Part shown: positions 1 to 64,000 of the stretch, in pieces | Position numbering within the stretch: position 1 is the first letter of the stretch | Layout of the letters: each line of letters begins with the position of its first letter | Source of the DNA: Terriglobales bacterium | GTDB taxonomy: Bacteria; Acidobacteriota; Terriglobia; Terriglobales; Acidobacteriaceae | Direction of reading: 5' to 3' | DNA length: 64,000 nt | NCBI GenBank assembly: GCA_035624455.1 | Contig: DASPRM010000025.1 | Span: forward strand, 124,001 to 188,000 | Made by a program: the position numbers and the translations under genes | The notes under the pieces: generated by a model | What the model was told of the DNA's origin: nothing | The model's input: only the letters and a program-made list of their open reading frames with translations | Database searches by the model: none

Positions 1-1
1 G

Positions 2-481
2 GGCTTGTTGCCGGACAAGCTCGATGAGCCGACGAGTGGCTGGTTCGCGAAGGTCGTGGGATTGCTCGCTCCGGCGGTTGATCGCCTGGAACAATTGCCG
101 CATCGAGCTCAACTCATTTTTCGCTACGACCCGGAGCATGCTCTGGTGCACGATGAGAACCCTCAAGTGCTCGCGGCGGCCACGTCAGAGACTGTGGTTG
201 AGTCGTTTGCACGCGCCGTTTGCTCGAACGGAGCGGACGAACTCACGCCGGAACGCTTCAAGGCGATCATGAACCAGGTGAAGGAGAAGTCCGGCGCAAA
301 GGGCAAAGACTTGTTTCATCCGGTGCGCATCATTCTGACCGGGTCGCATTCCGGACCCGACTTCGACAAGCTGATCCCCATTCTCGAAGAGGGCAGCCGC
401 TTGCCGCTTCCGCAGCACGTGAAGAGTGTGTGCGAGCGGGTGGAGGGGTTCATGAGCGCATGGAAGAAGCAGAGCGACTGA
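2..481 (+). CDS. gltX: Glutamyl-tRNA synthetase, C-terminal part (5' truncated by window)
   Basis: Only the last ~159 residues are present; the frame is open to the window edge, so the true start lies outside. The segment matches the anticodon-binding helical domain of bacterial GluRS: a helix-rich stretch, then the conserved block 'LFHPVRIILTG' followed by 'SGPDFDKLIPILEEG' near the C-terminus. The enzyme charges tRNA-Glu, and tRNA-Gln in organisms using the transamidation route. The catalytic HIGH and KMSKS motifs must lie upstream. The gene ends with TGA just before a palindromic intergenic repeat. A GluQ-type paralogue is unlikely because that lacks this domain. Confidence 0.9.
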   Translation, partial: GLLPDKLDEPTSGWFAKVVGLLAPAVDRLEQLPHRAQLIFRYDPEHALVHDENPQVLAAATSETVVESFARAVCSNGADELTPERFKAIMNQVKEKSGAKGKDLFHPVRIILTGSHSGPDFDKLIPILEEGSRLPLPQHVKSVCERVEGFMSAWKKQSD

Positions 482-500
482 TGCCGCAACAACTTTCGAT

Positions 501-592
501 GTCATCCTGAGCGAGGACGCGGCAAAACCCGGGGCCCCGGCAAACCCGCTGTTGGTTTGTTGGGGTGGAAGCCGCGTCCGAGTCGAAGGACC
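501..592 (+). repeat. REP-like palindromic intergenic element (copy 1)
   Basis: Begins GTCATCCTGAGCGAG and ends GAGTCGAAGGACC. Inside, GGACGCGGC (515-523) and GCCGCGTCC (571-579) form a perfect 9-bp inverted pair around a GC-rich centre. The end sequences match those of the two elements flanking the GIY-YIG gene at 43109-43169 and 43503-43562, so this looks like one dispersed family. It sits in the gap between gltX and the convergent SDR gene, where it may also act as a transcription end. Confidence 0.7.
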
Positions 593-668
593 TCGCGGTT
601 GTTCAATACTAGTCATCCTCTGCTTCTGATTCGTGAGAATTTCTGAAAAATCCGCGACCGAAACCAAC

Positions 669-1559
669 CTAGTCTGCCAGCGCCGCCTTCAGTGCCCCGC
701 TCAATTCCGGATATCGGAACTGGTATCCCACGGTCGTGAGTTTGGCGGGCATGGCGCGCTGGCTGGCGAGCAGAATCTCCTCGCCCATTTCACCAAAGGC
801 AAGCTTCACCGCGAATTCCGGCATGGGGAACATGGTCGGCCTGTGTAGGGCTTGTCCGAGCGTCTTGGTGAATTCAGCATTGGTTGCCGGATTGGGCCCC
901 GTGACATTCACCGGGCCTGAGACGCGAGCGTCGGTGAGCGCATGCTGGATCGCGCCGATGACGTCGGCGAGCTCGATCCAGCTCATCCATTGGCGCCCGC
1001 CGCCTACGCGTCCCCCAACGCCGAGCCGGAAGGGGGTGAGCATCTTGGCAAGTCCTCCGCCGATGCGGCTCAGGACGAATCCCGTTCGCAGGTGCACGGT
1101 GCGTACGCCGGCCGCTGCCGCAGGCTGGGCGGCCGCTTCCCACTGACGACAGACTTCCGCCAGAAATCCGGTCCCGGGAGGGCTGTTCTCGGTCAGGATC
1201 TCGTCGCCGCGCTCCCCGTAGTAGCCGACCGCCGAAGCACAAATTAATACCGCGGGCCGTTTTGATGCGCGCGCAATGCCGGAGGAGATGGTCTGCGTTC
1301 CCTGCGCCCGGCTGTTCTGAATGCGGCTCTTGATGGTTTCAGTCCACCGGGTCGCGATGCTCTCACCTGCAAGATGAACGACGGCATCGGAGCTTTCGAA
1401 CAATGAAGGGTCGATAGCGCCGTAGGGATCCCAGCCGACTTCATTGGGAGCGCTGGAATTGCGGCGAACAAGTCGCGTGACCTGGTGACCGCTTTTCTCC
1501 AGGGCTGTGACGAGTGCTGAGCCTATAAGCCCGCTGGCGCCGCTGACGATGATTCTCAT
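669..1559 (-). CDS. TIGR01777-family NAD-dependent epimerase/SDR protein
   Basis: A 296-residue protein opening with the Rossmann nucleotide-binding motif 'GASGLIGSAL' (about residues 6-15), followed by the family block 'SAVGYYGERGDE' (about residue 110) and the C-terminal region typical of the YfcH/SulA-like TIGR01777 family (extended SDR plus DUF1731). The start at 1559 is chosen over an upstream GTG because AGGAG lies just ahead and the Rossmann strand begins right after it. The substrate is unknown for this family; it is often annotated as an epimerase or cell-division inhibitor without direct proof. It is a single gene, convergent with gltX. Confidence 0.85.
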   Translation of the reverse strand: MRIIVSGASGLIGSALVTALEKSGHQVTRLVRRNSSAPNEVGWDPYGAIDPSLFESSDAVVHLAGESIATRWTETIKSRIQNSRAQGTQTISSGIARASKRPAVLICASAVGYYGERGDEILTENSPPGTGFLAEVCRQWEAAAQPAAAAGVRTVHLRTGFVLSRIGGGLAKMLTPFRLGVGGRVGGGRQWMSWIELADVIGAIQHALTDARVSGPVNVTGPNPATNAEFTKTLGQALHRPTMFPMPEFAVKLAFGEMGEEILLASQRAMPAKLTTVGYQFRYPELSGALKAALAD

Positions 1560-1679
1560 TTCGGAATCTCCTGGCGGAAATGCACACAGAGACTGCGCTG
1601 GCCGTCCCAAAGTTACGATAGAGTTGGCATTAGAGGTTCAACAGCTTGCCATAGCTGCTGCACAGGATAGAGTAACCGT

Positions 1680-2285
1680 ATGCGATTTGTTCCGCACTGG
1701 CTGGTTGCGATTTTTGCTGGGCTCTCAATCTGTTCGTTGGCGGCAGCCCAGGCCGCGCCTGCCGCGCAATCGGCAGCGCCCGCGCCGGCTGCTTCGGCGA
1801 CCAGTCCGGAGCAGGCCGCCAGGTCGGAAGCGATTCAGCAGTTCATCGAAAAGAATTTTGGCCCGGATCTCAAATACGATCCTGCATTCGCCCCGTTTGT
1901 GGGCGACTTCGATGGGGACGGCGAAGAAGATGTAATCCTCATCGCACGCGGCAAGAATGTGATGGGGGCTGAAGGCCAGTTTCAGTATCGTGTCCAGGAT
2001 CCGTACGACGCCTACTACGGTTTCGGCAATGCCCGCATCATGGCGCAGTACACCACTGGAGGTCCGCAGGAGCGGCACTTTCTGGTCGTACACGGATGGA
2101 AACTGCAGACGCCCAAGGCCAAGTTTGTGCTGGTCAATGTTCCCTTCGAGCAGGCAGCCATGTCGCACGCGACTCTCAAGAAGAAGATGGTTTCGGCGAT
2201 AACCACACACGAGGCGGCGGGGCTTTCGGCGCTGATTTTCTTTGACGGGAAGAAGTACCGCTGGGAACCGATTGGGATGGATTAG
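1680..2285 (+). CDS. Secreted protein with DFDGDGEED calcium-loop-like motif
   Basis: A 201-residue protein with an N-terminal signal peptide (hydrophobic stretch ending near 'SLAAAQA'), then an Ala/Pro-rich linker and a mature domain. The sequence 'VGDFDGDGEEDVIL' (about residue 80) resembles the Ca-binding loop of FG-GAP/EF-hand-like repeats, but only one copy is present. No enzyme motif is recognised. It is likely exported to the periplasm. The intergenic start region carries no strong Shine-Dalgarno. Function unknown; conserved acidobacterial secreted proteins of this type exist, to my recollection. Confidence 0.7.
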   Translation: MRFVPHWLVAIFAGLSICSLAAAQAAPAAQSAAPAPAASATSPEQAARSEAIQQFIEKNFGPDLKYDPAFAPFVGDFDGDGEEDVILIARGKNVMGAEGQFQYRVQDPYDAYYGFGNARIMAQYTTGGPQERHFLVVHGWKLQTPKAKFVLVNVPFEQAAMSHATLKKKMVSAITTHEAAGLSALIFFDGKKYRWEPIGMD

Positions 2286-2370
2286 GGTGCGTGCACTGCA
2301 GTCGCTTGGATCCGTTCTCTTTATCGGTTCGGCTTTTAACACAATTCCATGATTACGTCATTGTGCTCTC

Positions 2371-2583
2371 TTGCCGTACTTAGGGGGAGGAGGCTTCCCC
2401 TGGGTTGGCTTCCTGGCGCTGCTCGCAATACTCATTTACCAGCTAGCTTCGAGAAAACTGCTTAACTTGCGATGGGCGGTCTGGGCCACCAGGCGCACAC
2501 GACCCAGAACCTACTGGACCGTAATGAGCATTTACGCGCTGGTGGTTTTAGCTGGTTTGTACCTCGGTTGGATCACATCATAA
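2371..2583 (+). CDS. Small two-TM membrane protein, unknown
   Basis: A possible 70-residue protein with two clear hydrophobic helices, 'WVGFLALLAILIYQLA' and 'WTVMSIYALVVLAGLYLG', separated by a basic arginine-rich loop, which predicts an inner-membrane hairpin with the loop in the cytoplasm. The start is uncertain: the frame has only TTG near 2371, and a purine-rich GGGGGAGGAGG tract lies inside the first codons, so a slightly later non-ATG start could be used. No family is recognised. Confidence 0.45.
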   Translation: MPYLGGGGFPWVGFLALLAILIYQLASRKLLNLRWAVWATRRTRPRTYWTVMSIYALVVLAGLYLGWITS

Positions 2584-2700
2584 GCGTGCCGAACTGTTGT
2601 ATCCCACCCGGGACTCCGGCGCTCAGGTGCTTGACTCGTTACCGGTGTCTCACGACCTTCGTTCCGAGACTGTAGCGTTCACGGCAACGATAATTCTGGA

Positions 2701-3282
2701 ATGCTTCGACCAAGCAATTTTGTAGCGGCGATGATACTCGCCATGCTCGGCATCACCGCATCTGCCCAATCTACTTCACCGCGTTCCAACACAGCATTGG
2801 ACAGTATCCTGGTCTGCGGAGACGGTTTCGTTTTTGCGCTGAAGGAGCCGCAGAGCTGGCGCTGCATTTGAGGGCAGCGCGCAACTCAGTACCAGGCTAA
2901 TGCCGTGCTATTTCCGAGTTCAGCAGACTCACGAGCGCACCGCGTTGAGATCCGCGTCCGGGTTAATAAGAAGGTGGACGAGAACACGCTCGAGGATTTG
3001 AATTCCGATATGCGCCAATACAAGAAAGAATACCCAAAGGTGCAGTTTGCTGCCTTAGACGTAGCTCATCCCGAATATCGGACCCACGCAAAACTGTTCC
3101 TGTTTCCAGGCGACTTCTACGACTACGTTGCTTATCTCAACCCTGGACCAAATTCCTGGTTCACTCTCTCGGTTTCGATGACAAAGGAGAAGGTTCCTGC
3201 AACTCAGGACGAACTGGCTGCCTATGCAAACGTGCTCAAGTCGTTGTACGTTCCCGCTGGCAAGTCTTCGCAAACACATTGA
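2701..3282 (+). pseudogene. Secreted protein gene interrupted by an in-frame TGA (2869-2871)
   Basis: An ATG at 2701 opens a frame with a good signal peptide (hydrophobic core, cleavage near 'ITASAQ') and the start of a mature domain ('DGFVFALKEPQSWRC'). It stops at TGA 2869-2871, then continues in the same frame without a further stop to 3282 with a plausible folded segment ('HRVEIRVRVNKK', 'FYDYVAYLNPG', 'AAYANVLKSLYV'). The two halves read like one ~190-residue exported protein. The simplest reading is a nonsense mutation. Readthrough or selenocysteine is possible in principle, but the hairpin downstream (2888-2909) has a UAAU loop without the usual G, so support is weak. Family not recognised. 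Confidence 0.55.
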
Positions 3283-3413
3283 CATCTCAACCAGATTTTT
3301 CAGAAAGCAATTGGTTGTGTCCCCGGGTTCTGGATCGTCCACCCAACCATACCGCATGACTTCCCATCCAACTTCGTGATAGAAGTTTCTGCCAGCCTCA
3401 CAGGCATTCCAAC

Positions 3414-4139
3414 ATGACTTCTGAACTGAGTGGTTCCGGCATTTTGCCGGGCGCGTGCCAAAAATTGCAGAGCAGGAAATCCAAGCTACTTTTGGCCATG
3501 TTGGGCCCGCTGGTCATTCTGGCGACCCTCGCCTACGCCGCCAAGCAGTACACGCCGCCGCGCATCTATAACGCCAAAACCTATCCCGCGCGCGACGAGC
3601 ATCCGATGGAAAAGATCACCGTTGCTGGCGATCCCTACGATCTGCAGGAGAAGGAGGAGGCCGCGTTCCATCTCAAGTACAAGGAGAACGGGTTCCTGCC
3701 GATCCTGCTGGTCATATCGAATGATGGAGACGCGCCCATCTCGGTGTTGAACCTGAAAATCGAATATGTGACCGGAACGCGCAAGGCGAAGCTGCTGCCG
3801 GCGACCGAAGACGACTTGTATCGGCGGTTTTCGCATTTGGAGCGCCGGGGCGACGAGCCCAGCCGCAATCCCACACCCATTCCGCTGCCCCGCAAGGGAC
3901 CGAAAACCGGTGTCTCGGCGGAAGGACGGGACGAATTTCAGGCCTCCATGTTCAAGGCAAAGGCCGTGGAGCCACATGAAAACCAGGCCGGGTTCGTGTT
4001 TTTCGATGTTGAGGGCATCTCGCAGCCCCTGGCAGGCTCGCATTTGTATGTTTCCGGTCTCAAAGACAACAATGGCCAGGAGCTGATGTACTTCGAAATC
4101 CCCATGGAGAAGTACCTGACGTACCAGCCGGTGAAGTAG
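3414..4139 (+). CDS. Membrane-anchored protein of unknown function
   Basis: A 241-residue protein with a basic N-terminus and one transmembrane segment at about residues 24-41 ('LLLAMLGPLVILATLAYAA'), followed by a ~195-residue domain predicted to be outside the membrane. The domain is rich in beta-strand-like segments ('GFLPILLVISNDGDAPISVL', 'ENQAGFVFFDVEG', 'GSHLYVSGLK'), giving an immunoglobulin-like impression. No catalytic motif is visible. The ATG at 3414 is the only reasonable start. It is not obviously in an operon. The function cannot be assigned. Confidence 0.7.
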   Translation: MTSELSGSGILPGACQKLQSRKSKLLLAMLGPLVILATLAYAAKQYTPPRIYNAKTYPARDEHPMEKITVAGDPYDLQEKEEAAFHLKYKENGFLPILLVISNDGDAPISVLNLKIEYVTGTRKAKLLPATEDDLYRRFSHLERRGDEPSRNPTPIPLPRKGPKTGVSAEGRDEFQASMFKAKAVEPHENQAGFVFFDVEGISQPLAGSHLYVSGLKDNNGQELMYFEIPMEKYLTYQPVK

Positions 4140-4224
4140 AAGCTCAGACGATTCGGCAGCCGCGGGGCGGAGCTTATGTAGCGTGCTGCGCCCGCCCAGT
4201 GATTACATGCACGTGGGGAAATCA

Positions 4225-4432
4225 ATGCTGATCAATGTCGCGATCGACAGCCGACTTTTGCAAGAAGCGCAAAGGCTGGGCGGGCACCGCACCAGGCGAG
4301 GAGCGGTTACTGCCGCTCTTGGGGGAGTACATCGCACGGCGAAAGCAACGAGAGATCCTGACGCTATTTGGCAAAATTGACTACGAACGCACCTACGACT
4401 ACAAACGGGAGCGCAAAGGCACGAGGGTGTGA
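4225..4432 (+). pseudogene. vapB: VapB-type antitoxin, frameshifted in a G5 run, no toxin partner
   Basis: The first frame encodes the VapB N-terminus ('INVAIDSRLLQEAQRLGGHR', then 'TRRGAVTAAL'); the next frame supplies its C-terminus ('GEYIARRKQREILTLFGKID'). The junction is the five-G run at 4321-4325: removing one G restores a single ~68-residue ribbon-helix-helix antitoxin of the PF09957 type. No PIN-domain (VapC) gene follows; the next 200 bp are non-coding. It therefore looks like a decayed or orphaned toxin-antitoxin remnant. A sequencing or assembly error in the homopolymer is the main alternative. ATG 4207 is an alternative start in frame. Confidence 0.75.
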
Positions 4433-4513
4433 TGTGCTACGAAAGACGCATATTTGATCTGCTTTAGGCCCAACGCTCGTCCTGTGTTACCGGCAGGCGT
4501 TACCAGCCGCCAC

Positions 4514-4541
4514 TTGCGCTTTCTTATTCCGGAGCTACAAT
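4514..4541 (+). promoter_or_regulatory. Candidate sigma-70-like promoter for panBC
   Basis: TTGCGC (4514-4519), a 16-bp spacer and TACAAT (4536-4541) lie about 90 bp upstream of the panB GTG start. The match is moderate and no operator is apparent. Confidence 0.4.
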
Positions 4542-4631
4542 AGTGTTGCTCGCATCTGTATGCGTTAGGGGCTGCCACCTGGCGGCCGGAACAGGCGGTA
4601 TCCGCAAGGCGGAACTGCACTGGAGGTTACA

Positions 4632-5519
4632 GTGAGCATCACATCCATCGGCGAAAGCCGTCTGAAAGTCACCCCTCTTACCCTTCGCGAAAAGAAACAG
4701 CACCGTGAACCCATCACCTGTCTGACGGCCTATGACTACGCCACCGCCCGCCTGGTAGATGAGGCCGGCATCGATATCGTGCTGGTCGGAGACTCGTTGG
4801 CGCAGGTCGTGCTGGGCTATGACAGCACCCTGCCCGTCACCATGGACGAAATGGTCCACCACACGCGCGCCGCTCGCCGGGCGGTAAAGCGCGCGTTGCT
4901 GGTGGCCGACATGCCTTATGGCGCCTACCATGCCAGCATCGAAGAAGCTGTCCGCAATGCCACGCGCTTCATCAAGGAGGGCGGGGCCGAGGCGGTGAAG
5001 CTGGAGGGCGGCGAGAAGCGCTCGGAGTTGGTTCGGCGCATGCTCGATGCCGAGATCCCAGTAATGGGCCACATCGGCCTGACCCCGCAATCGGTGAACG
5101 TGATGGGCGGGTACAGGGTGCAGGGCAAGACGCTGAGCGCCGTTGAGCAACTCATGCGCGATGCCGTGGCGCTCGACCGGGCCGGCGTTTTCAGCATTGT
5201 CCTGGAAGGCATGCCGCGAGAGGTGGCCGCCATGATCACTGCCGAGGTCTCCGCTCCAACCATCGGGATAGGAGCTGGTCGGGACTGCGATGGGCAGGTG
5301 CTCGTGATCCATGACCTGCTTGGCCTGACCTTCACGCCGCCCGCCAAGTTTGTGCGGCGCTATGCTGATGTGCGCGGAGTGATCAGCGAGGCGCTTCAGG
5401 CTTACAAGGCGGATGTCGTCTCCGGGCAGTATCCTGGGGAGCACGAGTCCTATCACCTGCCCAAGGAAACGCAGGCGGTGCTGGAAACGATCAACGAGCG
5501 CAAGCGGGCGATGCGGTGA
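4632..5519 (+). CDS. panB: 3-methyl-2-oxobutanoate hydroxymethyltransferase (ketopantoate synthase)
   Basis: Transfers a hydroxymethyl group from 5,10-methylene-THF to 2-oxoisovalerate, the first committed step to pantothenate and CoA, in the cytoplasm. The protein is 295 residues, slightly longer than E. coli PanB. Family motifs are present: 'LTAYDYATARLVDEAGID', 'VGDSLAQVVLGYDSTLPVT' with the metal-binding Asp, 'MPYGAYHAS', 'VKLEGG' and 'VMGHIGLTPQSV'. The GTG start at 4632 follows the Shine-Dalgarno TGGAGGT at 4621-4627. panC follows 108 bp downstream on the same strand, so the pair probably forms an operon, although the gap allows separate control. Confidence 0.97.
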   Translation: MSITSIGESRLKVTPLTLREKKQHREPITCLTAYDYATARLVDEAGIDIVLVGDSLAQVVLGYDSTLPVTMDEMVHHTRAARRAVKRALLVADMPYGAYHASIEEAVRNATRFIKEGGAEAVKLEGGEKRSELVRRMLDAEIPVMGHIGLTPQSVNVMGGYRVQGKTLSAVEQLMRDAVALDRAGVFSIVLEGMPREVAAMITAEVSAPTIGIGAGRDCDGQVLVIHDLLGLTFTPPAKFVRRYADVRGVISEALQAYKADVVSGQYPGEHESYHLPKETQAVLETINERKRAMR

Positions 5520-5627
5520 GCGCGGTCGTCTGCAACGGTCACGTTGTCGCAAGAATCTTTAGGGTGGCCCACTCTCGCCGTCTTCTGACCAGGGTGGCGT
5601 AGTTTCGCTTTGCTAACAACTACCTCC

Positions 5628-6473
5628 ATGCGCGCCATCGAATCCCTGGAGCAGATGCAGTCTGTCTGCCGTGACGTGCGCCGCAGCGGAAAACGGCTCG
5701 GCCTCGTGCCTACTATGGGAGCCCTTCACGAAGGACACTTATCGCTGGTGCGTGCCGCGCGGGCGCAGTGCGATGTTGTGGCCGTGTCTCTGTTCGTGAA
5801 TCCGCTGCAGTTCGGGCCAAAAGAGGACTATTCGAAATATCCGCGAACGTTCGAGCGCGACCGTGCGTTGCTGGAAGCGGAAAGAGTTGATCTTTTATTG
5901 GCTCCGTCCGCCCAGGCCATGTACCCCCCAGGTGCCAGCACATTCGTCGAAGTCGCAGGCTTGAGTGACAAACTGGACGGCAAGTCGCGTCCCGGACATT
6001 TCCGCGGCGTCGCTACCGTCGTAGCCAAACTCTTTCACATCGTGCAGCCCGATCTGGCGTTTTTTGGACAGAAGGATGCGGCGCAATTGGCGATCATTCG
6101 TCGGATGGTCCGCGATCAGAATATGGACGTGCAGATCGTCCCTTGTCCGATCGTGCGTGAGCCGGATGGGTTAGCTATGAGCTCGCGCAACCAGTATCTC
6201 AGTGGGGACGAGCGGAAAAGAGCGACGGTGCTGTACCGGTCACTCTGTCAGGTACGCTCGCTGTTTGATCGCGGAGAGCAGCAGTCGGAACCGTTGATCG
6301 AATGTGGTAAGCGGACGATCGCGGAGGAACCTGCGGCACGCTTGGATTATTTCGCCATCGTTGATCCAGATACGCTGGATCCGGTAAACGAAGTTTCGCG
6401 TGGTGCGCTGGTCGCTGTGGCAGCATGGGTGGGGAGCACGAGGCTGATCGATAACATTTTTTTGCCCGGGTAG
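5628..6473 (+). CDS. panC: Pantothenate synthetase (pantoate-beta-alanine ligase)
   Basis: Condenses pantoate with beta-alanine using ATP via a pantoyl-adenylate, the last step of pantothenate synthesis. The 281-residue protein has all family signatures: 'VPTMGALHEGHLSLV' with the HxGH nucleotide motif, 'PLQFGPKEDYSKYPR', 'FGQKDAAQLAIIRRMV' and 'MSSRNQYLS' (KMSKS-like). ATG 5628 was chosen because the family begins a few residues before the first conserved strand; an in-frame TTG lies at 5610. No strong Shine-Dalgarno is visible. It lies downstream of panB. Confidence 0.97.
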   Translation: MRAIESLEQMQSVCRDVRRSGKRLGLVPTMGALHEGHLSLVRAARAQCDVVAVSLFVNPLQFGPKEDYSKYPRTFERDRALLEAERVDLLLAPSAQAMYPPGASTFVEVAGLSDKLDGKSRPGHFRGVATVVAKLFHIVQPDLAFFGQKDAAQLAIIRRMVRDQNMDVQIVPCPIVREPDGLAMSSRNQYLSGDERKRATVLYRSLCQVRSLFDRGEQQSEPLIECGKRTIAEEPAARLDYFAIVDPDTLDPVNEVSRGALVAVAAWVGSTRLIDNIFLPG

Positions 6474-6561
6474 ACCTGTCGCGGATTTTGCCAGCTCCCA
6501 GTTAGCGCCGAAAAAAGCGGCGCGAACGTGGCGAACCCTCAAGATTTTCGTCCGGCAAGAC

Positions 6562-7293
6562 TCACCGCTGACTCCTCGGATCTGCAGGCGCTCTCTTTCC
6601 CGAGACGAATGGGTTTCCGGCGATGATGTAGCGCAGTGGATGCGCAACGGCCTTGGTGATTCCGATGCGTGGGCCTACCACCACGCGAGGCGAAGCATAG
6701 CCGTCGTCAACGATCTGCAGATCGGATGTCGGCGAGGTCAGGTCTTTGTCGTTGTCGCGCAGCCGCGTGACCCCAAATGCTTCTGCCAGCCGGCCAGGCC
6801 CCGAGGTCAACAGACGCAAACTCGCCGGCTTTCCCCGGTCGATTGAAATTCCACGCTGTTTGGCCATCCACTCGATTCCAGCAATTGGTTCCAGAGCGCG
6901 AAACAAAACCCCACCCGCGATGCCATCGGGCTCGCAGGAGACATTCAGGCAATAATGATTGCCATAGATGAAATATACGTAGGCTCGGCCGGGCGGTCCG
7001 AACAGGACATAATTGCGCGCGGTACGCCCGGCGGCCGCATGAGCAGCCGGATCGTTTTCCCCAAGATAGGCCTCGACTTCCACGATCCGCCCAGCCAACA
7101 CTCGCCTGGCTTCGCGGCGGATGAGAACCTTGCCCAGCAGGTCACGCGAAACCAGGCGTGGCTCACGGGCGTAAAAATCGGCTGACAAAATTTGGTCCCC
7201 TGTGGCGTGCGAACCCGGCTCCGGCTCCCGGTACGGTACGATGGCAGACTTCCATGAGGCCAGTTTTGTAATCGGCTTGACTCTTGGGCGCAT
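6562..7293 (-). CDS. 3-methyladenine DNA glycosylase (AAG/MPG family)
   Basis: A 243-residue member of the alkyladenine glycosylase family, which flips out and excises alkylated purines in base-excision repair. The core runs from 'ARDLLGKVL'-like sequence ('SRDLLGKVLIRR') through 'VEVEAYLGENDPAAHA', holding the catalytic Glu and the YxGxxDxAxH motif, to 'GRAYVYFIYGNHYCLNV' and 'LTSGPGRLAEAFGV'. The N-terminal ~30 residues are variable. The start at 7293 is ATG. Divergently transcribed from the next gene across 55 bp, so both promoters share that gap. Confidence 0.95.
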   Translation of the reverse strand: MRPRVKPITKLASWKSAIVPYREPEPGSHATGDQILSADFYAREPRLVSRDLLGKVLIRREARRVLAGRIVEVEAYLGENDPAAHAAAGRTARNYVLFGPPGRAYVYFIYGNHYCLNVSCEPDGIAGGVLFRALEPIAGIEWMAKQRGISIDRGKPASLRLLTSGPGRLAEAFGVTRLRDNDKDLTSPTSDLQIVDDGYASPRVVVGPRIGITKAVAHPLRYIIAGNPFVSGKRAPADPRSQR

Positions 7294-7348
7294 CTCAGAA
7301 CACTGATCGGAGCTGGTACCAGCTCCGAAACTTCACCTGGAGGAGAAC

Positions 7349-7888
7349 ATGAGCATCCGACGTCTGACCACCGCCTTGTTAGTGATTCTAATGGGAGCGC
7401 TGGCAACGCGAGCGGTAGAGATTCCTGCGGGAACGAAAATCACGGTGCGAGTGAATAGCGAAATCAGCTCAGGAAAGGCTGAAGCTGGCCAGATCTTCGA
7501 GGGCACGTTGGCCAAGAGTCTGGTGGTCAACGGAACGACGATCGCGAAATCGGGAGCACCGGCGCAGCTCAAGGTGACCAACGCAAAATCGAGTGGACGG
7601 CTGCATGCCCCGGGACAGTTGAGTGTCCGGCTGATCTCGGTGCATGGAAGAAAGGTGAGCACCAATTCCCTCGCGCGCACCGGGAAGAGCCATACGAAGA
7701 GCAACGTCACCAAGATTGGCGGAGGAACGGCAGCGGGAGCGCTGATCGGAGGACTCGCGGGTGGCGGAAAAGGCGCAGCGATTGGCGCTGGCGTTGGGGC
7801 AGCAGGAGGAACCGGCGTGGCTGCTGCCACCGGGAAAGAAGAGGCAATCATTCCCGCCGAGAGTGCGCTGACGTTTACGACGCGATAG
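7349..7888 (+). CDS. Secreted glycine-zipper protein, unknown
   Basis: A 179-residue protein with a signal peptide (residues ~1-23), a beta-rich N-terminal domain ('PAGTKITVRVNSEISSGKAE', 'GQIFEGTLAKSL') and a C-terminal glycine zipper ('AAGALIGGLAGGGKGAAIG'). The zipper suggests a membrane-inserting or oligomerising helical hairpin in the envelope. A good Shine-Dalgarno (GGAGGAG) precedes the ATG. Proteins with this two-part layout are common in Acidobacteriota, to my knowledge without an assigned function. Confidence 0.75.
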   Translation: MSIRRLTTALLVILMGALATRAVEIPAGTKITVRVNSEISSGKAEAGQIFEGTLAKSLVVNGTTIAKSGAPAQLKVTNAKSSGRLHAPGQLSVRLISVHGRKVSTNSLARTGKSHTKSNVTKIGGGTAAGALIGGLAGGGKGAAIGAGVGAAGGTGVAAATGKEEAIIPAESALTFTTR

Positions 7889-8412
7889 GGCAGGCTTGCT
7901 GTATCCGCGGCGCCGAGCTGCGCTCGCCTTGAGCGGACGGGACCTCCGCTTCCACGTGGTTTGACACATCGAGAATTCTCAAAAATGCCGGCGGATTCGT
8001 CTTTAGAAGCGGCAGCCTGATGTCTGATTGCTGAATGCTGAGGGCTGATTGCTTAGAAAAAACGGACAGTCCAGCCGGAGCTGCCGGACTGTCCAGCCAT
8101 CTGGGTTAGGAGGTACATGTCGAGGCTCTAATGTCGCTGTTTCGTGTTAACCGACGATTGCATTCTTGTAAATGTTCGGTGAATTCCAGAAAAAGAAATT
8201 GATAACAACCGGCTCCCGTAATCGTCTAAGTAAATGAACATTGTTAGGGGTGTTGGGACGAATCAAAAAAGCAAACAGAGGAAGACTTTTCACCTGGTCT
8301 TTACGGTGGCTCAATCATGCTGCAATCAAAATTCAGTAAGCTGCAGAAAGGAATGGATAGCGTGCGGCGAGCCGCACGATGGACAAACCGGCACAACTCA
8401 AGGAGGAAGTTC
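7889..8412. other. Intergenic region with CTGA-type repeat and hairpin
   Basis: No gene is supported on either strand over this ~520 bp. It contains a degenerate CTGATTGCTGAATGCTGA repeat (8017-8053), also found elsewhere in the window (e.g. 52773-52804), and the hairpin at 8064-8094. The segment 8100-8300 is AT-richer than its surroundings and could carry an untranslated leader of the STAS gene or a small RNA on the minus strand; neither is proven. Confidence 0.5.
8056..8094 (-). terminator. Hairpin plus T-tract reading on the minus strand
   Basis: GGACAGTCC (8064-8072) and GGACTGTCC (8086-8094) are exact reverse complements. On the minus strand the hairpin is followed by GTTTTTTCT, which is the layout of an intrinsic terminator. 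No minus-strand protein gene lies upstream, so it either ends an unannotated transcript or is fortuitous. Confidence 0.45.
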
Positions 8413-8766
8413 GTGGGTCTCACGGTCGAGACGCGAGTTCTCGGAGAGATTGCAGTGGTGCACCTGGCGGGGAAGTTGGTCTTCCGCGATGAAGCGCGAG
8501 CACTCTCTGAGCACGTAGTGGAACTGCTGGATCGGAGGTTGTCGGTGGTTCTGAACCTGGAAGAGGTCACGACGATTGACGGCGGAGGTCTTGGAGTACT
8601 GGTGGCCTCCAGCAAGCGGGCCGAGACCCGCGGGCTGGCGTTGAAAATCTGCAACCTGGACGCGCGGCTGCGGGAGGTGTTTGCGATCACCAATCTGTAC
8701 CAAGTGTTGGATGTGCACGAGCACGAAGAAGCCGCCCTCGAGTCTTTCGGTGCGCGCGCGGCCTGA
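8413..8766 (+). CDS. STAS-domain anti-sigma factor antagonist-like protein
   Basis: A 117-residue single STAS domain: 'GEIAVVHLAGKLVFRDEARAL', then 'VVLNLEEVTTIDGGGLGVLV' and 'LKICNLDARLREVFAITNLY'. In SpoIIAA-like proteins a Ser/Thr kinase phosphorylates the residue just after the D-x-x motif; here the sequence is 'TTIDGGGLG', with Gly where Ser/Thr is usual, so classic phospho-switching may be lost. GTG 8413 is chosen because AGGAGG stands at 8401-8406 with ideal spacing; an in-frame ATG at 8317 would add an unconserved basic leader. No cognate kinase or sigma factor is nearby. A terminator follows. Confidence 0.88.
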   Translation: MGLTVETRVLGEIAVVHLAGKLVFRDEARALSEHVVELLDRRLSVVLNLEEVTTIDGGGLGVLVASSKRAETRGLALKICNLDARLREVFAITNLYQVLDVHEHEEAALESFGARAA

Positions 8767-8800
8767 TGCATCTGTCTTTCTTCAACTGAGCGGCAGCTAA

Positions 8801-8847
8801 CCCGAAGCATCGATCCCGGAACCAACGGTTCGAGCTTCGGGTTTTTC
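8801..8847 (+). terminator. Intrinsic terminator of the STAS gene
   Basis: CCCGAAGC (8801-8808) pairs with GCTTCGGG (8834-8841), followed by TTTTT. An inner GAACC/GGTTC pair extends the stem. It separates the STAS gene from the MerB-like gene, so the latter must have its own promoter. Confidence 0.85.
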
Positions 8848-8956
8848 TTATGACCGAGTAAGTCTCGGCGGGCAATTTTTGAGTGCCGATCGGGCGGCTG
8901 TGCTGGAAGATAATCGGGCGTCCGGCGATCGGAGAGCGAGTAAAAGGAGCTTGCTG

Positions 8957-9730
8957 ATGAGCGGGAAAATTCTCTTAGGCGTTGGCCGGGAACTTCGGAC
9001 TACTTCGGATGACAAATTTGTAGAAGCGATCAGAAATCTTCCCGATCGAATGGCGAAGCGACTGGCCTTCATGTCACCGGATCACCACGTCATCCGCGAC
9101 TTCGTGGTGCGGGAACTGCCGCGACAAGTGAAGCCACAGCCGCTCTCGCCGGCGCAGATTGCGCAGGTCACGGCGTTGGAAGTCGCGAAAGTATCGGCCA
9201 TCCTGCAAGATTTGGAAGAGCATCTTTTTTTTCTCGTGCGCGACGCCGGTGGGAATGTGAACTGGGCATTTCCCGTGACCACAGATCGGACGCCACATCG
9301 GCTGACATTCTCTACTGGCGAGCATACCTTTGGCGCTTGAGCGGAGGATGCCTTCGCTACGTCCTTCGTCGAAGGACGCCTTCGGGGAGAAAAGCTGCGG
9401 GTGCGCATCGATTCCGAATGCCAGCATTGCGCGCGCCCGCTGGCAATCGAAGTCGATGATGATCTCAGGTGGCAGGTTCTCTCGGACGGCGCTTCTCCGT
9501 TGCTGTTCGAGCCTGACATTAACTGGGCGAGCTTTCGCGGAATAAACATCATCCACGACTATTGAAATCAGACCGTATTCTTCTGGTCAGAAGAACATGC
9601 CCGTGATTATCGCCGCACTCATCAGCAACCCGATGGAGCTTACCTGACAATGGATCAGGCGGCCTTTTCCGAGCGCTACGCCCAATCGGGCCTGTTTGCA
9701 ATCGCCGGAGATGGGGAGCTGCGAAGGTAG
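8957..9730 (+). CDS. MerB-fold (organomercurial lyase-like) protein with two predicted selenocysteines
   Basis: Read through TGA 9338-9340 and TGA 9563-9565, this frame gives a 257-residue protein ending at TAG 9730. Residues ~1-95 are helical/winged-helix ('LSPAQIAQVTALEVAKVSAI'). The MerB core follows: 'TPHRLTFSTGEHTFGA', U128, 'AEDAFATSFVEGRLRG', a CxxC at 155/158 ('SECQHC'), 'LLFEPDINWASFRG', 'NIIHDY', U203, 'NQTVFFWSEEHARDY'. Recalled E. coli MerB has 'WCALD' (Cys96, Asp99) and 'SFCCHVHFFAS' (Cys159); U128, D131 and U203 align to these catalytic residues. A hairpin follows each TGA. The start is ATG 8957 behind AAAAGGAG. Inference: a Sec-containing lyase or related thiol/selenol enzyme. 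The alternative is a pseudogene with two TGAs; conventional callers would stop at 9340. No merA/merR or sel genes lie nearby. Confidence 0.8.
9360..9378 (+). promoter_or_regulatory. Candidate bacterial SECIS hairpin 1
   Basis: CGTCCTTC (9360-9367) pairs perfectly with GAAGGACG (9371-9378), leaving loop GTC. The loop starts 27 nt after the TGA at 9338-9340, within the 16-37 nt range described for bacterial SECIS elements, and has G then U at its first positions. It lies inside the coding frame. Caution: CGAAGGAC also occurs at the end of the dispersed intergenic repeat family. Confidence 0.7.
9574..9599 (+). promoter_or_regulatory. Candidate bacterial SECIS hairpin 2
   Basis: TTCTTCT (9578-9584) pairs perfectly with AGAAGAA (9589-9595) around a GGTC tetraloop, which is the apical loop I recall for the E. 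coli fdhF SECIS. The stem continues weakly outwards after one mismatch (CGT/ATG, including a wobble). The loop begins 19 nt after the TGA at 9563-9565, within the accepted range. Confidence 0.72.
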
Positions 9731-9926
9731 CCTGGGCCTGAGCTGCCCTGCATTTTCTCTTGCAACAGGTCGTTTCCAGCTCCTTCAGGTCCTGGTGCAC
9801 CTTACCTGGAGGTCGCACACTCATGTAACTCCCTGGATCGCAATTCCCCTTTTCGGAAGCCAGCATGTACGGGACACTTTAGGTGGGCAACCCGGCGTGT
9901 GCCCTGGTGTCTCGTGGGAAGCTCGC

Positions 9927-11876
9927 ATGAAACGTGTTCTGCAATTTTGTTTTTTGGTCTTTCTTCTCGCGCCTGTGCTGGCGTCGGCGCAGATGGTGCC
10001 GGGCGGAGAGCGCATCCTTTCCTATGACAGCGAAATCACGCTGATGGAAGATGGCTCGATTCACGTCACCGAAAATATCCGCGTGCGTGCGTTGGGTGTT
10101 CAGATCCGGCACGGAATTTATCGCGACTTCCCCACCCGCTACACCGACAAGCTGGGCAACCGCTATACCGTTCCCTTCGATATCGTCGAGGTGCGCCGGG
10201 ACAACCAGCCCGAGGACTATCACACCGAGCGTCTGCTGAACGGCACCCGCGTGTACATGGGCAGCCGCTGGGCGACCCTCATCCCCAGCGAATACACCTA
10301 CAGTCTTTCTTACGTGACATCGCGGCAGATGGGGTTTTATAGCGATCGCGAGGAGCTCTACTGGAATGTCACCGGGAACGGCTGGGCCTTTCCCATCGAT
10401 CACGCCACCGCGACGGTGGTTTTGCCGTTACAGATTCCGCGCAACTTTGTTGAGACCTACGGCTACACCGGTCCTAAAGGCTACACCGGGCGCGACTTTT
10501 ACGCCATTAAAGACGGCCTGGGGCGCCTGCACTATGAGACCAGGGCGCCGCTAGGCGTGCACGAGGGCTTCACAGTAGTCGCATGGTGGCCGCGCGGCTA
10601 TATCCAGCCGCCAACCGACAAGCTGGAATACTTTTTCGCCGATAATGCTCCCGCTGTTGCTGCCGTGATCGGACTGGTGCTGGTGCTTCTGTATCAAGTG
10701 ATCACCTGGATCATGGTGGGGCGCGATCCGGCGGCCGGAACCATCGTGCCGCAATACATTCCCCCTGACGGTTTTTCTGCCGCTGCGGTGCGCGAGATGG
10801 TGAAGATGGGCTTCGACAATCGCGCCTTTGCGGCAGAGATCCTGGGCTTGGCGGCGAAGAAATACTTGTCTATCGAGCAGGACGAAACGGGACAGTACAC
10901 CCTGGTGAAGAGCAGTAATCCCGCGGCGGAGAGCGCCCTTACCGCGGAAGAAAGACTGGTGGCGCGACGTCTTTTCACAACCAATGACCGGCTCCTGCTG
11001 ACGCCACTGAACCGTGAAAGTCTCTCGGAGGCGATGAAGGCGCTGAAGACGTCACTGTCGACGCGCATGGAGAGAATCTATTTCGTGCGCAATGCCGGAT
11101 ACATGGCACCCAGTGTCGTGCTGACCATCCTGAGCTTTCTCGCCATCGCCTACTATGCGGACTCTCAGCTCAAACCGGTGGCTCTATTCATGATGTTCTG
11201 GCTCGGCTTCTGGACCCTGGGTGTGGCCGCCCTCTCCATGCGGGTTGTGAGCGTGTGGCGCTCGGCGCTTCATGGCGGAGGCCAGCAAGCGTTGAAGTTC
11301 GGCGGCGCCATTTTCATTACATTGTTTGCGCTTCCCTTCCTGGCAGGAGAGTTGTTCGGAATCGGCATGCTCGTGCATGCCACTTCCGTTTTGTGCGTGA
11401 GCGTGTTTGCTTTGCTCATTGCCTGCAACTTCATTTATCACGAGCTGCTCAAGGCGCCGACGCATATGGGGCGCGAATTATTGGACAAGATTCAGGGCTT
11501 CAAGATGTTCCTCGCTGCCACCGAAGAAGATCAGCTGAAGCGCCTGGGGCCGGTGAACTGGAACCTCGATACCTTCAACCGCCTTTTGCCGTACGCCGTG
11601 GCTTTGGACGTGGAACAACAATGGTCGGCGAAATTCGCGCATGTGCTGGCATCGACCCTGGTTCCCGTCGGGGCAGGAGCGTCTTCTGATGCCACCACCA
11701 GACTTCTGGCCGCTGAGGTCGCTGGCGGCTCGGCCGCCGGTTTTGCTTCCGGCATCGGTGATGCACTCACCTCCGCGATATCCAGTGCGGCTACTCCTCC
11801 CGGATCGAGTTCGGGCTCGAGCGGTGGAGGATCCTCCGGAGGCGGAGGGGGAGGCGGAGGAGGCGGCGGTTGGTAA
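9927..11876 (+). CDS. DUF2207-family membrane protein with Gly-rich C-terminus
   Basis: A 649-residue protein with a signal peptide ending near 'APVLASAQM' and a large extracytoplasmic N-terminal domain with the DUF2207 pattern ('ERILSYDSEITLMEDGSIHV', 'ENIRVRALG', 'GIYRDFPTRY', 'YSLSYVTSRQ'). A transmembrane helix follows ('AVAAVIGLVLVLLYQVITWI'), then a cytoplasmic stretch, further hydrophobic helices near the middle and a tail ending in eleven glycines plus Trp. This architecture is shared by the widespread DUF2207 'predicted membrane protein' group; its role is unknown. ATG 9927 was chosen because the signal peptide starts there, although the frame is open further upstream. Confidence 0.9.
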   Translation: MKRVLQFCFLVFLLAPVLASAQMVPGGERILSYDSEITLMEDGSIHVTENIRVRALGVQIRHGIYRDFPTRYTDKLGNRYTVPFDIVEVRRDNQPEDYHTERLLNGTRVYMGSRWATLIPSEYTYSLSYVTSRQMGFYSDREELYWNVTGNGWAFPIDHATATVVLPLQIPRNFVETYGYTGPKGYTGRDFYAIKDGLGRLHYETRAPLGVHEGFTVVAWWPRGYIQPPTDKLEYFFADNAPAVAAVIGLVLVLLYQVITWIMVGRDPAAGTIVPQYIPPDGFSAAAVREMVKMGFDNRAFAAEILGLAAKKYLSIEQDETGQYTLVKSSNPAAESALTAEERLVARRLFTTNDRLLLTPLNRESLSEAMKALKTSLSTRMERIYFVRNAGYMAPSVVLTILSFLAIAYYADSQLKPVALFMMFWLGFWTLGVAALSMRVVSVWRSALHGGGQQALKFGGAIFITLFALPFLAGELFGIGMLVHATSVLCVSVFALLIACNFIYHELLKAPTHMGRELLDKIQGFKMFLAATEEDQLKRLGPVNWNLDTFNRLLPYAVALDVEQQWSAKFAHVLASTLVPVGAGASSDATTRLLAAEVAGGSAAGFASGIGDALTSAISSAATPPGSSSGSSGGGSSGGGGGGGGGGGW

Positions 11877-12031
11877 TCTTCCAGAACCACGCCCAGATCA
11901 GCGCTGAGCCCCGACATACCTTGAACAATCCAGTTCACGATCCCCGTTCCGCGACTTAGCGTCGTGCAGTCCAGTTGAATCAACCTGGGCTCTGGCTGAC
12001 ATCCACTCCGCCGGTTGCTACATTATCTTCG

Positions 12032-12739
12032 GTGGAAAACTACTTCAATTACTTCACGGAAATTGAGGAGCACTTTCAACAGTGCCGCGGTACCGGGCTA
12101 CTGCTGAGCACGCTGGACTGGGCGCTGATTGAAACCTGGAAGGATGCCGGGGTGCCGCTCGAAGCCGTGATTCGCGGAATCGATTCCGCGTTTCACCGCT
12201 ATGACCAGCGTCCGAGCAAGACCCGCAAGGTGAACAGCCTTGCTTACTGCGCCCAGGAAGTGCTGGCGGCTGCCGAGGAAATGAAAGAAGCAGCCGCCGG
12301 AACCGTCACGCCGGCAGAGTCGTCAGAGTCCAAAAAGGCAGTCGAGACTGGACTCGAACTTCCACGGATCTGCGAATTTCTGTTGCATAATGCCGGGCAG
12401 ATCGAGCGAGCGGAGCTTCCCGCCGTTGGCCAGGAGATCGCCAACGACGTGGCGCACAACCTGCGAACAATTGCAGGGGATCTGCTGCAGAAGAGGACAA
12501 CACGCCTCCAGGACCTGGAGCAGCGGTTGAGCGCAATTGAAGACAGGCTGCATGCGGCTGTGGTGAGCTGCACTTCTCAGGAAGAGCTGCTGTCTTTGCG
12601 AGCGGAAGCTGACCGCGAGATGGCGCCCTATCGCCGCAACATGCCGTCCATGCAGATCGATCAGCTACAGAGACAATTCATGCACAAGCGGCTGCTGGAG
12701 AGGTGGCAGCTGCCGAGGCTGAGTCTGTTCTACATGTGA
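12032..12739 (+). CDS. Conserved hypothetical protein (coiled-coil C-terminal half)
   Basis: A 235-residue soluble protein beginning 'ENYFNYFTEIEEHFQQCRGT', 'LLLSTLDWALIETWKDAGVP', 'LEAVIRGIDSAFHRY'. The second half (about residues 110-210) is helical with heptad-like spacing ('LRTIAGDLLQKRTTRLQDLE', 'QRLSAIEDRL'), suggesting a coiled coil. The start is unsure: GTG 12032 fits the conserved beginning, while TTG 11975 would add 19 residues; neither has a clear Shine-Dalgarno. I believe similar proteins occur across Acidobacteriota, without known function. Confidence 0.75.
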   Translation: MENYFNYFTEIEEHFQQCRGTGLLLSTLDWALIETWKDAGVPLEAVIRGIDSAFHRYDQRPSKTRKVNSLAYCAQEVLAAAEEMKEAAAGTVTPAESSESKKAVETGLELPRICEFLLHNAGQIERAELPAVGQEIANDVAHNLRTIAGDLLQKRTTRLQDLEQRLSAIEDRLHAAVVSCTSQEELLSLRAEADREMAPYRRNMPSMQIDQLQRQFMHKRLLERWQLPRLSLFYM

Positions 12740-12902
12740 ATTCAGTATCACCGTTCAGCACTCAGAGGCCATCTCACAAATCCTTCTGAATTGGCGCGCA
12801 ACTTCAGCCGTGCCGGCTAGGTCAAGACAAATGCGGGTCCAAAATAAGGTCGAAGCCCGCAGCACCCCGCACGGAAGACCTCCGCCGCCTATAATTCGTC
12901 CC

Positions 12903-14231
12903 TTGGAACTCACCATTGAAAAACTTGTGTATGGCGGCGATGGACTAGCACGTCTCGCGCCTGACGAGCAGGGCCGCCGGAAGACTGTGTTCGTGCCGTT
13001 GGTGTTGCCCGGGGAGCGGGTGGATGCCGAGATCGTAGAGGATCGGCCTGCATTCGCGCGAGCCCAGCTCAAGCAGGTGCTGGACTCGGCGCCGTTTCGA
13101 ATTCTGCCACTTTGTCCTTATTTTGCCAGATGTGGCGGTTGCCATTATCAGCAGGCGAGCTACGAGGATCAACTGCGGCTGAAGGGAGAAATCTTGCGCG
13201 AAACGCTGGCGCGCATTGCCAAGCTGGAAGTCGGTGAATTGGCCACGCATGCATCTCCGGCTTGGAACTACCGCAATCGCACGCGGCTGCATGTGCGCAA
13301 TGGCGCCGGCAAGTTTGAAATCGGGTATCACCGCCTGGGTTCGCATGCGCTGGAACCGGTGCGGGAGTGTCCTATCAGTTCGCCTCTGATCAATCGCGCG
13401 CTGGCGCAGATATGGAAGATCGGCGAAGCCGAAGGATTCCCTGAGGCGCTGGTGGCGGTGGAGCTATTTGCTACGAATGACGACACTGGGCTGCTGGTGC
13501 AGGGTCAGGTCGATCGTCGAGCGATGTTTTCGCCGGCCAGGTTCAAACCCATGGCCGAAGGCCTGCGCACCGCTATCCCCGAGCTTCGAGGCGTGGTAGC
13601 TGGCCACGCATCCATCGACGCGGGCGAAGCCACAGCTGCTCCGGAGCTCTCCGCGAGTTCGGCGGCGGGTAAGCCGCTGGCCGTTTTCGGCGAAGATGCC
13701 TTGCCCTTTACAACGGCATCGGGCGAATATCGCGTAAGTGCAGGCTCATTCTTTCAGACCAATCGATTCCTCACAGACACCGTGGTCGAGCTGGTTACGC
13801 GGGATCGCGCTGGAAAGTTTGCACTGGATTTGTATGCGGGAGTGGGATTGTTCTCGCTTCCACTGGCACGGCAGTTCGAGCGAGTGGTGGCTGTGGAATC
13901 GGCTCCCCGTTCCGCTGCGGATTTGAAGCATAATGCGCCACCGCATGTACAGGCACTGGAAGCCGCCACCGAGCACTATCTGGAGCGCGGAAGCAAACCC
14001 CCAGACTATGTTGTGGTGGACCCCCCGAGGGCTGGGCTGGGACGGCGGGTAGCAGAAAGGCTCGGTAAGCTCTTTTCGCCACAACTGACCTATGTGTCAT
14101 GCGATCCTTCCACCCTGGCCCGCGATCTTCCCGTGCTGCTCCAATCGGGCTATAGGATTCAAGAGGCCCATCTGGTCGATCTTTTCCCGCAGACGTTTCA
14201 CATCGAAAGCGTGTTCCGCCTGGCGCGGTAA
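12903..14231 (+). CDS. [4Fe-4S] class I SAM RNA uracil-5-methyltransferase (RumA/TrmA family)
   Basis: A 442-residue enzyme of the RlmD/RlmC/TrmA family, which methylates C5 of uridine in 23S rRNA or tRNA. An N-terminal TRAM-like segment ('IEKLVYGGDGLARL') is followed by the cluster ligands 'CPYFARCGGC' (Cys71, 77, 80 in this numbering) with Cys156 in 'RECPIS' as the likely fourth. The SAM site is 'LDLYAGVGLFSLPLA'; the catalytic block is 'VVVDPPRAGLG' and 'YVSCDPSTLARDL' with the nucleophilic Cys. The position methylated cannot be told. The start is taken as TTG 12903 because TATAAT at 12889-12894 would give a leaderless transcript; in-frame ATG 12831 is possible. Confidence 0.92.
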   Translation: MELTIEKLVYGGDGLARLAPDEQGRRKTVFVPLVLPGERVDAEIVEDRPAFARAQLKQVLDSAPFRILPLCPYFARCGGCHYQQASYEDQLRLKGEILRETLARIAKLEVGELATHASPAWNYRNRTRLHVRNGAGKFEIGYHRLGSHALEPVRECPISSPLINRALAQIWKIGEAEGFPEALVAVELFATNDDTGLLVQGQVDRRAMFSPARFKPMAEGLRTAIPELRGVVAGHASIDAGEATAAPELSASSAAGKPLAVFGEDALPFTTASGEYRVSAGSFFQTNRFLTDTVVELVTRDRAGKFALDLYAGVGLFSLPLARQFERVVAVESAPRSAADLKHNAPPHVQALEAATEHYLERGSKPPDYVVVDPPRAGLGRRVAERLGKLFSPQLTYVSCDPSTLARDLPVLLQSGYRIQEAHLVDLFPQTFHIESVFRLAR

Positions 14232-14331
14232 GTCGATTGCTAGTCTCCCGTTTCGGCGGTGAAGACCTCTGAGGAGCCGCAGTTACCGAGACCGCGTCGT
14301 GTTCGCGCGCACAGATAATTGCCTCTGAGCT

Positions 14332-17019
14332 GTGCCTGACGATTCATCTCGTCCGAACATTCAGACCGCGCCCCAGCTTCTGAAACCCGAGCTTCTGAAG
14401 CGGCCGCGGTCTCCCATGCTGCCGGCCGCGGTGGCGTTCGCTTCCGGCATTGTGTTCGCCTGCTACTGTTGGCGCCCAATTCTCTGGCTCATAGCCGGCG
14501 CGGTTCTGCTCTGTGTTTTCGGGTTTTACTTCCTGGCGCGACGACCGTGGGCGAGTCTTTCGCTCGCGCTCGTGGTGCTGTCGTTACTTGGCGCGCTTGC
14601 ATTGCAAGGAGCGCATCTGGCGCAGGCAGCCAGAGGCCGGCAGAACGGAGTTGCCCCGTTCGCGACTGGCGAAGAAGTGCTGATCAGAGCTCACGTGCTG
14701 CGTGACGCAACTCTGAGAGTCGCAGCCGCGAACGGAGTTCCGCGACGCCTTAATGAAGATCGCCAGATGGTGGATGTGGAGAGCGAGACCATCGGACTTG
14801 CAGGAGCCGAACATCCTGCCGCAGGAGGAATCCGGATGTCCGTTTACCGGCCCCGGAAAGCCGCGTCGCCACACTCGCCGCATGGGGAGCAGGTTACTCT
14901 GGTCAAGCCACTGAATTATGGTGAGCGCATTCGTTTTCCGGTCAAACTGCGCGAGCCGCGAAATTTTCGCAATACCGGCGCCTTCGATTATCAGGCATAT
15001 CTTGCGCGCGAGAATATCTTCGCGCTTGGCTCTGTAAGTGCCGACAAAATCGAACCGCTTCCCGGCTTCTCTGGCACGCTCCCGGGGCAATGGCAGAATC
15101 GCACGCGCCGCAGCGTGCTGCACATGGTGCACACCATCTGGCCACCCGAGCAAGCTTCACTGATGGATGCCATGCTCATCGGGGAACGGGTTTACATCGA
15201 ACGCGAATTGAACACCGACTTTCAGCGTTCGGGGACCTACCACCTGCTGGTGGTCTCGGGAATGAACGTGGCGATCCTCGCGTTTGTAGTGTTCTGGCTG
15301 CTGCGCCGGCTGCGCCTGGGCGAATGGAGCGCATCGCTGCTTACTGTAATTCTGTCTGCGTTCTATGCGTTCGTCTGCGACGGTGGTGCGCCCATTTTAC
15401 GGGCCACGCTGATGCTCTGCATATATCTAGGAGCGCGATTGCTGTACCGAAATCGCTCACCTCTGAATGCGGTGGGAGCGGCCGCCCTGTTCGTGTTGGT
15501 GGCAGATCCGCCGGCGCTTTTTGACGCCAGTTTCCAGATGACGTTTCTTTCTGTCCTGGTGATCGGGGGACTTGGAATACCGCTGCTGGAGCGGACCTCG
15601 CAGCCATGGAAAAGCGCGCTGCGGCTGCTGGAGTCCACGAGCTACGATCTCACGCTGGCGCCTCGCCTGGCGGAATTCCGTGTAGGGCTGCGAACCCTCG
15701 GGGAGCGCCTGAGCAGCGGCTTCGGTCGGCCAATCTCGAAATTCGCCGTCGTGAAATCGGTCTCGGCGGCTTTGTCCATCTATGAAGTCCTGCTGATTTC
15801 CGCGCTCATGCAAGTCACGATGGCGCTGCCGATGGCAGCGTATTTTCATCGCGCAACGTTGCTGGCGCTGCCGGCGAATGCAGCCGCGCTTCCTTTAGCG
15901 GAAGTGTTGATGCCAGCATCAGTCGCGGCATTAGGACTGGGCTATGTTTCTCGCTTTCTCGCGATCGTCCCGGCGTGGGTTGCCGGATGGTCGCTGGAGG
16001 GAATCACCAGCACAGTACGCTGGCTGGGAGGTCCGCATGCTTCCGACGTGCGCGTTGCCGACCCCACACTGGCAACTTCTCTGTTGGCTGCTTCCGCGTT
16101 TTTGTTCGCAATGGCCACGGTGTGGAGACGGCGGAGGTGGGTAGTTGCCGGGTTGGGAACGCTTGCTGCCAGCGCCGTGTGGATCGTGGCCTTCCCCGCA
16201 CCTCCACAGATTCGCGCCCACGTGCTGGAGTTCACAGCCATCGATGTCGGCCAGGCAGATTCGACTCTGCTAGTGTCGCCTGAAGGGAAGTCGCTGCTGA
16301 TCGATGCGGCGGGTCCGTTGGGCAACAGCAGTTCGGAATTTGATTTCGGAGAGAATGTGGTTTCGCCGTACTTGTGGTCCCGGAGTTTTTCGCGGCTCGA
16401 CGCGGTGATGGTCACGCACGCCCATTCCGACCACATTGGAGGCATGCGGTCGGTGATCCAGAATTTTCGTCCGCGCGAACTGTGGATCGGACCCAATGCT
16501 GACATAGAGCCGGTGCGAGCTCTGTATAACCAGGCGGAAAAGTTGCACATGAAGGTCCGCTATCTGCTTGCCGGCGACGAATTTACCTGGGGTGGTGCCG
16601 AGATTCGGGTGCTCTCTCCTCCGCGCGACTGGAGACCCTCGGCCCAGGTGCGCAACAGCGACTCCCTGGCACTCGAAATCACTTACGGCAAGACTGCTCT
16701 GATGCTGGAGGGCGATGCCGATAGGAAGATGGAGTTGCTGATGCTGGCATTCAGGCCGCGCGCCGATCTGCTGAAGCTGGCCCATAATGGCAGCCTGACC
16801 TCAACTTCCAGCGAGCTCCTGGCAGCAGCCCAGCCGCGGTATGCGGCTATCTCAGTGGGATATCGCAACCAGTTCCATCATCCCCGCCCTGAGGTTCTGG
16901 CGCGGCTGCAAGCTGCAGGCATTGCCACTTACCGCACCGACCTGAGCGGCAGTCTCACATTCTACCTGGACGGGAATGTCGTTATTCCTCCGAAGAAGGC
17001 CCGGATTCCTCCGAACTGA
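14332..17019 (+). CDS. comEC: ComEC/Rec2 DNA-uptake channel protein
   Basis: An 895-residue polytopic membrane protein that passes single-stranded DNA across the inner membrane during natural transformation. It has the full three-part family layout: N-terminal helices plus OB-like DUF4131 segment (~1-270), the Competence domain ('GERVYIERELNTDFQRSGTY', 'HLLVVSGMNVAILAF'; helices to ~610), and a C-terminal metallo-beta-lactamase-like domain with 'AIDVGQADSTLLVSPEG' and the metal motif 'VTHAHSDHIGG'. The start is GTG 14332. Its 3' end overlaps the convergent DUF2007 gene by 38 bp. No other com genes are in the window. Confidence 0.95.
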   Translation: MPDDSSRPNIQTAPQLLKPELLKRPRSPMLPAAVAFASGIVFACYCWRPILWLIAGAVLLCVFGFYFLARRPWASLSLALVVLSLLGALALQGAHLAQAARGRQNGVAPFATGEEVLIRAHVLRDATLRVAAANGVPRRLNEDRQMVDVESETIGLAGAEHPAAGGIRMSVYRPRKAASPHSPHGEQVTLVKPLNYGERIRFPVKLREPRNFRNTGAFDYQAYLARENIFALGSVSADKIEPLPGFSGTLPGQWQNRTRRSVLHMVHTIWPPEQASLMDAMLIGERVYIERELNTDFQRSGTYHLLVVSGMNVAILAFVVFWLLRRLRLGEWSASLLTVILSAFYAFVCDGGAPILRATLMLCIYLGARLLYRNRSPLNAVGAAALFVLVADPPALFDASFQMTFLSVLVIGGLGIPLLERTSQPWKSALRLLESTSYDLTLAPRLAEFRVGLRTLGERLSSGFGRPISKFAVVKSVSAALSIYEVLLISALMQVTMALPMAAYFHRATLLALPANAAALPLAEVLMPASVAALGLGYVSRFLAIVPAWVAGWSLEGITSTVRWLGGPHASDVRVADPTLATSLLAASAFLFAMATVWRRRRWVVAGLGTLAASAVWIVAFPAPPQIRAHVLEFTAIDVGQADSTLLVSPEGKSLLIDAAGPLGNSSSEFDFGENVVSPYLWSRSFSRLDAVMVTHAHSDHIGGMRSVIQNFRPRELWIGPNADIEPVRALYNQAEKLHMKVRYLLAGDEFTWGGAEIRVLSPPRDWRPSAQVRNSDSLALEITYGKTALMLEGDADRKMELLMLAFRPRADLLKLAHNGSLTSTSSELLAAAQPRYAAISVGYRNQFHHPRPEVLARLQAAGIATYRTDLSGSLTFYLDGNVVIPPKKARIPPN

Positions 17020-17281
17020 GTTCGCCGGCCTCGGCGTCGCCCGCGGTGCGGTAGTCCTCGATGATCTGCCGGGCGTCATCCGCTTTCTCGGACGGTACCT
17101 GCACCAGAACGCCGCCCACCCCCGGAAGGATGTCCTGGGGAGCGTCCAGCCCGGTGATAATCGATTCGATGCCGGCGCTTTCCAGCAAGCCACGCACGAT
17201 CATCGCCTCCGATTCCTCCTGCGTGTCGAACACGGGAACGAGTTCCTTTGCTTCCTGGTTGGACTTGGGTTGTGTCGCCAT
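16982..17281 (-). CDS. DUF2007-type small protein
   Basis: A 99-residue protein with the DUF2007 (putative signal-transducing protein) pattern: 'ELVPVFDTQEESEAMIVRGL', 'LESAGIES' and a glycine turn before 'GGVLVQVPSEKADDARQIIE'. The C-terminal 20 residues are acidic and Ser-rich, probably disordered. It is transcribed toward comEC and overlaps the comEC stop region, so the two transcripts are antisense at their 3' ends. Role unknown. Confidence 0.85.
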   Translation of the reverse strand: MATQPKSNQEAKELVPVFDTQEESEAMIVRGLLESAGIESIITGLDAPQDILPGVGGVLVQVPSEKADDARQIIEDYRTAGDAEAGELSSEESGPSSEE

Positions 17282-17621
17282 AATTTCTCCGTTTTGCTCC
17301 GTTTTTGCTCGAAACGCTGCATGCGAATGATACCAGCCCTGGGAAAAGACAGCATGTCACCTGACCCACCGAGGCGCCGAAATCGTGTCGATTAAATCTC
17401 TGGACTAATCCCAATGGGCCGTGTACGAAGAGTTATCTTGCGCGTCCGAGCATTCCGGCGGACGATAGCTTTAACAGGCCAAAAGGGCGCAACAGGATGG
17501 GGCGAGGAATCATCCAAAAAATAGACTGGCAAAGCCAGCGGGGAGCCAACCTTCTTGAGGCGCCGCTCGCCTTTAGGCCAATGAGCCAAGTACTGGGGAA
17601 GGAACCCCGTTTTGAGGCCAC
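17282..17621. other. Intergenic region rich in short hairpins
   Basis: No convincing gene. Several short stems lie close together: CTGGC/GCCAG around AAA, GGCG/CGCC, and GGGG/CCCC around AAGGAA just ahead of the gene at 17622. The cluster may be a structured leader of that gene. It does not match riboswitch classes I know (checked by eye for c-di-GMP, SAM, cobalamin and fluoride). Confidence 0.3.
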
Positions 17622-17885
17622 ATGGATAACTCGGACATAGGCAAATCCAATTCCGCAGAAGTCGAGGAAGAAAACCGAAAACTGCGCCGGCTGCAAATCA
17701 TGATGAGCATGGTGATGTCGGTGCTCAGCCAGGATCCCAACCTGAGCGTGGAGGAGGCAAGTGAACTCTGCGCCAGCAGCAAGCGTGCAGCTCTCGCCTT
17801 GTTTCCCGACAAGGAACTCGCCTACGATCTGATTTACCGGCCGCGGCTGCAGCGCCTCATGAATGAGCGCTTCCGCCTGCAGTAG
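17622..17885 (+). CDS. Small conserved hypothetical protein
   Basis: An 87-residue, mostly helical, charged soluble protein: 'EVEEENRKLRRLQIMMSMVM' followed by 'VLSQDPNLSVEEASELCASS' and 'ALALFPDKELAYDLIYRPRL'. The first part looks like a short coiled coil. No domain is recognised. It is convergent with the LPS operon, 13 bp from its end. Codon use is like that of the neighbours, which favours a real gene. Confidence 0.7.
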   Translation: MDNSDIGKSNSAEVEEENRKLRRLQIMMSMVMSVLSQDPNLSVEEASELCASSKRAALALFPDKELAYDLIYRPRLQRLMNERFRLQ

Positions 17886-17898
17886 AGGCTCGGCTGGG

Positions 17899-18762
17899 CT
17901 ATTTGTTCTCGATCTGTTGCAGCTTAAAGGTAAGTGTGCCCCAGAACATCCGCCCGCGCATCTGCACCGGAATCCGGCGGGAATCGTCGCTATACCAGAT
18001 CCAGACTTTCCCGCGCTTGCTGAGTGGGCCGCTCACTACTTCCGAGGAAACACGAATGCTGTTGAAGGTCCCAGCAGGAAGCTTCAGGATCTCCTTGGCC
18101 TCCACTTTGGCCTGCACTTCCACGGTTTGACCTCCGTCATTGATAGGAAACCGGTAGCTCGCGCCGGGAATCAGCGGTTGCGCGCCAAGGTAGTAGAGTC
18201 CTGAGACGACGTCGGTCACGCAGCCGGGAATGTCGTTTTCCACGCGTTTGCGCTCCTTAGTCTTCAAGTTAGTTTCGTCGAGTATGCTTTTGCGCCGCTG
18301 ATAGTTATAGGTGATGAGGCTGTCGTGGGCGCGAAAGCCTTCTTCGATGTGCTTCTTCAGGTTCTGGGAGCAGAAAGATGCCTTGTCGAATATGGAATCA
18401 AAACGGTCGTGTACCGGGTAAAGGGCAGACACCACCCCAAGTGAGTCAGCACTGCCGTGAACTTTTTGTCCACTGCTGTCGTTGCTGATTCCAAGTTTCA
18501 CCGTTCCCGCGGTCCAGATCCGCCACTCCGCGAAGTAACTGTAGGTCTCGCCGTTGGGGAAGGCGTGGTCAGGCGCTGGAGGATGAATCATGGAGAGCGG
18601 CCCGATGACAGCACCAGCGGGCGGGGCTGTGACTGGCGAAGCCGAAGAGGAATGAGACTGCCCTGGGTCCCTGCGCTGTGCCCCAAGCAGTGAAGCCAGG
18701 CTAAGCAAGGCGAGAAGCGCAACCATTCGAAACCGCTGGGGCCGCATTCGATACCCTGGCAT
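17899..18762 (-). CDS. DUF3108-domain exported protein
   Basis: A 287-residue protein with an N-terminal signal segment ('MVALLALLSLASLLGAQ') and a DUF3108-like beta-rich domain ('GETYSYFAEWRIWTAGTVKL', 'DSIFDKASFCSQNLKKHIEE', 'ILKLPAGTFNSIRVSSEVV', 'KVWIWYSDDSRRIPVQMRG'). DUF3108 proteins are envelope proteins of unknown role. The start at 18762 is chosen because its ATG overlaps the stop of the upstream gene as TGATG, giving translational coupling. It is the last gene of the LPS core operon, which suggests an envelope job. Confidence 0.85.
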   Translation of the reverse strand: MPGYRMRPQRFRMVALLALLSLASLLGAQRRDPGQSHSSSASPVTAPPAGAVIGPLSMIHPPAPDHAFPNGETYSYFAEWRIWTAGTVKLGISNDSSGQKVHGSADSLGVVSALYPVHDRFDSIFDKASFCSQNLKKHIEEGFRAHDSLITYNYQRRKSILDETNLKTKERKRVENDIPGCVTDVVSGLYYLGAQPLIPGASYRFPINDGGQTVEVQAKVEAKEILKLPAGTFNSIRVSSEVVSGPLSKRGKVWIWYSDDSRRIPVQMRGRMFWGTLTFKLQQIENK

Positions 18763-19316
18763 CAGTGTTGAAACCACAAGAGCTTGGCCACCAGCGCTGC
18801 CAGCATCGCCGCGGTGCCCATGGCAGCATTGTACTCGCGATGTTGCAGGTAGAGTTGTGAGGAAAAAGTGCCAGCGCCTTTGGTCACGTTCGCGAAACGA
18901 GGGATGAGGCGCGGAACACGGCGTGCATAGTCGGCAAATTCAGGGAAGCGCTGCCGCAGAAAAGCTTCTTCAGAGTGGATGACTGGCAGGTAGACGGTGA
19001 CGAACAGCAGCAGAAGCGCGACGACTATCCACCAGCTGCGCGCGGCGATGGCGAATCCGGCGGCGATGATCACCGAGCCAAGATACAGCGGGTTGCGCGT
19101 GTAGGCATAGGGACCGGTGGTGGTAAGCGCCTCGTTTTTTTGTACATGACCGGAAGCGGCAGCCCGCAGCAGTACCCCGCAGACTGCAACGGCGCCGCCG
19201 ACGAGGATCGATCCCCCGCTCGGACGAGCCAGGCACAAATACACAATGGCAAACAGGAAGCCAAGAGGTACGCGGGCGCGGCGTGCAATGTGGCCCCATC
19301 CGGTTTGGAAACTCAC
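18762..19316 (-). CDS. Isoprenylcysteine carboxyl methyltransferase (ICMT)/PEMT-like membrane methyltransferase
   Basis: A 184-residue integral membrane protein with about four to five helices and the ICMT/PEMT signature 'TTGPYAYTRNPLYLGSVIIA' followed by 'RFPEFADYARRVPRLIPRF'. Such proteins use SAM to methylate a lipid-associated carboxyl, amine or thiol; the bacterial substrates are mostly unknown. The start overlaps the heptosyltransferase stop (19313), and the stop overlaps the next start, so it is co-translated within the LPS operon. A lipid or LPS substituent is a reasonable but unproven target. Confidence 0.85.
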   Translation of the reverse strand: MSFQTGWGHIARRARVPLGFLFAIVYLCLARPSGGSILVGGAVAVCGVLLRAAASGHVQKNEALTTTGPYAYTRNPLYLGSVIIAAGFAIAARSWWIVVALLLLFVTVYLPVIHSEEAFLRQRFPEFADYARRVPRLIPRFANVTKGAGTFSSQLYLQHREYNAAMGTAAMLAALVAKLLWFQH

Positions 19317-20407
19317 GAAAGCTGCTCCGGATAGAGCGCAGTTTCGTTGGTGGAATGCAACTTTTCCTTCTGGCGCTGCAGCAATCCTAAAGCAGCACTC
19401 GCTACCTGCTCGGGGGTGATCTCCAGCAAGCCTTGTTCGGTTTCACGGTGATGGCTGAAGGTCGTCCGGCTGGATGAGCTCCTCAGCACCACCGCCTCCA
19501 CGCCAAACGGCCCGGTGCGCTCGGGATCGGTAGGTCCAAAAATGGCTACGACAGGTTTGCCCAGAGCTGCAGCCAGGTGCACGGGCCCGGTGTCGCCGCC
19601 GACGAAGATACGGGCACAGCGCGTCACCTCAACCAGTTCTTCGACTGAACAGAGAACCGCGTGAGCGAAGCCTGCGCTGGCCGACGCCACAGCCTGCGCC
19701 AACTCTTCTTCACCCGGGCCAAAGTTGATAACCGACGGCAATCCGTTTGCCCCCAGGATCTCGACGACACTGCCGAATCTCTCCGGAGGCCAGCGCTTGG
19801 CTCCCCAGCCCGCCCCCGGATTGACCACCGCATAGCCCTGGACGTGCAAACCGAGACGCTTCATTTGGTCAGACCACCAGTCGCGGGCTGCGCTCGTGCT
19901 GTAGAGTGACGATCGGAATTGCGGGCGAATCCTGGGCGCTACGGCCAGCGCCAATTCGACATTCTGCTCCACCACATGGCGAGCCAGCGGTCGTACCAGA
20001 TGCGTATAGAACATGGTGGCTATTTTTTCTCGTGACTGAGCAAATCCTATTCTGCGCGGAGCCCCACAGAAGCGGGCAATCAGGGAAGAGCGAATCGCAC
20101 CCTGAAAGTCCACGGCCACATCGTAGGAAATCTTGCGCAGGCCGCGAATCGCATCGAGGATCTCCTCCCAGGTTTCGTCGGATAATGGCGCACTTCGCCA
20201 GGCTTTGGTATCGACAGCGTGCACCACGTCAACACCCGATGGCAATAGCGCACGCCAGCGATCTTCGATCACCCAGCCGAGAGTGGCAGCGGGGAACGCC
20301 GCACGCAAAGTCGCGAAAGCAGCGTGAGTGTGAATGATGTCGCCCATGGAGCCTAGGCGCAATACAAGGATGCTGCGAGGCTGCATTGGCTGCCCAGTCT
20401 CCATCAA
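19313..20407 (-). CDS. GT9 heptosyltransferase (WaaC/WaaF-like)
   Basis: A 364-residue glycosyltransferase family 9 protein that adds ADP-activated heptose to the Kdo2-lipid A inner core on the cytoplasmic face. Motifs: '[20 protein letters not shown]' at the N-terminus with the catalytic Asp, '[17 protein letters not shown]' with 'IGFAQSRE', '[18 protein letters not shown]' and '[20 protein letters not shown]'. Its start overlaps rfaE2 by 4 bp. WaaC-type function is more likely than WaaF because a single copy is adjacent to waaA, but this cannot be settled from sequence. Confidence 0.92.
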
Positions 20408-20907
20408 CTCTCCTGCGAGCGGCCCGCTTGCGGCAGCTTGTTTTCGAGAATGTCAGTAACGGAATGGTCTTTGGGGTCCCCGACGATGGCTACTTGTCCG
20501 CCGCACTCGCGTACCACGTCGCGTTCGGGGACGGTCTCGACTGTGTAATCCGTACCTTTGGCGTGCACATCGGGCCGAACCTCCCGGATGATGGCTCGGA
20601 CATCAGGTTCGGAGAAAATCACCACCGCATCGACATCGGCCAGCGCAGCCAGGATTTCAGCTCTTTCGCCAGCGGGAGTAACTGGCCGATTTGTGCCTTT
20701 CAGCCGGCGCACGCTTTCATCGGAGTTCACTGCCACAAGTAGGAGATCCCCCAATTGTTTGGCGCCATGCAGGTAGCGGGTGTGGCCCACGTGCAGCAGA
20801 TCGAAGACGCCATTAGCCAGAACGATGCGGTGGCCTTCGGCACGCCAGCGGGCTGCCGTTTCTTGCAGCTCTTCGCGGCGAACTATTTTTGTTTGGGGCG
20901 TGCTCAT
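20404..20907 (-). CDS. rfaE2: D-glycero-beta-D-manno-heptose 1-phosphate adenylyltransferase
   Basis: A 167-residue nucleotidyltransferase matching the C-terminal half of HldE. The cytidylyltransferase-fold motif '[16 protein letters not shown]' (HxGH) is near residue 35, with '[19 protein letters not shown]' after it and '[20 protein letters not shown]' further on. It makes ADP-heptose from ATP and heptose 1-phosphate. The kinase half is a separate gene immediately upstream (4-bp overlap), so the bifunctional enzyme of enterics is split here, as in many other phyla. Confidence 0.93.
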
Positions 20908-21929
20908 TCGTGATGCGGTTTGTGCAAGAGGTCCTTCTCCAGAGCCGCCAGCAATTCCTTCTGTGTGACGGTGGCAGTACCCCGCTTCATCACCACGATT
21001 CCCCCTGCATAGTTGGCCAACCGGGCTGCTTCTTCGGTATTGGCTCCGGCGGCGATAGCGGCGGTGAGGGTGGCAATGACGGTATCGCCTGCGCCGGTTA
21101 CATCGACCACCTGGTCCTCGCCGAAGATGGGGATATCCAGAGGCTTGTGGCGGCGCGCGAAGGCCACCATTCCGTCACGGCCCCGGGTGATTACCAGCGA
21201 CTGCAGCTTCATGCGGCGCAGCAGTTCATCACCGGCAGCGAAGAGCTTTTCGCGGTCATGGCCGATTTTTATCCCCAGGGCTTCTTCCACCTCCGGTTCG
21301 TTGGGAGTCGCATAGGCGACGCCGCAATACGACAGCAGTCGATAGCGCGAATCCAGTGTGACCGGAATGCCGTCGAGCCGGCCGAGGCCCGCCAGAATCT
21401 CCGGAGTGGCGGCGCCATAACCGTAGTCGGAAATGAGTACGGCGTCGGAAACGCGGGCGTATTGACGCGCCGAGATAACCAACTCCCGCACCGTGCGCGG
21501 ATCGATGGCGCGCTCTGCTTCGCGATCGACACGTACTACTTGCTGACGAGAGGTGTGCGCCATGCCCGCAAGAATGCGTGTCTTGGTCACGGTGGGATAC
21601 CCACGCAGCTTTTGGATTCCGCTCAACGGAATGTGGCGCTGCCGGAAACTGTGCAGCAAGAGCCGCCCAGGTTCGTCGAGTCCTACGATGCCCACGGGGA
21701 GTACGTTCACTCCCAGATCGGCCAGGTTGCAGATGGCATTGCCGCCGCCGCCAGGAACTACGGTGCGTTCGCGGTGCTTGAGGATGAGTACAGGAGCCTC
21801 GCGCGATACGCGGGAGATTTCGCCGAAGACGAATTCGTCGGCCACCAGGTCGGCCAGCACGGTTACCGTCACATCGGGAAACGATTCGACGAGGTGACGC
21901 AGCCGTTCGTATTGCCGGGTCGTCTTCAT
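20904..21929 (-). CDS. rfaE1: D-glycero-beta-D-manno-heptose-7-phosphate kinase
   Basis: A 341-residue PfkB-family sugar kinase corresponding to the N-terminal half of HldE: '[20 protein letters not shown]', '[20 protein letters not shown]', and the C-terminal ATP/catalytic motif '[15 protein letters not shown]' with the GAGD aspartate. It phosphorylates heptose 7-phosphate at C1 for ADP-heptose synthesis. It overlaps rfaE2 by 4 bp. The usual 'D-x-Y-v-x-G' N-terminal motif reads '[10 protein letters not shown]', a small variation from the family. Confidence 0.92.
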
Positions 21930-21942
21930 TGGGGCAGATGGA

Positions 21943-21977
21943 AATTGTAATCGGGTAATTGGTTATCAGGTAATTGG
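21943..21977. repeat. GGTAATCGGGTAAT-type short repeat
   Basis: A degenerate tandem motif ('gtaatcgggtaattgg' then 'caggtaattgg') in the rfaE1-lpxK gap. The same motif occurs at 24331-24357 upstream of waaA. Probably an intergenic satellite-like repeat. Confidence 0.5.
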
Positions 21978-21987
21978 AAGGGCGGCA

Positions 21988-22947
21988 CTATTTGTCCCGC
22001 CGTGGCTTTACTCGCCGGTCCAAAACCTCCAACATATGATCGATCGCGCGATCGGCATCTGCCAACTCCATCTTCACCACTACTACCCGGATGGGCTCAA
22101 GGGCTGCAAAGTATCCCCCCAGGTTGACGGCGTCTTTCTCCGTCGTGATGAAGCCATCAGCCTGGCTTTGCGAGCGCAATTGCAGGAGATCGCGGACGTC
22201 CTCCTCCGTGTAGGCGTGATGATCGCGGAAACTAGCTTCCGCCACGACATCCACGCCGGCCACGCGCAGCTGGGCAAGAAATTGCGCCGGCCGGGCGATC
22301 CCACAAAACACAACCGGTCGGGAAGGAAAATCTTTCATCACAATTCCACGGCGAACCCGCCAAACCGTCTTGTTCTGGATCGGAAACTTGTCGGGAGTAG
22401 CTCCGCTGGTCAGCACCACAGCATCCGCCCGGCGCAAGGCCGAGAGCGGCTCGCGCAAACGGCCTGCCGGCAGCAGACGATCACTTGTGTCGTCCGGAGT
22501 CACCAGCACGATGTCAAAATCGCGCGCCAGTTGCCTGTGCTGGAAGCCGTCGTCGAGCAGGTGCAGACGCGGTCCGAATTGGCGTTCGGCAAATTCGCCG
22601 GCGAGATGGCGGTCTTCTCCCACAATCACTGGCACAGCGAGCTTGCGTGACATCAACAGCGGCTCGTCTCCGAACTGGGCGGGCAGGCCGCTGGGGTCAA
22701 CCAGAGCAACTCCTTTGGTCTGGCGGCGATATCCGCGGCTAAGGACGTCGAAGGCGATGCCGCGCTTCTTCAGGCACTCGCCCAGCAGAATGACGAACGG
22801 TGTTTTGCCGGCTCCTCCGACACTCAGGCTGCCAACACTGACCACCGGACCCTTAAGCGATCTGGGGCGTAAGGTACCCTTGTCGTACAGTGCGTTGCGG
22901 GTACGCACTCCGGCGCCGAACGCGGCGGAGAGCAGAGCGCTCGCCAT
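21988..22947 (-). CDS. lpxK: Tetraacyldisaccharide 4'-kinase
   Basis: A 319-residue P-loop kinase that phosphorylates the 4' position of the lipid A disaccharide precursor at the inner membrane. The Walker-type sequence 'VGSLSVGGAGKTPFVILL' lies near residue 38, followed by 'VLSRGYRRQTKGVALVD', 'GDEPLLMSRKL', 'HLLDDGFQHRQLARDFDIVL' and 'GFITTEKDAVNLG'. Length is typical. Its ATG overlaps the waaA stop as TGATG, so translation is coupled. A short repeat separates it from rfaE1. Confidence 0.95.
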   Translation of the reverse strand: MASALLSAAFGAGVRTRNALYDKGTLRPRSLKGPVVSVGSLSVGGAGKTPFVILLGECLKKRGIAFDVLSRGYRRQTKGVALVDPSGLPAQFGDEPLLMSRKLAVPVIVGEDRHLAGEFAERQFGPRLHLLDDGFQHRQLARDFDIVLVTPDDTSDRLLPAGRLREPLSALRRADAVVLTSGATPDKFPIQNKTVWRVRRGIVMKDFPSRPVVFCGIARPAQFLAQLRVAGVDVVAEASFRDHHAYTEEDVRDLLQLRSQSQADGFITTEKDAVNLGGYFAALEPIRVVVVKMELADADRAIDHMLEVLDRRVKPRRDK

Positions 22948-24293
22948 CAGCGCCCCCGATTCGTGACCACTGGCTTTTGCGCGGACGGCGCCACCGCGGG
23001 CTGGGGTTCGGGAGCGAGAAGCTTTTCCAGCACCGCCAGCGTCCGCTCGGTTGCCCCAGTATTGGCAGTCACAACTTCGCGCGCATGCTTCGCCAGCAGA
23101 GCCCGCTTCTCTTCCTGAAACAATAAATGAAGCATTTCCTTGCCGACACTATCAGGCTGTACGACATCCACTGCGCCAGCGCGTATGAAAACGGAGACCA
23201 CTTCGCGAAAGTTCTCGGTATAAGGGCCAACCAGAATTGCCACCCCATGTTGGGCAGGTTCCATTATGTTGTGTCCGCCACGCGGAACCAGGCTGCCGCC
23301 CACAAAAGCCAAAGTCGCTAAGGAATAAACCGACGCCAGCTCTCCGATGCTGTCCAGCAGAAACACGCCCGAGCGCAGCAGCTGAGGGTCAGTCTCCTTC
23401 CATTGCGACCTTCGCCACCACTGCACCCCTGAGCGCTTTACGAATTCCGCCACCTCGGGCCAGCGTTCCGGATGGCGCGGAGCAAGAATCAGCAGCGCCT
23501 TAGGGAAGCGCTCCAGCACCTGCTGGAATGCATCGAGCACCATGCGTTCTTCGCCTTGCACAGTACTTCCGCACACGACGACAGGACTGGCTTCCCCCTT
23601 GGCCAGTGCTGCTTTCAGAGTGGCGGTGATCGCCACCGGTTTGGCGGCGGGAATATCGAACTTAAGGTTGCCTACAACCTTGACCTTGCGGGCGTCCGCT
23701 CCGATCAGAAACAGACGTCCGCGATCCTCTTCGCTCTGCGCCAGGAACGCGTCCACATTGCCGAGCACGCCGCGCAGCAGCGACCGAAAGCGCTGATATC
23801 GCGGAAAGGAACGGTCCGAGAGGCGGGCATTAACCACAACAATGCGCGTTCCACTATCTTTGGCCAAGCGAAGGAAATTCGGCCAAAACTCGGTTTCCGC
23901 AATCACCACCAATCGCGGGCGAAGCAGTTTCAGATACGGCCGGATGGCGAAAGCGAAGTCCACCGGAAAATAAAAGACATTACGTTCTCCGAAGCGCTCG
24001 CGGGCCAGCTTCTGTCCGGTGGCGGTGGTAGTGGAAACCATGATCTTGTGGTCGGGGAAGCGCTCACGGAGGCTTGCAATCAGGCCGCTGACCGCCAGCA
24101 CCTCGCCCACCGAGACGGCATGCACCCAGATAGCGGACATGTCAGCGCTGCCCCATTTCAGTCTCTGTGGCAGGCTTCCGAACCGCTCTCTCAAGCCTTC
24201 GCGGTATTTGCCGCTGGCCAGCATGCGCAGCAGCCAATAAGGCAGGCTAACCAGAAGCGCCAGCGCCAGCAGCGCACTGTAGACAAGATACAT
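22947..24293 (-). CDS. waaA: 3-deoxy-D-manno-octulosonic acid (Kdo) transferase
   Basis: A 448-residue GT30 enzyme that transfers Kdo from CMP-Kdo to lipid IVA. It begins with a membrane-anchoring helix ('YSALLALALLVSLPYWLL'), then 'IWVHAVSVGEVLAVSGLIAS', 'MVSTTTATGQKLARERFG', 'ETEFWPNFLRLAKDSG', 'VNARLSDRSFPRYQRFRSLL', 'GSTVQGEERMVLDAFQ' and 'FVGGSLVPRGGHNIMEPAQH'. The ATG at 24293 is preferred to upstream in-frame starts, which would read through non-coding repeat sequence. First gene of the LPS core operon. Confidence 0.95.
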   Translation of the reverse strand: MYLVYSALLALALLVSLPYWLLRMLASGKYREGLRERFGSLPQRLKWGSADMSAIWVHAVSVGEVLAVSGLIASLRERFPDHKIMVSTTTATGQKLARERFGERNVFYFPVDFAFAIRPYLKLLRPRLVVIAETEFWPNFLRLAKDSGTRIVVVNARLSDRSFPRYQRFRSLLRGVLGNVDAFLAQSEEDRGRLFLIGADARKVKVVGNLKFDIPAAKPVAITATLKAALAKGEASPVVVCGSTVQGEERMVLDAFQQVLERFPKALLILAPRHPERWPEVAEFVKRSGVQWWRRSQWKETDPQLLRSGVFLLDSIGELASVYSLATLAFVGGSLVPRGGHNIMEPAQHGVAILVGPYTENFREVVSVFIRAGAVDVVQPDSVGKEMLHLLFQEEKRALLAKHAREVVTANTGATERTLAVLEKLLAPEPQPAVAPSAQKPVVTNRGR

Positions 24294-24330
24294 CGGCCCA
24301 CAACCTGCCGAATTGTAATCGGCTGAGTGG

Positions 24331-24357
24331 GAATCGGGTAATGGGTAATCGGGTAAT
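24331..24357. repeat. GGTAATCGGGTAAT-type short repeat (second copy)
   Basis: Three degenerate units of 'gggtaatc' upstream of waaA, related to the copy at 21943-21977. Probably the same dispersed satellite. Confidence 0.5.
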
Positions 24358-24438
24358 CTCCAGCCTGGGGCAATCCGGCTGATCGGCCAATCCTGCCGAT
24401 CGGCCAAGTGGGCCACGCGCCCACCCACTAAGAAACTG

Positions 24439-24494
24439 CCCCACTCAAGCCAAATAAAAGCTTGAATGGGGTACCCATTGAGTGGGGATTTTTT
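24439..24494 (+). terminator. Strong hairpin with T6 between aceA and waaA
   Basis: CCCCACTCAA (24439-24448) pairs with TTGAGTGGGG (24478-24487), followed by ATTTTTT on the plus strand. The middle segment GCTTGAATGGGG (24460-24471) can pair with either arm, giving alternative folds. Read on the minus strand it lies just after aceA and probably ends that transcript as well, though without a T-tract. Confidence 0.6.
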
Positions 24495-24522
24495 GCGTGC
24501 AGGCGGAAAGTCCAACCACGCG

Positions 24523-26805
24523 TCAGCTCTGAGCCTGCAGCGCCGGCGACGTCGCCTTTTGGATCATCTCCATGAGCGCTACGCGCTCCGGCTTGAGCAG
24601 TTCGGCCACACCTTCCCTGTTTACGTCCGCCACGATGATTTGCCCGATCTCGGTATTGACGTTCGAAAAGATACCGAGGCTCTTCATCCTCTGGGTCTGC
24701 ATCTGGTTGTCTTCGGTCGGGGTCACGTAGTGCACTGCGCCTGCGTTGTAGCGGTGAATCAGGAACAGCTGCACCAGCGTCATCAGCCGCTTCTTGCGGA
24801 GCGCCGGGGTGGTGTTCTGGTCGCGAACCGAGAGGATGTTGCGCCCGCGCCGATCCTGAATGTTGGCAAAGACAACATTGGCTAGCTTCTCGCGATCGGC
24901 GTCGCTAAGCACGCTTATTTCCAGCAACTCGGAACCGGCGGTATGGGGACGCAGCTCGACGCGCAATTTTTCCGGATAAGCAAAATGCTTCCGCCACTCC
25001 GCCAGCCACTCCTCCAGCACCTTGGTCGGGAACTCCGTCTGCACCAGATGCTGGAACTGCGTCGATCCCTTGCCCATCGCCTTGGTGGCAGCGGTGCGTC
25101 CGGAAACCGCGATCAATGCGGCGTCCAGCCGTGGTCCTCCCACCAGCGTTTGCGGAGTCCGATACGGCGATTCCAGCAGCCTGAATTTGCGCTGCAGGCG
25201 CGCCAGCGCCAGCATTCCGTCCTGCTTCAGCGCGGTGGCAAACTCCTCGGCAGCCAGACCGTCGATCTGATGCCCGCCATAGGTGATGAAGTTGAAAACG
25301 AAGCCCAGTTTCCCCAATTCTTCGGGGAACCGCCGCATTTCTTCGTCGCTCATGCCGGTGGTGTCCCAGTTGAACGATGGCGACAAGTTGTAGGCTAGCA
25401 TCTTGTCTGGAAATTCCGCACGAATTGCGTCCGCGAACTTCGCGGCGTCTTCGAGATCGGCAGTCTTAGTCTCCATCCACAGAATGTCGGCGAAGGGAGC
25501 CGCCGCCAGGGACTTGGCGATTGCGTAATCGATTCCACCCTCGACCTGGTAGAAGCCCTCGGGAGTCTTCGGCAGCTCGCAATCCCAGCTGACCCGAACT
25601 CCCATGGCTTTCGCGCGCTCCTGCACATCGTAAAACGAAGCGCGCCGCGAGAAGGCGAGCCATTCTTCGACGGTCATGTCGAAGCTCACGCCCTCGTAGG
25701 TGCGCGACTCCATTACCTCGGCGACTGCCTGCGCATAAGTCTTCAGCCCCGCTTCTGACTGCCACACTTCCATGTAGCGGGTGTCAATCTTGTCGAGCGC
25801 GTTGTCGAGCCAGTTGGCGCTGGCGTTCTTGAGCGACTTCGCACTCTCCGCGATGAGTGGCATCAGCCCCACGCGCTCCAGCCAGGCGAATGCGGCCTGG
25901 TATGCGGCCTCGGAGACGGCGAACAACAAGTGTCCGCGGACCTCCTCCACTCCCAACTCAGAGAGCTTCCGCAAAATAGCCAGATACCCAAGCTTGTAGC
26001 TGGGCAGGTCGAGATTGGTCGCGCCCAGGATGAAGGGCTGATCGCGCTCGTCGCTGCGATTCTCCAGAAACGTCGCAGATTCGGCGTCGGTACGCGCCAC
26101 GATGATGCCCGGAACCCGCATGATGTCGAGCTGCAGGCGGGCGGCGTTGAGCCGTTTGATCTGCTCGTCTTCCGCCACCAGCACCTTCCCACCCTGGTGG
26201 CCGCACTTCTTGGCTCCGGGCTTCTGATCTTCGATGTGGTAACCGGGTACGCCGGCCTCGACCAGCCGCCGGATCAGGTTGCGCACATGCGCGTCGCCGC
26301 CGTGGCCGGTATCGGCGTCAGCGATGATGAACGGACGATAGTCAACCACTGGGTTCGCCTTGCGTTGCTCTTCGCTCATGCGCATGCGCGCGAAGTGCTG
26401 ATTCTTGTCAGCCGTGAGCAGCGCGCGTACCAATCCGGCTGCCTCGTCCGGCACCTGGCTGAGCGGATAGCTTGCCAGGTCGGGGCCGGGATCCTCGTCG
26501 GACGATCCCTTAGCCGACGTCGCCCAACCTCCCAGGTAGATCCCTTCCATCCCGATGCGCTTCATGGTCACGGCCTGCCCGGGGGAATAAGGACCGAAGG
26601 TCGTGATCTGCTTGCGTTGCTGGAACAGCTCGCGCAAGCGCGCGTAGAACGCTTCGGCAGCGCGCCGCGCGACCGTGTAGTCACCCGGAATCGTTCCTTG
26701 CTGCTCCGCCACCTGGCGTGGCGAGTAGAGACGGACGATGCCCGCAAACCGTGGATCGGCAAACCATTGCCTGGCGGCCTCGACCTGTTGCTCAGCTGTA
26801 GTCAT
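24523..26805 (-). CDS. aceA: Isocitrate lyase, long ICL2-type
   Basis: Cleaves isocitrate to glyoxylate and succinate in the glyoxylate shunt. At 760 residues it is much longer than the ~430-residue enterobacterial enzyme and resembles the mycobacterial AceA2/ICL2 class, with an inserted helical domain and a C-terminal extension. The catalytic signature '[10 protein letters not shown]' is at residues 199-208 (Cys201). Other conserved blocks are '[12 protein letters not shown]', '[10 protein letters not shown]', '[13 protein letters not shown]' and 'YNLSPSFNW'. In ICL2 the C-terminal domain binds acetyl- or propionyl-CoA as an activator (known for the family); the 'NRRGR'-like region here ('[20 protein letters not shown]') is within that domain. 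No malate synthase is nearby. Confidence 0.95.
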
Positions 26806-27005
26806 GGTCGTTTTCCTGCGCTCGGCGCAAATAAATTTTGGAGATAAAAGGCGGAGCCATTGTACAGCGGTTCCCGCTGCCGGAGCGCTCTAAGCCAGGC
26901 TTGCCGCGGCGGCATCCCGCTTCGGGCGAATGCAGGCGTTTGGTGTTCCTGGGTCAGGAATCGCAACCCTTTGCAGGGATCGAATTCGGAAGGGTGAGTT
27001 TATGT

Positions 27006-28448
27006 TTAGTGCGACACGCTTACCGGCGCCGATGCCAGACAGTTGTTGGTTTCATCGGCTTCTTTCACGTAGTTGTACTGATCGGCACAGGCGATCAGGT
27101 AGTAGCTGCCCGCAGCCGTGCTTGCCGGAATGGTGACCATAGTTGTGCCCGCAGAGCTGGCTCCCGACGGCAGCGCCGACACGGAGCGAGTCGCGCCCAG
27201 TTGCACGCTGGATCCGCTCTTGGTTGGAGTAGTGGACAGGTAATAGCCGGTGTAAGAAGCAGCCGCGTTGCCGCTCCCTTGATTCAGTAGGGTATCGGAG
27301 AGCTGCGCCGCGGCCCCCGCCGTCAAGGTTTGCGGCACGCTGACGCTGGTCTCCACCAGGTCGGGCACGCCTACCGGCAGAGGCGCGGAGGTGGCCACGC
27401 AGTTATTGGTCTCGTCGGTCTCCTTCACGTAGTTGTACTGGTCGGCACAGGCAATCAGATAGTAGCTGCCCGGGGCGGTATTCAGCGGAATAGTAACGGT
27501 AGCTGCGCCTGAGGAACTGGCTCCCGCTGCCAACGCTGGCACGGAACGAGTCGCACCCAACTGCACGCTGGACCCGCTCTTGCTCAGTGTGGTGGACAAG
27601 TAGTAGGCGGTGTAGGAACTTGCAGCGTTGCCGGCCCCCTGGTTGAGCACAGTGTCGGAGATCTGCACCGCAATTCCCGCAGCTAACGGCCCGAGGGGAT
27701 TGACGCTGCTCTCGACCAGGTCGGGCATGCCCATCGGCAGAGGCGCAGACGTAGCCAGGCAGTTGTTGGTTTCGTCGCTCTCCTTCGAGTAGTTATATTG
27801 ATCGGCGCAAGCAATCAGGTAATAGCTGCCGGCCGCTGTGTTGAGTGGAATGGTTACAGTAGCCACTCCCGAAGAGGTGGCGCTCGCCGCCAATGCCGGA
27901 ACTGAGCGGTTGGTTCCCAGCAGCACACTCGATCCGGTTTTAGCCGGTGTGGTGGACAGGTAATAGCCAGTGTAGGAAGCAGCCGCGTTGCCCGTCCCCT
28001 GATTCATCACGGTGTCGGAAATCTGCACCGCAACTCCGGCCGCCAACGGTCCCGGCACGCTGAGGCTGCTCTCAACCAGGTCGGGCAAACCCATCGGAAG
28101 CGGAGCCGCTGTAGCCACGCAGTTGTTAGTTTCGTCGCTCTCCCTCACGTAGTTGTACTGATCAGCGCAGGCAAGCACGTAATAGCTACCAGCCGCCGTG
28201 TTCAGGGGAATCATTACCGTGGCGAGACCGGAAGAACTGGCTCCCGACGGCAGAGCCGGTACGGAGCGGCTCGTTCCCAGCAGCACACTGGAGCTGGTCT
28301 TGTTGGGTGTGGTGGACAGGTAATAGCCGGTATAGGAATTACCCGCATTGCCGGTTCCCTGGTTCAGCACGGTATCGGAAACCTGCACCGACACTCCGGC
28401 GGCGAGCGGCCCTGTCAGACTTGCCGCGGTCTCAACCAGGTCTGGCAA
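27006..28448 (-). repeat. Four tandem 360-bp coding repeats (CARDB)
   Basis: Unit starts fall at 28448, 28088, 27728 and 27368 on the minus strand, exactly 360 bp apart with no indels; the last unit ends at the stop codon. Each begins (L/M/V)PDLVE(T/S) and carries 'SYYLIACADQYNY'-like and 'DETNNC' motifs. High DNA similarity suggests recent duplication or gene conversion. Confidence 0.9.
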
Positions 28449-30404
28449 TCCTGCTCCCGAACCTTGCAGGCTGATCGATTGCGGACTGTTGCTGGCGTCA
28501 TGTGAGACGGTCAGGCTGCCACTCCGATTTCCTACCGCCGACGGCGTGAATGTCACCGTAATCGTGCAGCTTCCACTACCCGCCACAGTGCTTCCACAGT
28601 TGTTGCTCTGGTTGAAGTCACCGCTGATCACGATGCTAACAATGTGAAGCGGGGTTTGCGTCTGATTGTTGGTCAGCACTACTTGCTTGGGCGCGCTGGT
28701 ACTGCCGATCGGCACGCTGCCAAAATCGAGGGCATCAGGCGCCAGAGTGACCGGCGGCGGCACATAACCGATACCCGACAGCGCTGAAATCTGCGGGCTG
28801 TTGGGCGCATCGTCGGTAACGGTGAGAGCGCCACTCAGGGAACCCGCTGTTCTTGGGGTAAAGGTGACCGTTATCGCGCAGTTCGTGCCCGGCGCCAGAC
28901 TCGTGGGACAGGCATTCGTCTGCGCAAAATCGCCGGTGGCAGCAATGCTGACCACGGTCAGCGGCGTGGTCTGGTTGTTGGTGAGGGTTACCGTGCGTGG
29001 GCCGCTGGTGGTGTTCAGATTCTGATTGCCAAAAGAAACCGCTGCCGGCGACAAGCTTACCGGAGCCGTGCAGGCTTGCAGCGCTTTATCCACATTCAGG
29101 CGCCCTCCGCTGACCGTGATCCCCGTCATGGAAGCGATGTTATCGACATTATTCAGAAGATCCGCTTTGAGCGACGAGGTGCTCAGTGGGCAGCGCGACA
29201 GCACCAGTGCAGCCGCGCCGGAGACGTGCGGGGTAGCCATCGAAGTTCCGCTCATCAATTGGTAGTTGCCTCCGGGAATCGTAGAGAGAATACTCACTCC
29301 CGGCGCCCCCAGGTGAACGCTTCCTGCTCCGTAATTCGAGAACGACGCCCGGTTATCGTTGTTGTCCGTGGCGGCCACGGCAATCAGGCTGGGCAAGTTG
29401 TAAGCGGCGGGATAGAAGGGCATGACGTCGTTATTGGATCCATTGTTACCTGCGGCAAAAACGAACAGCATGTCATTGTCGGCGGCGTGTTGGATTTCAT
29501 CAGCCAGCGCCTGGGAGTAGCCGCCTCCGCCCCAGCTGTTCGAAACCACGCGAATGTTGGCGCTCTTCGTGGGTGCAAAAGCCTGCTTGGCCTGCACCAG
29601 GAACTCGATGGCCTCGATGGCATCCGCCGCCGTCCCCGAACCACTGGAATCCAGGAATTTGGCTCCGATCAGTTTGGTCGTCCAATTGACCCCCACCACA
29701 CCTAACCCGTTATTGCCGGCCGCGCCGATTGTGCCCGAGACGTGCGTCCCGTGACCATGATCATCCATGGGATCACAGGAATTTGTGATGGCATTGAAGC
29801 CGTGGGAGCCGGCTGGGCAGGTGATTGTCTGCCCCGCTATGACGACGGAGAAATCCGATGGCGCAGACCAGACATTAGCGGCGAGATCGGGGTGGGTGTA
29901 GTCAATTCCTGTGTCAATCACCGCCACCACCTCATCGGAGGATCCCGTTGAGATATTCCAGGCGGAAGCGGCGCTGATGTCAGCTCCGGGTGTTCCCGGC
30001 GAGTACCCGAACGACTGCCCGGTGTTTTGCAGCCCCCAGAGTTCTACAAACCGAGGATCATTCGGCTCGCCGATTACATCGATGATGTAATTGGGCTCCG
30101 CGTAAACGACTCCCTCGGCATTTCTCAATTGCTGGAGCAGGACGGCCAGCTTCTTCGAGCGTGAGTGGAGGCGATAAACCTGCTTCAGCCTTCCAACTGG
30201 TTTTGCCGAATCCAGATCGTGATCCCTCCACAAGCGTTGCAGCCAGCCAGGTGTCATGCCTTCGAAGCGAACGATGGCTTCGCGGGCAGCGACCTTGTAG
30301 CCATTGTGGATCTCGATGTTGTCCTGCGCCCTGAGTACGGGCATGCAAAGTGCCAGGGCAGCAAAGACCAGAAGCAGGGCGGAAGGGCGAAGTGGCGGGC
30401 GCAT
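27006..30404 (-). CDS. Secreted subtilisin-like (S8) protease with choice-of-anchor D and four CARDB repeats
   Basis: A 1132-residue exported protease. Signal peptide ~1-26; inhibitor-like propeptide ~27-110; S8 domain ~120-435 with catalytic Asp164 ('AVIDTGIDYTHPDL'), His218 ('DDHGHGTHVSG'), oxyanion Asn320 ('FAAGNNGS') and Ser388 ('GTSMATPHVSG'). Two ASPM-SPD-2-Hydin-like beta domains (~445-650; 'VSFGNQNLNTTSGPRTVTL', 'LDFGSVPIGSTSAPKQVVL') precede four CARDB-like repeats at 653-772, 773-892, 893-1012 and 1013-1132, each exactly 120 residues. All catalytic residues are present. Function inferred: extracellular proteolysis with surface or substrate adhesion by the beta domains. It stands alone. 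Confidence 0.95.
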   Translation of the reverse strand: MRPPLRPSALLLVFAALALCMPVLRAQDNIEIHNGYKVAAREAIVRFEGMTPGWLQRLWRDHDLDSAKPVGRLKQVYRLHSRSKKLAVLLQQLRNAEGVVYAEPNYIIDVIGEPNDPRFVELWGLQNTGQSFGYSPGTPGADISAASAWNISTGSSDEVVAVIDTGIDYTHPDLAANVWSAPSDFSVVIAGQTITCPAGSHGFNAITNSCDPMDDHGHGTHVSGTIGAAGNNGLGVVGVNWTTKLIGAKFLDSSGSGTAADAIEAIEFLVQAKQAFAPTKSANIRVVSNSWGGGGYSQALADEIQHAADNDMLFVFAAGNNGSNNDVMPFYPAAYNLPSLIAVAATDNNDNRASFSNYGAGSVHLGAPGVSILSTIPGGNYQLMSGTSMATPHVSGAAALVLSRCPLSTSSLKADLLNNVDNIASMTGITVSGGRLNVDKALQACTAPVSLSPAAVSFGNQNLNTTSGPRTVTLTNNQTTPLTVVSIAATGDFAQTNACPTSLAPGTNCAITVTFTPRTAGSLSGALTVTDDAPNSPQISALSGIGYVPPPVTLAPDALDFGSVPIGSTSAPKQVVLTNNQTQTPLHIVSIVISGDFNQSNNCGSTVAGSGSCTITVTFTPSAVGNRSGSLTVSHDASNSPQSISLQGSGAGLPDLVETAASLTGPLAAGVSVQVSDTVLNQGTGNAGNSYTGYYLSTTPNKTSSSVLLGTSRSVPALPSGASSSGLATVMIPLNTAAGSYYVLACADQYNYVRESDETNNCVATAAPLPMGLPDLVESSLSVPGPLAAGVAVQISDTVMNQGTGNAAASYTGYYLSTTPAKTGSSVLLGTNRSVPALAASATSSGVATVTIPLNTAAGSYYLIACADQYNYSKESDETNNCLATSAPLPMGMPDLVESSVNPLGPLAAGIAVQISDTVLNQGAGNAASSYTAYYLSTTLSKSGSSVQLGATRSVPALAAGASSSGAATVTIPLNTAPGSYYLIACADQYNYVKETDETNNCVATSAPLPVGVPDLVETSVSVPQTLTAGAAAQLSDTLLNQGSGNAAASYTGYYLSTTPTKSGSSVQLGATRSVSALPSGASSAGTTMVTIPASTAAGSYYLIACADQYNYVKEADETNNCLASAPVSVSH

Positions 30405-30740
30405 GACTTCCTCCTCTGGAAGAGACTGCGTGGGGTGAACATCGCTCTGAGAAGAGGGACCGGAGACCAGGGGAGAAAAGAGGAATCATCACACCAATTA
30501 CTTCGAAGAAAGATTCTTGTCTTTACGCCCTTCTTACAGATTGATTACTTTTGGCGAATGCGGCTCAGGGGGTTGAGCCGCTCCGATCTGATGAAATTCT
30601 GCACAGGGCTATATTCCCGTAGTGGGTAAGTCTCAGGTCTAGATGAATAATTCCCGTGCTCCCGTATCGAACGGACCTAGCATTTACTCGAATAGGGAAA
30701 CTCAGCAGTCGGGGGATCCCGGCGCACCCCAGGGACCCTT
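30405..30740. other. Divergent intergenic region with an 8-bp stem
   Basis: No gene is seen. It separates the subtilase (minus) from the wHTH regulator (plus) and must contain both promoters. GCGGCTCA (30560-30567) and TGAGCCGC (30574-30581) form a perfect palindrome with a GGGGGT loop and no T-tract, so an operator-like or RNA element is more likely than a terminator. Confidence 0.4.
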
Positions 30741-31280
30741 ATGCCCGCAAGCACGAAAAGCGCGGCACATCGCACCACAGCGGGTGGGGTATCGTATTCC
30801 TTCAGCCCCTTCGTCCTTGATACCTCAGAACACATGCTGATCTGCGAAGGAAATCCTTTGGAGCTCACGCCCAAGGTTTATCGAACCCTGCTGGTACTGG
30901 TCAGCCACGCAGGGCATCTGCTCACGAAGGATGATCTGATAGAAAATGTCTGGCCCGATGCGGTAGTGGAAGAGAGTGGCCTGGCAAGAAATGTGTGTCT
31001 GTTGCGGAAAATTTTGGGCGATACGAGCCATCCCGCTCGCTACATCGAAACCATCCCCAAGGTCGGTTACCGCTTCGTGGCTCCTGTAAGAGAAATTCAG
31101 GAGACGGCGTCTTCTTCGCCATACCAGCCGGCGATCCAGCGCGACCTCGGAGTGGTGCAGAAGCACAAGAAGCTGCGTCGCAGCATGGAGGCGGCTTGGA
31201 TGTTCTTCGCCGCCGTCCTGGGGGTGCTGGCGATCCTGTTGGCGCTGGCGCTGCTACTGCTGAGCACGAGGATTCATTAG
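30741..31280 (+). CDS. Membrane-bound winged-helix (OmpR/PhoB-type) regulator, short CadC-like
   Basis: A 179-residue protein with an N-terminal Trans_reg_C winged-helix domain ('YSFSPFVLDTSEHMLICEGN', 'PLELTPKVYRTLLVLVSHAG', 'LLTKDDLIENVWPDAVVEES', 'YIETIPKVGYRFVAPV') and one C-terminal transmembrane helix ('MFFAAVLGVLAILLALALLL'). Acidobacterial relatives usually continue into long TPR or WD40-like C-terminal domains; here the protein stops six residues after the helix. It lacks a receiver domain, so it may signal from the membrane in the manner of CadC/ToxR. The divergent protease gene is a candidate target, by position only. Confidence 0.85.
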   Translation: MPASTKSAAHRTTAGGVSYSFSPFVLDTSEHMLICEGNPLELTPKVYRTLLVLVSHAGHLLTKDDLIENVWPDAVVEESGLARNVCLLRKILGDTSHPARYIETIPKVGYRFVAPVREIQETASSSPYQPAIQRDLGVVQKHKKLRRSMEAAWMFFAAVLGVLAILLALALLLLSTRIH

Positions 31281-31372
31281 CTGACTGGGCCTGCTTCTGG
31301 CGCGTTCACCAGACCTCTAGTGGCGTTCGTGCAGGGGATTAGCGACTGCGGAGGCCGCCAGTGAAGCCAAGG

Positions 31373-31609
31373 TCACTTGGTTCCAAACAACGGCTGGCGG
31401 TCGACGTGAATGTAAGTGTCGAACTCGACTGCGACCGGATTGCCGGCCTTAAGACATGTCGGGCAGAGACGATTCATCAGCTTGAAGCGCTCGGCGGCTG
31501 CCGATTCGCTCTCGGCGTCGATAAATCCCGGCTCACTCTGGTCGGTGTCGATTACCCAAACGTTATGACAGCTGCGGCAGGTCGCTTTGCCGATCGCTCG
31601 ATAGTGCAT
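31373..31609 (-). CDS. Small protein with two CxxC pairs (zinc-ribbon-like)
   Basis: A 78-residue protein with 'CRSCHNVWVIDTDQSEPGF' near the N-terminus and 'LMNRLCPTCLKAGNPVAVEF' in the second half. The two CxxC pairs about 35 residues apart suggest a zinc-ribbon fold. No further domain is recognised. It lies alone on the minus strand; its exact start is the ATG at 31609. Confidence 0.6.
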   Translation of the reverse strand: MHYRAIGKATCRSCHNVWVIDTDQSEPGFIDAESESAAAERFKLMNRLCPTCLKAGNPVAVEFDTYIHVDRQPLFGTK

Positions 31610-31688
31610 GGCGGCAGGGATTATACGTCAGTCCGGCGACAGCAACGCAGATTCACTTACCTAAGAGATAAACGTGAAGAGATCTTCT

Positions 31689-32069
31689 CTATAGCGGAAA
31701 ATGGAATTTTAGAAACTGGTAATAATCGCTGCCCAGTTTGGAGAGATATGCACAGAGGGTAAGCAACCCGGCGAGAGACAACCTCCTTCCGGCTGGACTG
31801 TGAGCTTGTAAACCAAGCCGGAGCACTGTGATCAACGCCACTGCTATAAGGGACATTAAGATCGTTGGTAATAGGAGGTAGCCCTGCACCATGTACAAGA
31901 CAAGAACAAGAGCGTATTGAGTTGCGAAGATCACAATTCCAGTTGGTACATTAGGCGATCCGTCACCTTTCTCAAATCGCCAATACCGATACCCGCCAAG
32001 CACGCTGCACAGGAATCCCATTGGTGCAAGCAGAGCAAAACCAAACGGCAAGAGCAATTCCCAATCCAC
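31689..32069 (-). CDS. Hypothetical integral membrane protein (4 TM)
   Basis: A 126-residue protein with about four hydrophobic helices: 'LLLPFGFALLAPMGFLCSVL', 'GIVIFATQYALVLVLYMVQG', 'LLPTILMSLIAVALITVLRL' and 'LSLAGLLTLCAYLSKLG'. No motif identifies a family. Its codon use has somewhat lower GC at third positions than the neighbours, which could reflect transfer or only a hydrophobic composition. Confidence 0.55.
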   Translation of the reverse strand: MDWELLLPFGFALLAPMGFLCSVLGGYRYWRFEKGDGSPNVPTGIVIFATQYALVLVLYMVQGYLLLPTILMSLIAVALITVLRLGLQAHSPAGRRLSLAGLLTLCAYLSKLGSDYYQFLKFHFPL

Positions 32070-32162
32070 ACAGCCATTCTCGCAGGGTGGACCACCAGCG
32101 TCTAGATTACAGTTGTTACCAGGCGTTAGCGCAACTGAGCGCGATCAAATAACCCGCGATCC

Positions 32163-33080
32163 CTACCGCACCAGCGCCTCGATCTTCGGACGAAGCTCCT
32201 CGTACGTCATCCGTCCAGGATGATAGAGCGCGACGCGGCCGGCCCGGTTGATCAGAACCAGCGTGGGTGTGGTGCTGCAACCGTAGGTACGGAAGTTCTG
32301 TGAGCTGACCGGAACCGGAACATCAGTCAGACTCGAGTAGTATTGCTGCCTGACCTGATCGATGTACCTGAGTTCAGTTTGCGGGTTAGCCTCGGCGCCG
32401 CCGGCAATGAATCCGTACTGCTGAGTGGGAGCAATCAAGCTTAGACCTTGGGCGGCAAACTCTGACTTCAGCCTGGCCAGGATCGGTCCCTCAATCTTGC
32501 AATCCGGACACCAGTGCGCCCAGAAAAACAGAACCACCGGCTTGCCCTTCAGGGCCGCCAGGGACGCCGGCTTTGCGCCCAGATATACACTTTCGCTCAA
32601 CTCCGGAGCAGGTTTCCCTTCCAGGCTGAGCAGATTGATGTTTTTCTGTATGCGGGCGGCGATGCTGGTTGACTGATACCGCTTCAACTCACCGCGAAGA
32701 TCCTCGACCGCGGCAGCTCGGTCGCCGCGGGCAGCCATCACCTGAGCCTGCACTTCAATCGCCGCTCCCAGCGCGGTCGCAAGATGCGGATCCGAGTCGA
32801 TCGGGCGCGTCCCCGCCATCTTCACTGCAAGCTGATGAGTTTCGCGGGCGGACGCGAGCGCCTTATCGTATTGGCGCGCGGCGAGAGTGTCCCGCGCCAC
32901 CCAGGAGAGCGCCTCCAGCATCTCCGAGGTCACGCCTTGCAGCGCGCGATATTCACGGATGAGTTGCTCGGCGGCGTGGAAATCGCGGCGAGCGTCGGCG
33001 GAGCGGACGTCAGTGATAATGTCGGCCGCGCTCAGCGTGGGAATTAGTGCGATAAGAATGAGAGTGAGCCTGCGGAGCAT
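32163..33080 (-). CDS. TlpA-like thioredoxin-fold protein with helical N-terminal domain
   Basis: A 305-residue exported protein: signal peptide ~1-18, a helical TPR-like region ~20-150 ('ADARRDFHAAEQLIREYRAL', 'AEDLRGELKRY'-like helices), and a C-terminal TlpA/AhpC-TSA domain with the redox motif 'FFWAHWCPDCKIEGPIL' (Cys191/Cys194) and the cis-Pro loop 'GCSTTPTLVLINRAGRV'. It is predicted to act as a periplasmic thiol reductant or disulfide exchanger. The CPDC dipeptide differs from the usual CxPC. Substrate unknown. Confidence 0.88.
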   Translation of the reverse strand: MLRRLTLILIALIPTLSAADIITDVRSADARRDFHAAEQLIREYRALQGVTSEMLEALSWVARDTLAARQYDKALASARETHQLAVKMAGTRPIDSDPHLATALGAAIEVQAQVMAARGDRAAAVEDLRGELKRYQSTSIAARIQKNINLLSLEGKPAPELSESVYLGAKPASLAALKGKPVVLFFWAHWCPDCKIEGPILARLKSEFAAQGLSLIAPTQQYGFIAGGAEANPQTELRYIDQVRQQYYSSLTDVPVPVSSQNFRTYGCSTTPTLVLINRAGRVALYHPGRMTYEELRPKIEALVR

Positions 33081-33165
33081 AGAAATTGAGGTCGTTACGA
33101 TTATCGCAGAAGGTAGCCGTCAGCACTCAGCCCTCAGCCGTTATGGAATTACGGGAACAGAAACG

Positions 33166-33240
33166 CAAGATCCTTCGGCTCCGCGCCCGCGACCTGCGAA
33201 AAGCGCGGGTCGAAAAAGCAAGACGGGCGCGTCGCTCAGG
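33166..33240. repeat. 75-bp dispersed palindromic element (copy A)
   Basis: Nearly the same sequence occurs at 57107-57181 (core 'gcaagacgggcgcgtcgctc' shared exactly). It contains the inverted pairs CCCGCG/CGCGGG and GCGCCCG/CGGGCGC, and each copy is preceded by a CAGCACTCAGC-type motif. Probably a REP-like intergenic element. Confidence 0.65.
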
Positions 33241-33337
33241 ATGAGAGGCTGAAACTATTTCAGTTCTCATACAGACTCGTGCCCCAAAATCTCCCGAACT
33301 CGTGGGGGCCCAATTGCGTATCGTAATCAATCAACCC

Positions 33338-35212
33338 ATGAAGATTTTCCGCCGTTGCATCGTTGCGTTAGCCCTTCTCCTTGCATTTCCCGGAGCTTCT
33401 TCATTGTTACTGGCGCAAGCGCCCGCCGCTGCCAGCAAGGAACAAGTCCTCGGCCGCTGGGCGGCGGCCCTAGGCGGCAAAGAGAAGCTTGCATCCGTGC
33501 GATCGGTATATGTCCGCCTCTCGATGGACACCGGCAACCTCCACGGCTCCCTCGAAATCTGGCAAAACTCTCGCGGACAGCACAAAACCCAACTGGTGCT
33601 GGGAGCGTTTCAGCAGACCACGGTCTTTGACGGCAGCCAGGGTTGGCAGCTCGATCAAACCGGCAAAGTTCGCTCGCTGGGCGGAACGGAACTCGAGGAC
33701 GAAGTCACTGCCGCCTACTTCGCCAGCAATGCGCAATTCTTCCCTGAGCGCTGGCCTGGGCAGATCGAGTTGCTCGGTGAAGATGCCCAATTCTACAAGC
33801 TGCGCATCGCGCCGAAGGGCGGGAAGGTGGTCACGGTTTACCTCGACAAGCAGACCGGTCTGCCTGCGAAAGAAGAGCGGCAGCAGCAGGACCGCACTGC
33901 TACCTTTTCATACTCCGAGTGGCGTGATCATGATGGCATCAAATTCTGGACACGCGGCCGACAGAGCACGGGCGATCCCAAATTCGACACCGTGCTGGTG
34001 ACCGAGAAGCTGGAGTGGAATCCGGAACTGGCAGCCGATCTTTTCGGCAAGCCGCCAACCGCCGCGCCCGACTTCCAGTTTCTCTCTGGCCAGAGCGCGC
34101 GCATTCCTTTCGAACTCAGCAGTAACCACATCTACGTAGAAGTCCGCATCAATCGCTCGCCTCCCCTGTGGATGATCTTCGACAGCGGCGCCGAAGCCAC
34201 CGTGATAGACCGCGCCCGGGCGCAGGCGCTGGGTCTCCGTATGGAAGGAGCCCTGGAGTCACGAGGCGCTGGAGAAGAGTCGGTGGAAACCGGCATCGTC
34301 GATAACGCCGTAATCGTCCTGCCGGGAGTCACCATGACTCCGCGCCCCGTCGCCGCCGTTCCCCTCGGTCCGCTCCAGCCCATCGAGGGCCGCGCGATCG
34401 ACGGCATCCTTGGGTATGACGTCATCAGCAGTTTCGTGGTAGAGATCGACTACGCGGCGCGAAAAATCATCCTTCACGATCCGCGCACCTACCGGTACAG
34501 CGGCAATGGTGATGTAGTGCCGTTCATCTTTGAAGGCAACCTGCCGAAGATCACCGCCAGCCTTGCGTTGCCCAACGGCAAATCCCTTTCCGCCAAATTG
34601 CTGGTCGATACGGGCGCGCGTATGGCGCTCAACCTGTACTCACCATTCATTACCAGCAATCGGCTTCTGGACAAGGTTCCGGGAACCATCGATGCTCCGT
34701 TTGGCTTTGGACTCGGTGGACAAACGAAGCAACGTGTCGGGCGGTTGGCTGCGCTCAAGATTGGCGCGATCACCTTGGAGCGGCCCGTCGCCAGCTTCTC
34801 GCTCGAGACCAAGGGCGGCGAAGCGAACCCCGACGATGCCGGACTGATGGGCGGCGAAGTCCTCCGCCGCTTCCGGGTGGTTTTCGATTACGGACAGCAA
34901 AAGATAATTCTCGAGCCCAACAGCTCGCTGCGTGAGCCTTTCGAGTTTGACATGAGCGGCCTGCAACTGGTGGCAGAAGCCTCGGATTTCAGGACGTTCC
35001 GCGTGAACCGTGTGATCGCGAACTCACCAGCGGCACAGGTGGGACTTCAGATCGGCGACGTGATCACCTCCATCGAGGGCCGGCCCGCTGCGCAACTCAC
35101 ACTCGAGGAGGTGCGCCGACTATTCCGCCAGCCTGATCGTGAATACCGTCTGGAAGTGAAGCGGGGCGGGCAAGTGATTCCGGTGAAATTGAAGACCCGC
35201 AGGCTGGTGTGA
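33338..35212 (+). CDS. Secreted retropepsin-like aspartyl protease with PDZ domain
   Basis: A 624-residue exported protein. Signal peptide ~1-27; an N-terminal lipoprotein-carrier-like beta domain ('VRSVYVRLSMDTGNLHGSLE', 'DGSQGWQLDQTGKVRSL'; ~30-240); then two retropepsin-type sites, 'WMIFDSGAEATVIDRARAQA' and 'AKLLVDTGARMALNLY'; and a C-terminal PDZ domain ('VNRVIANSPAAQVGLQIGDV'). One chain carries both DSG and DTG sites, so it can form the two-Asp active site by itself. Role inferred: periplasmic proteolysis. ATG 33338 is chosen at the signal peptide. A PDZ-hydrolase gene follows 84 bp later. Confidence 0.9.
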   Translation: MKIFRRCIVALALLLAFPGASSLLLAQAPAAASKEQVLGRWAAALGGKEKLASVRSVYVRLSMDTGNLHGSLEIWQNSRGQHKTQLVLGAFQQTTVFDGSQGWQLDQTGKVRSLGGTELEDEVTAAYFASNAQFFPERWPGQIELLGEDAQFYKLRIAPKGGKVVTVYLDKQTGLPAKEERQQQDRTATFSYSEWRDHDGIKFWTRGRQSTGDPKFDTVLVTEKLEWNPELAADLFGKPPTAAPDFQFLSGQSARIPFELSSNHIYVEVRINRSPPLWMIFDSGAEATVIDRARAQALGLRMEGALESRGAGEESVETGIVDNAVIVLPGVTMTPRPVAAVPLGPLQPIEGRAIDGILGYDVISSFVVEIDYAARKIILHDPRTYRYSGNGDVVPFIFEGNLPKITASLALPNGKSLSAKLLVDTGARMALNLYSPFITSNRLLDKVPGTIDAPFGFGLGGQTKQRVGRLAALKIGAITLERPVASFSLETKGGEANPDDAGLMGGEVLRRFRVVFDYGQQKIILEPNSSLREPFEFDMSGLQLVAEASDFRTFRVNRVIANSPAAQVGLQIGDVITSIEGRPAAQLTLEEVRRLFRQPDREYRLEVKRGGQVIPVKLKTRRLV

Positions 35213-35296
35213 TTGGTGAACCATTTGGCGGTGTAAACGCGACGAAATTCCACTTCCTTCGTCCAATCCTCCGACCATCCCCGGGGAGGAGCTCGC

Positions 35297-36631
35297 ATGA
35301 AATCTGCCAGGGTGCTTCCCGTTCTGCTGCTATTGGCGGCCGGATTTTCGCAAAACAGCACGCCCACTGCAGCTCCGCGACCCGATCTGCCCCGAAAAGG
35401 CTACCTCGGTGTCTCGCTACACGATCCACAGCCCGGCAAGCCGGGTGCGGAAATCCGACGAGTCACGCCTGGGACGGCTGCCGCGCAGCTGGGCCTAAAA
35501 TCCGGGGATCGAATTCTCAGCGTGAACTCGACCCCTCTGAATGATCCAATTGCCATCGACCGCGCCTGGGAGACGCTCCGCGCCGGCGATCAGGTCAAGC
35601 TGGGCGTGCTGCGCGATGGCAAAGAATCAGCTCTCGTAGTGACCGTTCCCCCGCTGCCCAAAGAAGAAATTCAGGACTTCGACGTGATCTATGGCTCGGT
35701 CACCGCGGACAAAGGCCTGCGCCTGCGCACTATCCTGACCAGACCCAGATCCGCCACCGGGCGCCTGCCGGGCATCTTCCTCGTCGGGTGGCTGAGCTGC
35801 GATAGCGCGGAGGCGCCGCTGGGGATACAAGACGGCTTCGCGCGCTTCATTCGCAATCTGATTACACAGTCCGGCTTTGTCATGATGCGCATGGATAAAC
35901 CGGGAGTCGGCGACAGTGAGGGAATTTGCTCAGATACGGATTTCCTGACTGAATTGGCCGGATACCGTGCAGCATTCGAGAGCTTCACCCGCTCTCAATA
36001 TGTGGATCCGAAAAAAATCGTCATGCTGGGTATGAGCAACGGCGGCGGAGTGCTGCCGCTGGTAGCAGGCGATTATCCGGTGGCGGGTTACGTCGTCAGC
36101 GGAGGCTGGGTGAAGACCTGGTTGGAGCACATGCTGGAGATCGAACGGCGCAGGCTTACATTGTCAGGAAAAAATCCGGGTGAGGTCTCAGACCAGATGC
36201 GCGGCTACGAGGAGTTCTACGATCTTTATCTGAACGGGGTAAAAACGCCGGGAGAAGTTCTGCGCGAGAAGCCCAACCTGGCGCCATTATGGACCGAGGA
36301 TGGCGGCCATCAATACGGGCGGCCGGCAGCGTTTTATCAGCAATTACAGGATCTGAACCTGGCTGCGGCCTGGCAGAAGGTGAACGTTCCGGTGCTCTCG
36401 GTGCACGGCGAATATGACTGGATCATGACCGGCCAGGATCACCAAATGATTGCTGGAATCGTCAATGCCAACAAACCGGGCTTCGGCAAATTTGTCGAAA
36501 TCCCGAAAATGGACCATGGCTACAACGTTTACGAAACCCCGGTGGCGGCGTTCAACGGGACCGGCGGACGTTTCAGCGAAACCGTGAGCCCACTGGTGCT
36601 GGAGTGGCTGCGGCAAACCGTGAAGCCTTAG
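35297..36631 (+). CDS. Secreted PDZ plus alpha/beta-hydrolase protein
   Basis: A 444-residue protein with a short signal peptide (~1-18), a PDZ domain (~33-120; 'GYLGVSLHDPQPGKPGAEIR', 'GTAAAQLGLKSGDRILSVNS') and an alpha/beta-hydrolase domain (~130-440). The nucleophile elbow is 'VMLGMSNGGGV', the likely acid is the Asp in 'VHGEYDWIMTG', and the His is in 'KMDHGYNVYETP'. It could be a peptidase or esterase, with the PDZ selecting C-terminal peptides. GGGAGGAG precedes the ATG. Its position behind the aspartyl protease suggests a shared peptide-processing role. Confidence 0.9.
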   Translation: MKSARVLPVLLLLAAGFSQNSTPTAAPRPDLPRKGYLGVSLHDPQPGKPGAEIRRVTPGTAAAQLGLKSGDRILSVNSTPLNDPIAIDRAWETLRAGDQVKLGVLRDGKESALVVTVPPLPKEEIQDFDVIYGSVTADKGLRLRTILTRPRSATGRLPGIFLVGWLSCDSAEAPLGIQDGFARFIRNLITQSGFVMMRMDKPGVGDSEGICSDTDFLTELAGYRAAFESFTRSQYVDPKKIVMLGMSNGGGVLPLVAGDYPVAGYVVSGGWVKTWLEHMLEIERRRLTLSGKNPGEVSDQMRGYEEFYDLYLNGVKTPGEVLREKPNLAPLWTEDGGHQYGRPAAFYQQLQDLNLAAAWQKVNVPVLSVHGEYDWIMTGQDHQMIAGIVNANKPGFGKFVEIPKMDHGYNVYETPVAAFNGTGGRFSETVSPLVLEWLRQTVKP

Positions 36632-36791
36632 CCACGGATTTCACGGATTTTCTTAGATCTGTCTAAAGGCCTCGCTGGTAAGCCTTCTCGCGAAACGCCG
36701 ACCTGATTGCCGATCCGGCCTTTTCCGGGGTTGGATTGAATGATTGGGACGCGTAAGCATCAGTGAAAACCGCGGCTAGCTCTTCCGACTT

Positions 36792-37271
36792 TTACCTTGC
36801 CGCCCACCCGGCGTGAGACTCGGCCAACATCCCACCTTCGTGGCAGACCCCGCACATGCGCGTGCCCTTCATGTCGTTCAACTGGATCTCCACGGATTGC
36901 GCGGTCGGACTGGCGCTGGCAGTCAGACGCAGTTGCGCCCGTTCGAGATGAGTCTGCCAGAGTTCGAGATCGGCCTCGAGTTGGCGCCGGGCGGTCGGAT
37001 CCTGCACGCCATCGGCCAGAACCTGCCAGCGCTCGAGAGAAGCACGCAACTGCTGGATCTCCGAACGATCGGCCAGCAACTGCTCACGGGGAATGAAGCG
37101 AAAGATGCCGGGACGTCCACCCGCCAGGCCTCGGGGCATCTGTGACGGCAGCTGCGGAGCCACCTGTGCCACTAGCGCGCTGCTGAATGGAGCCGGGCGA
37201 ATAGAAAGAGCAGGGACAAGCAGCAGCAAGGCGAAGCCAAAGAAAACAACCCATACAGCCCTGGTTTTCAT
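36792..37271 (-). CDS. Exported small protein with one CXXCH heme-c motif
   Basis: A 159-residue protein with an N-terminal signal anchor ('VWVVFFGFALLLLVPALSI'), a central helical region with regular Leu/Arg spacing ('RSEIQQLRASLERWQVLADG', 'QLEADLELWQTHLERAQLRL') and a C-terminal 'MCGVCHEGGMLAESHAG' holding a CXXCH heme-attachment site. A distal ligand is not obvious; Met or His residues near the C-terminus could serve. It may be a membrane-tethered monoheme protein. The ATG at 37271 is chosen at the signal segment. No cytochrome maturation genes are nearby. Confidence 0.75.
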   Translation of the reverse strand: MKTRAVWVVFFGFALLLLVPALSIRPAPFSSALVAQVAPQLPSQMPRGLAGGRPGIFRFIPREQLLADRSEIQQLRASLERWQVLADGVQDPTARRQLEADLELWQTHLERAQLRLTASASPTAQSVEIQLNDMKGTRMCGVCHEGGMLAESHAGWAAR

Positions 37272-37487
37272 GGTCGTACACCTCGGCTGGGAGCATTCAA
37301 CTCCCACTCTCACGCCAGGGCTGTGATGAGTGTCATAGGGGAAGGTGAGGAGAACTTCTATGCGGGCAGGCAGCCCACGACGATTCACACGTCTAGACCT
37401 ATCGACGCCTTGGCTCGGCGCGCAAAATTTCGGCTACTGAGAGTGGCAGACTCACTGGTGCTTATGGTGGGAGGCCAAGACGCGCCT

Positions 37488-38657
37488 TCAATTTCCCACC
37501 ACCTCGCGAATCACCCGCAGGAAGTTCCCACCCATGATCTTCTGGATGTCCTGTTCGCTGTAGCCGCGCTCGAGCAGGGCAGCGGTGAGACTGGGCATCT
37601 TGGAGACATCCTCGAGCCCGCGCGGCACGATGCTGACGCCATCAAAATCGCTGCCGATCCCGACATGATCGATGCCCGCCACTTTGACGATGTGATCGAT
37701 ACAGGCGGCGGCGTCGTCCACCGTGGCCTGGCCAACTCGCGGATGGCCGATGGCGCTCTTGCGATGATCCGCAGCAGCAAATTCGTCCAAGGCCGCGCCT
37801 GTGAGACTGGGCTCCGTTTCGTTTCGGCGTTCGACCACTTGCTTGAAATCCTCTCCATCCTTGGCATTCAGAAATGCTGCCCCGAAATTAATACCTACGA
37901 CGCCACCGTTGTGGGCCAGCGCACGCAGCATGTCGTCAGTCATGTTGCGAGGAATGTCAGAGATAGAGCGGCAGGAGGAGTGCGAAGCGATGACCGGCTT
38001 GGTTGTGACCTGCAGCACGTCATAAAAAGTCTTATCCGAGACATGCGAGATGTCGACCAGCATGCCCAGCGAATTCATCTCCCGCACCACTTGCTTCCCG
38101 AAATCCGTCAGCCCATTGTGCAGGGGCTTATCGGTGGAGGAGTCCGCCCAATCGTTGTTGCGGAAGTGCGTGAGCGTCATGGAGAGTATGCCCATGCGGC
38201 GGTACATGCGCAGAACCGCGAGATCATTATCGATCTGGTGGCCGCCTTCGATGGTCAGCACCGCGGCGATTTTCTTCTGGCCGACAATTCGCTCGATGTC
38301 GCGTGCGCTGGTGGCCAGTTCGATCCGATCAGGGTATTTGTCGAAAACCGCTTGCATAGCGTCGCGGAAGTCGAGGGTACGGCGCACGGCTTCAGCTCCG
38401 GGATAGTAGGTAGGAACCCAGAGAGCGAAAAAAGGAACGTGTATGCCGCCCTCCTGCAACCGAACCAGGTCGATAGCGCCGTCAGGCAGGCGCTGGCCGA
38501 GGTCAACGCGCTCGAAAACCACTCGCTGCACCGTATCGTTGTGTGTGTCGATGCCGAGAACATTAGCTTGTATGCGATGCGCCTGATCGGGTTGCTGGGC
38601 ATAGACCTGTGAGGCGAGGAAGAAAATAAGGACAAGGATCAGAATTTTGCGACGCAA
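37488..38657 (-). CDS. Membrane dipeptidase (peptidase M19)
   Basis: A 389-residue exported dizinc dipeptidase related to renal dipeptidase. A signal peptide (~1-21) is followed by metal-binding 'GIDTHNDTVQRV' (HxD), 'VLTIEGGHQID' (bridging Glu), 'VDISHVSDKTFYDVLQ' and 'VIASHSSCRSISD' (His ligands), and 'HVGIGSDFDGV' near the C-terminus. It hydrolyses dipeptides, possibly including D-amino-acid dipeptides, in the periplasm. The full catalytic set is present. The 5' region and a 216-bp gap separate it from the CXXCH gene, so co-transcription is uncertain. Confidence 0.95.
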   Translation of the reverse strand: MRRKILILVLIFFLASQVYAQQPDQAHRIQANVLGIDTHNDTVQRVVFERVDLGQRLPDGAIDLVRLQEGGIHVPFFALWVPTYYPGAEAVRRTLDFRDAMQAVFDKYPDRIELATSARDIERIVGQKKIAAVLTIEGGHQIDNDLAVLRMYRRMGILSMTLTHFRNNDWADSSTDKPLHNGLTDFGKQVVREMNSLGMLVDISHVSDKTFYDVLQVTTKPVIASHSSCRSISDIPRNMTDDMLRALAHNGGVVGINFGAAFLNAKDGEDFKQVVERRNETEPSLTGAALDEFAAADHRKSAIGHPRVGQATVDDAAACIDHIVKVAGIDHVGIGSDFDGVSIVPRGLEDVSKMPSLTAALLERGYSEQDIQKIMGGNFLRVIREVVGN

Positions 38658-38850
38658 TGGTTTCCCCTCTGCTGAAAGCGATTGAATCTAGCCTCAAAAC
38701 GAACTGCAGGTCAAATACGAGCGCAAGCAATGCTCTCCCCTGTCATCACGAGGAAGACGAAGTCCGACGAGGAATCTGCAGTTTCCTCAGTGGCGAGCTG
38801 TCTATTGTTGAGCGCTGCTTTCTCACATAGCGCCTGATAAACTCGCCTGC

Positions 38851-39342
38851 ATGCCCTTCCGCCAGCATCCTGCGACAAAGAAAGAACCCAAGACCGGCGG
38901 CCTGTTTGATTCAACTCCACCGCGGCCGCAAACTTACCTGGTGGCCAGCACCGACGGAGGCGCGCGCGGCAACCCCGGACCCGCCGGATATGGAGTGGTT
39001 GTCGAAGATCAGACTGGAAAACTCGTGGCGGAGCTGAACCGGTACCTCGGTCATCAGACAAACAACTACGCTGAATATTCCGCCCTTCTCGCTGCTCTTG
39101 AGTACGCGATTGCGCACGGCTGGAAAGCGCTCAAGGTCCGCAGTGACTCTGAGCTGATGGTGAAACAAATCCGCGGCGAGTACAAGGTCAGCAATCCAAC
39201 TTTAAAAGAGCTGCACAGCCGCGCCAAAAATCTGATTCGTCAGCTGGACTGGTTCGAGATCGAGCACGTACTGCGCGGAAAAAACGCAGATGCAGACCGC
39301 TTAGCTAACCAGGCGATGGATGAAGGATCGCGCTCTCGGTGA
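38851..39342 (+). CDS. Ribonuclease HI family protein
   Basis: A 163-residue RNase H fold protein with the four acidic metal ligands: 'VASTDGGARGNPGPAGYG' (Asp), 'TNNYAEYSALLAALEYA' (Glu), 'KVRSDSELMVKQIRGEYKV' (Asp) and 'GKNADADRLANQAMDEG' (Asp). It belongs to the type with 'RGNPGPAG' found in many actinobacterial and acidobacterial RNase HI proteins. It degrades RNA in RNA-DNA hybrids. The N-terminal 25 residues are unconserved; a later start is possible but no Shine-Dalgarno decides it. Confidence 0.93.
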   Translation: MPFRQHPATKKEPKTGGLFDSTPPRPQTYLVASTDGGARGNPGPAGYGVVVEDQTGKLVAELNRYLGHQTNNYAEYSALLAALEYAIAHGWKALKVRSDSELMVKQIRGEYKVSNPTLKELHSRAKNLIRQLDWFEIEHVLRGKNADADRLANQAMDEGSRSR

Positions 39343-40812
39343 TTAGACCTTGGGCAGAATGCGGGCAGCCACCAGCCTGTAAGTCGAAGAATCCTTAAAC
39401 AGCAGGCCGTGGACGGTCACGCTCGCGCCATCGGCGACAGTAATGCCAATCGACTGCGTGTCCGGCTGAATATAGACCACAGCGGTGGTTGCGCCGGTGA
39501 GGGTAGCGAAGACCGAATCTGACGTGAGCGTCAGGGTAAACGTGTTCCCCGTCAGGTTTGAAACGGTTCCGCTCAACGACTGCTGCTGCAGATCCACTTC
39601 CAACGTGGAAACTTCCCCGAATACAAGTTGCGAGGGGAACGCGCCCACGCCGCTGAACGTAGTGCTCGCAGGCAATAACTGACCGGTGCTGCTGGCCTCA
39701 ACCGCCTGCCCCGGAACTACGGTGGTGGCGTCAAATGTAGCTGTGAAAGGCAGGTTGGTAAGATCGACCCCCGCCTGGTTGATGACATACACCGTGGGCG
39801 TGTTTCCCGTGTTCGTCACGGCGATGTTCAGCCCATTGCCCAGGAAGTTCGACTGCAAGCCGCCGCCGGTGAGTTCGCGCGCCGCCATCTGGAAGTTGGT
39901 TACGTCCCCGGGCGCGGCAGGAATTCGGGCGGTTAGCAGTCCCTGCGTGTGAAAAGCAAACTGAGGCAAACTCGACGCCTTAACGTTACCGGCCAGAAAG
40001 GAACCATTGGACTGCAGTGAGCCATCCACCACCCCCAGCTGGCCCGTCGTGAGCTGGCTCAAGCCGGTGATGCCGGTGAATTTCGTGTTGGAATCGGTGT
40101 TGAAAGTGAGCGACTGATCACCGAAGCGCAGGGTCATAGTGAAAGAATTTGTGCTGACGGAACTAACCTGGCCCACCACGTGCTCCAACTGACCATTGAA
40201 TGGATTCAGGTTGGAGGAAGCCAGTGCCGCGGTCGTCAGGTTCACGGACGGACTGAAGCTGATATTGCCCTGCGAATCGCTGGTGAGCGAAGCGGCTGTA
40301 TTCACGTCCAGCGTGAGAACCATTGGCGTGGTGGAGATGACCATAGCAGGACTGAACGTAAGGCTCACGGTGAAAGGCCCCGCCGGCAGGTTCGGGTGGC
40401 TGGGCTGCTGGGTTGTGGGCGAGAGCAGCGTGAGTGCGGGAGAGCCTACCACCAGCGTGAGCGAGGTGTAGGTTCCCTGCGGAATGCTGCTAAGCACCGC
40501 CAGCGGAGTCGAGGTACCCGCCAGCCGTGTGATCTCAATCGTGACCGGAGTCGAGAGCACAGTGACAGTCGAGCCGGCTTGCGAAGTCAGAGTAAGCGAC
40601 GAGAACGACAGGCTGAGAGCAGCCACCTGGTCCGCGGTTGCGTCGCTTAGCTGCACCAGCAGAATTCCGGTGGTTCCTCCGCCTCCGTCGGTTCCCTTGG
40701 ATGTGCCCGTACCCCCGCCATTCCCGCATGCGACGAGAGCCGCCACCAGAATCATCACCGGCAGGAAGCACAGGGGTTTCGCAAGCCCTGTTGAGGAGCG
40801 AAAAGGAGTCAT
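39343..40812 (-). CDS. Lipoprotein with DUF4382 and DUF5666-like domains
   Basis: A 489-residue predicted lipoprotein: the lipobox 'LVAALVACGNGGG' places the lipidated Cys near residue 29, followed by a Gly/Thr-rich linker. The DUF4382-like domain (~47-200; 'ILLVQLSDATADQVAALSLS') precedes repeated DUF5666-like beta segments ('LEHVVGQVSSVSTNSFTMTL', 'LSGTVSNLTGNTFTLTL'). Likely an outer-membrane-associated structural or adhesive protein; role unknown. Its stop abuts the RNase HI stop with no gap, so the genes are convergent back-to-back. Confidence 0.88.
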   Translation of the reverse strand: MTPFRSSTGLAKPLCFLPVMILVAALVACGNGGGTGTSKGTDGGGGTTGILLVQLSDATADQVAALSLSFSSLTLTSQAGSTVTVLSTPVTIEITRLAGTSTPLAVLSSIPQGTYTSLTLVVGSPALTLLSPTTQQPSHPNLPAGPFTVSLTFSPAMVISTTPMVLTLDVNTAASLTSDSQGNISFSPSVNLTTAALASSNLNPFNGQLEHVVGQVSSVSTNSFTMTLRFGDQSLTFNTDSNTKFTGITGLSQLTTGQLGVVDGSLQSNGSFLAGNVKASSLPQFAFHTQGLLTARIPAAPGDVTNFQMAARELTGGGLQSNFLGNGLNIAVTNTGNTPTVYVINQAGVDLTNLPFTATFDATTVVPGQAVEASSTGQLLPASTTFSGVGAFPSQLVFGEVSTLEVDLQQQSLSGTVSNLTGNTFTLTLTSDSVFATLTGATTAVVYIQPDTQSIGITVADGASVTVHGLLFKDSSTYRLVAARILPKV

Positions 40813-40966
40813 CAGCGAGACCTCGTCTTATCCCAACTCCCAGATCAAGTTATGCCCGTAAACCCACTAAGTTTGCGCGTTTCGAGGTAACACGGCAAGT
40901 AACGAAGGGGAATCAGGTGATCCGGGAAACCTGGTAAACGGTGGTCGGACAAACCGGCAGCCTGAT

Positions 40967-41632
40967 TCAGACCGCGGCCGGGCGGGAACTGCCGAGGGGC
41001 AAAAAATACTGTGTCCCGCGAACGGGTTCGCTCACCTTGCGCAGCAATTCCTGCAGGTCTTCGTTGCGGTCCACAAAATCGATATCCGAAGTGTTGACAA
41101 TCAGCAGATCGGATGAGGTGTAGTGGAAGAAGAAATGTTCGTAAGCCTTGGCGATCGCCTCGATGTAATCGTCGCTGATTGCGGCCTCGGCGGAAGCCCC
41201 TTTCTTGCGCAGCCGTTTCTTCAGCACCTCGGGAGTGGCCTGCAGATAAATCACCAGGTCGGGCGAAGGCAGCTGTTCGCGAAACAGCGAGTAGTAGCGG
41301 TTATAAAGCTCAAGCTCGGGGTCACTCAGGTTCAAACAGGCGAAGAGTTTGTCCTTTTCGAAAATGTAGTCAGCCACAACCACCTTCTGCGACTGTGGCC
41401 CCACGTCAAGCGCCCGCAACTGCTCGAAGCGCCGGATCAGGAAGGAAAACTGGGCCTGGAATGCGGCTCCGCCATTGCCCTTATGAAAAGAAGAGAGGAA
41501 GGGATTATCCTCAGGCTCCACGATCAGCTGCGCATGCAGCCGGTCAGCGATGACATTGGCCAAAGTGGTCTTGCCAACGCGAATGGGACCTTCTACCGCA
41601 ATATAGCGGGGAAGTTCGAAGAGCTTGGCCAT
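40967..41632 (-). CDS. Deoxynucleoside kinase (dNK family)
   Basis: A 221-residue kinase of the deoxyguanosine/deoxyadenosine kinase family, phosphorylating deoxynucleosides in the salvage pathway. The P-loop 'VEGPIRVGKTTLA' is at ~14-26. The family blocks 'EPEDNPFLSSFHKGNGGAAF' and 'QAQFSFLIRRFEQLRALD' follow, then 'VVVADYIFEKDKLFACLNL' and the lid 'LKKRLRKKGASAE'. Length and motifs are normal. In some Acidobacteriota this gene is next to or fused with folK; that is not the case here. Base preference cannot be assigned. Confidence 0.92.
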   Translation of the reverse strand: MAKLFELPRYIAVEGPIRVGKTTLANVIADRLHAQLIVEPEDNPFLSSFHKGNGGAAFQAQFSFLIRRFEQLRALDVGPQSQKVVVADYIFEKDKLFACLNLSDPELELYNRYYSLFREQLPSPDLVIYLQATPEVLKKRLRKKGASAEAAISDDYIEAIAKAYEHFFFHYTSSDLLIVNTSDIDFVDRNEDLQELLRKVSEPVRGTQYFLPLGSSRPAAV

Positions 41633-41826
41633 GAATCAGGGTCCCGCGAAGAATCTCCTGCAGGATAGCTCGGGAGTTCGTCCGACACAATTGTGGAAAA
41701 CAGCAATCGAAAGCAGCATTCTGCAATCAGCAGTCAGCCAATTCAATGACAGATTTGCTCGTTGCGTCCCAATTCAGGAAATCGGCTGGACACTGATCAG
41801 AAAACATCGCTGAATGCTGGTTTTTT

Positions 41827-42210
41827 CTATGCGGCAGTAATCGCTTCGAGGCGAGCCAGAAAATACTCCGGCCGCTCTTCACTCCACAGCAAGTTGTGCC
41901 AGGGGACCTGAGGAATCGGTCCGTCCTGACGCATCAGATAAGCTACAGCGGAGCCCGGGGAGATACGGCGAAGCTTGCGGTACAGACTCTCCGAGGAGCG
42001 CGCATCGCCGGCGAGCGCAATCACGATCACGTTATAACGATTGTTGCGGGTATAGGAGCAGGCCAGACCAGCGGTGTCGACGCAATCAACAACGTAGCCG
42101 AAGCGGCGCAGGTGCTCGGCGCAGATTCTTGCATCAGTGCGCGTGGTATCTACTAAGAGAACCCGTTTGGCCTGGTTGGATGACACAGCGAAAATCGACT
42201 TCTCTCTCAT
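41827..42210 (-). CDS. Pseudo-receiver (response-regulator-like) protein
   Basis: A 127-residue single-domain CheY-like protein. The first acidic residue is kept ('RVLLVDTTRTDARICAEHLR'), but the strand expected to end in the phospho-accepting Asp reads 'YNVIVIALAGDA', with Ala at the usual Asp site, so phosphorylation is doubtful. ATG 42210 is chosen for its strong GGAGGAGGG Shine-Dalgarno. A 19-residue leader precedes the domain. It may act by protein binding. No histidine kinase or output domain is adjacent. Confidence 0.75.
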   Translation of the reverse strand: MREKSIFAVSSNQAKRVLLVDTTRTDARICAEHLRRFGYVVDCVDTAGLACSYTRNNRYNVIVIALAGDARSSESLYRKLRRISPGSAVAYLMRQDGPIPQVPWHNLLWSEERPEYFLARLEAITAA

Positions 42211-42356
42211 GCCCTCCTCCCGTTCGAGCACAGGAGCGTTAGGCTGGTTCGGGCTGAGAAAACACCCGGGAAACTGATGGTCAGTATAGGGCGAACCCGT
42301 GCGATTGCAAGCGCAAAAGATGTCACTTTTTCTCGTCGCGATACAATCCCAATGGA

Positions 42357-43085
42357 ATGTTGGGATTAGTGGCGGCTTCCAGTTTGGGAACGGTGGCTGC
42401 AGTGGTGGCCGGGTACAACACCATGGCCCCGCAGTCGCAGCTGTACGGGCGGACCTTCATCGGCCTGAAGCCCGGAAACCGGCAACTGGCGCTGACTTTC
42501 GACGATGGACCGAACGATCCCTACACCCACCGAATCCTCGAGGTACTGGCCCGGCACAGCGTTCGCGCCACCTTTTTTGTTATCGGCCGTTTCGTAAAGC
42601 AGAGGCCGCAAATTGCCCGGGAGATTCGCCGGGCAGGACACATCGTAGGGAATCATACATACAGCCATCCCAACCTGATTTTCCAGTCACAGAGTAAATT
42701 GCGGCGCCAGATTCGGGATTGCGAACGCGCATATGAAGACGCGGTGGGCGAGAAATTGGCTCCTCTGTTCCGCCCTCCCTACGGAGGACGACGACCGGCG
42801 GTGCTGCGGACGCTTCGCAGTCTCGCCCTCACCCCCGTAATGTGGAGCGCCAGCGCCTGGGATTGGAGGCTGAAGTCGGCGGGCGAGATCGAGAGAAAAG
42901 TTGTATCTCAGATCCGAGGCGGCGATGTGATCCTGATGCACGACGGCGGGCACACTGAGTTCGCGGTAAATCGTGTGGCCACAGTCGAAGCCCTCGATCG
43001 GCTGGTGGCACGTTATCTGGGTGAAGGTTACAGGTTCGTGACCATACCGGAGATGGTGCCAACAAAGGGAAGCGGACGAAAGTAG
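42357..43085 (+). CDS. Polysaccharide deacetylase (CE4/NodB homology)
   Basis: A 242-residue protein with an N-terminal membrane or signal segment ('VAASSLGTVAAVVAGY') and a NodB domain: 'LALTFDDGPNDPYTHRILEV' (catalytic base and metal Asp), 'ATFFVIGRFVKQRP', 'GHIVGNHTYSHPNL' (HxxxH metal ligands), 'LFRPPYGGRRPAVL' and 'GDVILMHDGGH'. It deacetylates N-acetylated glycans such as peptidoglycan or an exopolysaccharide. All metal ligands are present. An alternative ATG, out of frame, lies 5 bp upstream. It stands alone. Confidence 0.93.
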   Translation: MLGLVAASSLGTVAAVVAGYNTMAPQSQLYGRTFIGLKPGNRQLALTFDDGPNDPYTHRILEVLARHSVRATFFVIGRFVKQRPQIAREIRRAGHIVGNHTYSHPNLIFQSQSKLRRQIRDCERAYEDAVGEKLAPLFRPPYGGRRPAVLRTLRSLALTPVMWSASAWDWRLKSAGEIERKVVSQIRGGDVILMHDGGHTEFAVNRVATVEALDRLVARYLGEGYRFVTIPEMVPTKGSGRK

Positions 43086-43102
43086 AGGCAGCGGGCACTC
43101 CC

Positions 43103-43471
43103 TTATCTGTCATCCCGACCAAGCGATCGGATTGGCTGTGCCAATCGGATCGCGCGTGGAGGGACCTGCTTTTCCGGCTGATACCGATGCCGCACGTACC
43201 ACTCGGCCGCTAGATCCTCCCACGTCGGATTATGTCGCTTGATCAGCCATTCTTTTTTCGCCCTACTCCAGCGCTTCAGTTGTTTCTCTCGGCTGATCGC
43301 TTTATGAACGTCGTCAAACAATTCGTAATACACCAGACGGTGGCACTTATATTGACTGCTGAAACCATCAATCAAATCGTACTTGTGTTCCCAAACGCGG
43401 CGCTCTAAGTTGTTCGTCACCCCGATGTACAAGGCGCGCGACTTGCTCGCAACAAGGTAGACACCGTACAT
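43103..43471 (-). CDS. GIY-YIG nuclease domain protein inside a palindrome-flanked unit
   Basis: A 122-residue single-domain GIY-YIG protein: 'YGVYLVASKSRALYIGVTNN' with the GIY/YIG strands, 'LERRVWEHKYDLIDGFSSQY' with the catalytic Arg, and 'AISREKQLKRWSRAKKEWLI' with the Glu. This group is widespread and its substrate is unproven. Oddly, the last ~23 codons ('VPPRAIRLAQPIRSLGRDDR') are read from the REP-like palindrome at 43109-43169, and a matching palindrome in inverse orientation lies just upstream of its start (43503-43562). A decayed copy of its 3' end is at 43682-43787. This suggests the gene and palindromes form a mobile or recently duplicated unit. Confidence 0.9.
   Translation of the reverse strand: MYGVYLVASKSRALYIGVTNNLERRVWEHKYDLIDGFSSQYKCHRLVYYELFDDVHKAISREKQLKRWSRAKKEWLIKRHNPTWEDLAAEWYVRHRYQPEKQVPPRAIRLAQPIRSLGRDDR
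43109..43169 (+). repeat. REP-like palindrome, left flank of GIY-YIG unit
   Basis: Runs from GTCATCCCGA to GAGGGACCTGC. The inner arms 'cgatcggattggc' and 'gccaatcggatcg' pair with one mismatch. The end sequences are the reverse complement of the right-flank element, and similar to the copy at 501-592. Confidence 0.8.
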
Positions 43472-43502
43472 GGCCCTTCATTTCCTTATTCCATTTCGAA
43501 CA

Positions 43503-43562
43503 GCAGGTCCCTCGACTCCGAAGATCGTTCGCTAAGCGAACGATCTCTGCGCTCGGGATGAC
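43503..43562 (-). repeat. REP-like palindrome, right flank of GIY-YIG unit
   Basis: Runs from GCAGGTCCCTC to TCGGGATGAC, the inverse of the left-flank ends. The centre is a perfect 11-bp stem, AGATCGTTCGC (43522-43532) and GCGAACGATCT (43536-43546), around TAA. The stem sequences of the two elements differ while their ends agree. Confidence 0.8.
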
Positions 43563-43926
43563 AGCGTCGTTTTATCGCGCAACCATAATGTATCCGTCGG
43601 GTATCCGGCGATGGCCCTCGTCGCTATGAATGGTGATACAGGTCACTTGCACGGAGCCGTGGGGGCCCTTTGTTGCCTGAAACCTATCATCCCACCAAGC
43701 GATCGGATTGGCTCTGCCAATCAGATCGCGCGTGGAGGGAGCTGCTTTTCCGGCTGATATCGATGGCGCACGTACCATTCAGCTGCTGGCAACCGCTTAT
43801 TCCCTGATCTTCCTCCAGTTTGACCGCGCCCCCGGGCAGTCGCTAGCATGGGTGACCGGCGTGAAGTGGCAGTCGCAGTCCGACCGTCTTTTCCGGGTGG
43901 GACAGCAACGTGTGCAGGGCGTTTTC
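43563..43926. other. Intergenic region with GIY-YIG/REP remnant
   Basis: No intact gene. It contains the degraded copy at 43682-43787; the rest shows no recognisable feature until the acpP promoter. Confidence 0.5.
43682..43787 (-). pseudogene. Decayed 3' end of a second GIY-YIG gene with its palindrome
   Basis: About 95 bp match 43110-43210 closely. On the minus strand it reads AEWYVRHRYQPEKQLPPRAI, then a TGA, then LAEPIRSLGG, the same tail as the intact gene with a stop. The rest of the gene is missing. Confidence 0.75.
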
Positions 43927-43955
43927 TTTACAGGCGTTCCAGCGCCATTTACACT
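43927..43955 (+). promoter_or_regulatory. Candidate promoter of the acp-acp-fabF operon
   Basis: TTTACA (43927-43932), an exact 17-bp spacer and TACACT (43950-43955) stand 31 bp before the acpP start codon. AGGAGG follows at 43970-43975. Confidence 0.55.
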
Positions 43956-43986
43956 AGCCGTTCACTAATAGGAGGCGCCAAGGACG

Positions 43987-44232
43987 ATGGCATCGGTTGA
44001 CGAAAAGGTAAAGCAGATCATCGTGGAACAGTTAGGAGTGGATGAAGCCGAAGTAACTTCGAACGCGTCGTTCGTGGACGACCTCGGCGCCGACTCTTTG
44101 GACACGGTCGAGCTGGTGATGGCCTTCGAGGAAGCCTTTGACCTGGAGATTCCCGATGAGGATGCGGAGAAGATCCGCACCGTGCAAGACGCCGTCGACT
44201 ACATCAGCAAGAACGCCAAGGTTAAGCAGTAA
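43987..44232 (+). CDS. acpP: Acyl carrier protein (first of two tandem copies)
   Basis: An 81-residue acidic four-helix protein that carries acyl chains on a 4'-phosphopantetheine arm during fatty acid synthesis. The attachment serine is in '[19 protein letters not shown]', followed by '[20 protein letters not shown]'. AGGAGG lies 11 nt before the ATG. A second, near-identical ACP gene follows after 89 bp, then fabF, forming an evident operon. Confidence 0.96.
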
Positions 44233-44321
44233 AACCTGTTCCGCTCAATTTCCCGTCGGTCTCCCGCTCGGCGAGGCCATACTGCGTTCAGTAGCGAGCC
44301 AGGCACCGGAGATTCTCTGCG

Positions 44322-44567
44322 ATGGCAGCCTTAGACGACAAAGTGAAGCAGATCGTCGTGGAACAACTGGGCGTGGAGGAAGCCGAAGTCACACCCAGCG
44401 CCTCCTTCGTGGATGATCTGGGCGCCGACTCCCTGGACACGGTCGAGCTGGTGATGGCCTTCGAAGAGGCCTTTGATCTGGAGATTCCCGATGAAGATGC
44501 GGAAAAAATCCGCACCGTCAAGGACGCCATCGAATACATTCAGAAGCACGCGAAAGGCGGGAAATAG
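44322..44567 (+). CDS. Acyl carrier protein (second tandem copy)
   Basis: Also 81 residues. Identical to the first copy from the DSL serine motif through '[13 protein letters not shown]', but different in helix I ('EVTPSASFV' for 'EVTSNASFV'; '[20 protein letters not shown]' for '[20 protein letters not shown]') and in the last helix ('[15 protein letters not shown]'). Its stop codon TAG abuts the fabF TTG start (TAGTTG), which implies coupled translation with fabF. It is probably the partner of that ketosynthase. Two ACPs could serve separate pathways or dosage. Confidence 0.94.
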
Positions 44568-45812
44568 TTGCAGCGCCGCGTCGTTATCACTGGCATTGGG
44601 CTCATCTGTGATGTCGGCAATACCACCCAAGAGGTCTGGAAGAACCTTCTCGCCGGCCAGAGCGGAGTTTCACGCATCACCCATTTTGACGCCTCCGATT
44701 TCGCCTGCCAGATTGCCGCCGAAGTCCACAATTTCGATCCCCTCAACTTCATCGAGAAGAAAGAAGTCAAGAAGATGGGGCGCTTCATCCACCTGGCTAT
44801 GGCCGCTGCGGATGAAGCCATGCGGACGTCGGGCCTGAAAGTGACGGCGGAAAACGCCACCCGCGTGGGAGTACATATCGGCTCCGGCATCGGCGGATTC
44901 GACATCATCGAGCGCGAGCACGCCAATCTGTTGCAAGGGGGGCCGCGCAAAATCTCACCCTTCTTCATTCCGGCGTCCATCGTGAACCTGGCGGCCGGGC
45001 ACGTGAGCATGCGCTTCGGGGCCAAGGGCCCGAACGAGGCAACCGCCACTGCCTGCACCACGAGTGCGCACTCGATTGGCGATTCCTTCAAGATCATTCA
45101 GCGCTGCGATGCCGACGTGATGATCGCAGGAGGAACGGAAGCCGCCATCACTCCCATGGGCATTGGCGGATTTGCCGCCATGCGCGCACTCTCCACCCGC
45201 AACGATGCCCCCGGGCGTGCCAGCCGTCCCTGGGACAAGGATCGTGACGGCTTTGTCGTAGGCGAAGGTGCGGGGATCCTGGTCATGGAGGAACTGGAGC
45301 ACGCCCTGCGGCGGGGAGCCACGATCCTGTCCGAGGTCGCAGGTTATGGCATGAGCGGGGACGCCTACCACATCACCCAGCCGGCCCCCGGACACGAAGG
45401 CGGATACCGCGTGATGCTGAACGCGCTGGCGGACGCCAAAATTCAGCCCAGCCAGGTGGGATACATCAACGCACACGGAACCTCGACCGACATTGGGGAT
45501 CAGCTGGAAACTATGGCCATCAAGAGCGCCTTTGGAGAGCATGCCTACCAGATGCCGGTGAGCTCCACCAAGTCCATGACCGGACATCTGCTGGGCGGCG
45601 CGGGCGGCCTGGAGGCGGGAATCACCGTGCTGGCGTTGCGCGATCAGATGCTTCCGCCGACCATCAACTACGAGACTCCGGACCCCGAGTGCGACCTGGA
45701 TTACGTACCCAACACGGCTCGTCGGGTGCATGACGTTGAGTACGCGATGTCGAATTCCTTCGGCTTTGGCGGCACCAATGGATGCCTGATCTTCCGGCGC
45801 TGGACGCACTAG
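44568..45812 (+). CDS. fabF: Beta-ketoacyl-ACP synthase II
   Basis: A 414-residue condensing enzyme that elongates acyl-ACP with malonyl-ACP. The Cys-His-His triad is complete: Cys in 'ATATACTTSAHSIG', His in 'INAHGTSTDIGDQ' and His in 'STKSMTGHLLGGAGG'. Other blocks are 'VGVHIGSGIGGF', 'VVGEGAGILVMEELEHAL' and 'SNSFGFGGTNG'. The TTG start directly follows the ACP stop codon. One oddity: 'TGIGLICDVGNTTQEVW' replaces the usual 'TGxGxVSPxG' N-terminal sequence. A FabB or type II polyketide synthase role is less likely by context. Confidence 0.96.
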   Translation: MQRRVVITGIGLICDVGNTTQEVWKNLLAGQSGVSRITHFDASDFACQIAAEVHNFDPLNFIEKKEVKKMGRFIHLAMAAADEAMRTSGLKVTAENATRVGVHIGSGIGGFDIIEREHANLLQGGPRKISPFFIPASIVNLAAGHVSMRFGAKGPNEATATACTTSAHSIGDSFKIIQRCDADVMIAGGTEAAITPMGIGGFAAMRALSTRNDAPGRASRPWDKDRDGFVVGEGAGILVMEELEHALRRGATILSEVAGYGMSGDAYHITQPAPGHEGGYRVMLNALADAKIQPSQVGYINAHGTSTDIGDQLETMAIKSAFGEHAYQMPVSSTKSMTGHLLGGAGGLEAGITVLALRDQMLPPTINYETPDPECDLDYVPNTARRVHDVEYAMSNSFGFGGTNGCLIFRRWTH

Positions 45813-45925
45813 TCTTCTGGAAGCGTTGCTGGGACCGTCTCACAGCCGCCCTTGGCGGGCGCTGAGCGTGGCGAAGCATCTCTGTATTTTGTGGGCTCAA
45901 GAATCAAGGGATTAATCGATCGAAG

Positions 45926-46627
45926 ATGGTAATAGGATTTGCGGAGCTGCCGCAGGCAAAGAAGGTCCACGCTCGGGCCGCCCTGGTCAATCTCGACAGT
46001 AAGTCGGCGGCAATCCTACGCGATTGCTTCAAGCAGTTTGGCATCGGTACAGATATCTTGACCGCTGACGAAGCACAGCGCCTGCTGAATGAAAAGTTCG
46101 ACGCCTGTGCCGTGGGCATCGATGAGCATGCAGCCGAGGTGCTGAAAGCAGCCCGCGAATCTAAATACAACCGCCGCATGCTGATCTTTGCCGTTTGTGC
46201 CAGCCTGGGGGAAGCGATAAAGCACTCGCGCTACGGGCTCAACGTGCTGCTGGAGAGTCCAGTCGAGCGGCAGGCGGCCCTGCGCGCGGTGAAATCCACT
46301 CACCTGCTCATCCTGCATGAGTTCCGCCGCTACGTCAGGATCCCTGTAATCGTGAAGCTGGAGGCCCGCATGGCTGGCCGCAAAATTCAAGGAAGCACGG
46401 TGGAAGTGAGCGGCGGGGGCATGTCGATGCGGCACGAGGGCAAGTTTGTGCTGGGCGAGGAAACCGAGCTGAAATTCGATCTGCCAGGCAAGCCCGGTCT
46501 TTCCTGCCGGGCCGTGGTTTCCTGGGTGGACAGCGAGCAGCAGATGTCAGGCTTGCGCTTCGACATTGCGGATGACGGCCGGCTCAGCGTGAAACAATGG
46601 ATTGAGGAATATCTGGACATCAGTTGA
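45926..46627 (+). CDS. PilZ-domain protein with receiver-like N-terminal region
   Basis: A 233-residue protein. The C-terminal half carries a PilZ domain: 'FRRYVRIPVIVKLEARMAG' with the RxxxR c-di-GMP motif, then 'VEVSGGGMSMRHEG', where the usual (D/N)xSxxG motif has Glu instead of Asp/Asn. The N-terminal half (~1-125) resembles a degenerate receiver ('RAALVNLDSKSAAILRDCFK'), without a clear phospho-Asp. It likely senses c-di-GMP. It lies downstream of fabF but 113 bp away, so it is probably separately transcribed. Confidence 0.85.
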   Translation: MVIGFAELPQAKKVHARAALVNLDSKSAAILRDCFKQFGIGTDILTADEAQRLLNEKFDACAVGIDEHAAEVLKAARESKYNRRMLIFAVCASLGEAIKHSRYGLNVLLESPVERQAALRAVKSTHLLILHEFRRYVRIPVIVKLEARMAGRKIQGSTVEVSGGGMSMRHEGKFVLGEETELKFDLPGKPGLSCRAVVSWVDSEQQMSGLRFDIADDGRLSVKQWIEEYLDIS

Positions 46628-46723
46628 CCGGCCAACCGCAGCCGCGCCTGCTTTGCAGATTACGTTTACACCAATCAGGGCTAAGGAGCAAAACGACCGC
46701 GCGCGGGTGGGCTACCATGTCTC

Positions 46724-47161
46724 CTACTGTGCTGAGTTGCGCCTTTCTGCCTGTCGGCCCAGTGGTGGCTTTTTGGCCGTGGAGGCGATGCCAGCCGCAC
46801 GCAGCTTCGCGATCCGGGTGATGAGCTTCACCGGAACCGGCTCTGTGAATGGGAAATGGATCGTTCCTTTTCCCAGCTCATAGCTTTTGAGTTCACCTTC
46901 CAGCGCCGCCAAGAACGTTCCTGATGCCGCAAACAGGGAATAGTGCTCCTTGAAGCCAGCGAAATACAGCATCGCCTTTCCGTGTAGCTTGTATCCGGGC
47001 ATGCCATATCCGATGTACTCCACTGCTTCCGGTACGGCAATCCGTATCGCGGCGCGCACCTGTTCGAGCTTCGGCCGGATTCCTTCAGGCTGCGCCGCTA
47101 TGTACTCGTCAACCGACTTGGCTACGCTCGGTTTCCTACTCTTCATTCTATGTTTTGGCAT
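46724..47161 (-). CDS. DUF1801 (YdhG-like) protein
   Basis: A 145-residue protein of the DUF1801/YdhG family: 'VDEYIAAQPEGIRPKLEQVR', 'AVEYIGYGMPGYKLHGKAML', 'FAGFKEHYSLFAASG' and the motif 'KGTIHFPFTEPVPVKLITRI'. Members are small cytosolic proteins of uncertain function; some relate to iron chaperone-like Fra2/YdhG folds. Divergent from the ABC transporter pair across ~100 bp. Confidence 0.9.
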   Translation of the reverse strand: MPKHRMKSRKPSVAKSVDEYIAAQPEGIRPKLEQVRAAIRIAVPEAVEYIGYGMPGYKLHGKAMLYFAGFKEHYSLFAASGTFLAALEGELKSYELGKGTIHFPFTEPVPVKLITRIAKLRAAGIASTAKKPPLGRQAERRNSAQ

Positions 47162-47260
47162 CCGGTTTTCCCTTCCTGTTATCGCGTATTCGGAAAGGTT
47201 GTCGATAAAAGGCCGATTACAATTTACCTGACTAGATTCGGGGGATCCCCTGGCAGACTA

Positions 47261-48166
47261 ATGACCCATACTCTAAAACTCCAAGACATTAGCAAAAGCT
47301 ACGATCATTTCGTAGCCGTCGACCATCTCTCGTTTAACATCCGCCAGGGGAGTGTATACGGTCTTCTCGGTCCCAACGGCGCCGGAAAAACCAGCTCATT
47401 GCGCATGATGATTGGCATCACCCTGCCGGATTCCGGCGAGGTGCGAATTTTTGGTGAGCCCTTCCGCCGCGAGCTGCTGAAGCGCATCGGCTATCTCCCG
47501 GAGGAACGCGGTCTCTATCGAAAAATGAAGCTGCTGGACCAGTTGGTATTCCTGGCTGAGTTGAAAGGAGTGAGCGCGAAGGATGCGGCCCGCCGAGCTG
47601 CGTCCTGGTGCGAGCGGCTGCAATTGAACGACTGGATCCACAAGAAGGTAGAGGAGCTCTCCAAGGGCATGCAGCAGAAGGTGCAGTTCATCGCCGCCAT
47701 CCTGCACGAGCCTGAGTTCCTCATCCTCGACGAGCCCTTCGCCGGCCTCGATCCCGCCAATGCGGTGGTCTTGAAAGACATTTTGCTGGAGCAGAAGAAA
47801 GCTGGGAAGACGATTCTCTTCTCCACTCACCGCATGGACCAGGTCGAGCGTCTCTGCGACAGCATTTGCCTGATCAATCATGGGAGGGCGGTGCTGGAAG
47901 GCGAGCTGAAGCAGATCAAGGGCAAGTACGGCAAGAACAACGTTCAGCTCGAATATGAGGGCAACGGCAACTTTCTCGAGCAGAGCCCTCTGGTGGAGCG
48001 CTTCAACAACTATGGGAATTACGTGGAAGTGCGCCTGAAACCCGGCGCCGATCCGCAGGAACTGTTGCAGCTGGCGGCCTCGCGAACCCGTGTCAGCAAG
48101 TTCGAGCTGGTGGAGCCCTCGCTGGAGGAAATCTTTATCGACGTGGTGGGGGCGGGCAATGCGTAA
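47261..48166 (+). CDS. ABC transporter ATP-binding protein (NatA-like)
   Basis: A 301-residue ATPase with Walker A 'LLGPNGAGKTSSLRMM', signature 'ELSKGMQQKVQFIAAILHEP', Walker B 'FLILDEPFAGLDPANAVVLK' and switch His in 'TILFSTHRMDQVERL'. A C-terminal ~80-residue extension (DUF4162-like; 'LEEIFIDVVGAGNA') is typical of sodium or drug exporters. The stop overlaps the start of the permease gene by 8 bp. Substrate unknown; an ion or hydrophobic molecule is exported by relatives. ATG 47261 follows a weak Shine-Dalgarno. Confidence 0.92.
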   Translation: MTHTLKLQDISKSYDHFVAVDHLSFNIRQGSVYGLLGPNGAGKTSSLRMMIGITLPDSGEVRIFGEPFRRELLKRIGYLPEERGLYRKMKLLDQLVFLAELKGVSAKDAARRAASWCERLQLNDWIHKKVEELSKGMQQKVQFIAAILHEPEFLILDEPFAGLDPANAVVLKDILLEQKKAGKTILFSTHRMDQVERLCDSICLINHGRAVLEGELKQIKGKYGKNNVQLEYEGNGNFLEQSPLVERFNNYGNYVEVRLKPGADPQELLQLAASRTRVSKFELVEPSLEEIFIDVVGAGNA

Positions 48167-49409
48167 CATCTGGCTGATCATCCGCCGCGAATATCTGGAG
48201 CGCGTGCGCACGAAATCATTTCTGATCAGCACCCTGATCCTGCCGCTGTTCATGCTGGCGGTGACGGTGTTGCCGGCCAAACTGGCAGGAATGAAAGCCG
48301 AAGGAACCCGTCACATTGTGCTGGTCACGTCGAATCCGCAACTGGGCGAAGCAGTAAAACACCAGCTCACGAAGGGAAAGGAGGGGGAACGAGCCTATCG
48401 AATCGAGATCGATAGCGACGTCAGCGAGAACGAGCGCGAAGCTTTGCGCAATCGGGTGAGCGATGGCTCGCTCGACGGATTCCTGTGGCTCTCTGACGAC
48501 GCCATCGCCAAACGCAAGGTGACCTACGCCGCGCGCGAGACCAGCGACTTCATCGAGGACGCCGGCCTGGGCTCTGCGCTCACCGTGGCTGTGATGAAGG
48601 AACGGCTGGCCGAGCGCGGTATCGCCGCAGCCGACGCCGAAAACCTGGTCAAGGACGTCAACGTGGAGACCGTGAAAATTCGAAAAGGTAAAGAAAGCAG
48701 TTCCGGCGGTGTGCAGCAATTCTTCATCAGCTTCATGATGGCCTTTCTGCTCTACTTCACCCTGCTGGTGTATGGCATGGCGGTGATGCGCTCAGTGCTG
48801 GAAGAGAAAACTTCGCGGGTGATGGAAGTCGTGCTCTCCTCGGCAACTTCACGGCAATTGATGGCGGGCAAGGTCCTGGGCGTGGGAGCCGTCGGCCTGA
48901 CGCAGATCGCGATCTGGATTGTGATTGGCGCGTTGCTTGCCGCGCCAGGCCTGGTGGCCAGCCCGGAGATGCGCGGCTGGCTGCAGTTGCCGCCACTGAC
49001 GATCGCCGCCTTCTGCCTGTTCTTCGGCCTTGGCTATCTGCTGTACAGCGGCATGTACGCCGCTCTCGGTGCGATGGTGAATTCCGAGCAGGAAGCGCAG
49101 CAGTGGCAATTCTTCGTGACGCTGCCTATCGTGGTACCGATCGTGATGCTGACCTTCGTGATTCGGCAGCCGAATTCCACCGTCTCGACGTGGATGTCGA
49201 TGGTGCCCTTCTTTGCGCCCATCCTGATGTATCTGCGTATTGTTGTGCAGACGCCACCGCTGTGGCAGATTTTGCTGTCGCTAGCAATCCTGGTCGCGAC
49301 AATCTATGGCGTGCTGGTTGTCTGTTCGCGCATCTATCGCGTAGGGATCCTCATGTACGGCAAGCGGCCTACGCTGCCGGAAATCGTGAAGTGGCTGCGT
49401 TACGCCTGA
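48159..49409 (+). CDS. ABC-2 type transporter permease (NatB-like)
   Basis: A 416-residue membrane protein with one N-terminal helix ('FLISTLILPLFMLAVTVLPA'), a large extracytoplasmic segment (~45-215) and then about five to six helices ('FFISFMMAFLLYFTLLVYGM', 'LTQIAIWIVIGALLAAPGLV', 'LTIAAFCLFFGLGYLLYSGM'). The layout matches ABC2_membrane_3/NatB proteins. Its ATG lies inside the last codons of the ATPase gene, which indicates coupled expression. It forms the channel of the exporter. Confidence 0.92.
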   Translation: MRNIWLIIRREYLERVRTKSFLISTLILPLFMLAVTVLPAKLAGMKAEGTRHIVLVTSNPQLGEAVKHQLTKGKEGERAYRIEIDSDVSENEREALRNRVSDGSLDGFLWLSDDAIAKRKVTYAARETSDFIEDAGLGSALTVAVMKERLAERGIAAADAENLVKDVNVETVKIRKGKESSSGGVQQFFISFMMAFLLYFTLLVYGMAVMRSVLEEKTSRVMEVVLSSATSRQLMAGKVLGVGAVGLTQIAIWIVIGALLAAPGLVASPEMRGWLQLPPLTIAAFCLFFGLGYLLYSGMYAALGAMVNSEQEAQQWQFFVTLPIVVPIVMLTFVIRQPNSTVSTWMSMVPFFAPILMYLRIVVQTPPLWQILLSLAILVATIYGVLVVCSRIYRVGILMYGKRPTLPEIVKWLRYA

Positions 49410-49491
49410 CCACACAGCATAGACTGATACGTGAGTGCCGGGTTCCGGGCTTAACAGATCTCGAGTCCCGACAGGGACGACACGTGAAACA

Positions 49492-50223
49492 ATGGAATTC
49501 AGATCAATGGACGTTGTTACCCCACCAGCCGCGCGTGAAGAAGCGGAAGCCGAAGTCGCCGACTTCTCGCCTCGCCAACGCCTGCTGTTGTGGCTGGTGA
49601 CGTGGGCAGGGACGCTATTCATCCGCCTCATCGGCCCGACGCTGAAATACACGGTCAGCATCGAGGAAGGCGGACCGCCCAGCGAGTTTCTCAAGACCGC
49701 CGTCTACGTCTTCTGGCATCGCTGCACCATTGCCGCCTGCTATCACTTCCGCAACCGCCAGATCGCAGTCATGACCAGCCGCAGCTTCGACGGGGAATAC
49801 ATCGCCCGCATCATCTCGCATTTCGGATACGAGCCGGTGCGGGGCTCGAGCAGCCGCGGAGGAGTCCGCGCCCTGCTGGGAATGCATCGCGTGATCGACG
49901 CCGGGCGTGCGGTGGCATTCACCATTGATGGCCCGCGCGGGCCCATGTACGTCGCTAAGCCCGGCCCAGTGCTGCTGGCGCGAAATACAGAGACGCCGAT
50001 CGTGGCCTTTCACATCGCTGCAGAGAGATGCTGGGAGCTGAATTCATGGGACCGCTTCATGCTCCCCAAGCCCTTCTCGCGGGTGTATCTGCGGGTCAGC
50101 CGCCTGATCCCGGTTCCCAAAGATGCCGACACCGCGGCGATGGAGCAGTTACATGCCGAAATGCAGGCAGCCCTGGACCGGGTGCGAATAGCTGCAGAGA
50201 AAGGCTTGGAGAAGATCGGGTAA
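49492..50223 (+). CDS. Lysophospholipid acyltransferase-like protein (DUF374)
   Basis: A 243-residue protein of the LpxL/LPLAT-like DUF374 group: one N-terminal hydrophobic stretch ('LLLWLVTWAGTLFIRLIG'), 'YVFWHRCTIAACYHF' (the family's version of the His motif), 'GYEPVRGSSSRGGVRALLGM' and the hallmark 'AFTIDGPRGPMYVAKPG'. It is predicted to acylate a lipid A, phospholipid or Kdo-linked acceptor at the inner membrane. The start is uncertain between ATG 49492 and 49507. It follows the ABC exporter on the same strand, 82 bp away. Confidence 0.88.
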   Translation: MEFRSMDVVTPPAAREEAEAEVADFSPRQRLLLWLVTWAGTLFIRLIGPTLKYTVSIEEGGPPSEFLKTAVYVFWHRCTIAACYHFRNRQIAVMTSRSFDGEYIARIISHFGYEPVRGSSSRGGVRALLGMHRVIDAGRAVAFTIDGPRGPMYVAKPGPVLLARNTETPIVAFHIAAERCWELNSWDRFMLPKPFSRVYLRVSRLIPVPKDADTAAMEQLHAEMQAALDRVRIAAEKGLEKIG

Positions 50224-50283
50224 GCGGATAAATTGAAAGTCGAAAACTGTGAGCTTCGGCTGTCCCGACCGATGGTCCTTGCC

Positions 50284-51519
50284 TCAGTGCACAAAGTAGA
50301 GCACGACCGCTCCCGCAACCAGCATTAACCCGAATCCGGCCGCGACGCGCAGATAGAAGGCGGAATTCCGGCTGCCCACTGCGAGGCCGGTCTTGAAGAC
50401 TGAATTCGCCGCAATCGCCACCAGGATCGCAAACAACGCTTGAGATATAGGCGTCCCCCCCGTATTGACTGAGCTTCCCAGTGACAGCGATACGGGATCC
50501 ACATCGATGAGTCCGGAAATCCCGGAGGCGACCAGTTGCCCGCTGCTCCCGAAATACTGCTTTCCCGCCTTGATCAGGAAAAGAATTACCGTGAACGCCA
50601 CCCCCAGCCGCAGTGCGGGGCCGATGGTGAACGGGTTCTTGAACACGCGAGGCATCTTGGGAGCGGCGGCGCCCGCTTCCCGACGTCCCAGCATCCATGA
50701 CGCCAGCGCTCCCACAACCAGCATTGCGCTGAGCATGGGGAGCGATTTCTTTGCCAGCTGTGGGCTGACCGCCAGCAGAATAATCAAGGTGCGCGGAAAC
50801 AGGATGCAATTCGCCAACAGGGTTGCTCCCGCCAGGCTCACTGCCGCGCGCGCGTTCTCTGGAACCGCCCGCGATATCGCCGCCGTCGACGCGGTTGTCG
50901 AGGCCAGCCCTCCCACCACCGCGCTCAGCTGCAAGCCTTTGCCCGGCCCTACGAATTTCGTCAGGAAATAGCCGATAAAGGAGATTCCTGAAACCAGGAT
51001 CACAAACAACCAGATCTTGCGCGGCTCGAAGAACTGCAGAGGACCGTATGCACCCTTGGGAAGCAGCGGATACAGCACAAACACCAGCGCCAGGTACTTG
51101 AGAATGTCGCCATATTCCTGCTCGGAAATGGTCTGGAGCGCGATGCGATGCAGTTGCGTCTTGCGCTCCAGAATCAGGGCCAGCGTGATGGCTAGCGCTG
51201 CGCTCAGAACCCGCTGGGTGAGGCAGAGATATCCCAGCAGGAAGATAGCGAGTTCCGCTAGTTCGGTCGTGATGCCGGTCCGCTTCGGGTGCTGGGCGCG
51301 CATGATCAGCAGCACGCCCGCGGTCGCGGCCAGCGCGGTAACGGTTAATGTGATATTTCCGATGGAGCCGCAGAGCGCTCCCAAGAGCGAGACCAGTACG
51401 GAATCGCGAAGGCCAGGTTTGGGAGGCCCGGTCTCCTCTTCCGCCTCGCGGGATCGGCCAACCAGCAGTCCGATCGCAATGGCCAGGGCAAAACCGACGG
51501 CTTGAGTAGAAAAGTTCAA
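50284..51519 (-). CDS. MgtC/SapB-DUF4010 membrane protein
   Basis: A 411-residue polytopic protein with about 11-12 helices. The N-terminal third matches the MgtC/SapB type ('FALAIAIGLLVGRSREAEEE', 'LVSLLGALCGSIGNITLTV') and the rest the DUF4010 type ('VVGGLASTTASTAAISRAVP', 'GLIDVDPVSLSLGSSVNTGG', 'ILVAIAANSVFKTGLAVGS'). Function unknown; an ion-transport or Mg-related role is suggested by MgtC homology only. Confidence 0.9.
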   Translation of the reverse strand: MNFSTQAVGFALAIAIGLLVGRSREAEEETGPPKPGLRDSVLVSLLGALCGSIGNITLTVTALAATAGVLLIMRAQHPKRTGITTELAELAIFLLGYLCLTQRVLSAALAITLALILERKTQLHRIALQTISEQEYGDILKYLALVFVLYPLLPKGAYGPLQFFEPRKIWLFVILVSGISFIGYFLTKFVGPGKGLQLSAVVGGLASTTASTAAISRAVPENARAAVSLAGATLLANCILFPRTLIILLAVSPQLAKKSLPMLSAMLVVGALASWMLGRREAGAAAPKMPRVFKNPFTIGPALRLGVAFTVILFLIKAGKQYFGSSGQLVASGISGLIDVDPVSLSLGSSVNTGGTPISQALFAILVAIAANSVFKTGLAVGSRNSAFYLRVAAGFGLMLVAGAVVLYFVH

Positions 51520-51812
51520 CGAGCAGTGACGCTAACCGCGCGCCGGCTGCCGATTTTACGGAGCAATCGGCAGGCTGTCACCTTTTGAGCCAACACTGAC
51601 CTTCCGGTCCGCTTTGGGGTCATGCTGAGCCCGCATCGCGGCGAGGCAACCATGTTTCGCTTGGCTTTGAAAGGGCGCCGCTTCAGCCGCGCCGCAACAA
51701 CAAACAAACCAATGACATCACCGGTCGGCGCAGCCCGACGAGGGATCTGCAGTTTCCTATTCAGGACATAGAAATCTTCGCCTGCGGCGTGCACAATAAC
51801 CCAGGAACGCTT
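51520..51812. other. Intergenic region with degenerate repeat sequence
   Basis: No gene is supported. It contains degraded copies of the dispersed family ('ggggtcatgctgagcccgc' near 51616 and 'gacgagggatctgcagtttc' near 51738, the latter shared with 38770). Confidence 0.5.
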
Positions 51813-52739
51813 ATGTCCACCTTGGCTGCCGATCGACCCGAATGCTGGCCCACGCTATCCCTGGAAGCCTGGAAGGATACCTACGCCACGCTCCACATGT
51901 GGACACAGATTGTCGGAAAAGTCCGGCTGGCGCTCACCCCGCTGGTGAACCACTGGTGGAATGTCCCGCTATATGTCACTGCGCGGGGTCTCACCACATC
52001 GCGCATTCCCTGCGGCGAACGGTCCTTCGAGCTCTGGTTCGACTTCCTCGAGCATCGGCTTGTGCTTGAGACCAGTGACGGAGCCGTGAAGACACTGCCG
52101 CTTGGCCCGCGCTCGGTGGCTGATTTCTGCCAGGACTTCATGAAGATGCTTCGGTCGGCGGGGATCGAGGTCAAAATCTGGCACATGCCGGTTGAAATTC
52201 CCGATCCCATCCCATTCGACCAGGATCGGGTGCACGCGTCATACGACTCCAAGCCAGTGGAAAAATTCTGGCGCATCCTGTTGTCGGTGGATTCTGTTTT
52301 CCAGCAATTCAGGGCACGATTCATCGGCAAATCCAGCCCGGTGCACTTCTTCTGGGGAAGTTTCGACCTGGCAGTAAGCCGTTTTTCCGGCCGGCGGGCG
52401 CCGGAACGGCCCGGCGCCGACGCCATGACGCGTGAAGCCTATTCCCATGAGGTGATCAGCGTCGGCTTTTGGCCCGGCAGCGGAGACATCAAGGAAGCCG
52501 CCTTCTACTCCTACACCGTGCCCGAACCGCAGGGTTTCAAGGAGGCGCGCGTCAAGCCGGAGGCCGCCTTCTACCACAAACAACTTGGCGAATTCCTTCT
52601 GATGTATGACGACGTTCGCAAGGCGAAGTCGCCCAGCACGTCATTGCTGGATTTTTGCCAGAGCACCTACGAGGCCGCCGCCACCCTCGGCAAGTGGGAT
52701 CGCAATGCGCTGGAGAGGCTGCCTCGCGCCGCGAGTTGA
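51813..52739 (+). CDS. DUF5996 family protein
   Basis: A 308-residue cytosolic protein of the DUF5996 family: 'WPTLSLEAWKDTYATLHMWT', 'NHWWNVPLYVTARGLTTSRI', 'FDFLEHRLVLETSDGAVKTL', 'VHFFWGSFDLAVSRFSGRRA' and 'SVGFWPGSGDIKEAAFYSYT'. Highly conserved Trp/His residues suggest an enzyme, but none of the family is characterised to my knowledge. The ATG at 51813 is chosen at the conserved start. Confidence 0.92.
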   Translation: MSTLAADRPECWPTLSLEAWKDTYATLHMWTQIVGKVRLALTPLVNHWWNVPLYVTARGLTTSRIPCGERSFELWFDFLEHRLVLETSDGAVKTLPLGPRSVADFCQDFMKMLRSAGIEVKIWHMPVEIPDPIPFDQDRVHASYDSKPVEKFWRILLSVDSVFQQFRARFIGKSSPVHFFWGSFDLAVSRFSGRRAPERPGADAMTREAYSHEVISVGFWPGSGDIKEAAFYSYTVPEPQGFKEARVKPEAAFYHKQLGEFLLMYDDVRKAKSPSTSLLDFCQSTYEAAATLGKWDRNALERLPRAAS

Positions 52740-52863
52740 TACGAGAAGCCGACCTGCGGGCAGTTCAGTGGCCGATTGCTGAATCCTGATTTCTGAATGC
52801 TGACCGCGCTGCGGAAATTCCCCTTGCCAGTTGCCGCCGTAAACTGGAAACTGTTCGCTTTCG

Positions 52864-53544
52864 ATGAACGTCGCAATCTTCGGCGGCACCTTCGATCCCA
52901 TTCATCGTGGTCACCTGGCGGTGGCCAGCGCCGCCCGCCGTCAATTCCGTCTGGAGCGCATTTTGTTTGTGCCGTCGGGCAGGCCCCCGCACAAGCGCCG
53001 CCAGCCGCTGGCCTCGTTCGAACATCGCTATGCCATGGTGACCCTGGCTACCGCAGGCCATGCCGGTTTTGTCCCGTCGTTGATGGAGGCGCCTGCCGGA
53101 GAAGGAGGTCGGCGGCCCAGCTACAGCATCGACACTCTGCGCCGCATACGGCCTACGCTAAAACGCGGCGATCGACTGGTGCTCATCATCGGCATCGACG
53201 CCTTTCTCGAGATCGCCACATGGCATGAGGCCGAAAACGTACTGCACGAAGCGGAATTCATCGTCGCCAACCGCCCTGGGTTTTCGTTGGACGACGTCGC
53301 GGCTGCCTTGCCCCCAGGTATTCGCCCGTCGGCAGCGGCCTGGGCCACTCGCCGCTCGCGTCCCCAAAACAGGATCGTCCTCGGGGACGTCAAAATCCAT
53401 CTGCTGACCGGCGTGCATCGCGACATCTCCGCCACCCAGATTCGCTCCGCGGTCCGCTCCGGCCGCAATCTGGACCGCCTGGTTCCCAGCGCCGTCGCCG
53501 ACTACATCCGTAAGATGAACCTTTATCGTTCGCCTCCGGATTAA
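52864..53544 (+). CDS. nadD: Nicotinate-nucleotide adenylyltransferase
   Basis: A 226-residue enzyme converting nicotinate mononucleotide and ATP to deamido-NAD in NAD synthesis. Motifs: 'VAIFGGTFDPIHRGHLAVAS' (HxGH), 'ILFVPSGRPPHKR', 'IIGIDAFLEIATWHEAENVL' and 'DISATQIRSAVRSGR' (SxTxxR). The C-terminal end fits 'VPSAVADYIRKMNLY'. rsfS follows 78 bp downstream, a common bacterial pairing. The upstream gap holds a CTGA-type repeat. Confidence 0.96.
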   Translation: MNVAIFGGTFDPIHRGHLAVASAARRQFRLERILFVPSGRPPHKRRQPLASFEHRYAMVTLATAGHAGFVPSLMEAPAGEGGRRPSYSIDTLRRIRPTLKRGDRLVLIIGIDAFLEIATWHEAENVLHEAEFIVANRPGFSLDDVAAALPPGIRPSAAAWATRRSRPQNRIVLGDVKIHLLTGVHRDISATQIRSAVRSGRNLDRLVPSAVADYIRKMNLYRSPPD

Positions 53545-53621
53545 TAATCATGTTTATAAGTGCTCTGCTACCGTGTAATGGCAAAGCAATCCATTCTCGA
53601 CACTCAATAACCAGATCGTTC

Positions 53622-54077
53622 ATGGCAAATAAGAAGAAGATTGATCAGACTCGGCAGCAACTCCTGGCCGCGATCGAGGCGGCCGAATCCCGCAAGGCCG
53701 ACGACATTGTCCTCCTCGAAATGGGCAAGCATTCCGGCGCCTTCACCGATTATTTCCTCATTTGCTCGGGCAGCAATCCGCGGCAGATTCAGGCCATCGC
53801 CGATGCCGTCCAAGAGCAGCTGCAGAAATCCGGGCTGCGCCCCGCCCACGTTGAGGGATACAACCAGGCGGAGTGGGTGCTGCTCGACTACGTGGACTTC
53901 GTCGTCCACATCTTCTCCACCCGGGCCCGCAACTTCTACAACCTGGAGCGGCTGTGGAAGTCGGCCACACAATTAAATGCTGCCGAATTCATCGCCGCCG
54001 CATCCGCCCCGCGCAAAGCTCGTGCGTCCTCAGCGGCGGGCAAACGCCTTCGAGCTAGGGTGAGTAAGAGGAAATAA
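53622..54077 (+). CDS. rsfS: Ribosomal silencing factor RsfS
   Basis: A 151-residue RsfS/Iojap protein that binds ribosomal protein L14 and blocks subunit joining when nutrients are scarce. The conserved core includes 'AAESRKADDIVLLEMGKHSG', 'FTDYFLICSGSNPRQIQAIA', 'VEGYNQAEWVLLDYVDFVVH' and 'FSTRARNFYNLERLWKSA'. A basic, Ala-rich C-terminal tail of ~25 residues is extra. ATG 53622 is chosen at the start of homology. Likely co-transcribed with nadD. Confidence 0.96.
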   Translation: MANKKKIDQTRQQLLAAIEAAESRKADDIVLLEMGKHSGAFTDYFLICSGSNPRQIQAIADAVQEQLQKSGLRPAHVEGYNQAEWVLLDYVDFVVHIFSTRARNFYNLERLWKSATQLNAAEFIAAASAPRKARASSAAGKRLRARVSKRK

Positions 54078-54226
54078 GGAAAAACACCGGCTGATCCGAT
54101 TACTTTTCAACTTTCAATTTCCCCGATTGCCCGATTCTCCGATGGAACTATCTCCTTCCCGCCCTTATCCTGTAAGATTGATTGAGGTGGGGTGCGCCCC
54201 GCCGTGTGAGGTCAGCGCAGCTCGAT

Positions 54227-55324
54227 ATGCCAGTGCCCGTATCCCAGATGTGGACCGTAGCTTCCTACGTCATCAGCCAGAAGCTGAAGCGGCGGAAGCA
54301 CTATCCCGTGGTCCTGATGCTGGAACCGCTGATGCGCTGCAACCTCGCCTGCGCCGGCTGCGGAAAAATCCAATATCCCGCGCATGTGCTGAAGAAAGAC
54401 CTCACGCCCGAGCAGTGCTTCCAGGCAGTCCAAGAATGTGGCGCTCCGCTGGTGAGCATCCCCGGGGGCGAGCCGCTGATGCATCCGCAAATCGCCGAGA
54501 TCGTCCGCGGCCTGGTGGCGCGCAAGAAGTATGTCTATCTCTGCACCAACGGCCTGCTGCTTAGCGAGAAGCTGGATCAATTCACGCCCAGCAAGTATTT
54601 TTCGTTTGTCGTCCACATGGACGGCCAGCGCGAGCACCACGACTTCTCCGTCTGCCGCGAAGGCACCTACGACAAGGCCGTGGCCGCGATCCGCGCCGCT
54701 CTCGCGCGCGGTTTCCGCGTCACCACCAATACGACTTTGTTCGACGGCGCCGATCCGCAGAGCGTCCGCCAGTTCTTCGACGAGATGATGGACCTCGGGG
54801 TTGAGGGCATGATGCTGTCCCCCGGCTACACCTACGACAAGGCGCCCGACCAGGAGCATTTCCTCAGCAAGAAGAAGACGCGCCGCTTGTTCCGCGAAAT
54901 TCTGAGCAATCGAAGTCCGCGCTGGAAATTCAACATGAGCCCGCTCTTCCTCGAGTTCCTCATGGGCCGCCGCGACTACGAGTGCACTCCCTGGGGCATG
55001 CCCACCTACAACATCTTTGGCTGGCAGAAACCCTGCTACCTGCTGCAGGACGGTTATGCCGATAGCTTCGAGGAACTGATTCGGGAAACCAAATGGGAAC
55101 ACTACGGCGCGCGCAGCGGCAACCACAAGTGCGCCAATTGCATGGTGCACAGCGGGTATGAGACGAGCGCGGTCAATCACACCTTCGGCTCGCTGGCCGG
55201 ATTCCTGGCAACGATGCGTGCCACATTCTTCCACCGCTACAAGGATCCGGATGTGCCCGGCGGCGCGGCGCCCTCTCACCATCCTCCGCGGCAACTGGTG
55301 CAAATCACCACGCCCGAAGGCTGA
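54227..55324 (+). CDS. hpnH: Adenosylhopane synthase HpnH (radical SAM)
   Basis: A 365-residue radical SAM enzyme that adds a 5'-deoxyadenosyl group to diploptene (or another hopene) to begin extended hopanoid synthesis. The cluster motif is Cys38-x3-Cys42-x2-Cys45 in 'RCNLACAGCGKIQYPAHVL'; then 'GAPLVSIPGGEPLMHPQI', 'YLCTNGLLL', 'VHMDGQREHHDFSVCREGTY' and a C-terminal Cys-rich stretch ('KCANCMVHSGYE'). Length is close to known HpnH. ATG 54227 is at the start of homology. Other hopanoid genes (shc, hpnG) are not in the window. Confidence 0.93.
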   Translation: MPVPVSQMWTVASYVISQKLKRRKHYPVVLMLEPLMRCNLACAGCGKIQYPAHVLKKDLTPEQCFQAVQECGAPLVSIPGGEPLMHPQIAEIVRGLVARKKYVYLCTNGLLLSEKLDQFTPSKYFSFVVHMDGQREHHDFSVCREGTYDKAVAAIRAALARGFRVTTNTTLFDGADPQSVRQFFDEMMDLGVEGMMLSPGYTYDKAPDQEHFLSKKKTRRLFREILSNRSPRWKFNMSPLFLEFLMGRRDYECTPWGMPTYNIFGWQKPCYLLQDGYADSFEELIRETKWEHYGARSGNHKCANCMVHSGYETSAVNHTFGSLAGFLATMRATFFHRYKDPDVPGGAAPSHHPPRQLVQITTPEG

Positions 55325-55459
55325 GATTGTTTCTTACCCTGGGGTCGTGCTAAGCCCGCGTCGCGGACGAAGCATCTCTTCATTTGTCCCCTCCAGCGCC
55401 AAGTTAGAGACTTTGAATTGCAGTTCTTCATTTAACATTTACGAGATAACAGTTTTCCT

Positions 55460-55882
55460 ATGCGCGATCCCAAGCTCACCCCCCACTCCGATTCAGACGA
55501 AGAATCCCTCGGCACGGTCCACGAAAGGCTCGAAGGCTGGATTCCGCAAATGGCGAGCGACGAGGAAATCCGCCTGGCGCTGGAGAAAGCCTTTGACTAC
55601 CGCGGCGACATCACTATCACGCTGAAAAACGGGGAGAGCATCGAGGGCTACATCTTCGACCGCCGCAGCCACAGCTCATCGCTGAACGAGTGCACTGTCC
55701 GGTTCATGCCCAGGAATCAATCCGGCAAGATAACCCTGCGTTACTCCGATATCGCCGGCCTTGCCTTCACCGGACGCGATACAGCTGCCGGCAAAAGTTT
55801 CGAAGCCTGGGTCAAGAAGTACAAGGAAAAGAAGGCGGCTGGGGAAAAGAACATCGGCATCGACTCGGAACCGCTCGACTGA
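55460..55882 (+). CDS. Small conserved protein downstream of hpnH
   Basis: A 140-residue acidic protein with the core 'FDYRGDITITLKNGESIEGY' then 'IFDRRSHSSSLNECTVRFMP' and 'RYSDIAGLAFTGRDTAAGKS'. The pattern of short beta-strands around 'GYIFDR' suggests an Sm-like or SH3-like barrel, but that is inference. I recall similar genes close to hopanoid or radical SAM genes in Acidobacteriota. A degenerate repeat-bearing gap of 135 bp separates it from hpnH. Function unknown. Confidence 0.75.
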   Translation: MRDPKLTPHSDSDEESLGTVHERLEGWIPQMASDEEIRLALEKAFDYRGDITITLKNGESIEGYIFDRRSHSSSLNECTVRFMPRNQSGKITLRYSDIAGLAFTGRDTAAGKSFEAWVKKYKEKKAAGEKNIGIDSEPLD

Positions 55883-55956
55883 TTGCTTCACCAGGTCTCT
55901 GGCGGTTCTGATCGGTGAGGAAGAAGGTGCGGCTCCACCCTGTTACACTTGCCTCC

Positions 55957-57087
55957 ATGCTGCCAGGATCGGTCTCACCTGAAGGCACGGCTCGCTACGC
56001 CGGCCGCTTTCCCGCCCTGCAACAGGCGGGACATTTTCGCCAGCCGCGGCACGTTCCCGGCGCCTCCGACCTCACGCTTTCCTCCATTGCTCTGGGCACA
56101 TACCTCGGCGAGACCGACGATGCTGCCGACCGCTCCTACACCGAGGCCATCATCCAGGCTTTGCGCTCCGGAATCAACGTGCTCGACGCCGCCATCAACT
56201 ACCGCCACCAGCGCTCGGAGCGCAACCTGGGAGCCGCTCTGGCACAACTCGTGGCAACCGGCGAGGTCCAGCGGGATGAAGTCGTGGTCTGCACAAAGGC
56301 TGGCTATCTGGCTTTTGATGGCGATGTGCCTGCTGATCCGGCGGCCTACTTCGAGCAGGAGTATTTTCAGCGCAGGGTGATGGACAGAAGCGAAGTCGCT
56401 GGTAGCGTCCACTGCATGGCCCCCAAATACCTGACTGATCAGATCGAGCGCAGCCGCCGCAACCTGGGACTCGAGACAATCGACGTCTTCTATCTTCACA
56501 ATCCGGAGCATCAACTCGGCGCGGTCAACGAAGACATCTTCTGGAAGCGGATCGGGGCGGCCTTCACTGCGCTAGAGACCGCAGTCACCGAAAACAAAAT
56601 CCGTTTCTATGGCGCGGCCACGTGGAACGGTTTTCGTCTCGCCCCCACCCAGAAGGGCTACATGAATTTAGAGCGCATGGTGCACACCGCGCGCGAAGTC
56701 GGCGGTCCAGAACACCATTTCCGTTTCGTACAACTGCCATTCAGTCTGGCAATGACTGAGGCCTGGGCTTTGGGAAATCACAGCTGCAATGGCCGGCAGG
56801 GTTCACTTTTGCAGCTTGCGACCGATTTCGGCATCGCGGTGATGGGAAGCGCCACGCTTTATCAGGGACAGTTAACCAGCGGCATGCCCGATCCCCTGCG
56901 GCAAAAGCTCGGGCTCGAGAGCGATGCGGAAAACTCCATCCAGTTCGCGCGCTCTGCCACCAACCTTACTTCATCGCTGATCGGAATGGGCCAGAGCGCG
57001 CATGTTCTCGAGAATATAAGGGTCGCGGCGCAACCTCCGATGCCGCGCGAGGCCTGGGAAGGTATGTTCAGCGAAGCTGGGGAGTAG
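55957..57087 (+). CDS. Aldo/keto reductase family protein
   Basis: A 376-residue member of the aldo/keto reductase superfamily (TIM barrel, NADPH). The N-terminal strand 'LTLSSIALGTYLGETDDAAD' is followed by 'INVLDAAINYRHQRSERNLG' (catalytic Asp and Tyr region), 'VVVCTKAGYLAFDGD' with the catalytic Lys, and 'TIDVFYLHNPEHQ' with the His. It is longer than typical AKRs (about 300-330) because of an extended N-terminus and an insert near 130-160. The exact substrate is unknown. Confidence 0.88.
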   Translation: MLPGSVSPEGTARYAGRFPALQQAGHFRQPRHVPGASDLTLSSIALGTYLGETDDAADRSYTEAIIQALRSGINVLDAAINYRHQRSERNLGAALAQLVATGEVQRDEVVVCTKAGYLAFDGDVPADPAAYFEQEYFQRRVMDRSEVAGSVHCMAPKYLTDQIERSRRNLGLETIDVFYLHNPEHQLGAVNEDIFWKRIGAAFTALETAVTENKIRFYGAATWNGFRLAPTQKGYMNLERMVHTAREVGGPEHHFRFVQLPFSLAMTEAWALGNHSCNGRQGSLLQLATDFGIAVMGSATLYQGQLTSGMPDPLRQKLGLESDAENSIQFARSATNLTSSLIGMGQSAHVLENIRVAAQPPMPREAWEGMFSEAGE

Positions 57088-57106
57088 TCAGCAGTCAGCG
57101 CCAAAA

Positions 57107-57181
57107 GCCGATCCTTCGACTCCGCGCCCGTGACTCGCAAAAGACGGGGGTCGGAAGAAGCAAGACGGGCGCGTCGCTCGG
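57107..57181. repeat. 75-bp dispersed palindromic element (copy B)
   Basis: Near-identical to 33166-33240, with the same 'gcaagacgggcgcgtcgctc' 3' end and a CAGCAGTCAGC motif just before it. It lies in the AKR-bactofilin gap. Confidence 0.65.
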
Positions 57182-57312
57182 ATTGCTGCCAACCCACCGT
57201 ACATCACCCCCACTGTCCTTCCGTCCATCGAGACATGCGCCTCCGGCACCTCGCCAAGCCTCAGGAATACAGATAAAAACTTTCTCATCTCCGCCACGAA
57301 GGGATCTGACAC

Positions 57313-57888
57313 ATGTGGAAGCCCACACCTGTTGATGGAACGAGCACCGGTCCAGCGCCCCAGCCACCCGCAGCCAAGCCCGCGGAAAACCGTTCGTACA
57401 CTGAATTCAACACGCCCAAGCCGGTGGCCAACACCAATCACGCCGTGATTGGCAAGTCCCTGGTGATCAAGGGCGAGATCACCGGCTCCGAGTCGGTGCT
57501 GATCGAAGGCCAGGTGGAAGGCTCGGTTCGCCTACCCGGGAACTACGTCAATATTGGCGCGACCGGTAAAGTAAAGGCCAGCATCACGGCGGCTGAAGTC
57601 GTGGTGCGCGGCACCCTGGAAGGCAACGTGACCGTGGGCGACCGCCTCGACATCCGCACCGGCGGCTCGCTCACCGGCGACGTGATTGCCAAGCGCATCA
57701 GCATCGAAGAGGGCGCCTTCTTCAAGGGCAGCATCGATATGAAGGGTGATGCCAAGGCCGCCCGCCCCGAATCGAAATCAGACTCGAAGCCGGAATCCAC
57801 TTCGTTCAAGCCGGAATCGAGCTCGACTTCGTCGTCCTCGCGTTCCTCGAAATTGGAAGAGTTTGAAGCAGCACTGAGCGCCGACTAG
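57313..57888 (+). CDS. Bactofilin
   Basis: A 191-residue cytoskeletal protein that polymerises into filaments. A disordered Pro-rich N-terminus (~1-42) precedes the beta-helical bactofilin (DUF583) core, 'HAVIGKSLVIKGEITGSESV', 'LIEGQVEGSVRLPGNYVNIG', 'EVVVRGTLEGNVTVGDRLDI' and 'GDVIAKRISIEEGAFFKGSI', and a Ser-rich C-terminal tail. Bactofilins shape cells and place envelope enzymes. A strong terminator follows. Confidence 0.95.
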   Translation: MWKPTPVDGTSTGPAPQPPAAKPAENRSYTEFNTPKPVANTNHAVIGKSLVIKGEITGSESVLIEGQVEGSVRLPGNYVNIGATGKVKASITAAEVVVRGTLEGNVTVGDRLDIRTGGSLTGDVIAKRISIEEGAFFKGSIDMKGDAKAARPESKSDSKPESTSFKPESSSTSSSSRSSKLEEFEAALSAD

Positions 57889-57943
57889 CAGCCATTCGGC
57901 AGGCTCTCGTCGACGCACCTCTCGCCCTGTCAGCCAAGTGCAG

Positions 57944-57971
57944 GAGGGGACCGCAAGGTCCCCTCTTTTTT
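57944..57971 (+). terminator. Intrinsic terminator of the bactofilin gene
   Basis: GAGGGGACC (57944-57952) pairs with GGTCCCCTC (57957-57965) around a GCAA tetraloop, followed by TTTTTT. Confidence 0.95.
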
Positions 57972-58135
57972 GTGCGCGTTTCTCAAGATGCGCTGCCGTT
58001 CTCCCCATCAATCGCGCTAACAGCTTTCCGCTAAGTCCATCCGTTTGAGCATCTAGCGCGATCGGCCAACAGTCCGGCCATTTACTGCATCTCAGCGTCG
58101 CTCTGTAACTGACTACCTTTTTGGCGAGGACGTGA

Positions 58136-59662
58136 ATGCCTGATAGCGATCAGGGGAACCGTGTTCGGGGAGCAAATGCCCGCGAACTTGCCTTGTTGAT
58201 CCTGGCGGCTGCCGCCATATTGGCGCTGGCCGGATGTCAGGGTCTCACCTCAAGCTCCGATCCCTCCAGCGTGTCGACGCAAGCCGGTCTGACTCAGATC
58301 AATCACATCATTTTCATGGCGCAGGAAAACCGTGGGTTTGACCACTACTTCGGCGACATGCGCCAGTACTGGGCCGCCAATGGCTTTCCGGATCAGTCTT
58401 TCGACGGACTGCCGCAGTTCAATCCGCCATCGGGCGCTTCACCGCTGCAGGGGCCTGCTCCGACTAACCCGGGATGCGACCCGGCGTTTCCGTTTCCCGG
58501 GAACGACTGCACTATTGACGCCAACAGTCCGCAGATTGCGTCCTTTCACATGATCTCGCAGTGCATTGAAAATCCGAGCCCGTCCTGGAATGAGGATCAC
58601 GTGGATTGGAATCTCAGCAACCCAGTTTCGTCGACTCCCACTCTTGACGGCTTCGTCTGGACGGCCGCCCATGACGCACGAAACGAAGGCTTTTCCGACG
58701 TGGACGGCAAGCGTGTTATGGCCTACTACGACGCCAGCGACCTCCCTTACTACCGCTTCCTGGCGTCGAGTTTCGCGACCTCCGATCGTTGGTTTTCGCC
58801 TGTCATGTCGCGTACGCAGGCCAACCGAATGTACATGGTGGCGGCAACCTCGGCGGGCCACGTCTACCCGCTGGCCGCGGGTGCCCCGCCCCTCAGTAAC
58901 ACAACCGTCTTCGACCTGCTGCAGAATGCCGGGGTGTCATGGAAAATCTATGTTACCGATCTTACGCACGCCAATCCTCCAGTAAACGACAGCGACTTAA
59001 ACCCGTTCACCGCGGGCGCCAAATATCCGCAAAATGTTGTAGGGGTGGATCAATTCTTCACTGACCTAAACAATGGAACCCTGCCTTCGGTGGCTTACAT
59101 TGAGCCGGGTTTCAACAGTGGCCTGGATGAGCACCCGGGGCTGGATGATGGCGAACCGGGGGGCAGCGTTCAGGTCGGATCGCAGTATGTTTCCACCTTG
59201 ATCGGCGCTCTCATGAAGAGTTCTGCCTGGAAGGACTCCGTGTTCATTCTCACCTTCGATGAATTCGGAGGTTTCTATGATCACGTGCCGCCACAACCAG
59301 CGGTAAGTCCGGACGGCATCAAGCCCATCGACCTGCAACAAGGTCCGCCTCCGAACGGCCCGGATATCTGTGTAGGAAATAGTGGCCCGAACTGCGACTT
59401 CGTCTTTACCGGCTACCGGGTGCCGCTGATCGTAGTCTCGCCCTTCACCAAGAAGAACTTTGTCTCGCACACCGTGGCCGACTATACCGCCTGGCTCAAG
59501 TTGGTGGAGACTCGTTGGGGTCTTCCCAGCTTGACCAAGCGCGATGCCGCACAAATGGATATGACCGAGTTCTTCGACTTCAGCAATCCTCCCTGGCAAA
59601 CACCGCCCACAACCCCGGCGCAGCCGACCAACGGTGCTTGCTATTTGGATCACTTGCCATAG
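58136..59662 (+). CDS. Phospholipase C/acid phosphatase-type phosphoesterase lipoprotein
   Basis: A 508-residue lipoprotein: the lipobox 'AAILALAGCQG' places the lipidated Cys near residue 34. The phosphoesterase (PF04185) domain has 'IIFMAQENRGFDHYFGDMRQ' with the metal-binding Glu-Asn, 'DLPYYRFLASSFATSDRWFS', 'SVAYIEPGFNSGLDEHPG' and 'FILTFDEFGGFYDHVPPQPA'. Members cleave phosphate esters, either phospholipid head groups or acid phosphatase substrates; which applies is unclear. The Cys-rich insert ('GNDCTIDANSPQ') suggests disulfides. Exported, outer-membrane anchored. Confidence 0.92.
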   Translation: MPDSDQGNRVRGANARELALLILAAAAILALAGCQGLTSSSDPSSVSTQAGLTQINHIIFMAQENRGFDHYFGDMRQYWAANGFPDQSFDGLPQFNPPSGASPLQGPAPTNPGCDPAFPFPGNDCTIDANSPQIASFHMISQCIENPSPSWNEDHVDWNLSNPVSSTPTLDGFVWTAAHDARNEGFSDVDGKRVMAYYDASDLPYYRFLASSFATSDRWFSPVMSRTQANRMYMVAATSAGHVYPLAAGAPPLSNTTVFDLLQNAGVSWKIYVTDLTHANPPVNDSDLNPFTAGAKYPQNVVGVDQFFTDLNNGTLPSVAYIEPGFNSGLDEHPGLDDGEPGGSVQVGSQYVSTLIGALMKSSAWKDSVFILTFDEFGGFYDHVPPQPAVSPDGIKPIDLQQGPPPNGPDICVGNSGPNCDFVFTGYRVPLIVVSPFTKKNFVSHTVADYTAWLKLVETRWGLPSLTKRDAAQMDMTEFFDFSNPPWQTPPTTPAQPTNGACYLDHLP

Positions 59663-59825
59663 AGAGCCCCTGCGCAGCTCGGGTCTTGCCCTGCCGCGTG
59701 TGGCGTGGAGACCCCTGTCCGCGGCTTTCGGCAATACCGGCAAGAAGAAAAGCGTGCTCCAAGTGGAGGGAGGACTCGGAAAAGACTTCGTGCAGACACT
59801 TGGATGCCGCTAAACCCAGCTTCCC

Positions 59826-60938
59826 CTAGAGCGTCCTCTTAAACAACGGCGTTGCCACGCTGATCATTACCATCGCAAACAGCGTCAGGAACAGCATGTC
59901 CTGCCAGATGGCGGCGAAGCCCGCCTCTTTCAGCAGCAGCGCCTTGAATCCGTGCACCGCGTAGGTGAATGGATCCACAATCGCGATGGCCCTGAGCCAA
60001 GCCGGGAATGCCTTGATGGGATAAATCGAACCGCTGGGAAAAAACAGCAACGTGTTGAGCACGCCGAAAATCGCGCGTGGCACCAGCGGATCCTCCACCC
60101 GCACCATCATCAGGAACATCATGGTGTTGAATGCCAGCGAAGTGGCCAGAATCATCCCCAACAGCCATAGAAACGTGGTGGGATGAAAGGTGTTGCTCAC
60201 GCCGGCAATCAGCGAGCCCACAAAAGTGATCACGATTCCCGCGCCCACGGCCTTAATCGCGCCCGCCACATTCAAACCCAGGACCAGCTCGGTTTTGGTG
60301 ATCGGCGTGACGAGGTAGCCTTCATGAATGCCGCGCGCTTTGTCGTCGATGTAGAGCATGCCGCCGCCGATCATCACCGAAACAAACATAGCCAGCGCAA
60401 TCGAGCCGGGCAGCAAATACTTCAAATACTCGATGTAGGGATACAGCTCTACTGTATCGAGCACGACCTTCTGCAATATCCGGGGCTCGACCACGGGATC
60501 ATTGAGCGCGTCCGTCAGCTCGCGCATTTTGTCTTCGAGAGAGGAACTCATGAAGTTGTCGCTGTTGTCCACGATCAGCGCGATGCGCGGATGTTCCTGC
60601 TCATACATGCGGCGGGAGAACTGCGGGGGAATGACCACGGCGGCGTCGAGCTTGCCGTTGCGGACATCGTTCATCACCTGCCGATCGTCGCTGTAGTAAA
60701 TCGGACGAAAGGTGCGTGCGGTGGCCTGCACGGAATCAAACGCCTCGCGGATCTTCAGTGCTTGTGTGCCGCCATCCTGGTCCACCACGCCCAGCCGCGC
60801 ATCGCGAATCTTTCCGCCAAAGGCATTGCCCAGCACGAGGAGCTGCACCAGCGGAAAGACCATCGATACCATCATCAGCGCTGGCGAGCGCAGGAACTTG
60901 CGCAATTCACGTTCGACTATGGCCCACATCCGTTGCAT
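59826..60938 (-). CDS. ABC-2 type transporter permease (YhhJ/YbhR-like)
   Basis: A 370-residue permease with an N-terminal helix ('LMMVSMVFPLVQLLVLGNAF'), a large periplasmic loop (~45-165; 'ARLGVVDQDGGTQALKIREA') and five C-terminal helices ('SIALAMFVSVMIGGGMLYID', 'AIKAVGAGIVITFVGSLIAG'). It resembles the membrane part of HlyD-linked tripartite exporters. It is the last gene of the TetR-HlyD-ATPase-permease set, 115 bp downstream of the ATPase; that gap holds a GTCGAGG/CCTCGAC hairpin that could modulate its expression. Confidence 0.92.
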   Translation of the reverse strand: MQRMWAIVERELRKFLRSPALMMVSMVFPLVQLLVLGNAFGGKIRDARLGVVDQDGGTQALKIREAFDSVQATARTFRPIYYSDDRQVMNDVRNGKLDAAVVIPPQFSRRMYEQEHPRIALIVDNSDNFMSSSLEDKMRELTDALNDPVVEPRILQKVVLDTVELYPYIEYLKYLLPGSIALAMFVSVMIGGGMLYIDDKARGIHEGYLVTPITKTELVLGLNVAGAIKAVGAGIVITFVGSLIAGVSNTFHPTTFLWLLGMILATSLAFNTMMFLMMVRVEDPLVPRAIFGVLNTLLFFPSGSIYPIKAFPAWLRAIAIVDPFTYAVHGFKALLLKEAGFAAIWQDMLFLTLFAMVMISVATPLFKRTL

Positions 60939-61053
60939 GATTCGTTCCCTATTGCCGCATCTGTCGAGGTTTCGCCTCGACCTTCCACCCCAACCAAACG
61001 ACGGCTAGGATGGGGCACCCTCAAGTTCGTGGCTCAGCTCAGTAAATTCATCA

Positions 61054-62127
61054 CTAATACCCGGGACGAGTCGGCATCACAAATCCGAACGCTTTCACCT
61101 GCTCATCGCGCAGCTGCCGTCCCGTATAGTGGACAAACACATCATCCAAAGTCGTGCTCTGCACCGACAGCGACTTCACTTCCACTCCGCTCTTGAGCGC
61201 CAATTCCACCAGCGCGGTGGTGGTGCGCGGGCCAGCGGAGGTCATGATGCGGTACATGTTGGCGCCTTCGTGCTGCACGTTGTGCACGTCCTCCAATTGC
61301 CGCAATTCCTGTTCCCAATCCGCAGGAGCATGGAGAAATTGGGCTTCGATCACATTCGTGCCCGGCACGGTTTGCTTCAGCGCCATCGGTGTATCCAGAG
61401 CGACCAACTTGCCATGATCCACGATGGCGATGCGGTCGCAGAGCCGATCGGCCTCATCCATGTAGTGCGTTGTGATCAGCACAGTCAGATTCCGCTCGCT
61501 CTTAATGCGCGTGAGCATCTCCCAGACGGCGACACGCGAGACGGGATCCAACCCGGTGGTCGGTTCATCCAGAAAAAAGATCTTCGGAGAGTGCACCAGG
61601 CCACGCGCGATCTCCAGCCGTCTCCGCATTCCTCCGGAAAGCGTCTTGGTCTGCGCGCTGCGCCACTTCGACAGATCCACCAGTTCCAGCAGTTCGTCGA
61701 TGTTGTGTTTGCGCTGATCCGCAGGGACGCTGTAGAGCTTGGCGTAGATGTTCAGATTCTCATCCACCGTGAGATCGGGATCGCTTGTCATCGCCTGCGG
61801 AATCACTCCGATGTTGCTGCGAGCAGCATCCGGTTCGCTGGCTACGTCATGCCCGGTGATCTTCGCCGACCCCGCGGTGATGGGGATCAGCGTGGTCATC
61901 ATGCGGATCAAGGTGGATTTCCCGGCCCCATTTGGTCCCAGGAGGCCGAAGATTTCGCCTTCAGCGACGGAAAATGACACATGATCCACCGCTGTGAACT
62001 CGCCAAACTTCTTGACGATGTGGCTGACCTCTACGGCGAGCGCGCGTGAAGCATTCGCGTTTCCATCTCCACCTGCAACCCCGGCTGCAGAGCCGTTGCC
62101 GGTCTTCGGATTGAAGTCCCCAAGCAC
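61054..62127 (-). CDS. ABC transporter ATP-binding protein (DrrA/YbhF-like)
   Basis: A 357-residue ATPase: an unconserved Gly/Asn-rich leader (~1-30), Walker A 'LLGPNGAGKSTLIRMM', signature 'TLSGGMRRRLEIARGLVHSP', Walker B 'KIFFLDEPTTGLDP' and the H-loop 'VLITTHYMDEADRL'. The C-terminal ~110 residues match the DrrA-type extension. GTG 62127 directly follows the HlyD-type gene's stop codon, so translation is coupled. A later start near residue 31 is possible. It energises export of a hydrophobic compound; the substrate is unknown. Confidence 0.93.
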   Translation of the reverse strand: MLGDFNPKTGNGSAAGVAGGDGNANASRALAVEVSHIVKKFGEFTAVDHVSFSVAEGEIFGLLGPNGAGKSTLIRMMTTLIPITAGSAKITGHDVASEPDAARSNIGVIPQAMTSDPDLTVDENLNIYAKLYSVPADQRKHNIDELLELVDLSKWRSAQTKTLSGGMRRRLEIARGLVHSPKIFFLDEPTTGLDPVSRVAVWEMLTRIKSERNLTVLITTHYMDEADRLCDRIAIVDHGKLVALDTPMALKQTVPGTNVIEAQFLHAPADWEQELRQLEDVHNVQHEGANMYRIMTSAGPRTTTALVELALKSGVEVKSLSVQSTTLDDVFVHYTGRQLRDEQVKAFGFVMPTRPGY

Positions 62128-63264
62128 CTAGTTTTTCTCCGCCACGGCGCTGTGCGAGCTCCCGCCGTTCCTATCCTGGGCCGGCAGAAAAGGCGCGCTC
62201 ACCGGCCGTTTCAACACCTGCTGGGGGACCAGCACCTCGGCGGTCAGGCCCGGCACCAGCTTCCGCTGGCTGTTGTCGATCTGCAGTTTGAGCGCGACCG
62301 TCTTGATGTCACGTTTGCGGCGGCTGACGTCGCGCTGGGTTGCAAAATCACCTTCCACGCCTTTGAAAATCACCTTGCCAGTCACTTCTTCTCCCGAAGG
62401 CAGGCGGACCGGAAGGGTTTCGCCGATGGCAACTTTCGTACCGTAGGTCTCTGGAATTGCGGCCCGCACCCAGGTGTCGCTCAAGTCCACCACGGTCACG
62501 ATAGGCGTGCCCGGACTCACAACCTCGCCTTCACGCGCGGCGCGCACCGACACAATCCCTGAAACCGGCGAATAAACCTTGGTGTAATTCAGGCGGGCTT
62601 CCATTTCAGCGATCTGTGCCTGCGCACTGACCGCTGCGGCGCGATTTACGTCGACCGTTTTAATCGCCGCATTTGCCTGCATTGTGCGCGCTTTCGCCGC
62701 CTGCAATTCCGCGCGGGCGGCGCTGATCTGGTGCTGCAGTGAGTCGACGCGGGCCTGTGCCTGCTTCAGCGATGCCGTCGCGCGGTCGCGATCCTGCTGC
62801 GAGGCCACTCCCTGGTCAGCCAGCGATACCATGCGCGCCGTGTCCAGCTTCTGGCGCTCGAGGTCAGCTTGCGATTCCACCAGCTGTGCCTGAACTGACT
62901 CCAGCTTGGCCTGAGCGTTGTAAACGTCACTCGACGTCGATCCCGAGGTTGCCTGTTCGGTAGCGCGCGATTCCGCCACCCGCGACCGCAGGCTGGAATA
63001 CATAGCCTCCGCCTGTCGTTTCTGGGCGAGCATCTCGGCGGTATCCAACTGGGCGATCAGATCTCCCAGCTTGACCTCGGATCCCTCATCCACCAGCAGC
63101 TTTTCGATACGGCCGGAAATCTTGGCGCTCACGATGACCTGGTTCGCGTCCACGGTGCCGATCAGCACCAGCGACCGGTTGCGATCAGTGGAATAGAAGT
63201 AATAAGCCACCGCTACCGCCAGAATGATGGCCAGCAATATCGCGAATTTTTTGCCTGGCTTCAC
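62128..63264 (-). CDS. HlyD-family membrane fusion protein
   Basis: A 378-residue periplasmic adaptor with one N-terminal transmembrane segment ('FAILLAIILAVAVAYYFYST'), a biotinyl-lipoyl half ('VDANQVIVSAKISGRIEKLL', 'VDEGSEVKLGDLIAQLDTA'), a coiled-coil hairpin (~70-215; Ala/Gln-rich heptads) and the second half 'YSPVSGIVSVRAAREGEVVS' and 'WVRAAIPETYGTKVAIGETL'. It links the ABC permease to an outer-membrane channel. It overlaps the TetR gene by 4 bp and abuts the ATPase gene. No TolC gene is in view. Confidence 0.94.
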   Translation of the reverse strand: MKPGKKFAILLAIILAVAVAYYFYSTDRNRSLVLIGTVDANQVIVSAKISGRIEKLLVDEGSEVKLGDLIAQLDTAEMLAQKRQAEAMYSSLRSRVAESRATEQATSGSTSSDVYNAQAKLESVQAQLVESQADLERQKLDTARMVSLADQGVASQQDRDRATASLKQAQARVDSLQHQISAARAELQAAKARTMQANAAIKTVDVNRAAAVSAQAQIAEMEARLNYTKVYSPVSGIVSVRAAREGEVVSPGTPIVTVVDLSDTWVRAAIPETYGTKVAIGETLPVRLPSGEEVTGKVIFKGVEGDFATQRDVSRRKRDIKTVALKLQIDNSQRKLVPGLTAEVLVPQQVLKRPVSAPFLPAQDRNGGSSHSAVAEKN

Positions 63265-63983
63265 TGGGGCCCTCCCTCCTGCTCGCGCGCCAAACTTTCG
63301 CCAGCAGCTTCTGGCGAACGAAACAGCGCCGCGGCGATCAAATCCAGAACCGCTGCGCGCCGCTCCGCGATCCGCTCGGGGGACAGCGGATCTCCCGGCA
63401 AAATCAGCCGGATTACAGGCAGGCTGTTGAAATAGAAAACCGTGACGGCAATCATTGACGGCACAAAGTGTTCGACCCTTAGGGGCCGAAATTCTCCGCT
63501 TTCGATGCCTTGCTGCAATGTTCGTGTCACCCGCTGAAATAACGGTAGGAAGTACTGCTCGACCAAGTGCTTCAAGTGCGGAGAGCGATTGCGTCCGGCA
63601 CGCATCATTTCGTGCTGTACGAGCCGGGGCAGCAGACTCGAATCGCCTGCCGACCTGGCGATGAAGTCAAAGTAGGCCCCCACATAACGCATGATCTTGT
63701 CGCCCGGGGGCAGATCACTCTCCAGTATGGGAAGAACCCGCGTCACTAATCCCGAAAACACGCTGTCCAGCACGGCCCCGTACAGGGCCTCTTTGTCATG
63801 GAAGTAGTAATAGAGCAGGGCCTTGTTGACGCCGGCGGCGCGCGCGATCTCATCCGTGCGCGCACCCGCAACCCCATGCTCGGAAAATTCCCGAATCGCG
63901 GCCTTGAGGATGGCAGCGCGGGTCTTCTCCGGCATGCCCCGGGAGCCCGACTTGATTTTGAGTTTTGCGGTGGCAGTGGACAT
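63261..63983 (-). CDS. TetR-family transcriptional regulator
   Basis: A 240-residue repressor-type protein. The N-terminal TetR helix-turn-helix is 'RAAILKAAIREFSEHG' followed by 'GARTDEIARAAGVNKALLYY' and 'YFHDKEALYGAVLD'; the ligand-binding helices follow. It overlaps the HlyD gene by 4 bp and is the first gene of the efflux operon, so it probably controls that operon. A 17-residue basic leader precedes the HTH. The palindrome TTAATTAA just upstream may be its operator. Confidence 0.93.
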   Translation of the reverse strand: MSTATAKLKIKSGSRGMPEKTRAAILKAAIREFSEHGVAGARTDEIARAAGVNKALLYYYFHDKEALYGAVLDSVFSGLVTRVLPILESDLPPGDKIMRYVGAYFDFIARSAGDSSLLPRLVQHEMMRAGRNRSPHLKHLVEQYFLPLFQRVTRTLQQGIESGEFRPLRVEHFVPSMIAVTVFYFNSLPVIRLILPGDPLSPERIAERRAAVLDLIAAALFRSPEAAGESLAREQEGGPQ

Positions 63984-63987
63984 ATAT

Positions 63988-63995
63988 TTAATTAA
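63988..63995. promoter_or_regulatory. Candidate operator (TTAATTAA) of the TetR gene
   Basis: An 8-bp palindrome 5 bp before the TetR start codon, where autoregulators usually bind. The sequence beyond position 64000 is outside the window, so the full site may be longer. Confidence 0.3.
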
Positions 63996-64000
63996 CTGGT

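Follow-up and report, generated by a model that had tools for sequence, protein, structure and literature searches.

MerB-like proteins and proteins with two selenocysteines

The catalytic residues of the alkylmercury lyase MerB are Cys96, Asp99 and Cys159. SaoL, a MerB-like organometallic lyase of the SAO system, carries one selenocysteine (Sec), placed in a Cys-Sec pair, and is the sole MerB entry in the table of a 2026 review, which counts 119 prokaryotic selenoprotein families (PMC13188914). A 2022 review similarly features one alkylmercury lyase MerB-like entry (PMC9312934). Proteins hosting two Sec residues are also on record, and MbdU, MduS, TsoB, UXX-star fusions and others are given as such in the 2026 review (PMC13188914). 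By term search, MerB is absent from the main texts of Zhang and Gladyshev 2008, Peng 2016 and the deep-Sep paper. Literature searches turned up no paper on a MerB with two Sec residues, and a preliminary description of the gene analysed here knew of no such protein; a mention in Haft and Gwadz 2023 or in Haft and Tolstoy 2025 is possible.

The gene shares with MerB (PF03243; PDB 1s6l, 3f0o, 3f2f; MerB2 5c17) the predicted fold, N-terminal winged helix included, and retains the positions at which MerB has its two catalytic chalcogens and Asp99. It differs from MerB in having Sec codons, not Cys, at both catalytic places, in the identity to MerB structures, which is 16-19%, in about 20-24 extra N-terminal residues found before the stretch aligned to the crystal structures, and in a CxxC motif in place of a single Cys of the aligned MerB chains. 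Like SaoL, the product is a MerB-like predicted selenoprotein, and the Sec of a SaoL protein found in this work (locus L128, see below) falls on the column of its second Sec. In contrast to the single Sec of SaoL, set in a Cys-Sec pair, Sec is predicted at both places, and the residue immediately preceding the second one is a tyrosine (Tyr202-Sec203). As Sec at the second place is common to the published SaoL, the new element is Sec at the first place. The presence of two Sec residues is a trait in common with MbdU, MduS, TsoB and the UXX-star fusions; the MbdU model (NF045648) is however not among the five NCBIfam matches listed for the protein at E values up to 1.

A coding sequence with two in-frame TGA codons

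The window, as the whole stretch of 64,000 nucleotides analysed is called here, derives from a Terriglobales bacterium and hosts the gene at positions 8957-9730 of the forward strand. A likely ribosome-binding site, AAGGAG, can be read at 8944-8949 on the same strand, at a distance of 7 bases from the ATG at 8957. Reading of the frame confirmed that it includes exactly two internal stops, TGA both times, at 9338-9340 and 9563-9565, before the terminator TAG at 9728-9730. When both TGAs are taken as Sec (Sec128 and Sec203), the product is 257 amino acids long. TGA is the terminator of three of the seven neighbouring ORFs of the window that were checked, and is therefore not reassigned wholesale.

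The preliminary description regarded the sequence as one coherent protein across both TGAs, and substitution rates agree with it in all three segments. In 12 comparisons involving four relatives, dN is well under dS upstream of the first codon, in the stretch that separates it from the second, and downstream of the latter. Over the read-through protein dN ranges from 0.10 to 0.31; dS exceeds 1, and is hence near saturation, in 10 of the comparisons, and is not estimable in two. The predicted read-through protein is under purifying selection as a whole, including the part that follows both TGAs. A gene caller halting at the first TGA leaves out the C-terminal half, and the family is for this reason easily overlooked.

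Homologues and codons at the two Sec positions

When 396 genomes of the window's phylum were searched with the protein, 12 matches were obtained in 11 genomes. Eight of these, the window among them, have both TGAs, two are partial and have the second TGA only, and one is a distant Cys/Cys protein (L025); the last (L026), a match of 62 residues only, was left out of the family set. Scanning genome contigs with an alignment of eight members led to 119 relatives, the best 80 of which were analysed. TGA is found in 78 of these best 80 at the first column, where the other two have TGC and TGT, respectively, and in all 80 at the second column. The aligned region includes eight further TGAs, located at columns 250-256, which are taken for ordinary gene ends. 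The best 80 relatives are all from MAGs, and are distributed among Acidobacteriota, Chloroflexota, deltaproteobacterial groups, KSB1, Bacteroidota, Rokuibacteriota, Binatia, Nitrospirae and others. They were found via the peptides FFWSEEH and DA[IFV][AI][TA][PS]FV[QE]. Since these overlap the hairpins described below, and not the Sec columns, Cys forms with altered peptides could escape.

A profile search of 297 genomes in the phylum of G398 (Desulfobacterales) matched 16 genomes, and identified five distant relatives as well as 11 members, each of which has both TGAs. In the 396 and 297 genomes, by searches independent of the peptides, Cys/Cys proteins were found only as distant relatives (L025 and L129), and never as close ones. 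Relatives were found neither in viral contigs nor on plasmids.

After seven duplicates had been taken out, 92 distinct loci, window included, cover both columns. The combination is TGA/TGA in 90 and Cys/TGA in two, and no other combination occurs; TGA is found at the second column of all 92 full loci and of two partial ones. Homologues with Cys or UGA at both columns, to which the preliminary description had looked for support, are thus the only ones encountered, and the recurrence of both TGAs in 90 loci bears out its opinion that two chance nonsense changes at these places would be an unlikely coincidence. Interchange of Sec and Cys is seen in the two Cys/TGA loci, as well as in distant Cys/Cys and Cys/Sec relatives.

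SECIS-like hairpins

A SECIS-like hairpin is found just downstream of each TGA. The first, at 9360-9378 of the forward strand, is supported by pairing, codon conservation and folding energy. It is made of 19 bases, starts 22 bases downstream of the T of the TGA, and has the stem CGTCCTT/AAGGACG, closed by the loop CGTCG in the window and CGTGC in most relatives. The survey covered the window and 80 loci (81 rows, two of which have Cys at the first column), and pairs were counted in 77 TGA rows, two duplicates being left out. The inner five pairs are formed in 77 of 77 rows, and the outer two of the seven pairs in 52 and 70; one of the inner pairs is C-G in 70 rows and T-A in seven. Compared to synonymous recodings, the hairpin is more stable (mean z -2.67 in 79 genes), with p <=0.05 in 85% of the 79 genes, as against 3-9% at nine control places. 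For the hairpin of the window itself p is 0.00.

The second hairpin, TTCTTCT-GGTC-AGAAGAA, is located at 9578-9595 of the same strand, and its stem pairs are present in 80 or 81 of the 81 rows. A GGUC loop is found in the SECIS of E. coli fdhF. Extra stability relative to synonymous recodings is absent for this hairpin (mean z -0.43, 14% of genes at p <=0.05), because the protein sequence nearly dictates it. The support for this putative element is given by frozen synonymous codons, and not by folding energy. When the 79 columns with conserved residues are ranked by excess of synonymous conservation, 10 of the top 11 are columns 136-140 and 208-213, which correspond to the two hairpins. The codon for Ser211 is TCA in 74 of 80 loci, in comparison with a pooled usage of 16%.

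A natural control is provided by L032 and L045, the two loci that encode Cys in place of the first Sec. In a quick tree, each is paired with a TGA/TGA sister, L032 with L031 (SH-aLRT 99) and L045 with L035 (SH-aLRT 100). In both, two inner pairs of the first hairpin are broken and the second hairpin is intact. The first hairpin is weaker than in TGA loci, yet in L032 it is still more stable than the majority of recodings (p 0.05; 0.14 in L045), which qualifies the control. Under Sec decoding, each of two separate Sec-to-Cys changes is expected to be accompanied by decay of the corresponding hairpin, as is seen here. These changes represent a clean natural experiment on the function of bacterial SECIS elements.

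Selenocysteine machinery

The preliminary description had proposed to search the genome for the Sec machinery, and all of its components were found. The genome of the window (97.68% complete) features a tRNA-Sec above the Rfam cut-off, read by ARAGORN as tRNA-SeC with anticodon tca, as well as selB (351 bits), selA (558 bits) and selD (360 bits). The selD gene includes one internal TGA, and SelD itself is therefore probably a selenoprotein. selA scores over the cut-off in 250 of the 396 genomes of the phylum, so that its presence alone is weak evidence. Among 28 other carrier genomes, selA was found in 26 (seven of seven at E 2.5e-145 or better, plus 19 of 21 above the threshold). selB exceeded its own threshold in 25, and at least one of the two genes is present in 27. 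Over the cut-off, selA and selB are both missing in G404, selA in G104, and selB in G400 and G518, several of which are fragmented assemblies.

In locus L111 (1743-8245, minus strand) a two-Sec MerB-like gene is located about 0.56 kb upstream of a selA-selD-selB array, on the same strand. The selD gene of the array bears a C-terminal extension, which looks to us like an AhpD/CMD domain. A second selA and a second selB are found at other sites of the same genome. Among the loci compared, which differ in flank length, sel genes lie near the family gene at this one place only (L020/L111). Loci L108 and L109 were left out of this count, being taken as sel genes themselves. The link with selA-selD-selB is accordingly one case, and no rule.

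Codon census, sel genes and a SECIS-like hairpin for each TGA support what had been proposed at the outset, that Sec replaces both catalytic thiols. UGA128 and UGA203 would each be decoded as Sec by SelB and tRNA-Sec, and two separate hairpins inside the coding sequence would direct the decoding, as suggested by their conservation and by the natural Cys control. We regard it as nearly certain, on the strength of sequence comparisons, that the acidobacterial gene encodes a genuine double selenoprotein of MerB fold. When a single genome is viewed alone, two in-frame stops may denote a pseudogene or an assembly error, and a general reassignment of TGA may also be thought of. This set of explanations has a negligible probability, and is refuted by the homologues. 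Both TGAs recur in 90 of 92 distinct loci, the sequence downstream of both is under purifying selection, SECIS-like hairpins are found at both, and TGA is used as an ordinary stop in three of seven neighbours. An assembly error in particular would not produce the same two TGAs in 90 of 92 loci from many phyla.

Fold and active site

The window protein matches the MerB domain PF03243 with 48.4 bits, the gathering cut-off being 27, and the same domain is matched by 67 of the 67 members scanned (E up to 0.001). In a single-sequence phmmer search of the PDB, a weak match to MerB2 only was obtained (E 0.13); the profile search then settled MerB. In the AlphaFold2 model of the protein the mean pLDDT is 94.6, and the top 11 Foldseek matches of the model are all MerB or MerB2. 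VIA-align gave Z scores of 19.4-21.9 to seven MerB/MerB2 crystal entries and of 11.7 to the MerB NMR entry 1s6l; the next fold is that of a winged-helix regulator, with Z 10.1. Residues 37-107 superpose on winged-helix regulators with Z 8.5-10.1.

Residues were assigned to MerB positions by a profile based on the alignment of 67 family members. Sec128, encoded by the TGA at 9338-9340, corresponds to the Cys of the WCALD stretch of MerB (Cys96), Asp131 (9347-9349) to Asp99, and Sec203, encoded by the TGA at 9563-9565, to Cys159, the first residue of the MerB cysteine pair; the second residue of the pair is Ser in the C160S mutant entry. The numbers Cys96, Asp99 and Cys159 are those which we take the aligned MerB columns to have. 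This alignment to MerB of known structure agrees with the column assignments of the same three residues in the preliminary description. Asp131 is conserved in 80 of 80 loci, and is invariant in the 67 aligned members. Cys155 falls on a Cys shared with MerB, presumably Cys117, and is part of a Cys155-x-x-Cys158 motif (9419-9430), each Cys of which is at least 90% conserved in the 67 rows. According to alignment and model, the predicted selenolates occupy the places of MerB Cys96 and Cys159, and the acid at the place of Asp99 is kept.

The NCBIfam cut-offs for MerB are not reached by the window protein, which scores 35.7 on NF033555 (cut-off 200) and 34.2 on NF009710 (cut-off 193). The SaoL model NF040728 is not reached either (39.5 bits, cut-off 140). 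SaoL and the two MerB models are the only NCBIfam entries hit by the window protein at E <0.01, and the only ones hit by the 67 aligned members in the June 2026 release at E up to 0.001. Four family members scored singly were found far under both the SaoL and the MerB cut-offs. A dedicated model of the two-Sec family is thus apparently absent from NCBIfam of June 2026.

Distant relatives

Of the distant relatives, L025 and L129 are Cys/Cys, and L128 and L130 are Cys/Sec. All four are long-branched, and their positions in the tree were not relied on. L128 (236-913) is SaoL by NCBIfam (NF040728, 175 bits, cut-off 140), and combines a first-column Cys with a second-column Sec. Its match to the model stops at residue 181, which corresponds to the last position of the model, and Sec is residue 182; the model ends before Sec as if built from truncated proteins. 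L130 (1510-2124) encodes a Cys/TGA MerB-like protein that is not SaoL by score (54.8, cut-off 140).

A second, separate group of Sec/Sec MerB-like proteins is represented by L131 (1474-2178) and L132 (1480-2175). These proteins have Glu at the place of Asp99, and their genes host two GGTC-loop hairpins of their own, as judged by single-sequence folding. Beside L131, in L134, are genes that look to us like those for a C-GCAxxG-C-C protein and for proteins similar to heterodisulfide reductase or glycolate oxidase.

Gene neighbourhood

By Pfam, the genes flanking the family gene in the window include pantothenate synthesis genes and those for a methylpurine-DNA glycosylase, a STAS protein, a DUF2207 protein, a tRNA methyltransferase and a competence protein; three of the ten neighbours scanned have no Pfam match. 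The usual setting of SaoL is a SAO operon, which also encodes ABC-transporter selenoproteins. Neighbours differ between loci, and clustering of neighbours revealed no partner gene common to most loci. The largest cluster, found at 12 loci, looks generic, and contains what we take to be an ABC ATPase-like protein. No mer genes are present among 25 of the 63 families listed for 56 adjacent genes.

Regulators are found among the 56 adjacent genes, eight being of the MerR family and four of MarR type. The MerR-family gene is directly upstream in eight loci (L047, at 2981-3559, L053, L059, L071, L076, L081, L091 and L103), seven of which belong to deltaproteobacterial groups. The seven MerR-family neighbours in which cysteines were counted have 0-3 of them. 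One MerR-family neighbour was scored, and reached 36.4 bits against a cut-off of 150.85 for the mercury-responsive MerR, being also far under the cut-offs for zinc, copper and cadmium sensors. By these scores, this neighbour is no recognised mercury sensor.

MerA (TIGR02053) is under the cut-off in the genome of the window, and is over the cut-off in one of the 28 other carriers. Weaker matches to flavoprotein reductases, under the MerA cut-off, were found in 26 of these 28 (E up to 1e-80).

Possible function

The whole of the evidence is best explained by a MerB-fold lyase that has two selenolates, obtained by Sec decoding, and works outside the mer system, a reading to which we assign a probability of roughly 60%. 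An organometal would be bound between both selenolates, and the carbon-metal bond would be protonolysed as by MerB. This activity would be exerted away from mer operons and, in most carriers, with no recognised MerA. Taken separately, organometal binding followed by MerB-like protonolysis, for which organomercury is the first candidate, is suggested by analogy with MerB, and the odds for it are even. As no mer operon was seen around the gene and MerA mostly goes unrecognised, the bound metal might, as a speculation, be transferred further, exported or retained in the form of an inert selenide. Two selenolates could hold mercury too tightly for turnover, and this chemical reasoning counts against a lyase.

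The same tight hold on soft metals is what a protein that binds without cleaving, and acts as scavenger, store or chaperone, would exploit. Such a role is unlikely, even if the CxxC motif is conserved, neighbours differ between loci, and MerA is under the cut-off in 27 of the 28 other carriers, so that no obvious taker of the product is found. Asp131, at the place of MerB Asp99, is in fact invariant and would be superfluous for mere binding, and the second two-Sec group has there a Glu, an acid all the same. A redox enzyme built on the MerB scaffold, either through a diselenide or through selenolates and CxxC working as peroxidase or reductase, with no metals involved, is less probable still. 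The extension of SelD in L111, AhpD/CMD-like in appearance, may point to such a chemistry. Most uncharacterised selenoproteins are deemed likely redox proteins in the 2026 review (PMC13188914). Against redox catalysis, the arrangement of the MerB active site is retained, acid included, and the extra CxxC is conserved at about 90% only. It is very improbable that the protein is a Sec-based sensor or transcription factor, contacting DNA by the N-terminal winged helix and sensing soft metals by the selenolates. Residues 37-107 match winged-helix regulators, as reported above, but the entire model, winged helix included, fits MerB at Z values of about 19-22, and separate regulators of MerR and MarR type adjoin the gene in eight and four of the 56 neighbours.

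If the protein is an enzyme, as in the favoured reading of a two-selenolate lyase, it would be rare among enzymes in having selenium as both of its catalytic chalcogens, and thiol and selenol could be compared on the MerB scaffold, the mechanism of which is known. Should it cleave organomercury, the genomes that host it would go unnoticed in surveys of methylmercury demethylation based on ordinary merB. It is a possible, though doubtful, extension that the family is a widespread class of carbon-metal lyases, so far undescribed, with selenols in place of both catalytic thiols, that it acts with neither a mer operon nor a recognised MerA, and that it provides a missing route for the breakdown of methylmercury or other organometals. 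Were this true, breakdown would take place in Sec-using, mostly uncultivated bacteria, in some of them beside hgcA.

Co-occurrence with hgcA

The mercury methylation gene hgcA scores over the cut-off in nine of 29 carriers, a figure that comes with no base rate and is thus suggestive only. Six of the nine belong to the 11 carriers of the G398-phylum sample. In G203 (contig C102, 948-1898) the HgcA found over the cut-off is encoded by a sequence with one internal TGA, which agrees with the listing of HgcA as a selenoprotein in the 2026 review (PMC13188914). Two partial HgcA pieces, besides the nine, were found in G482.
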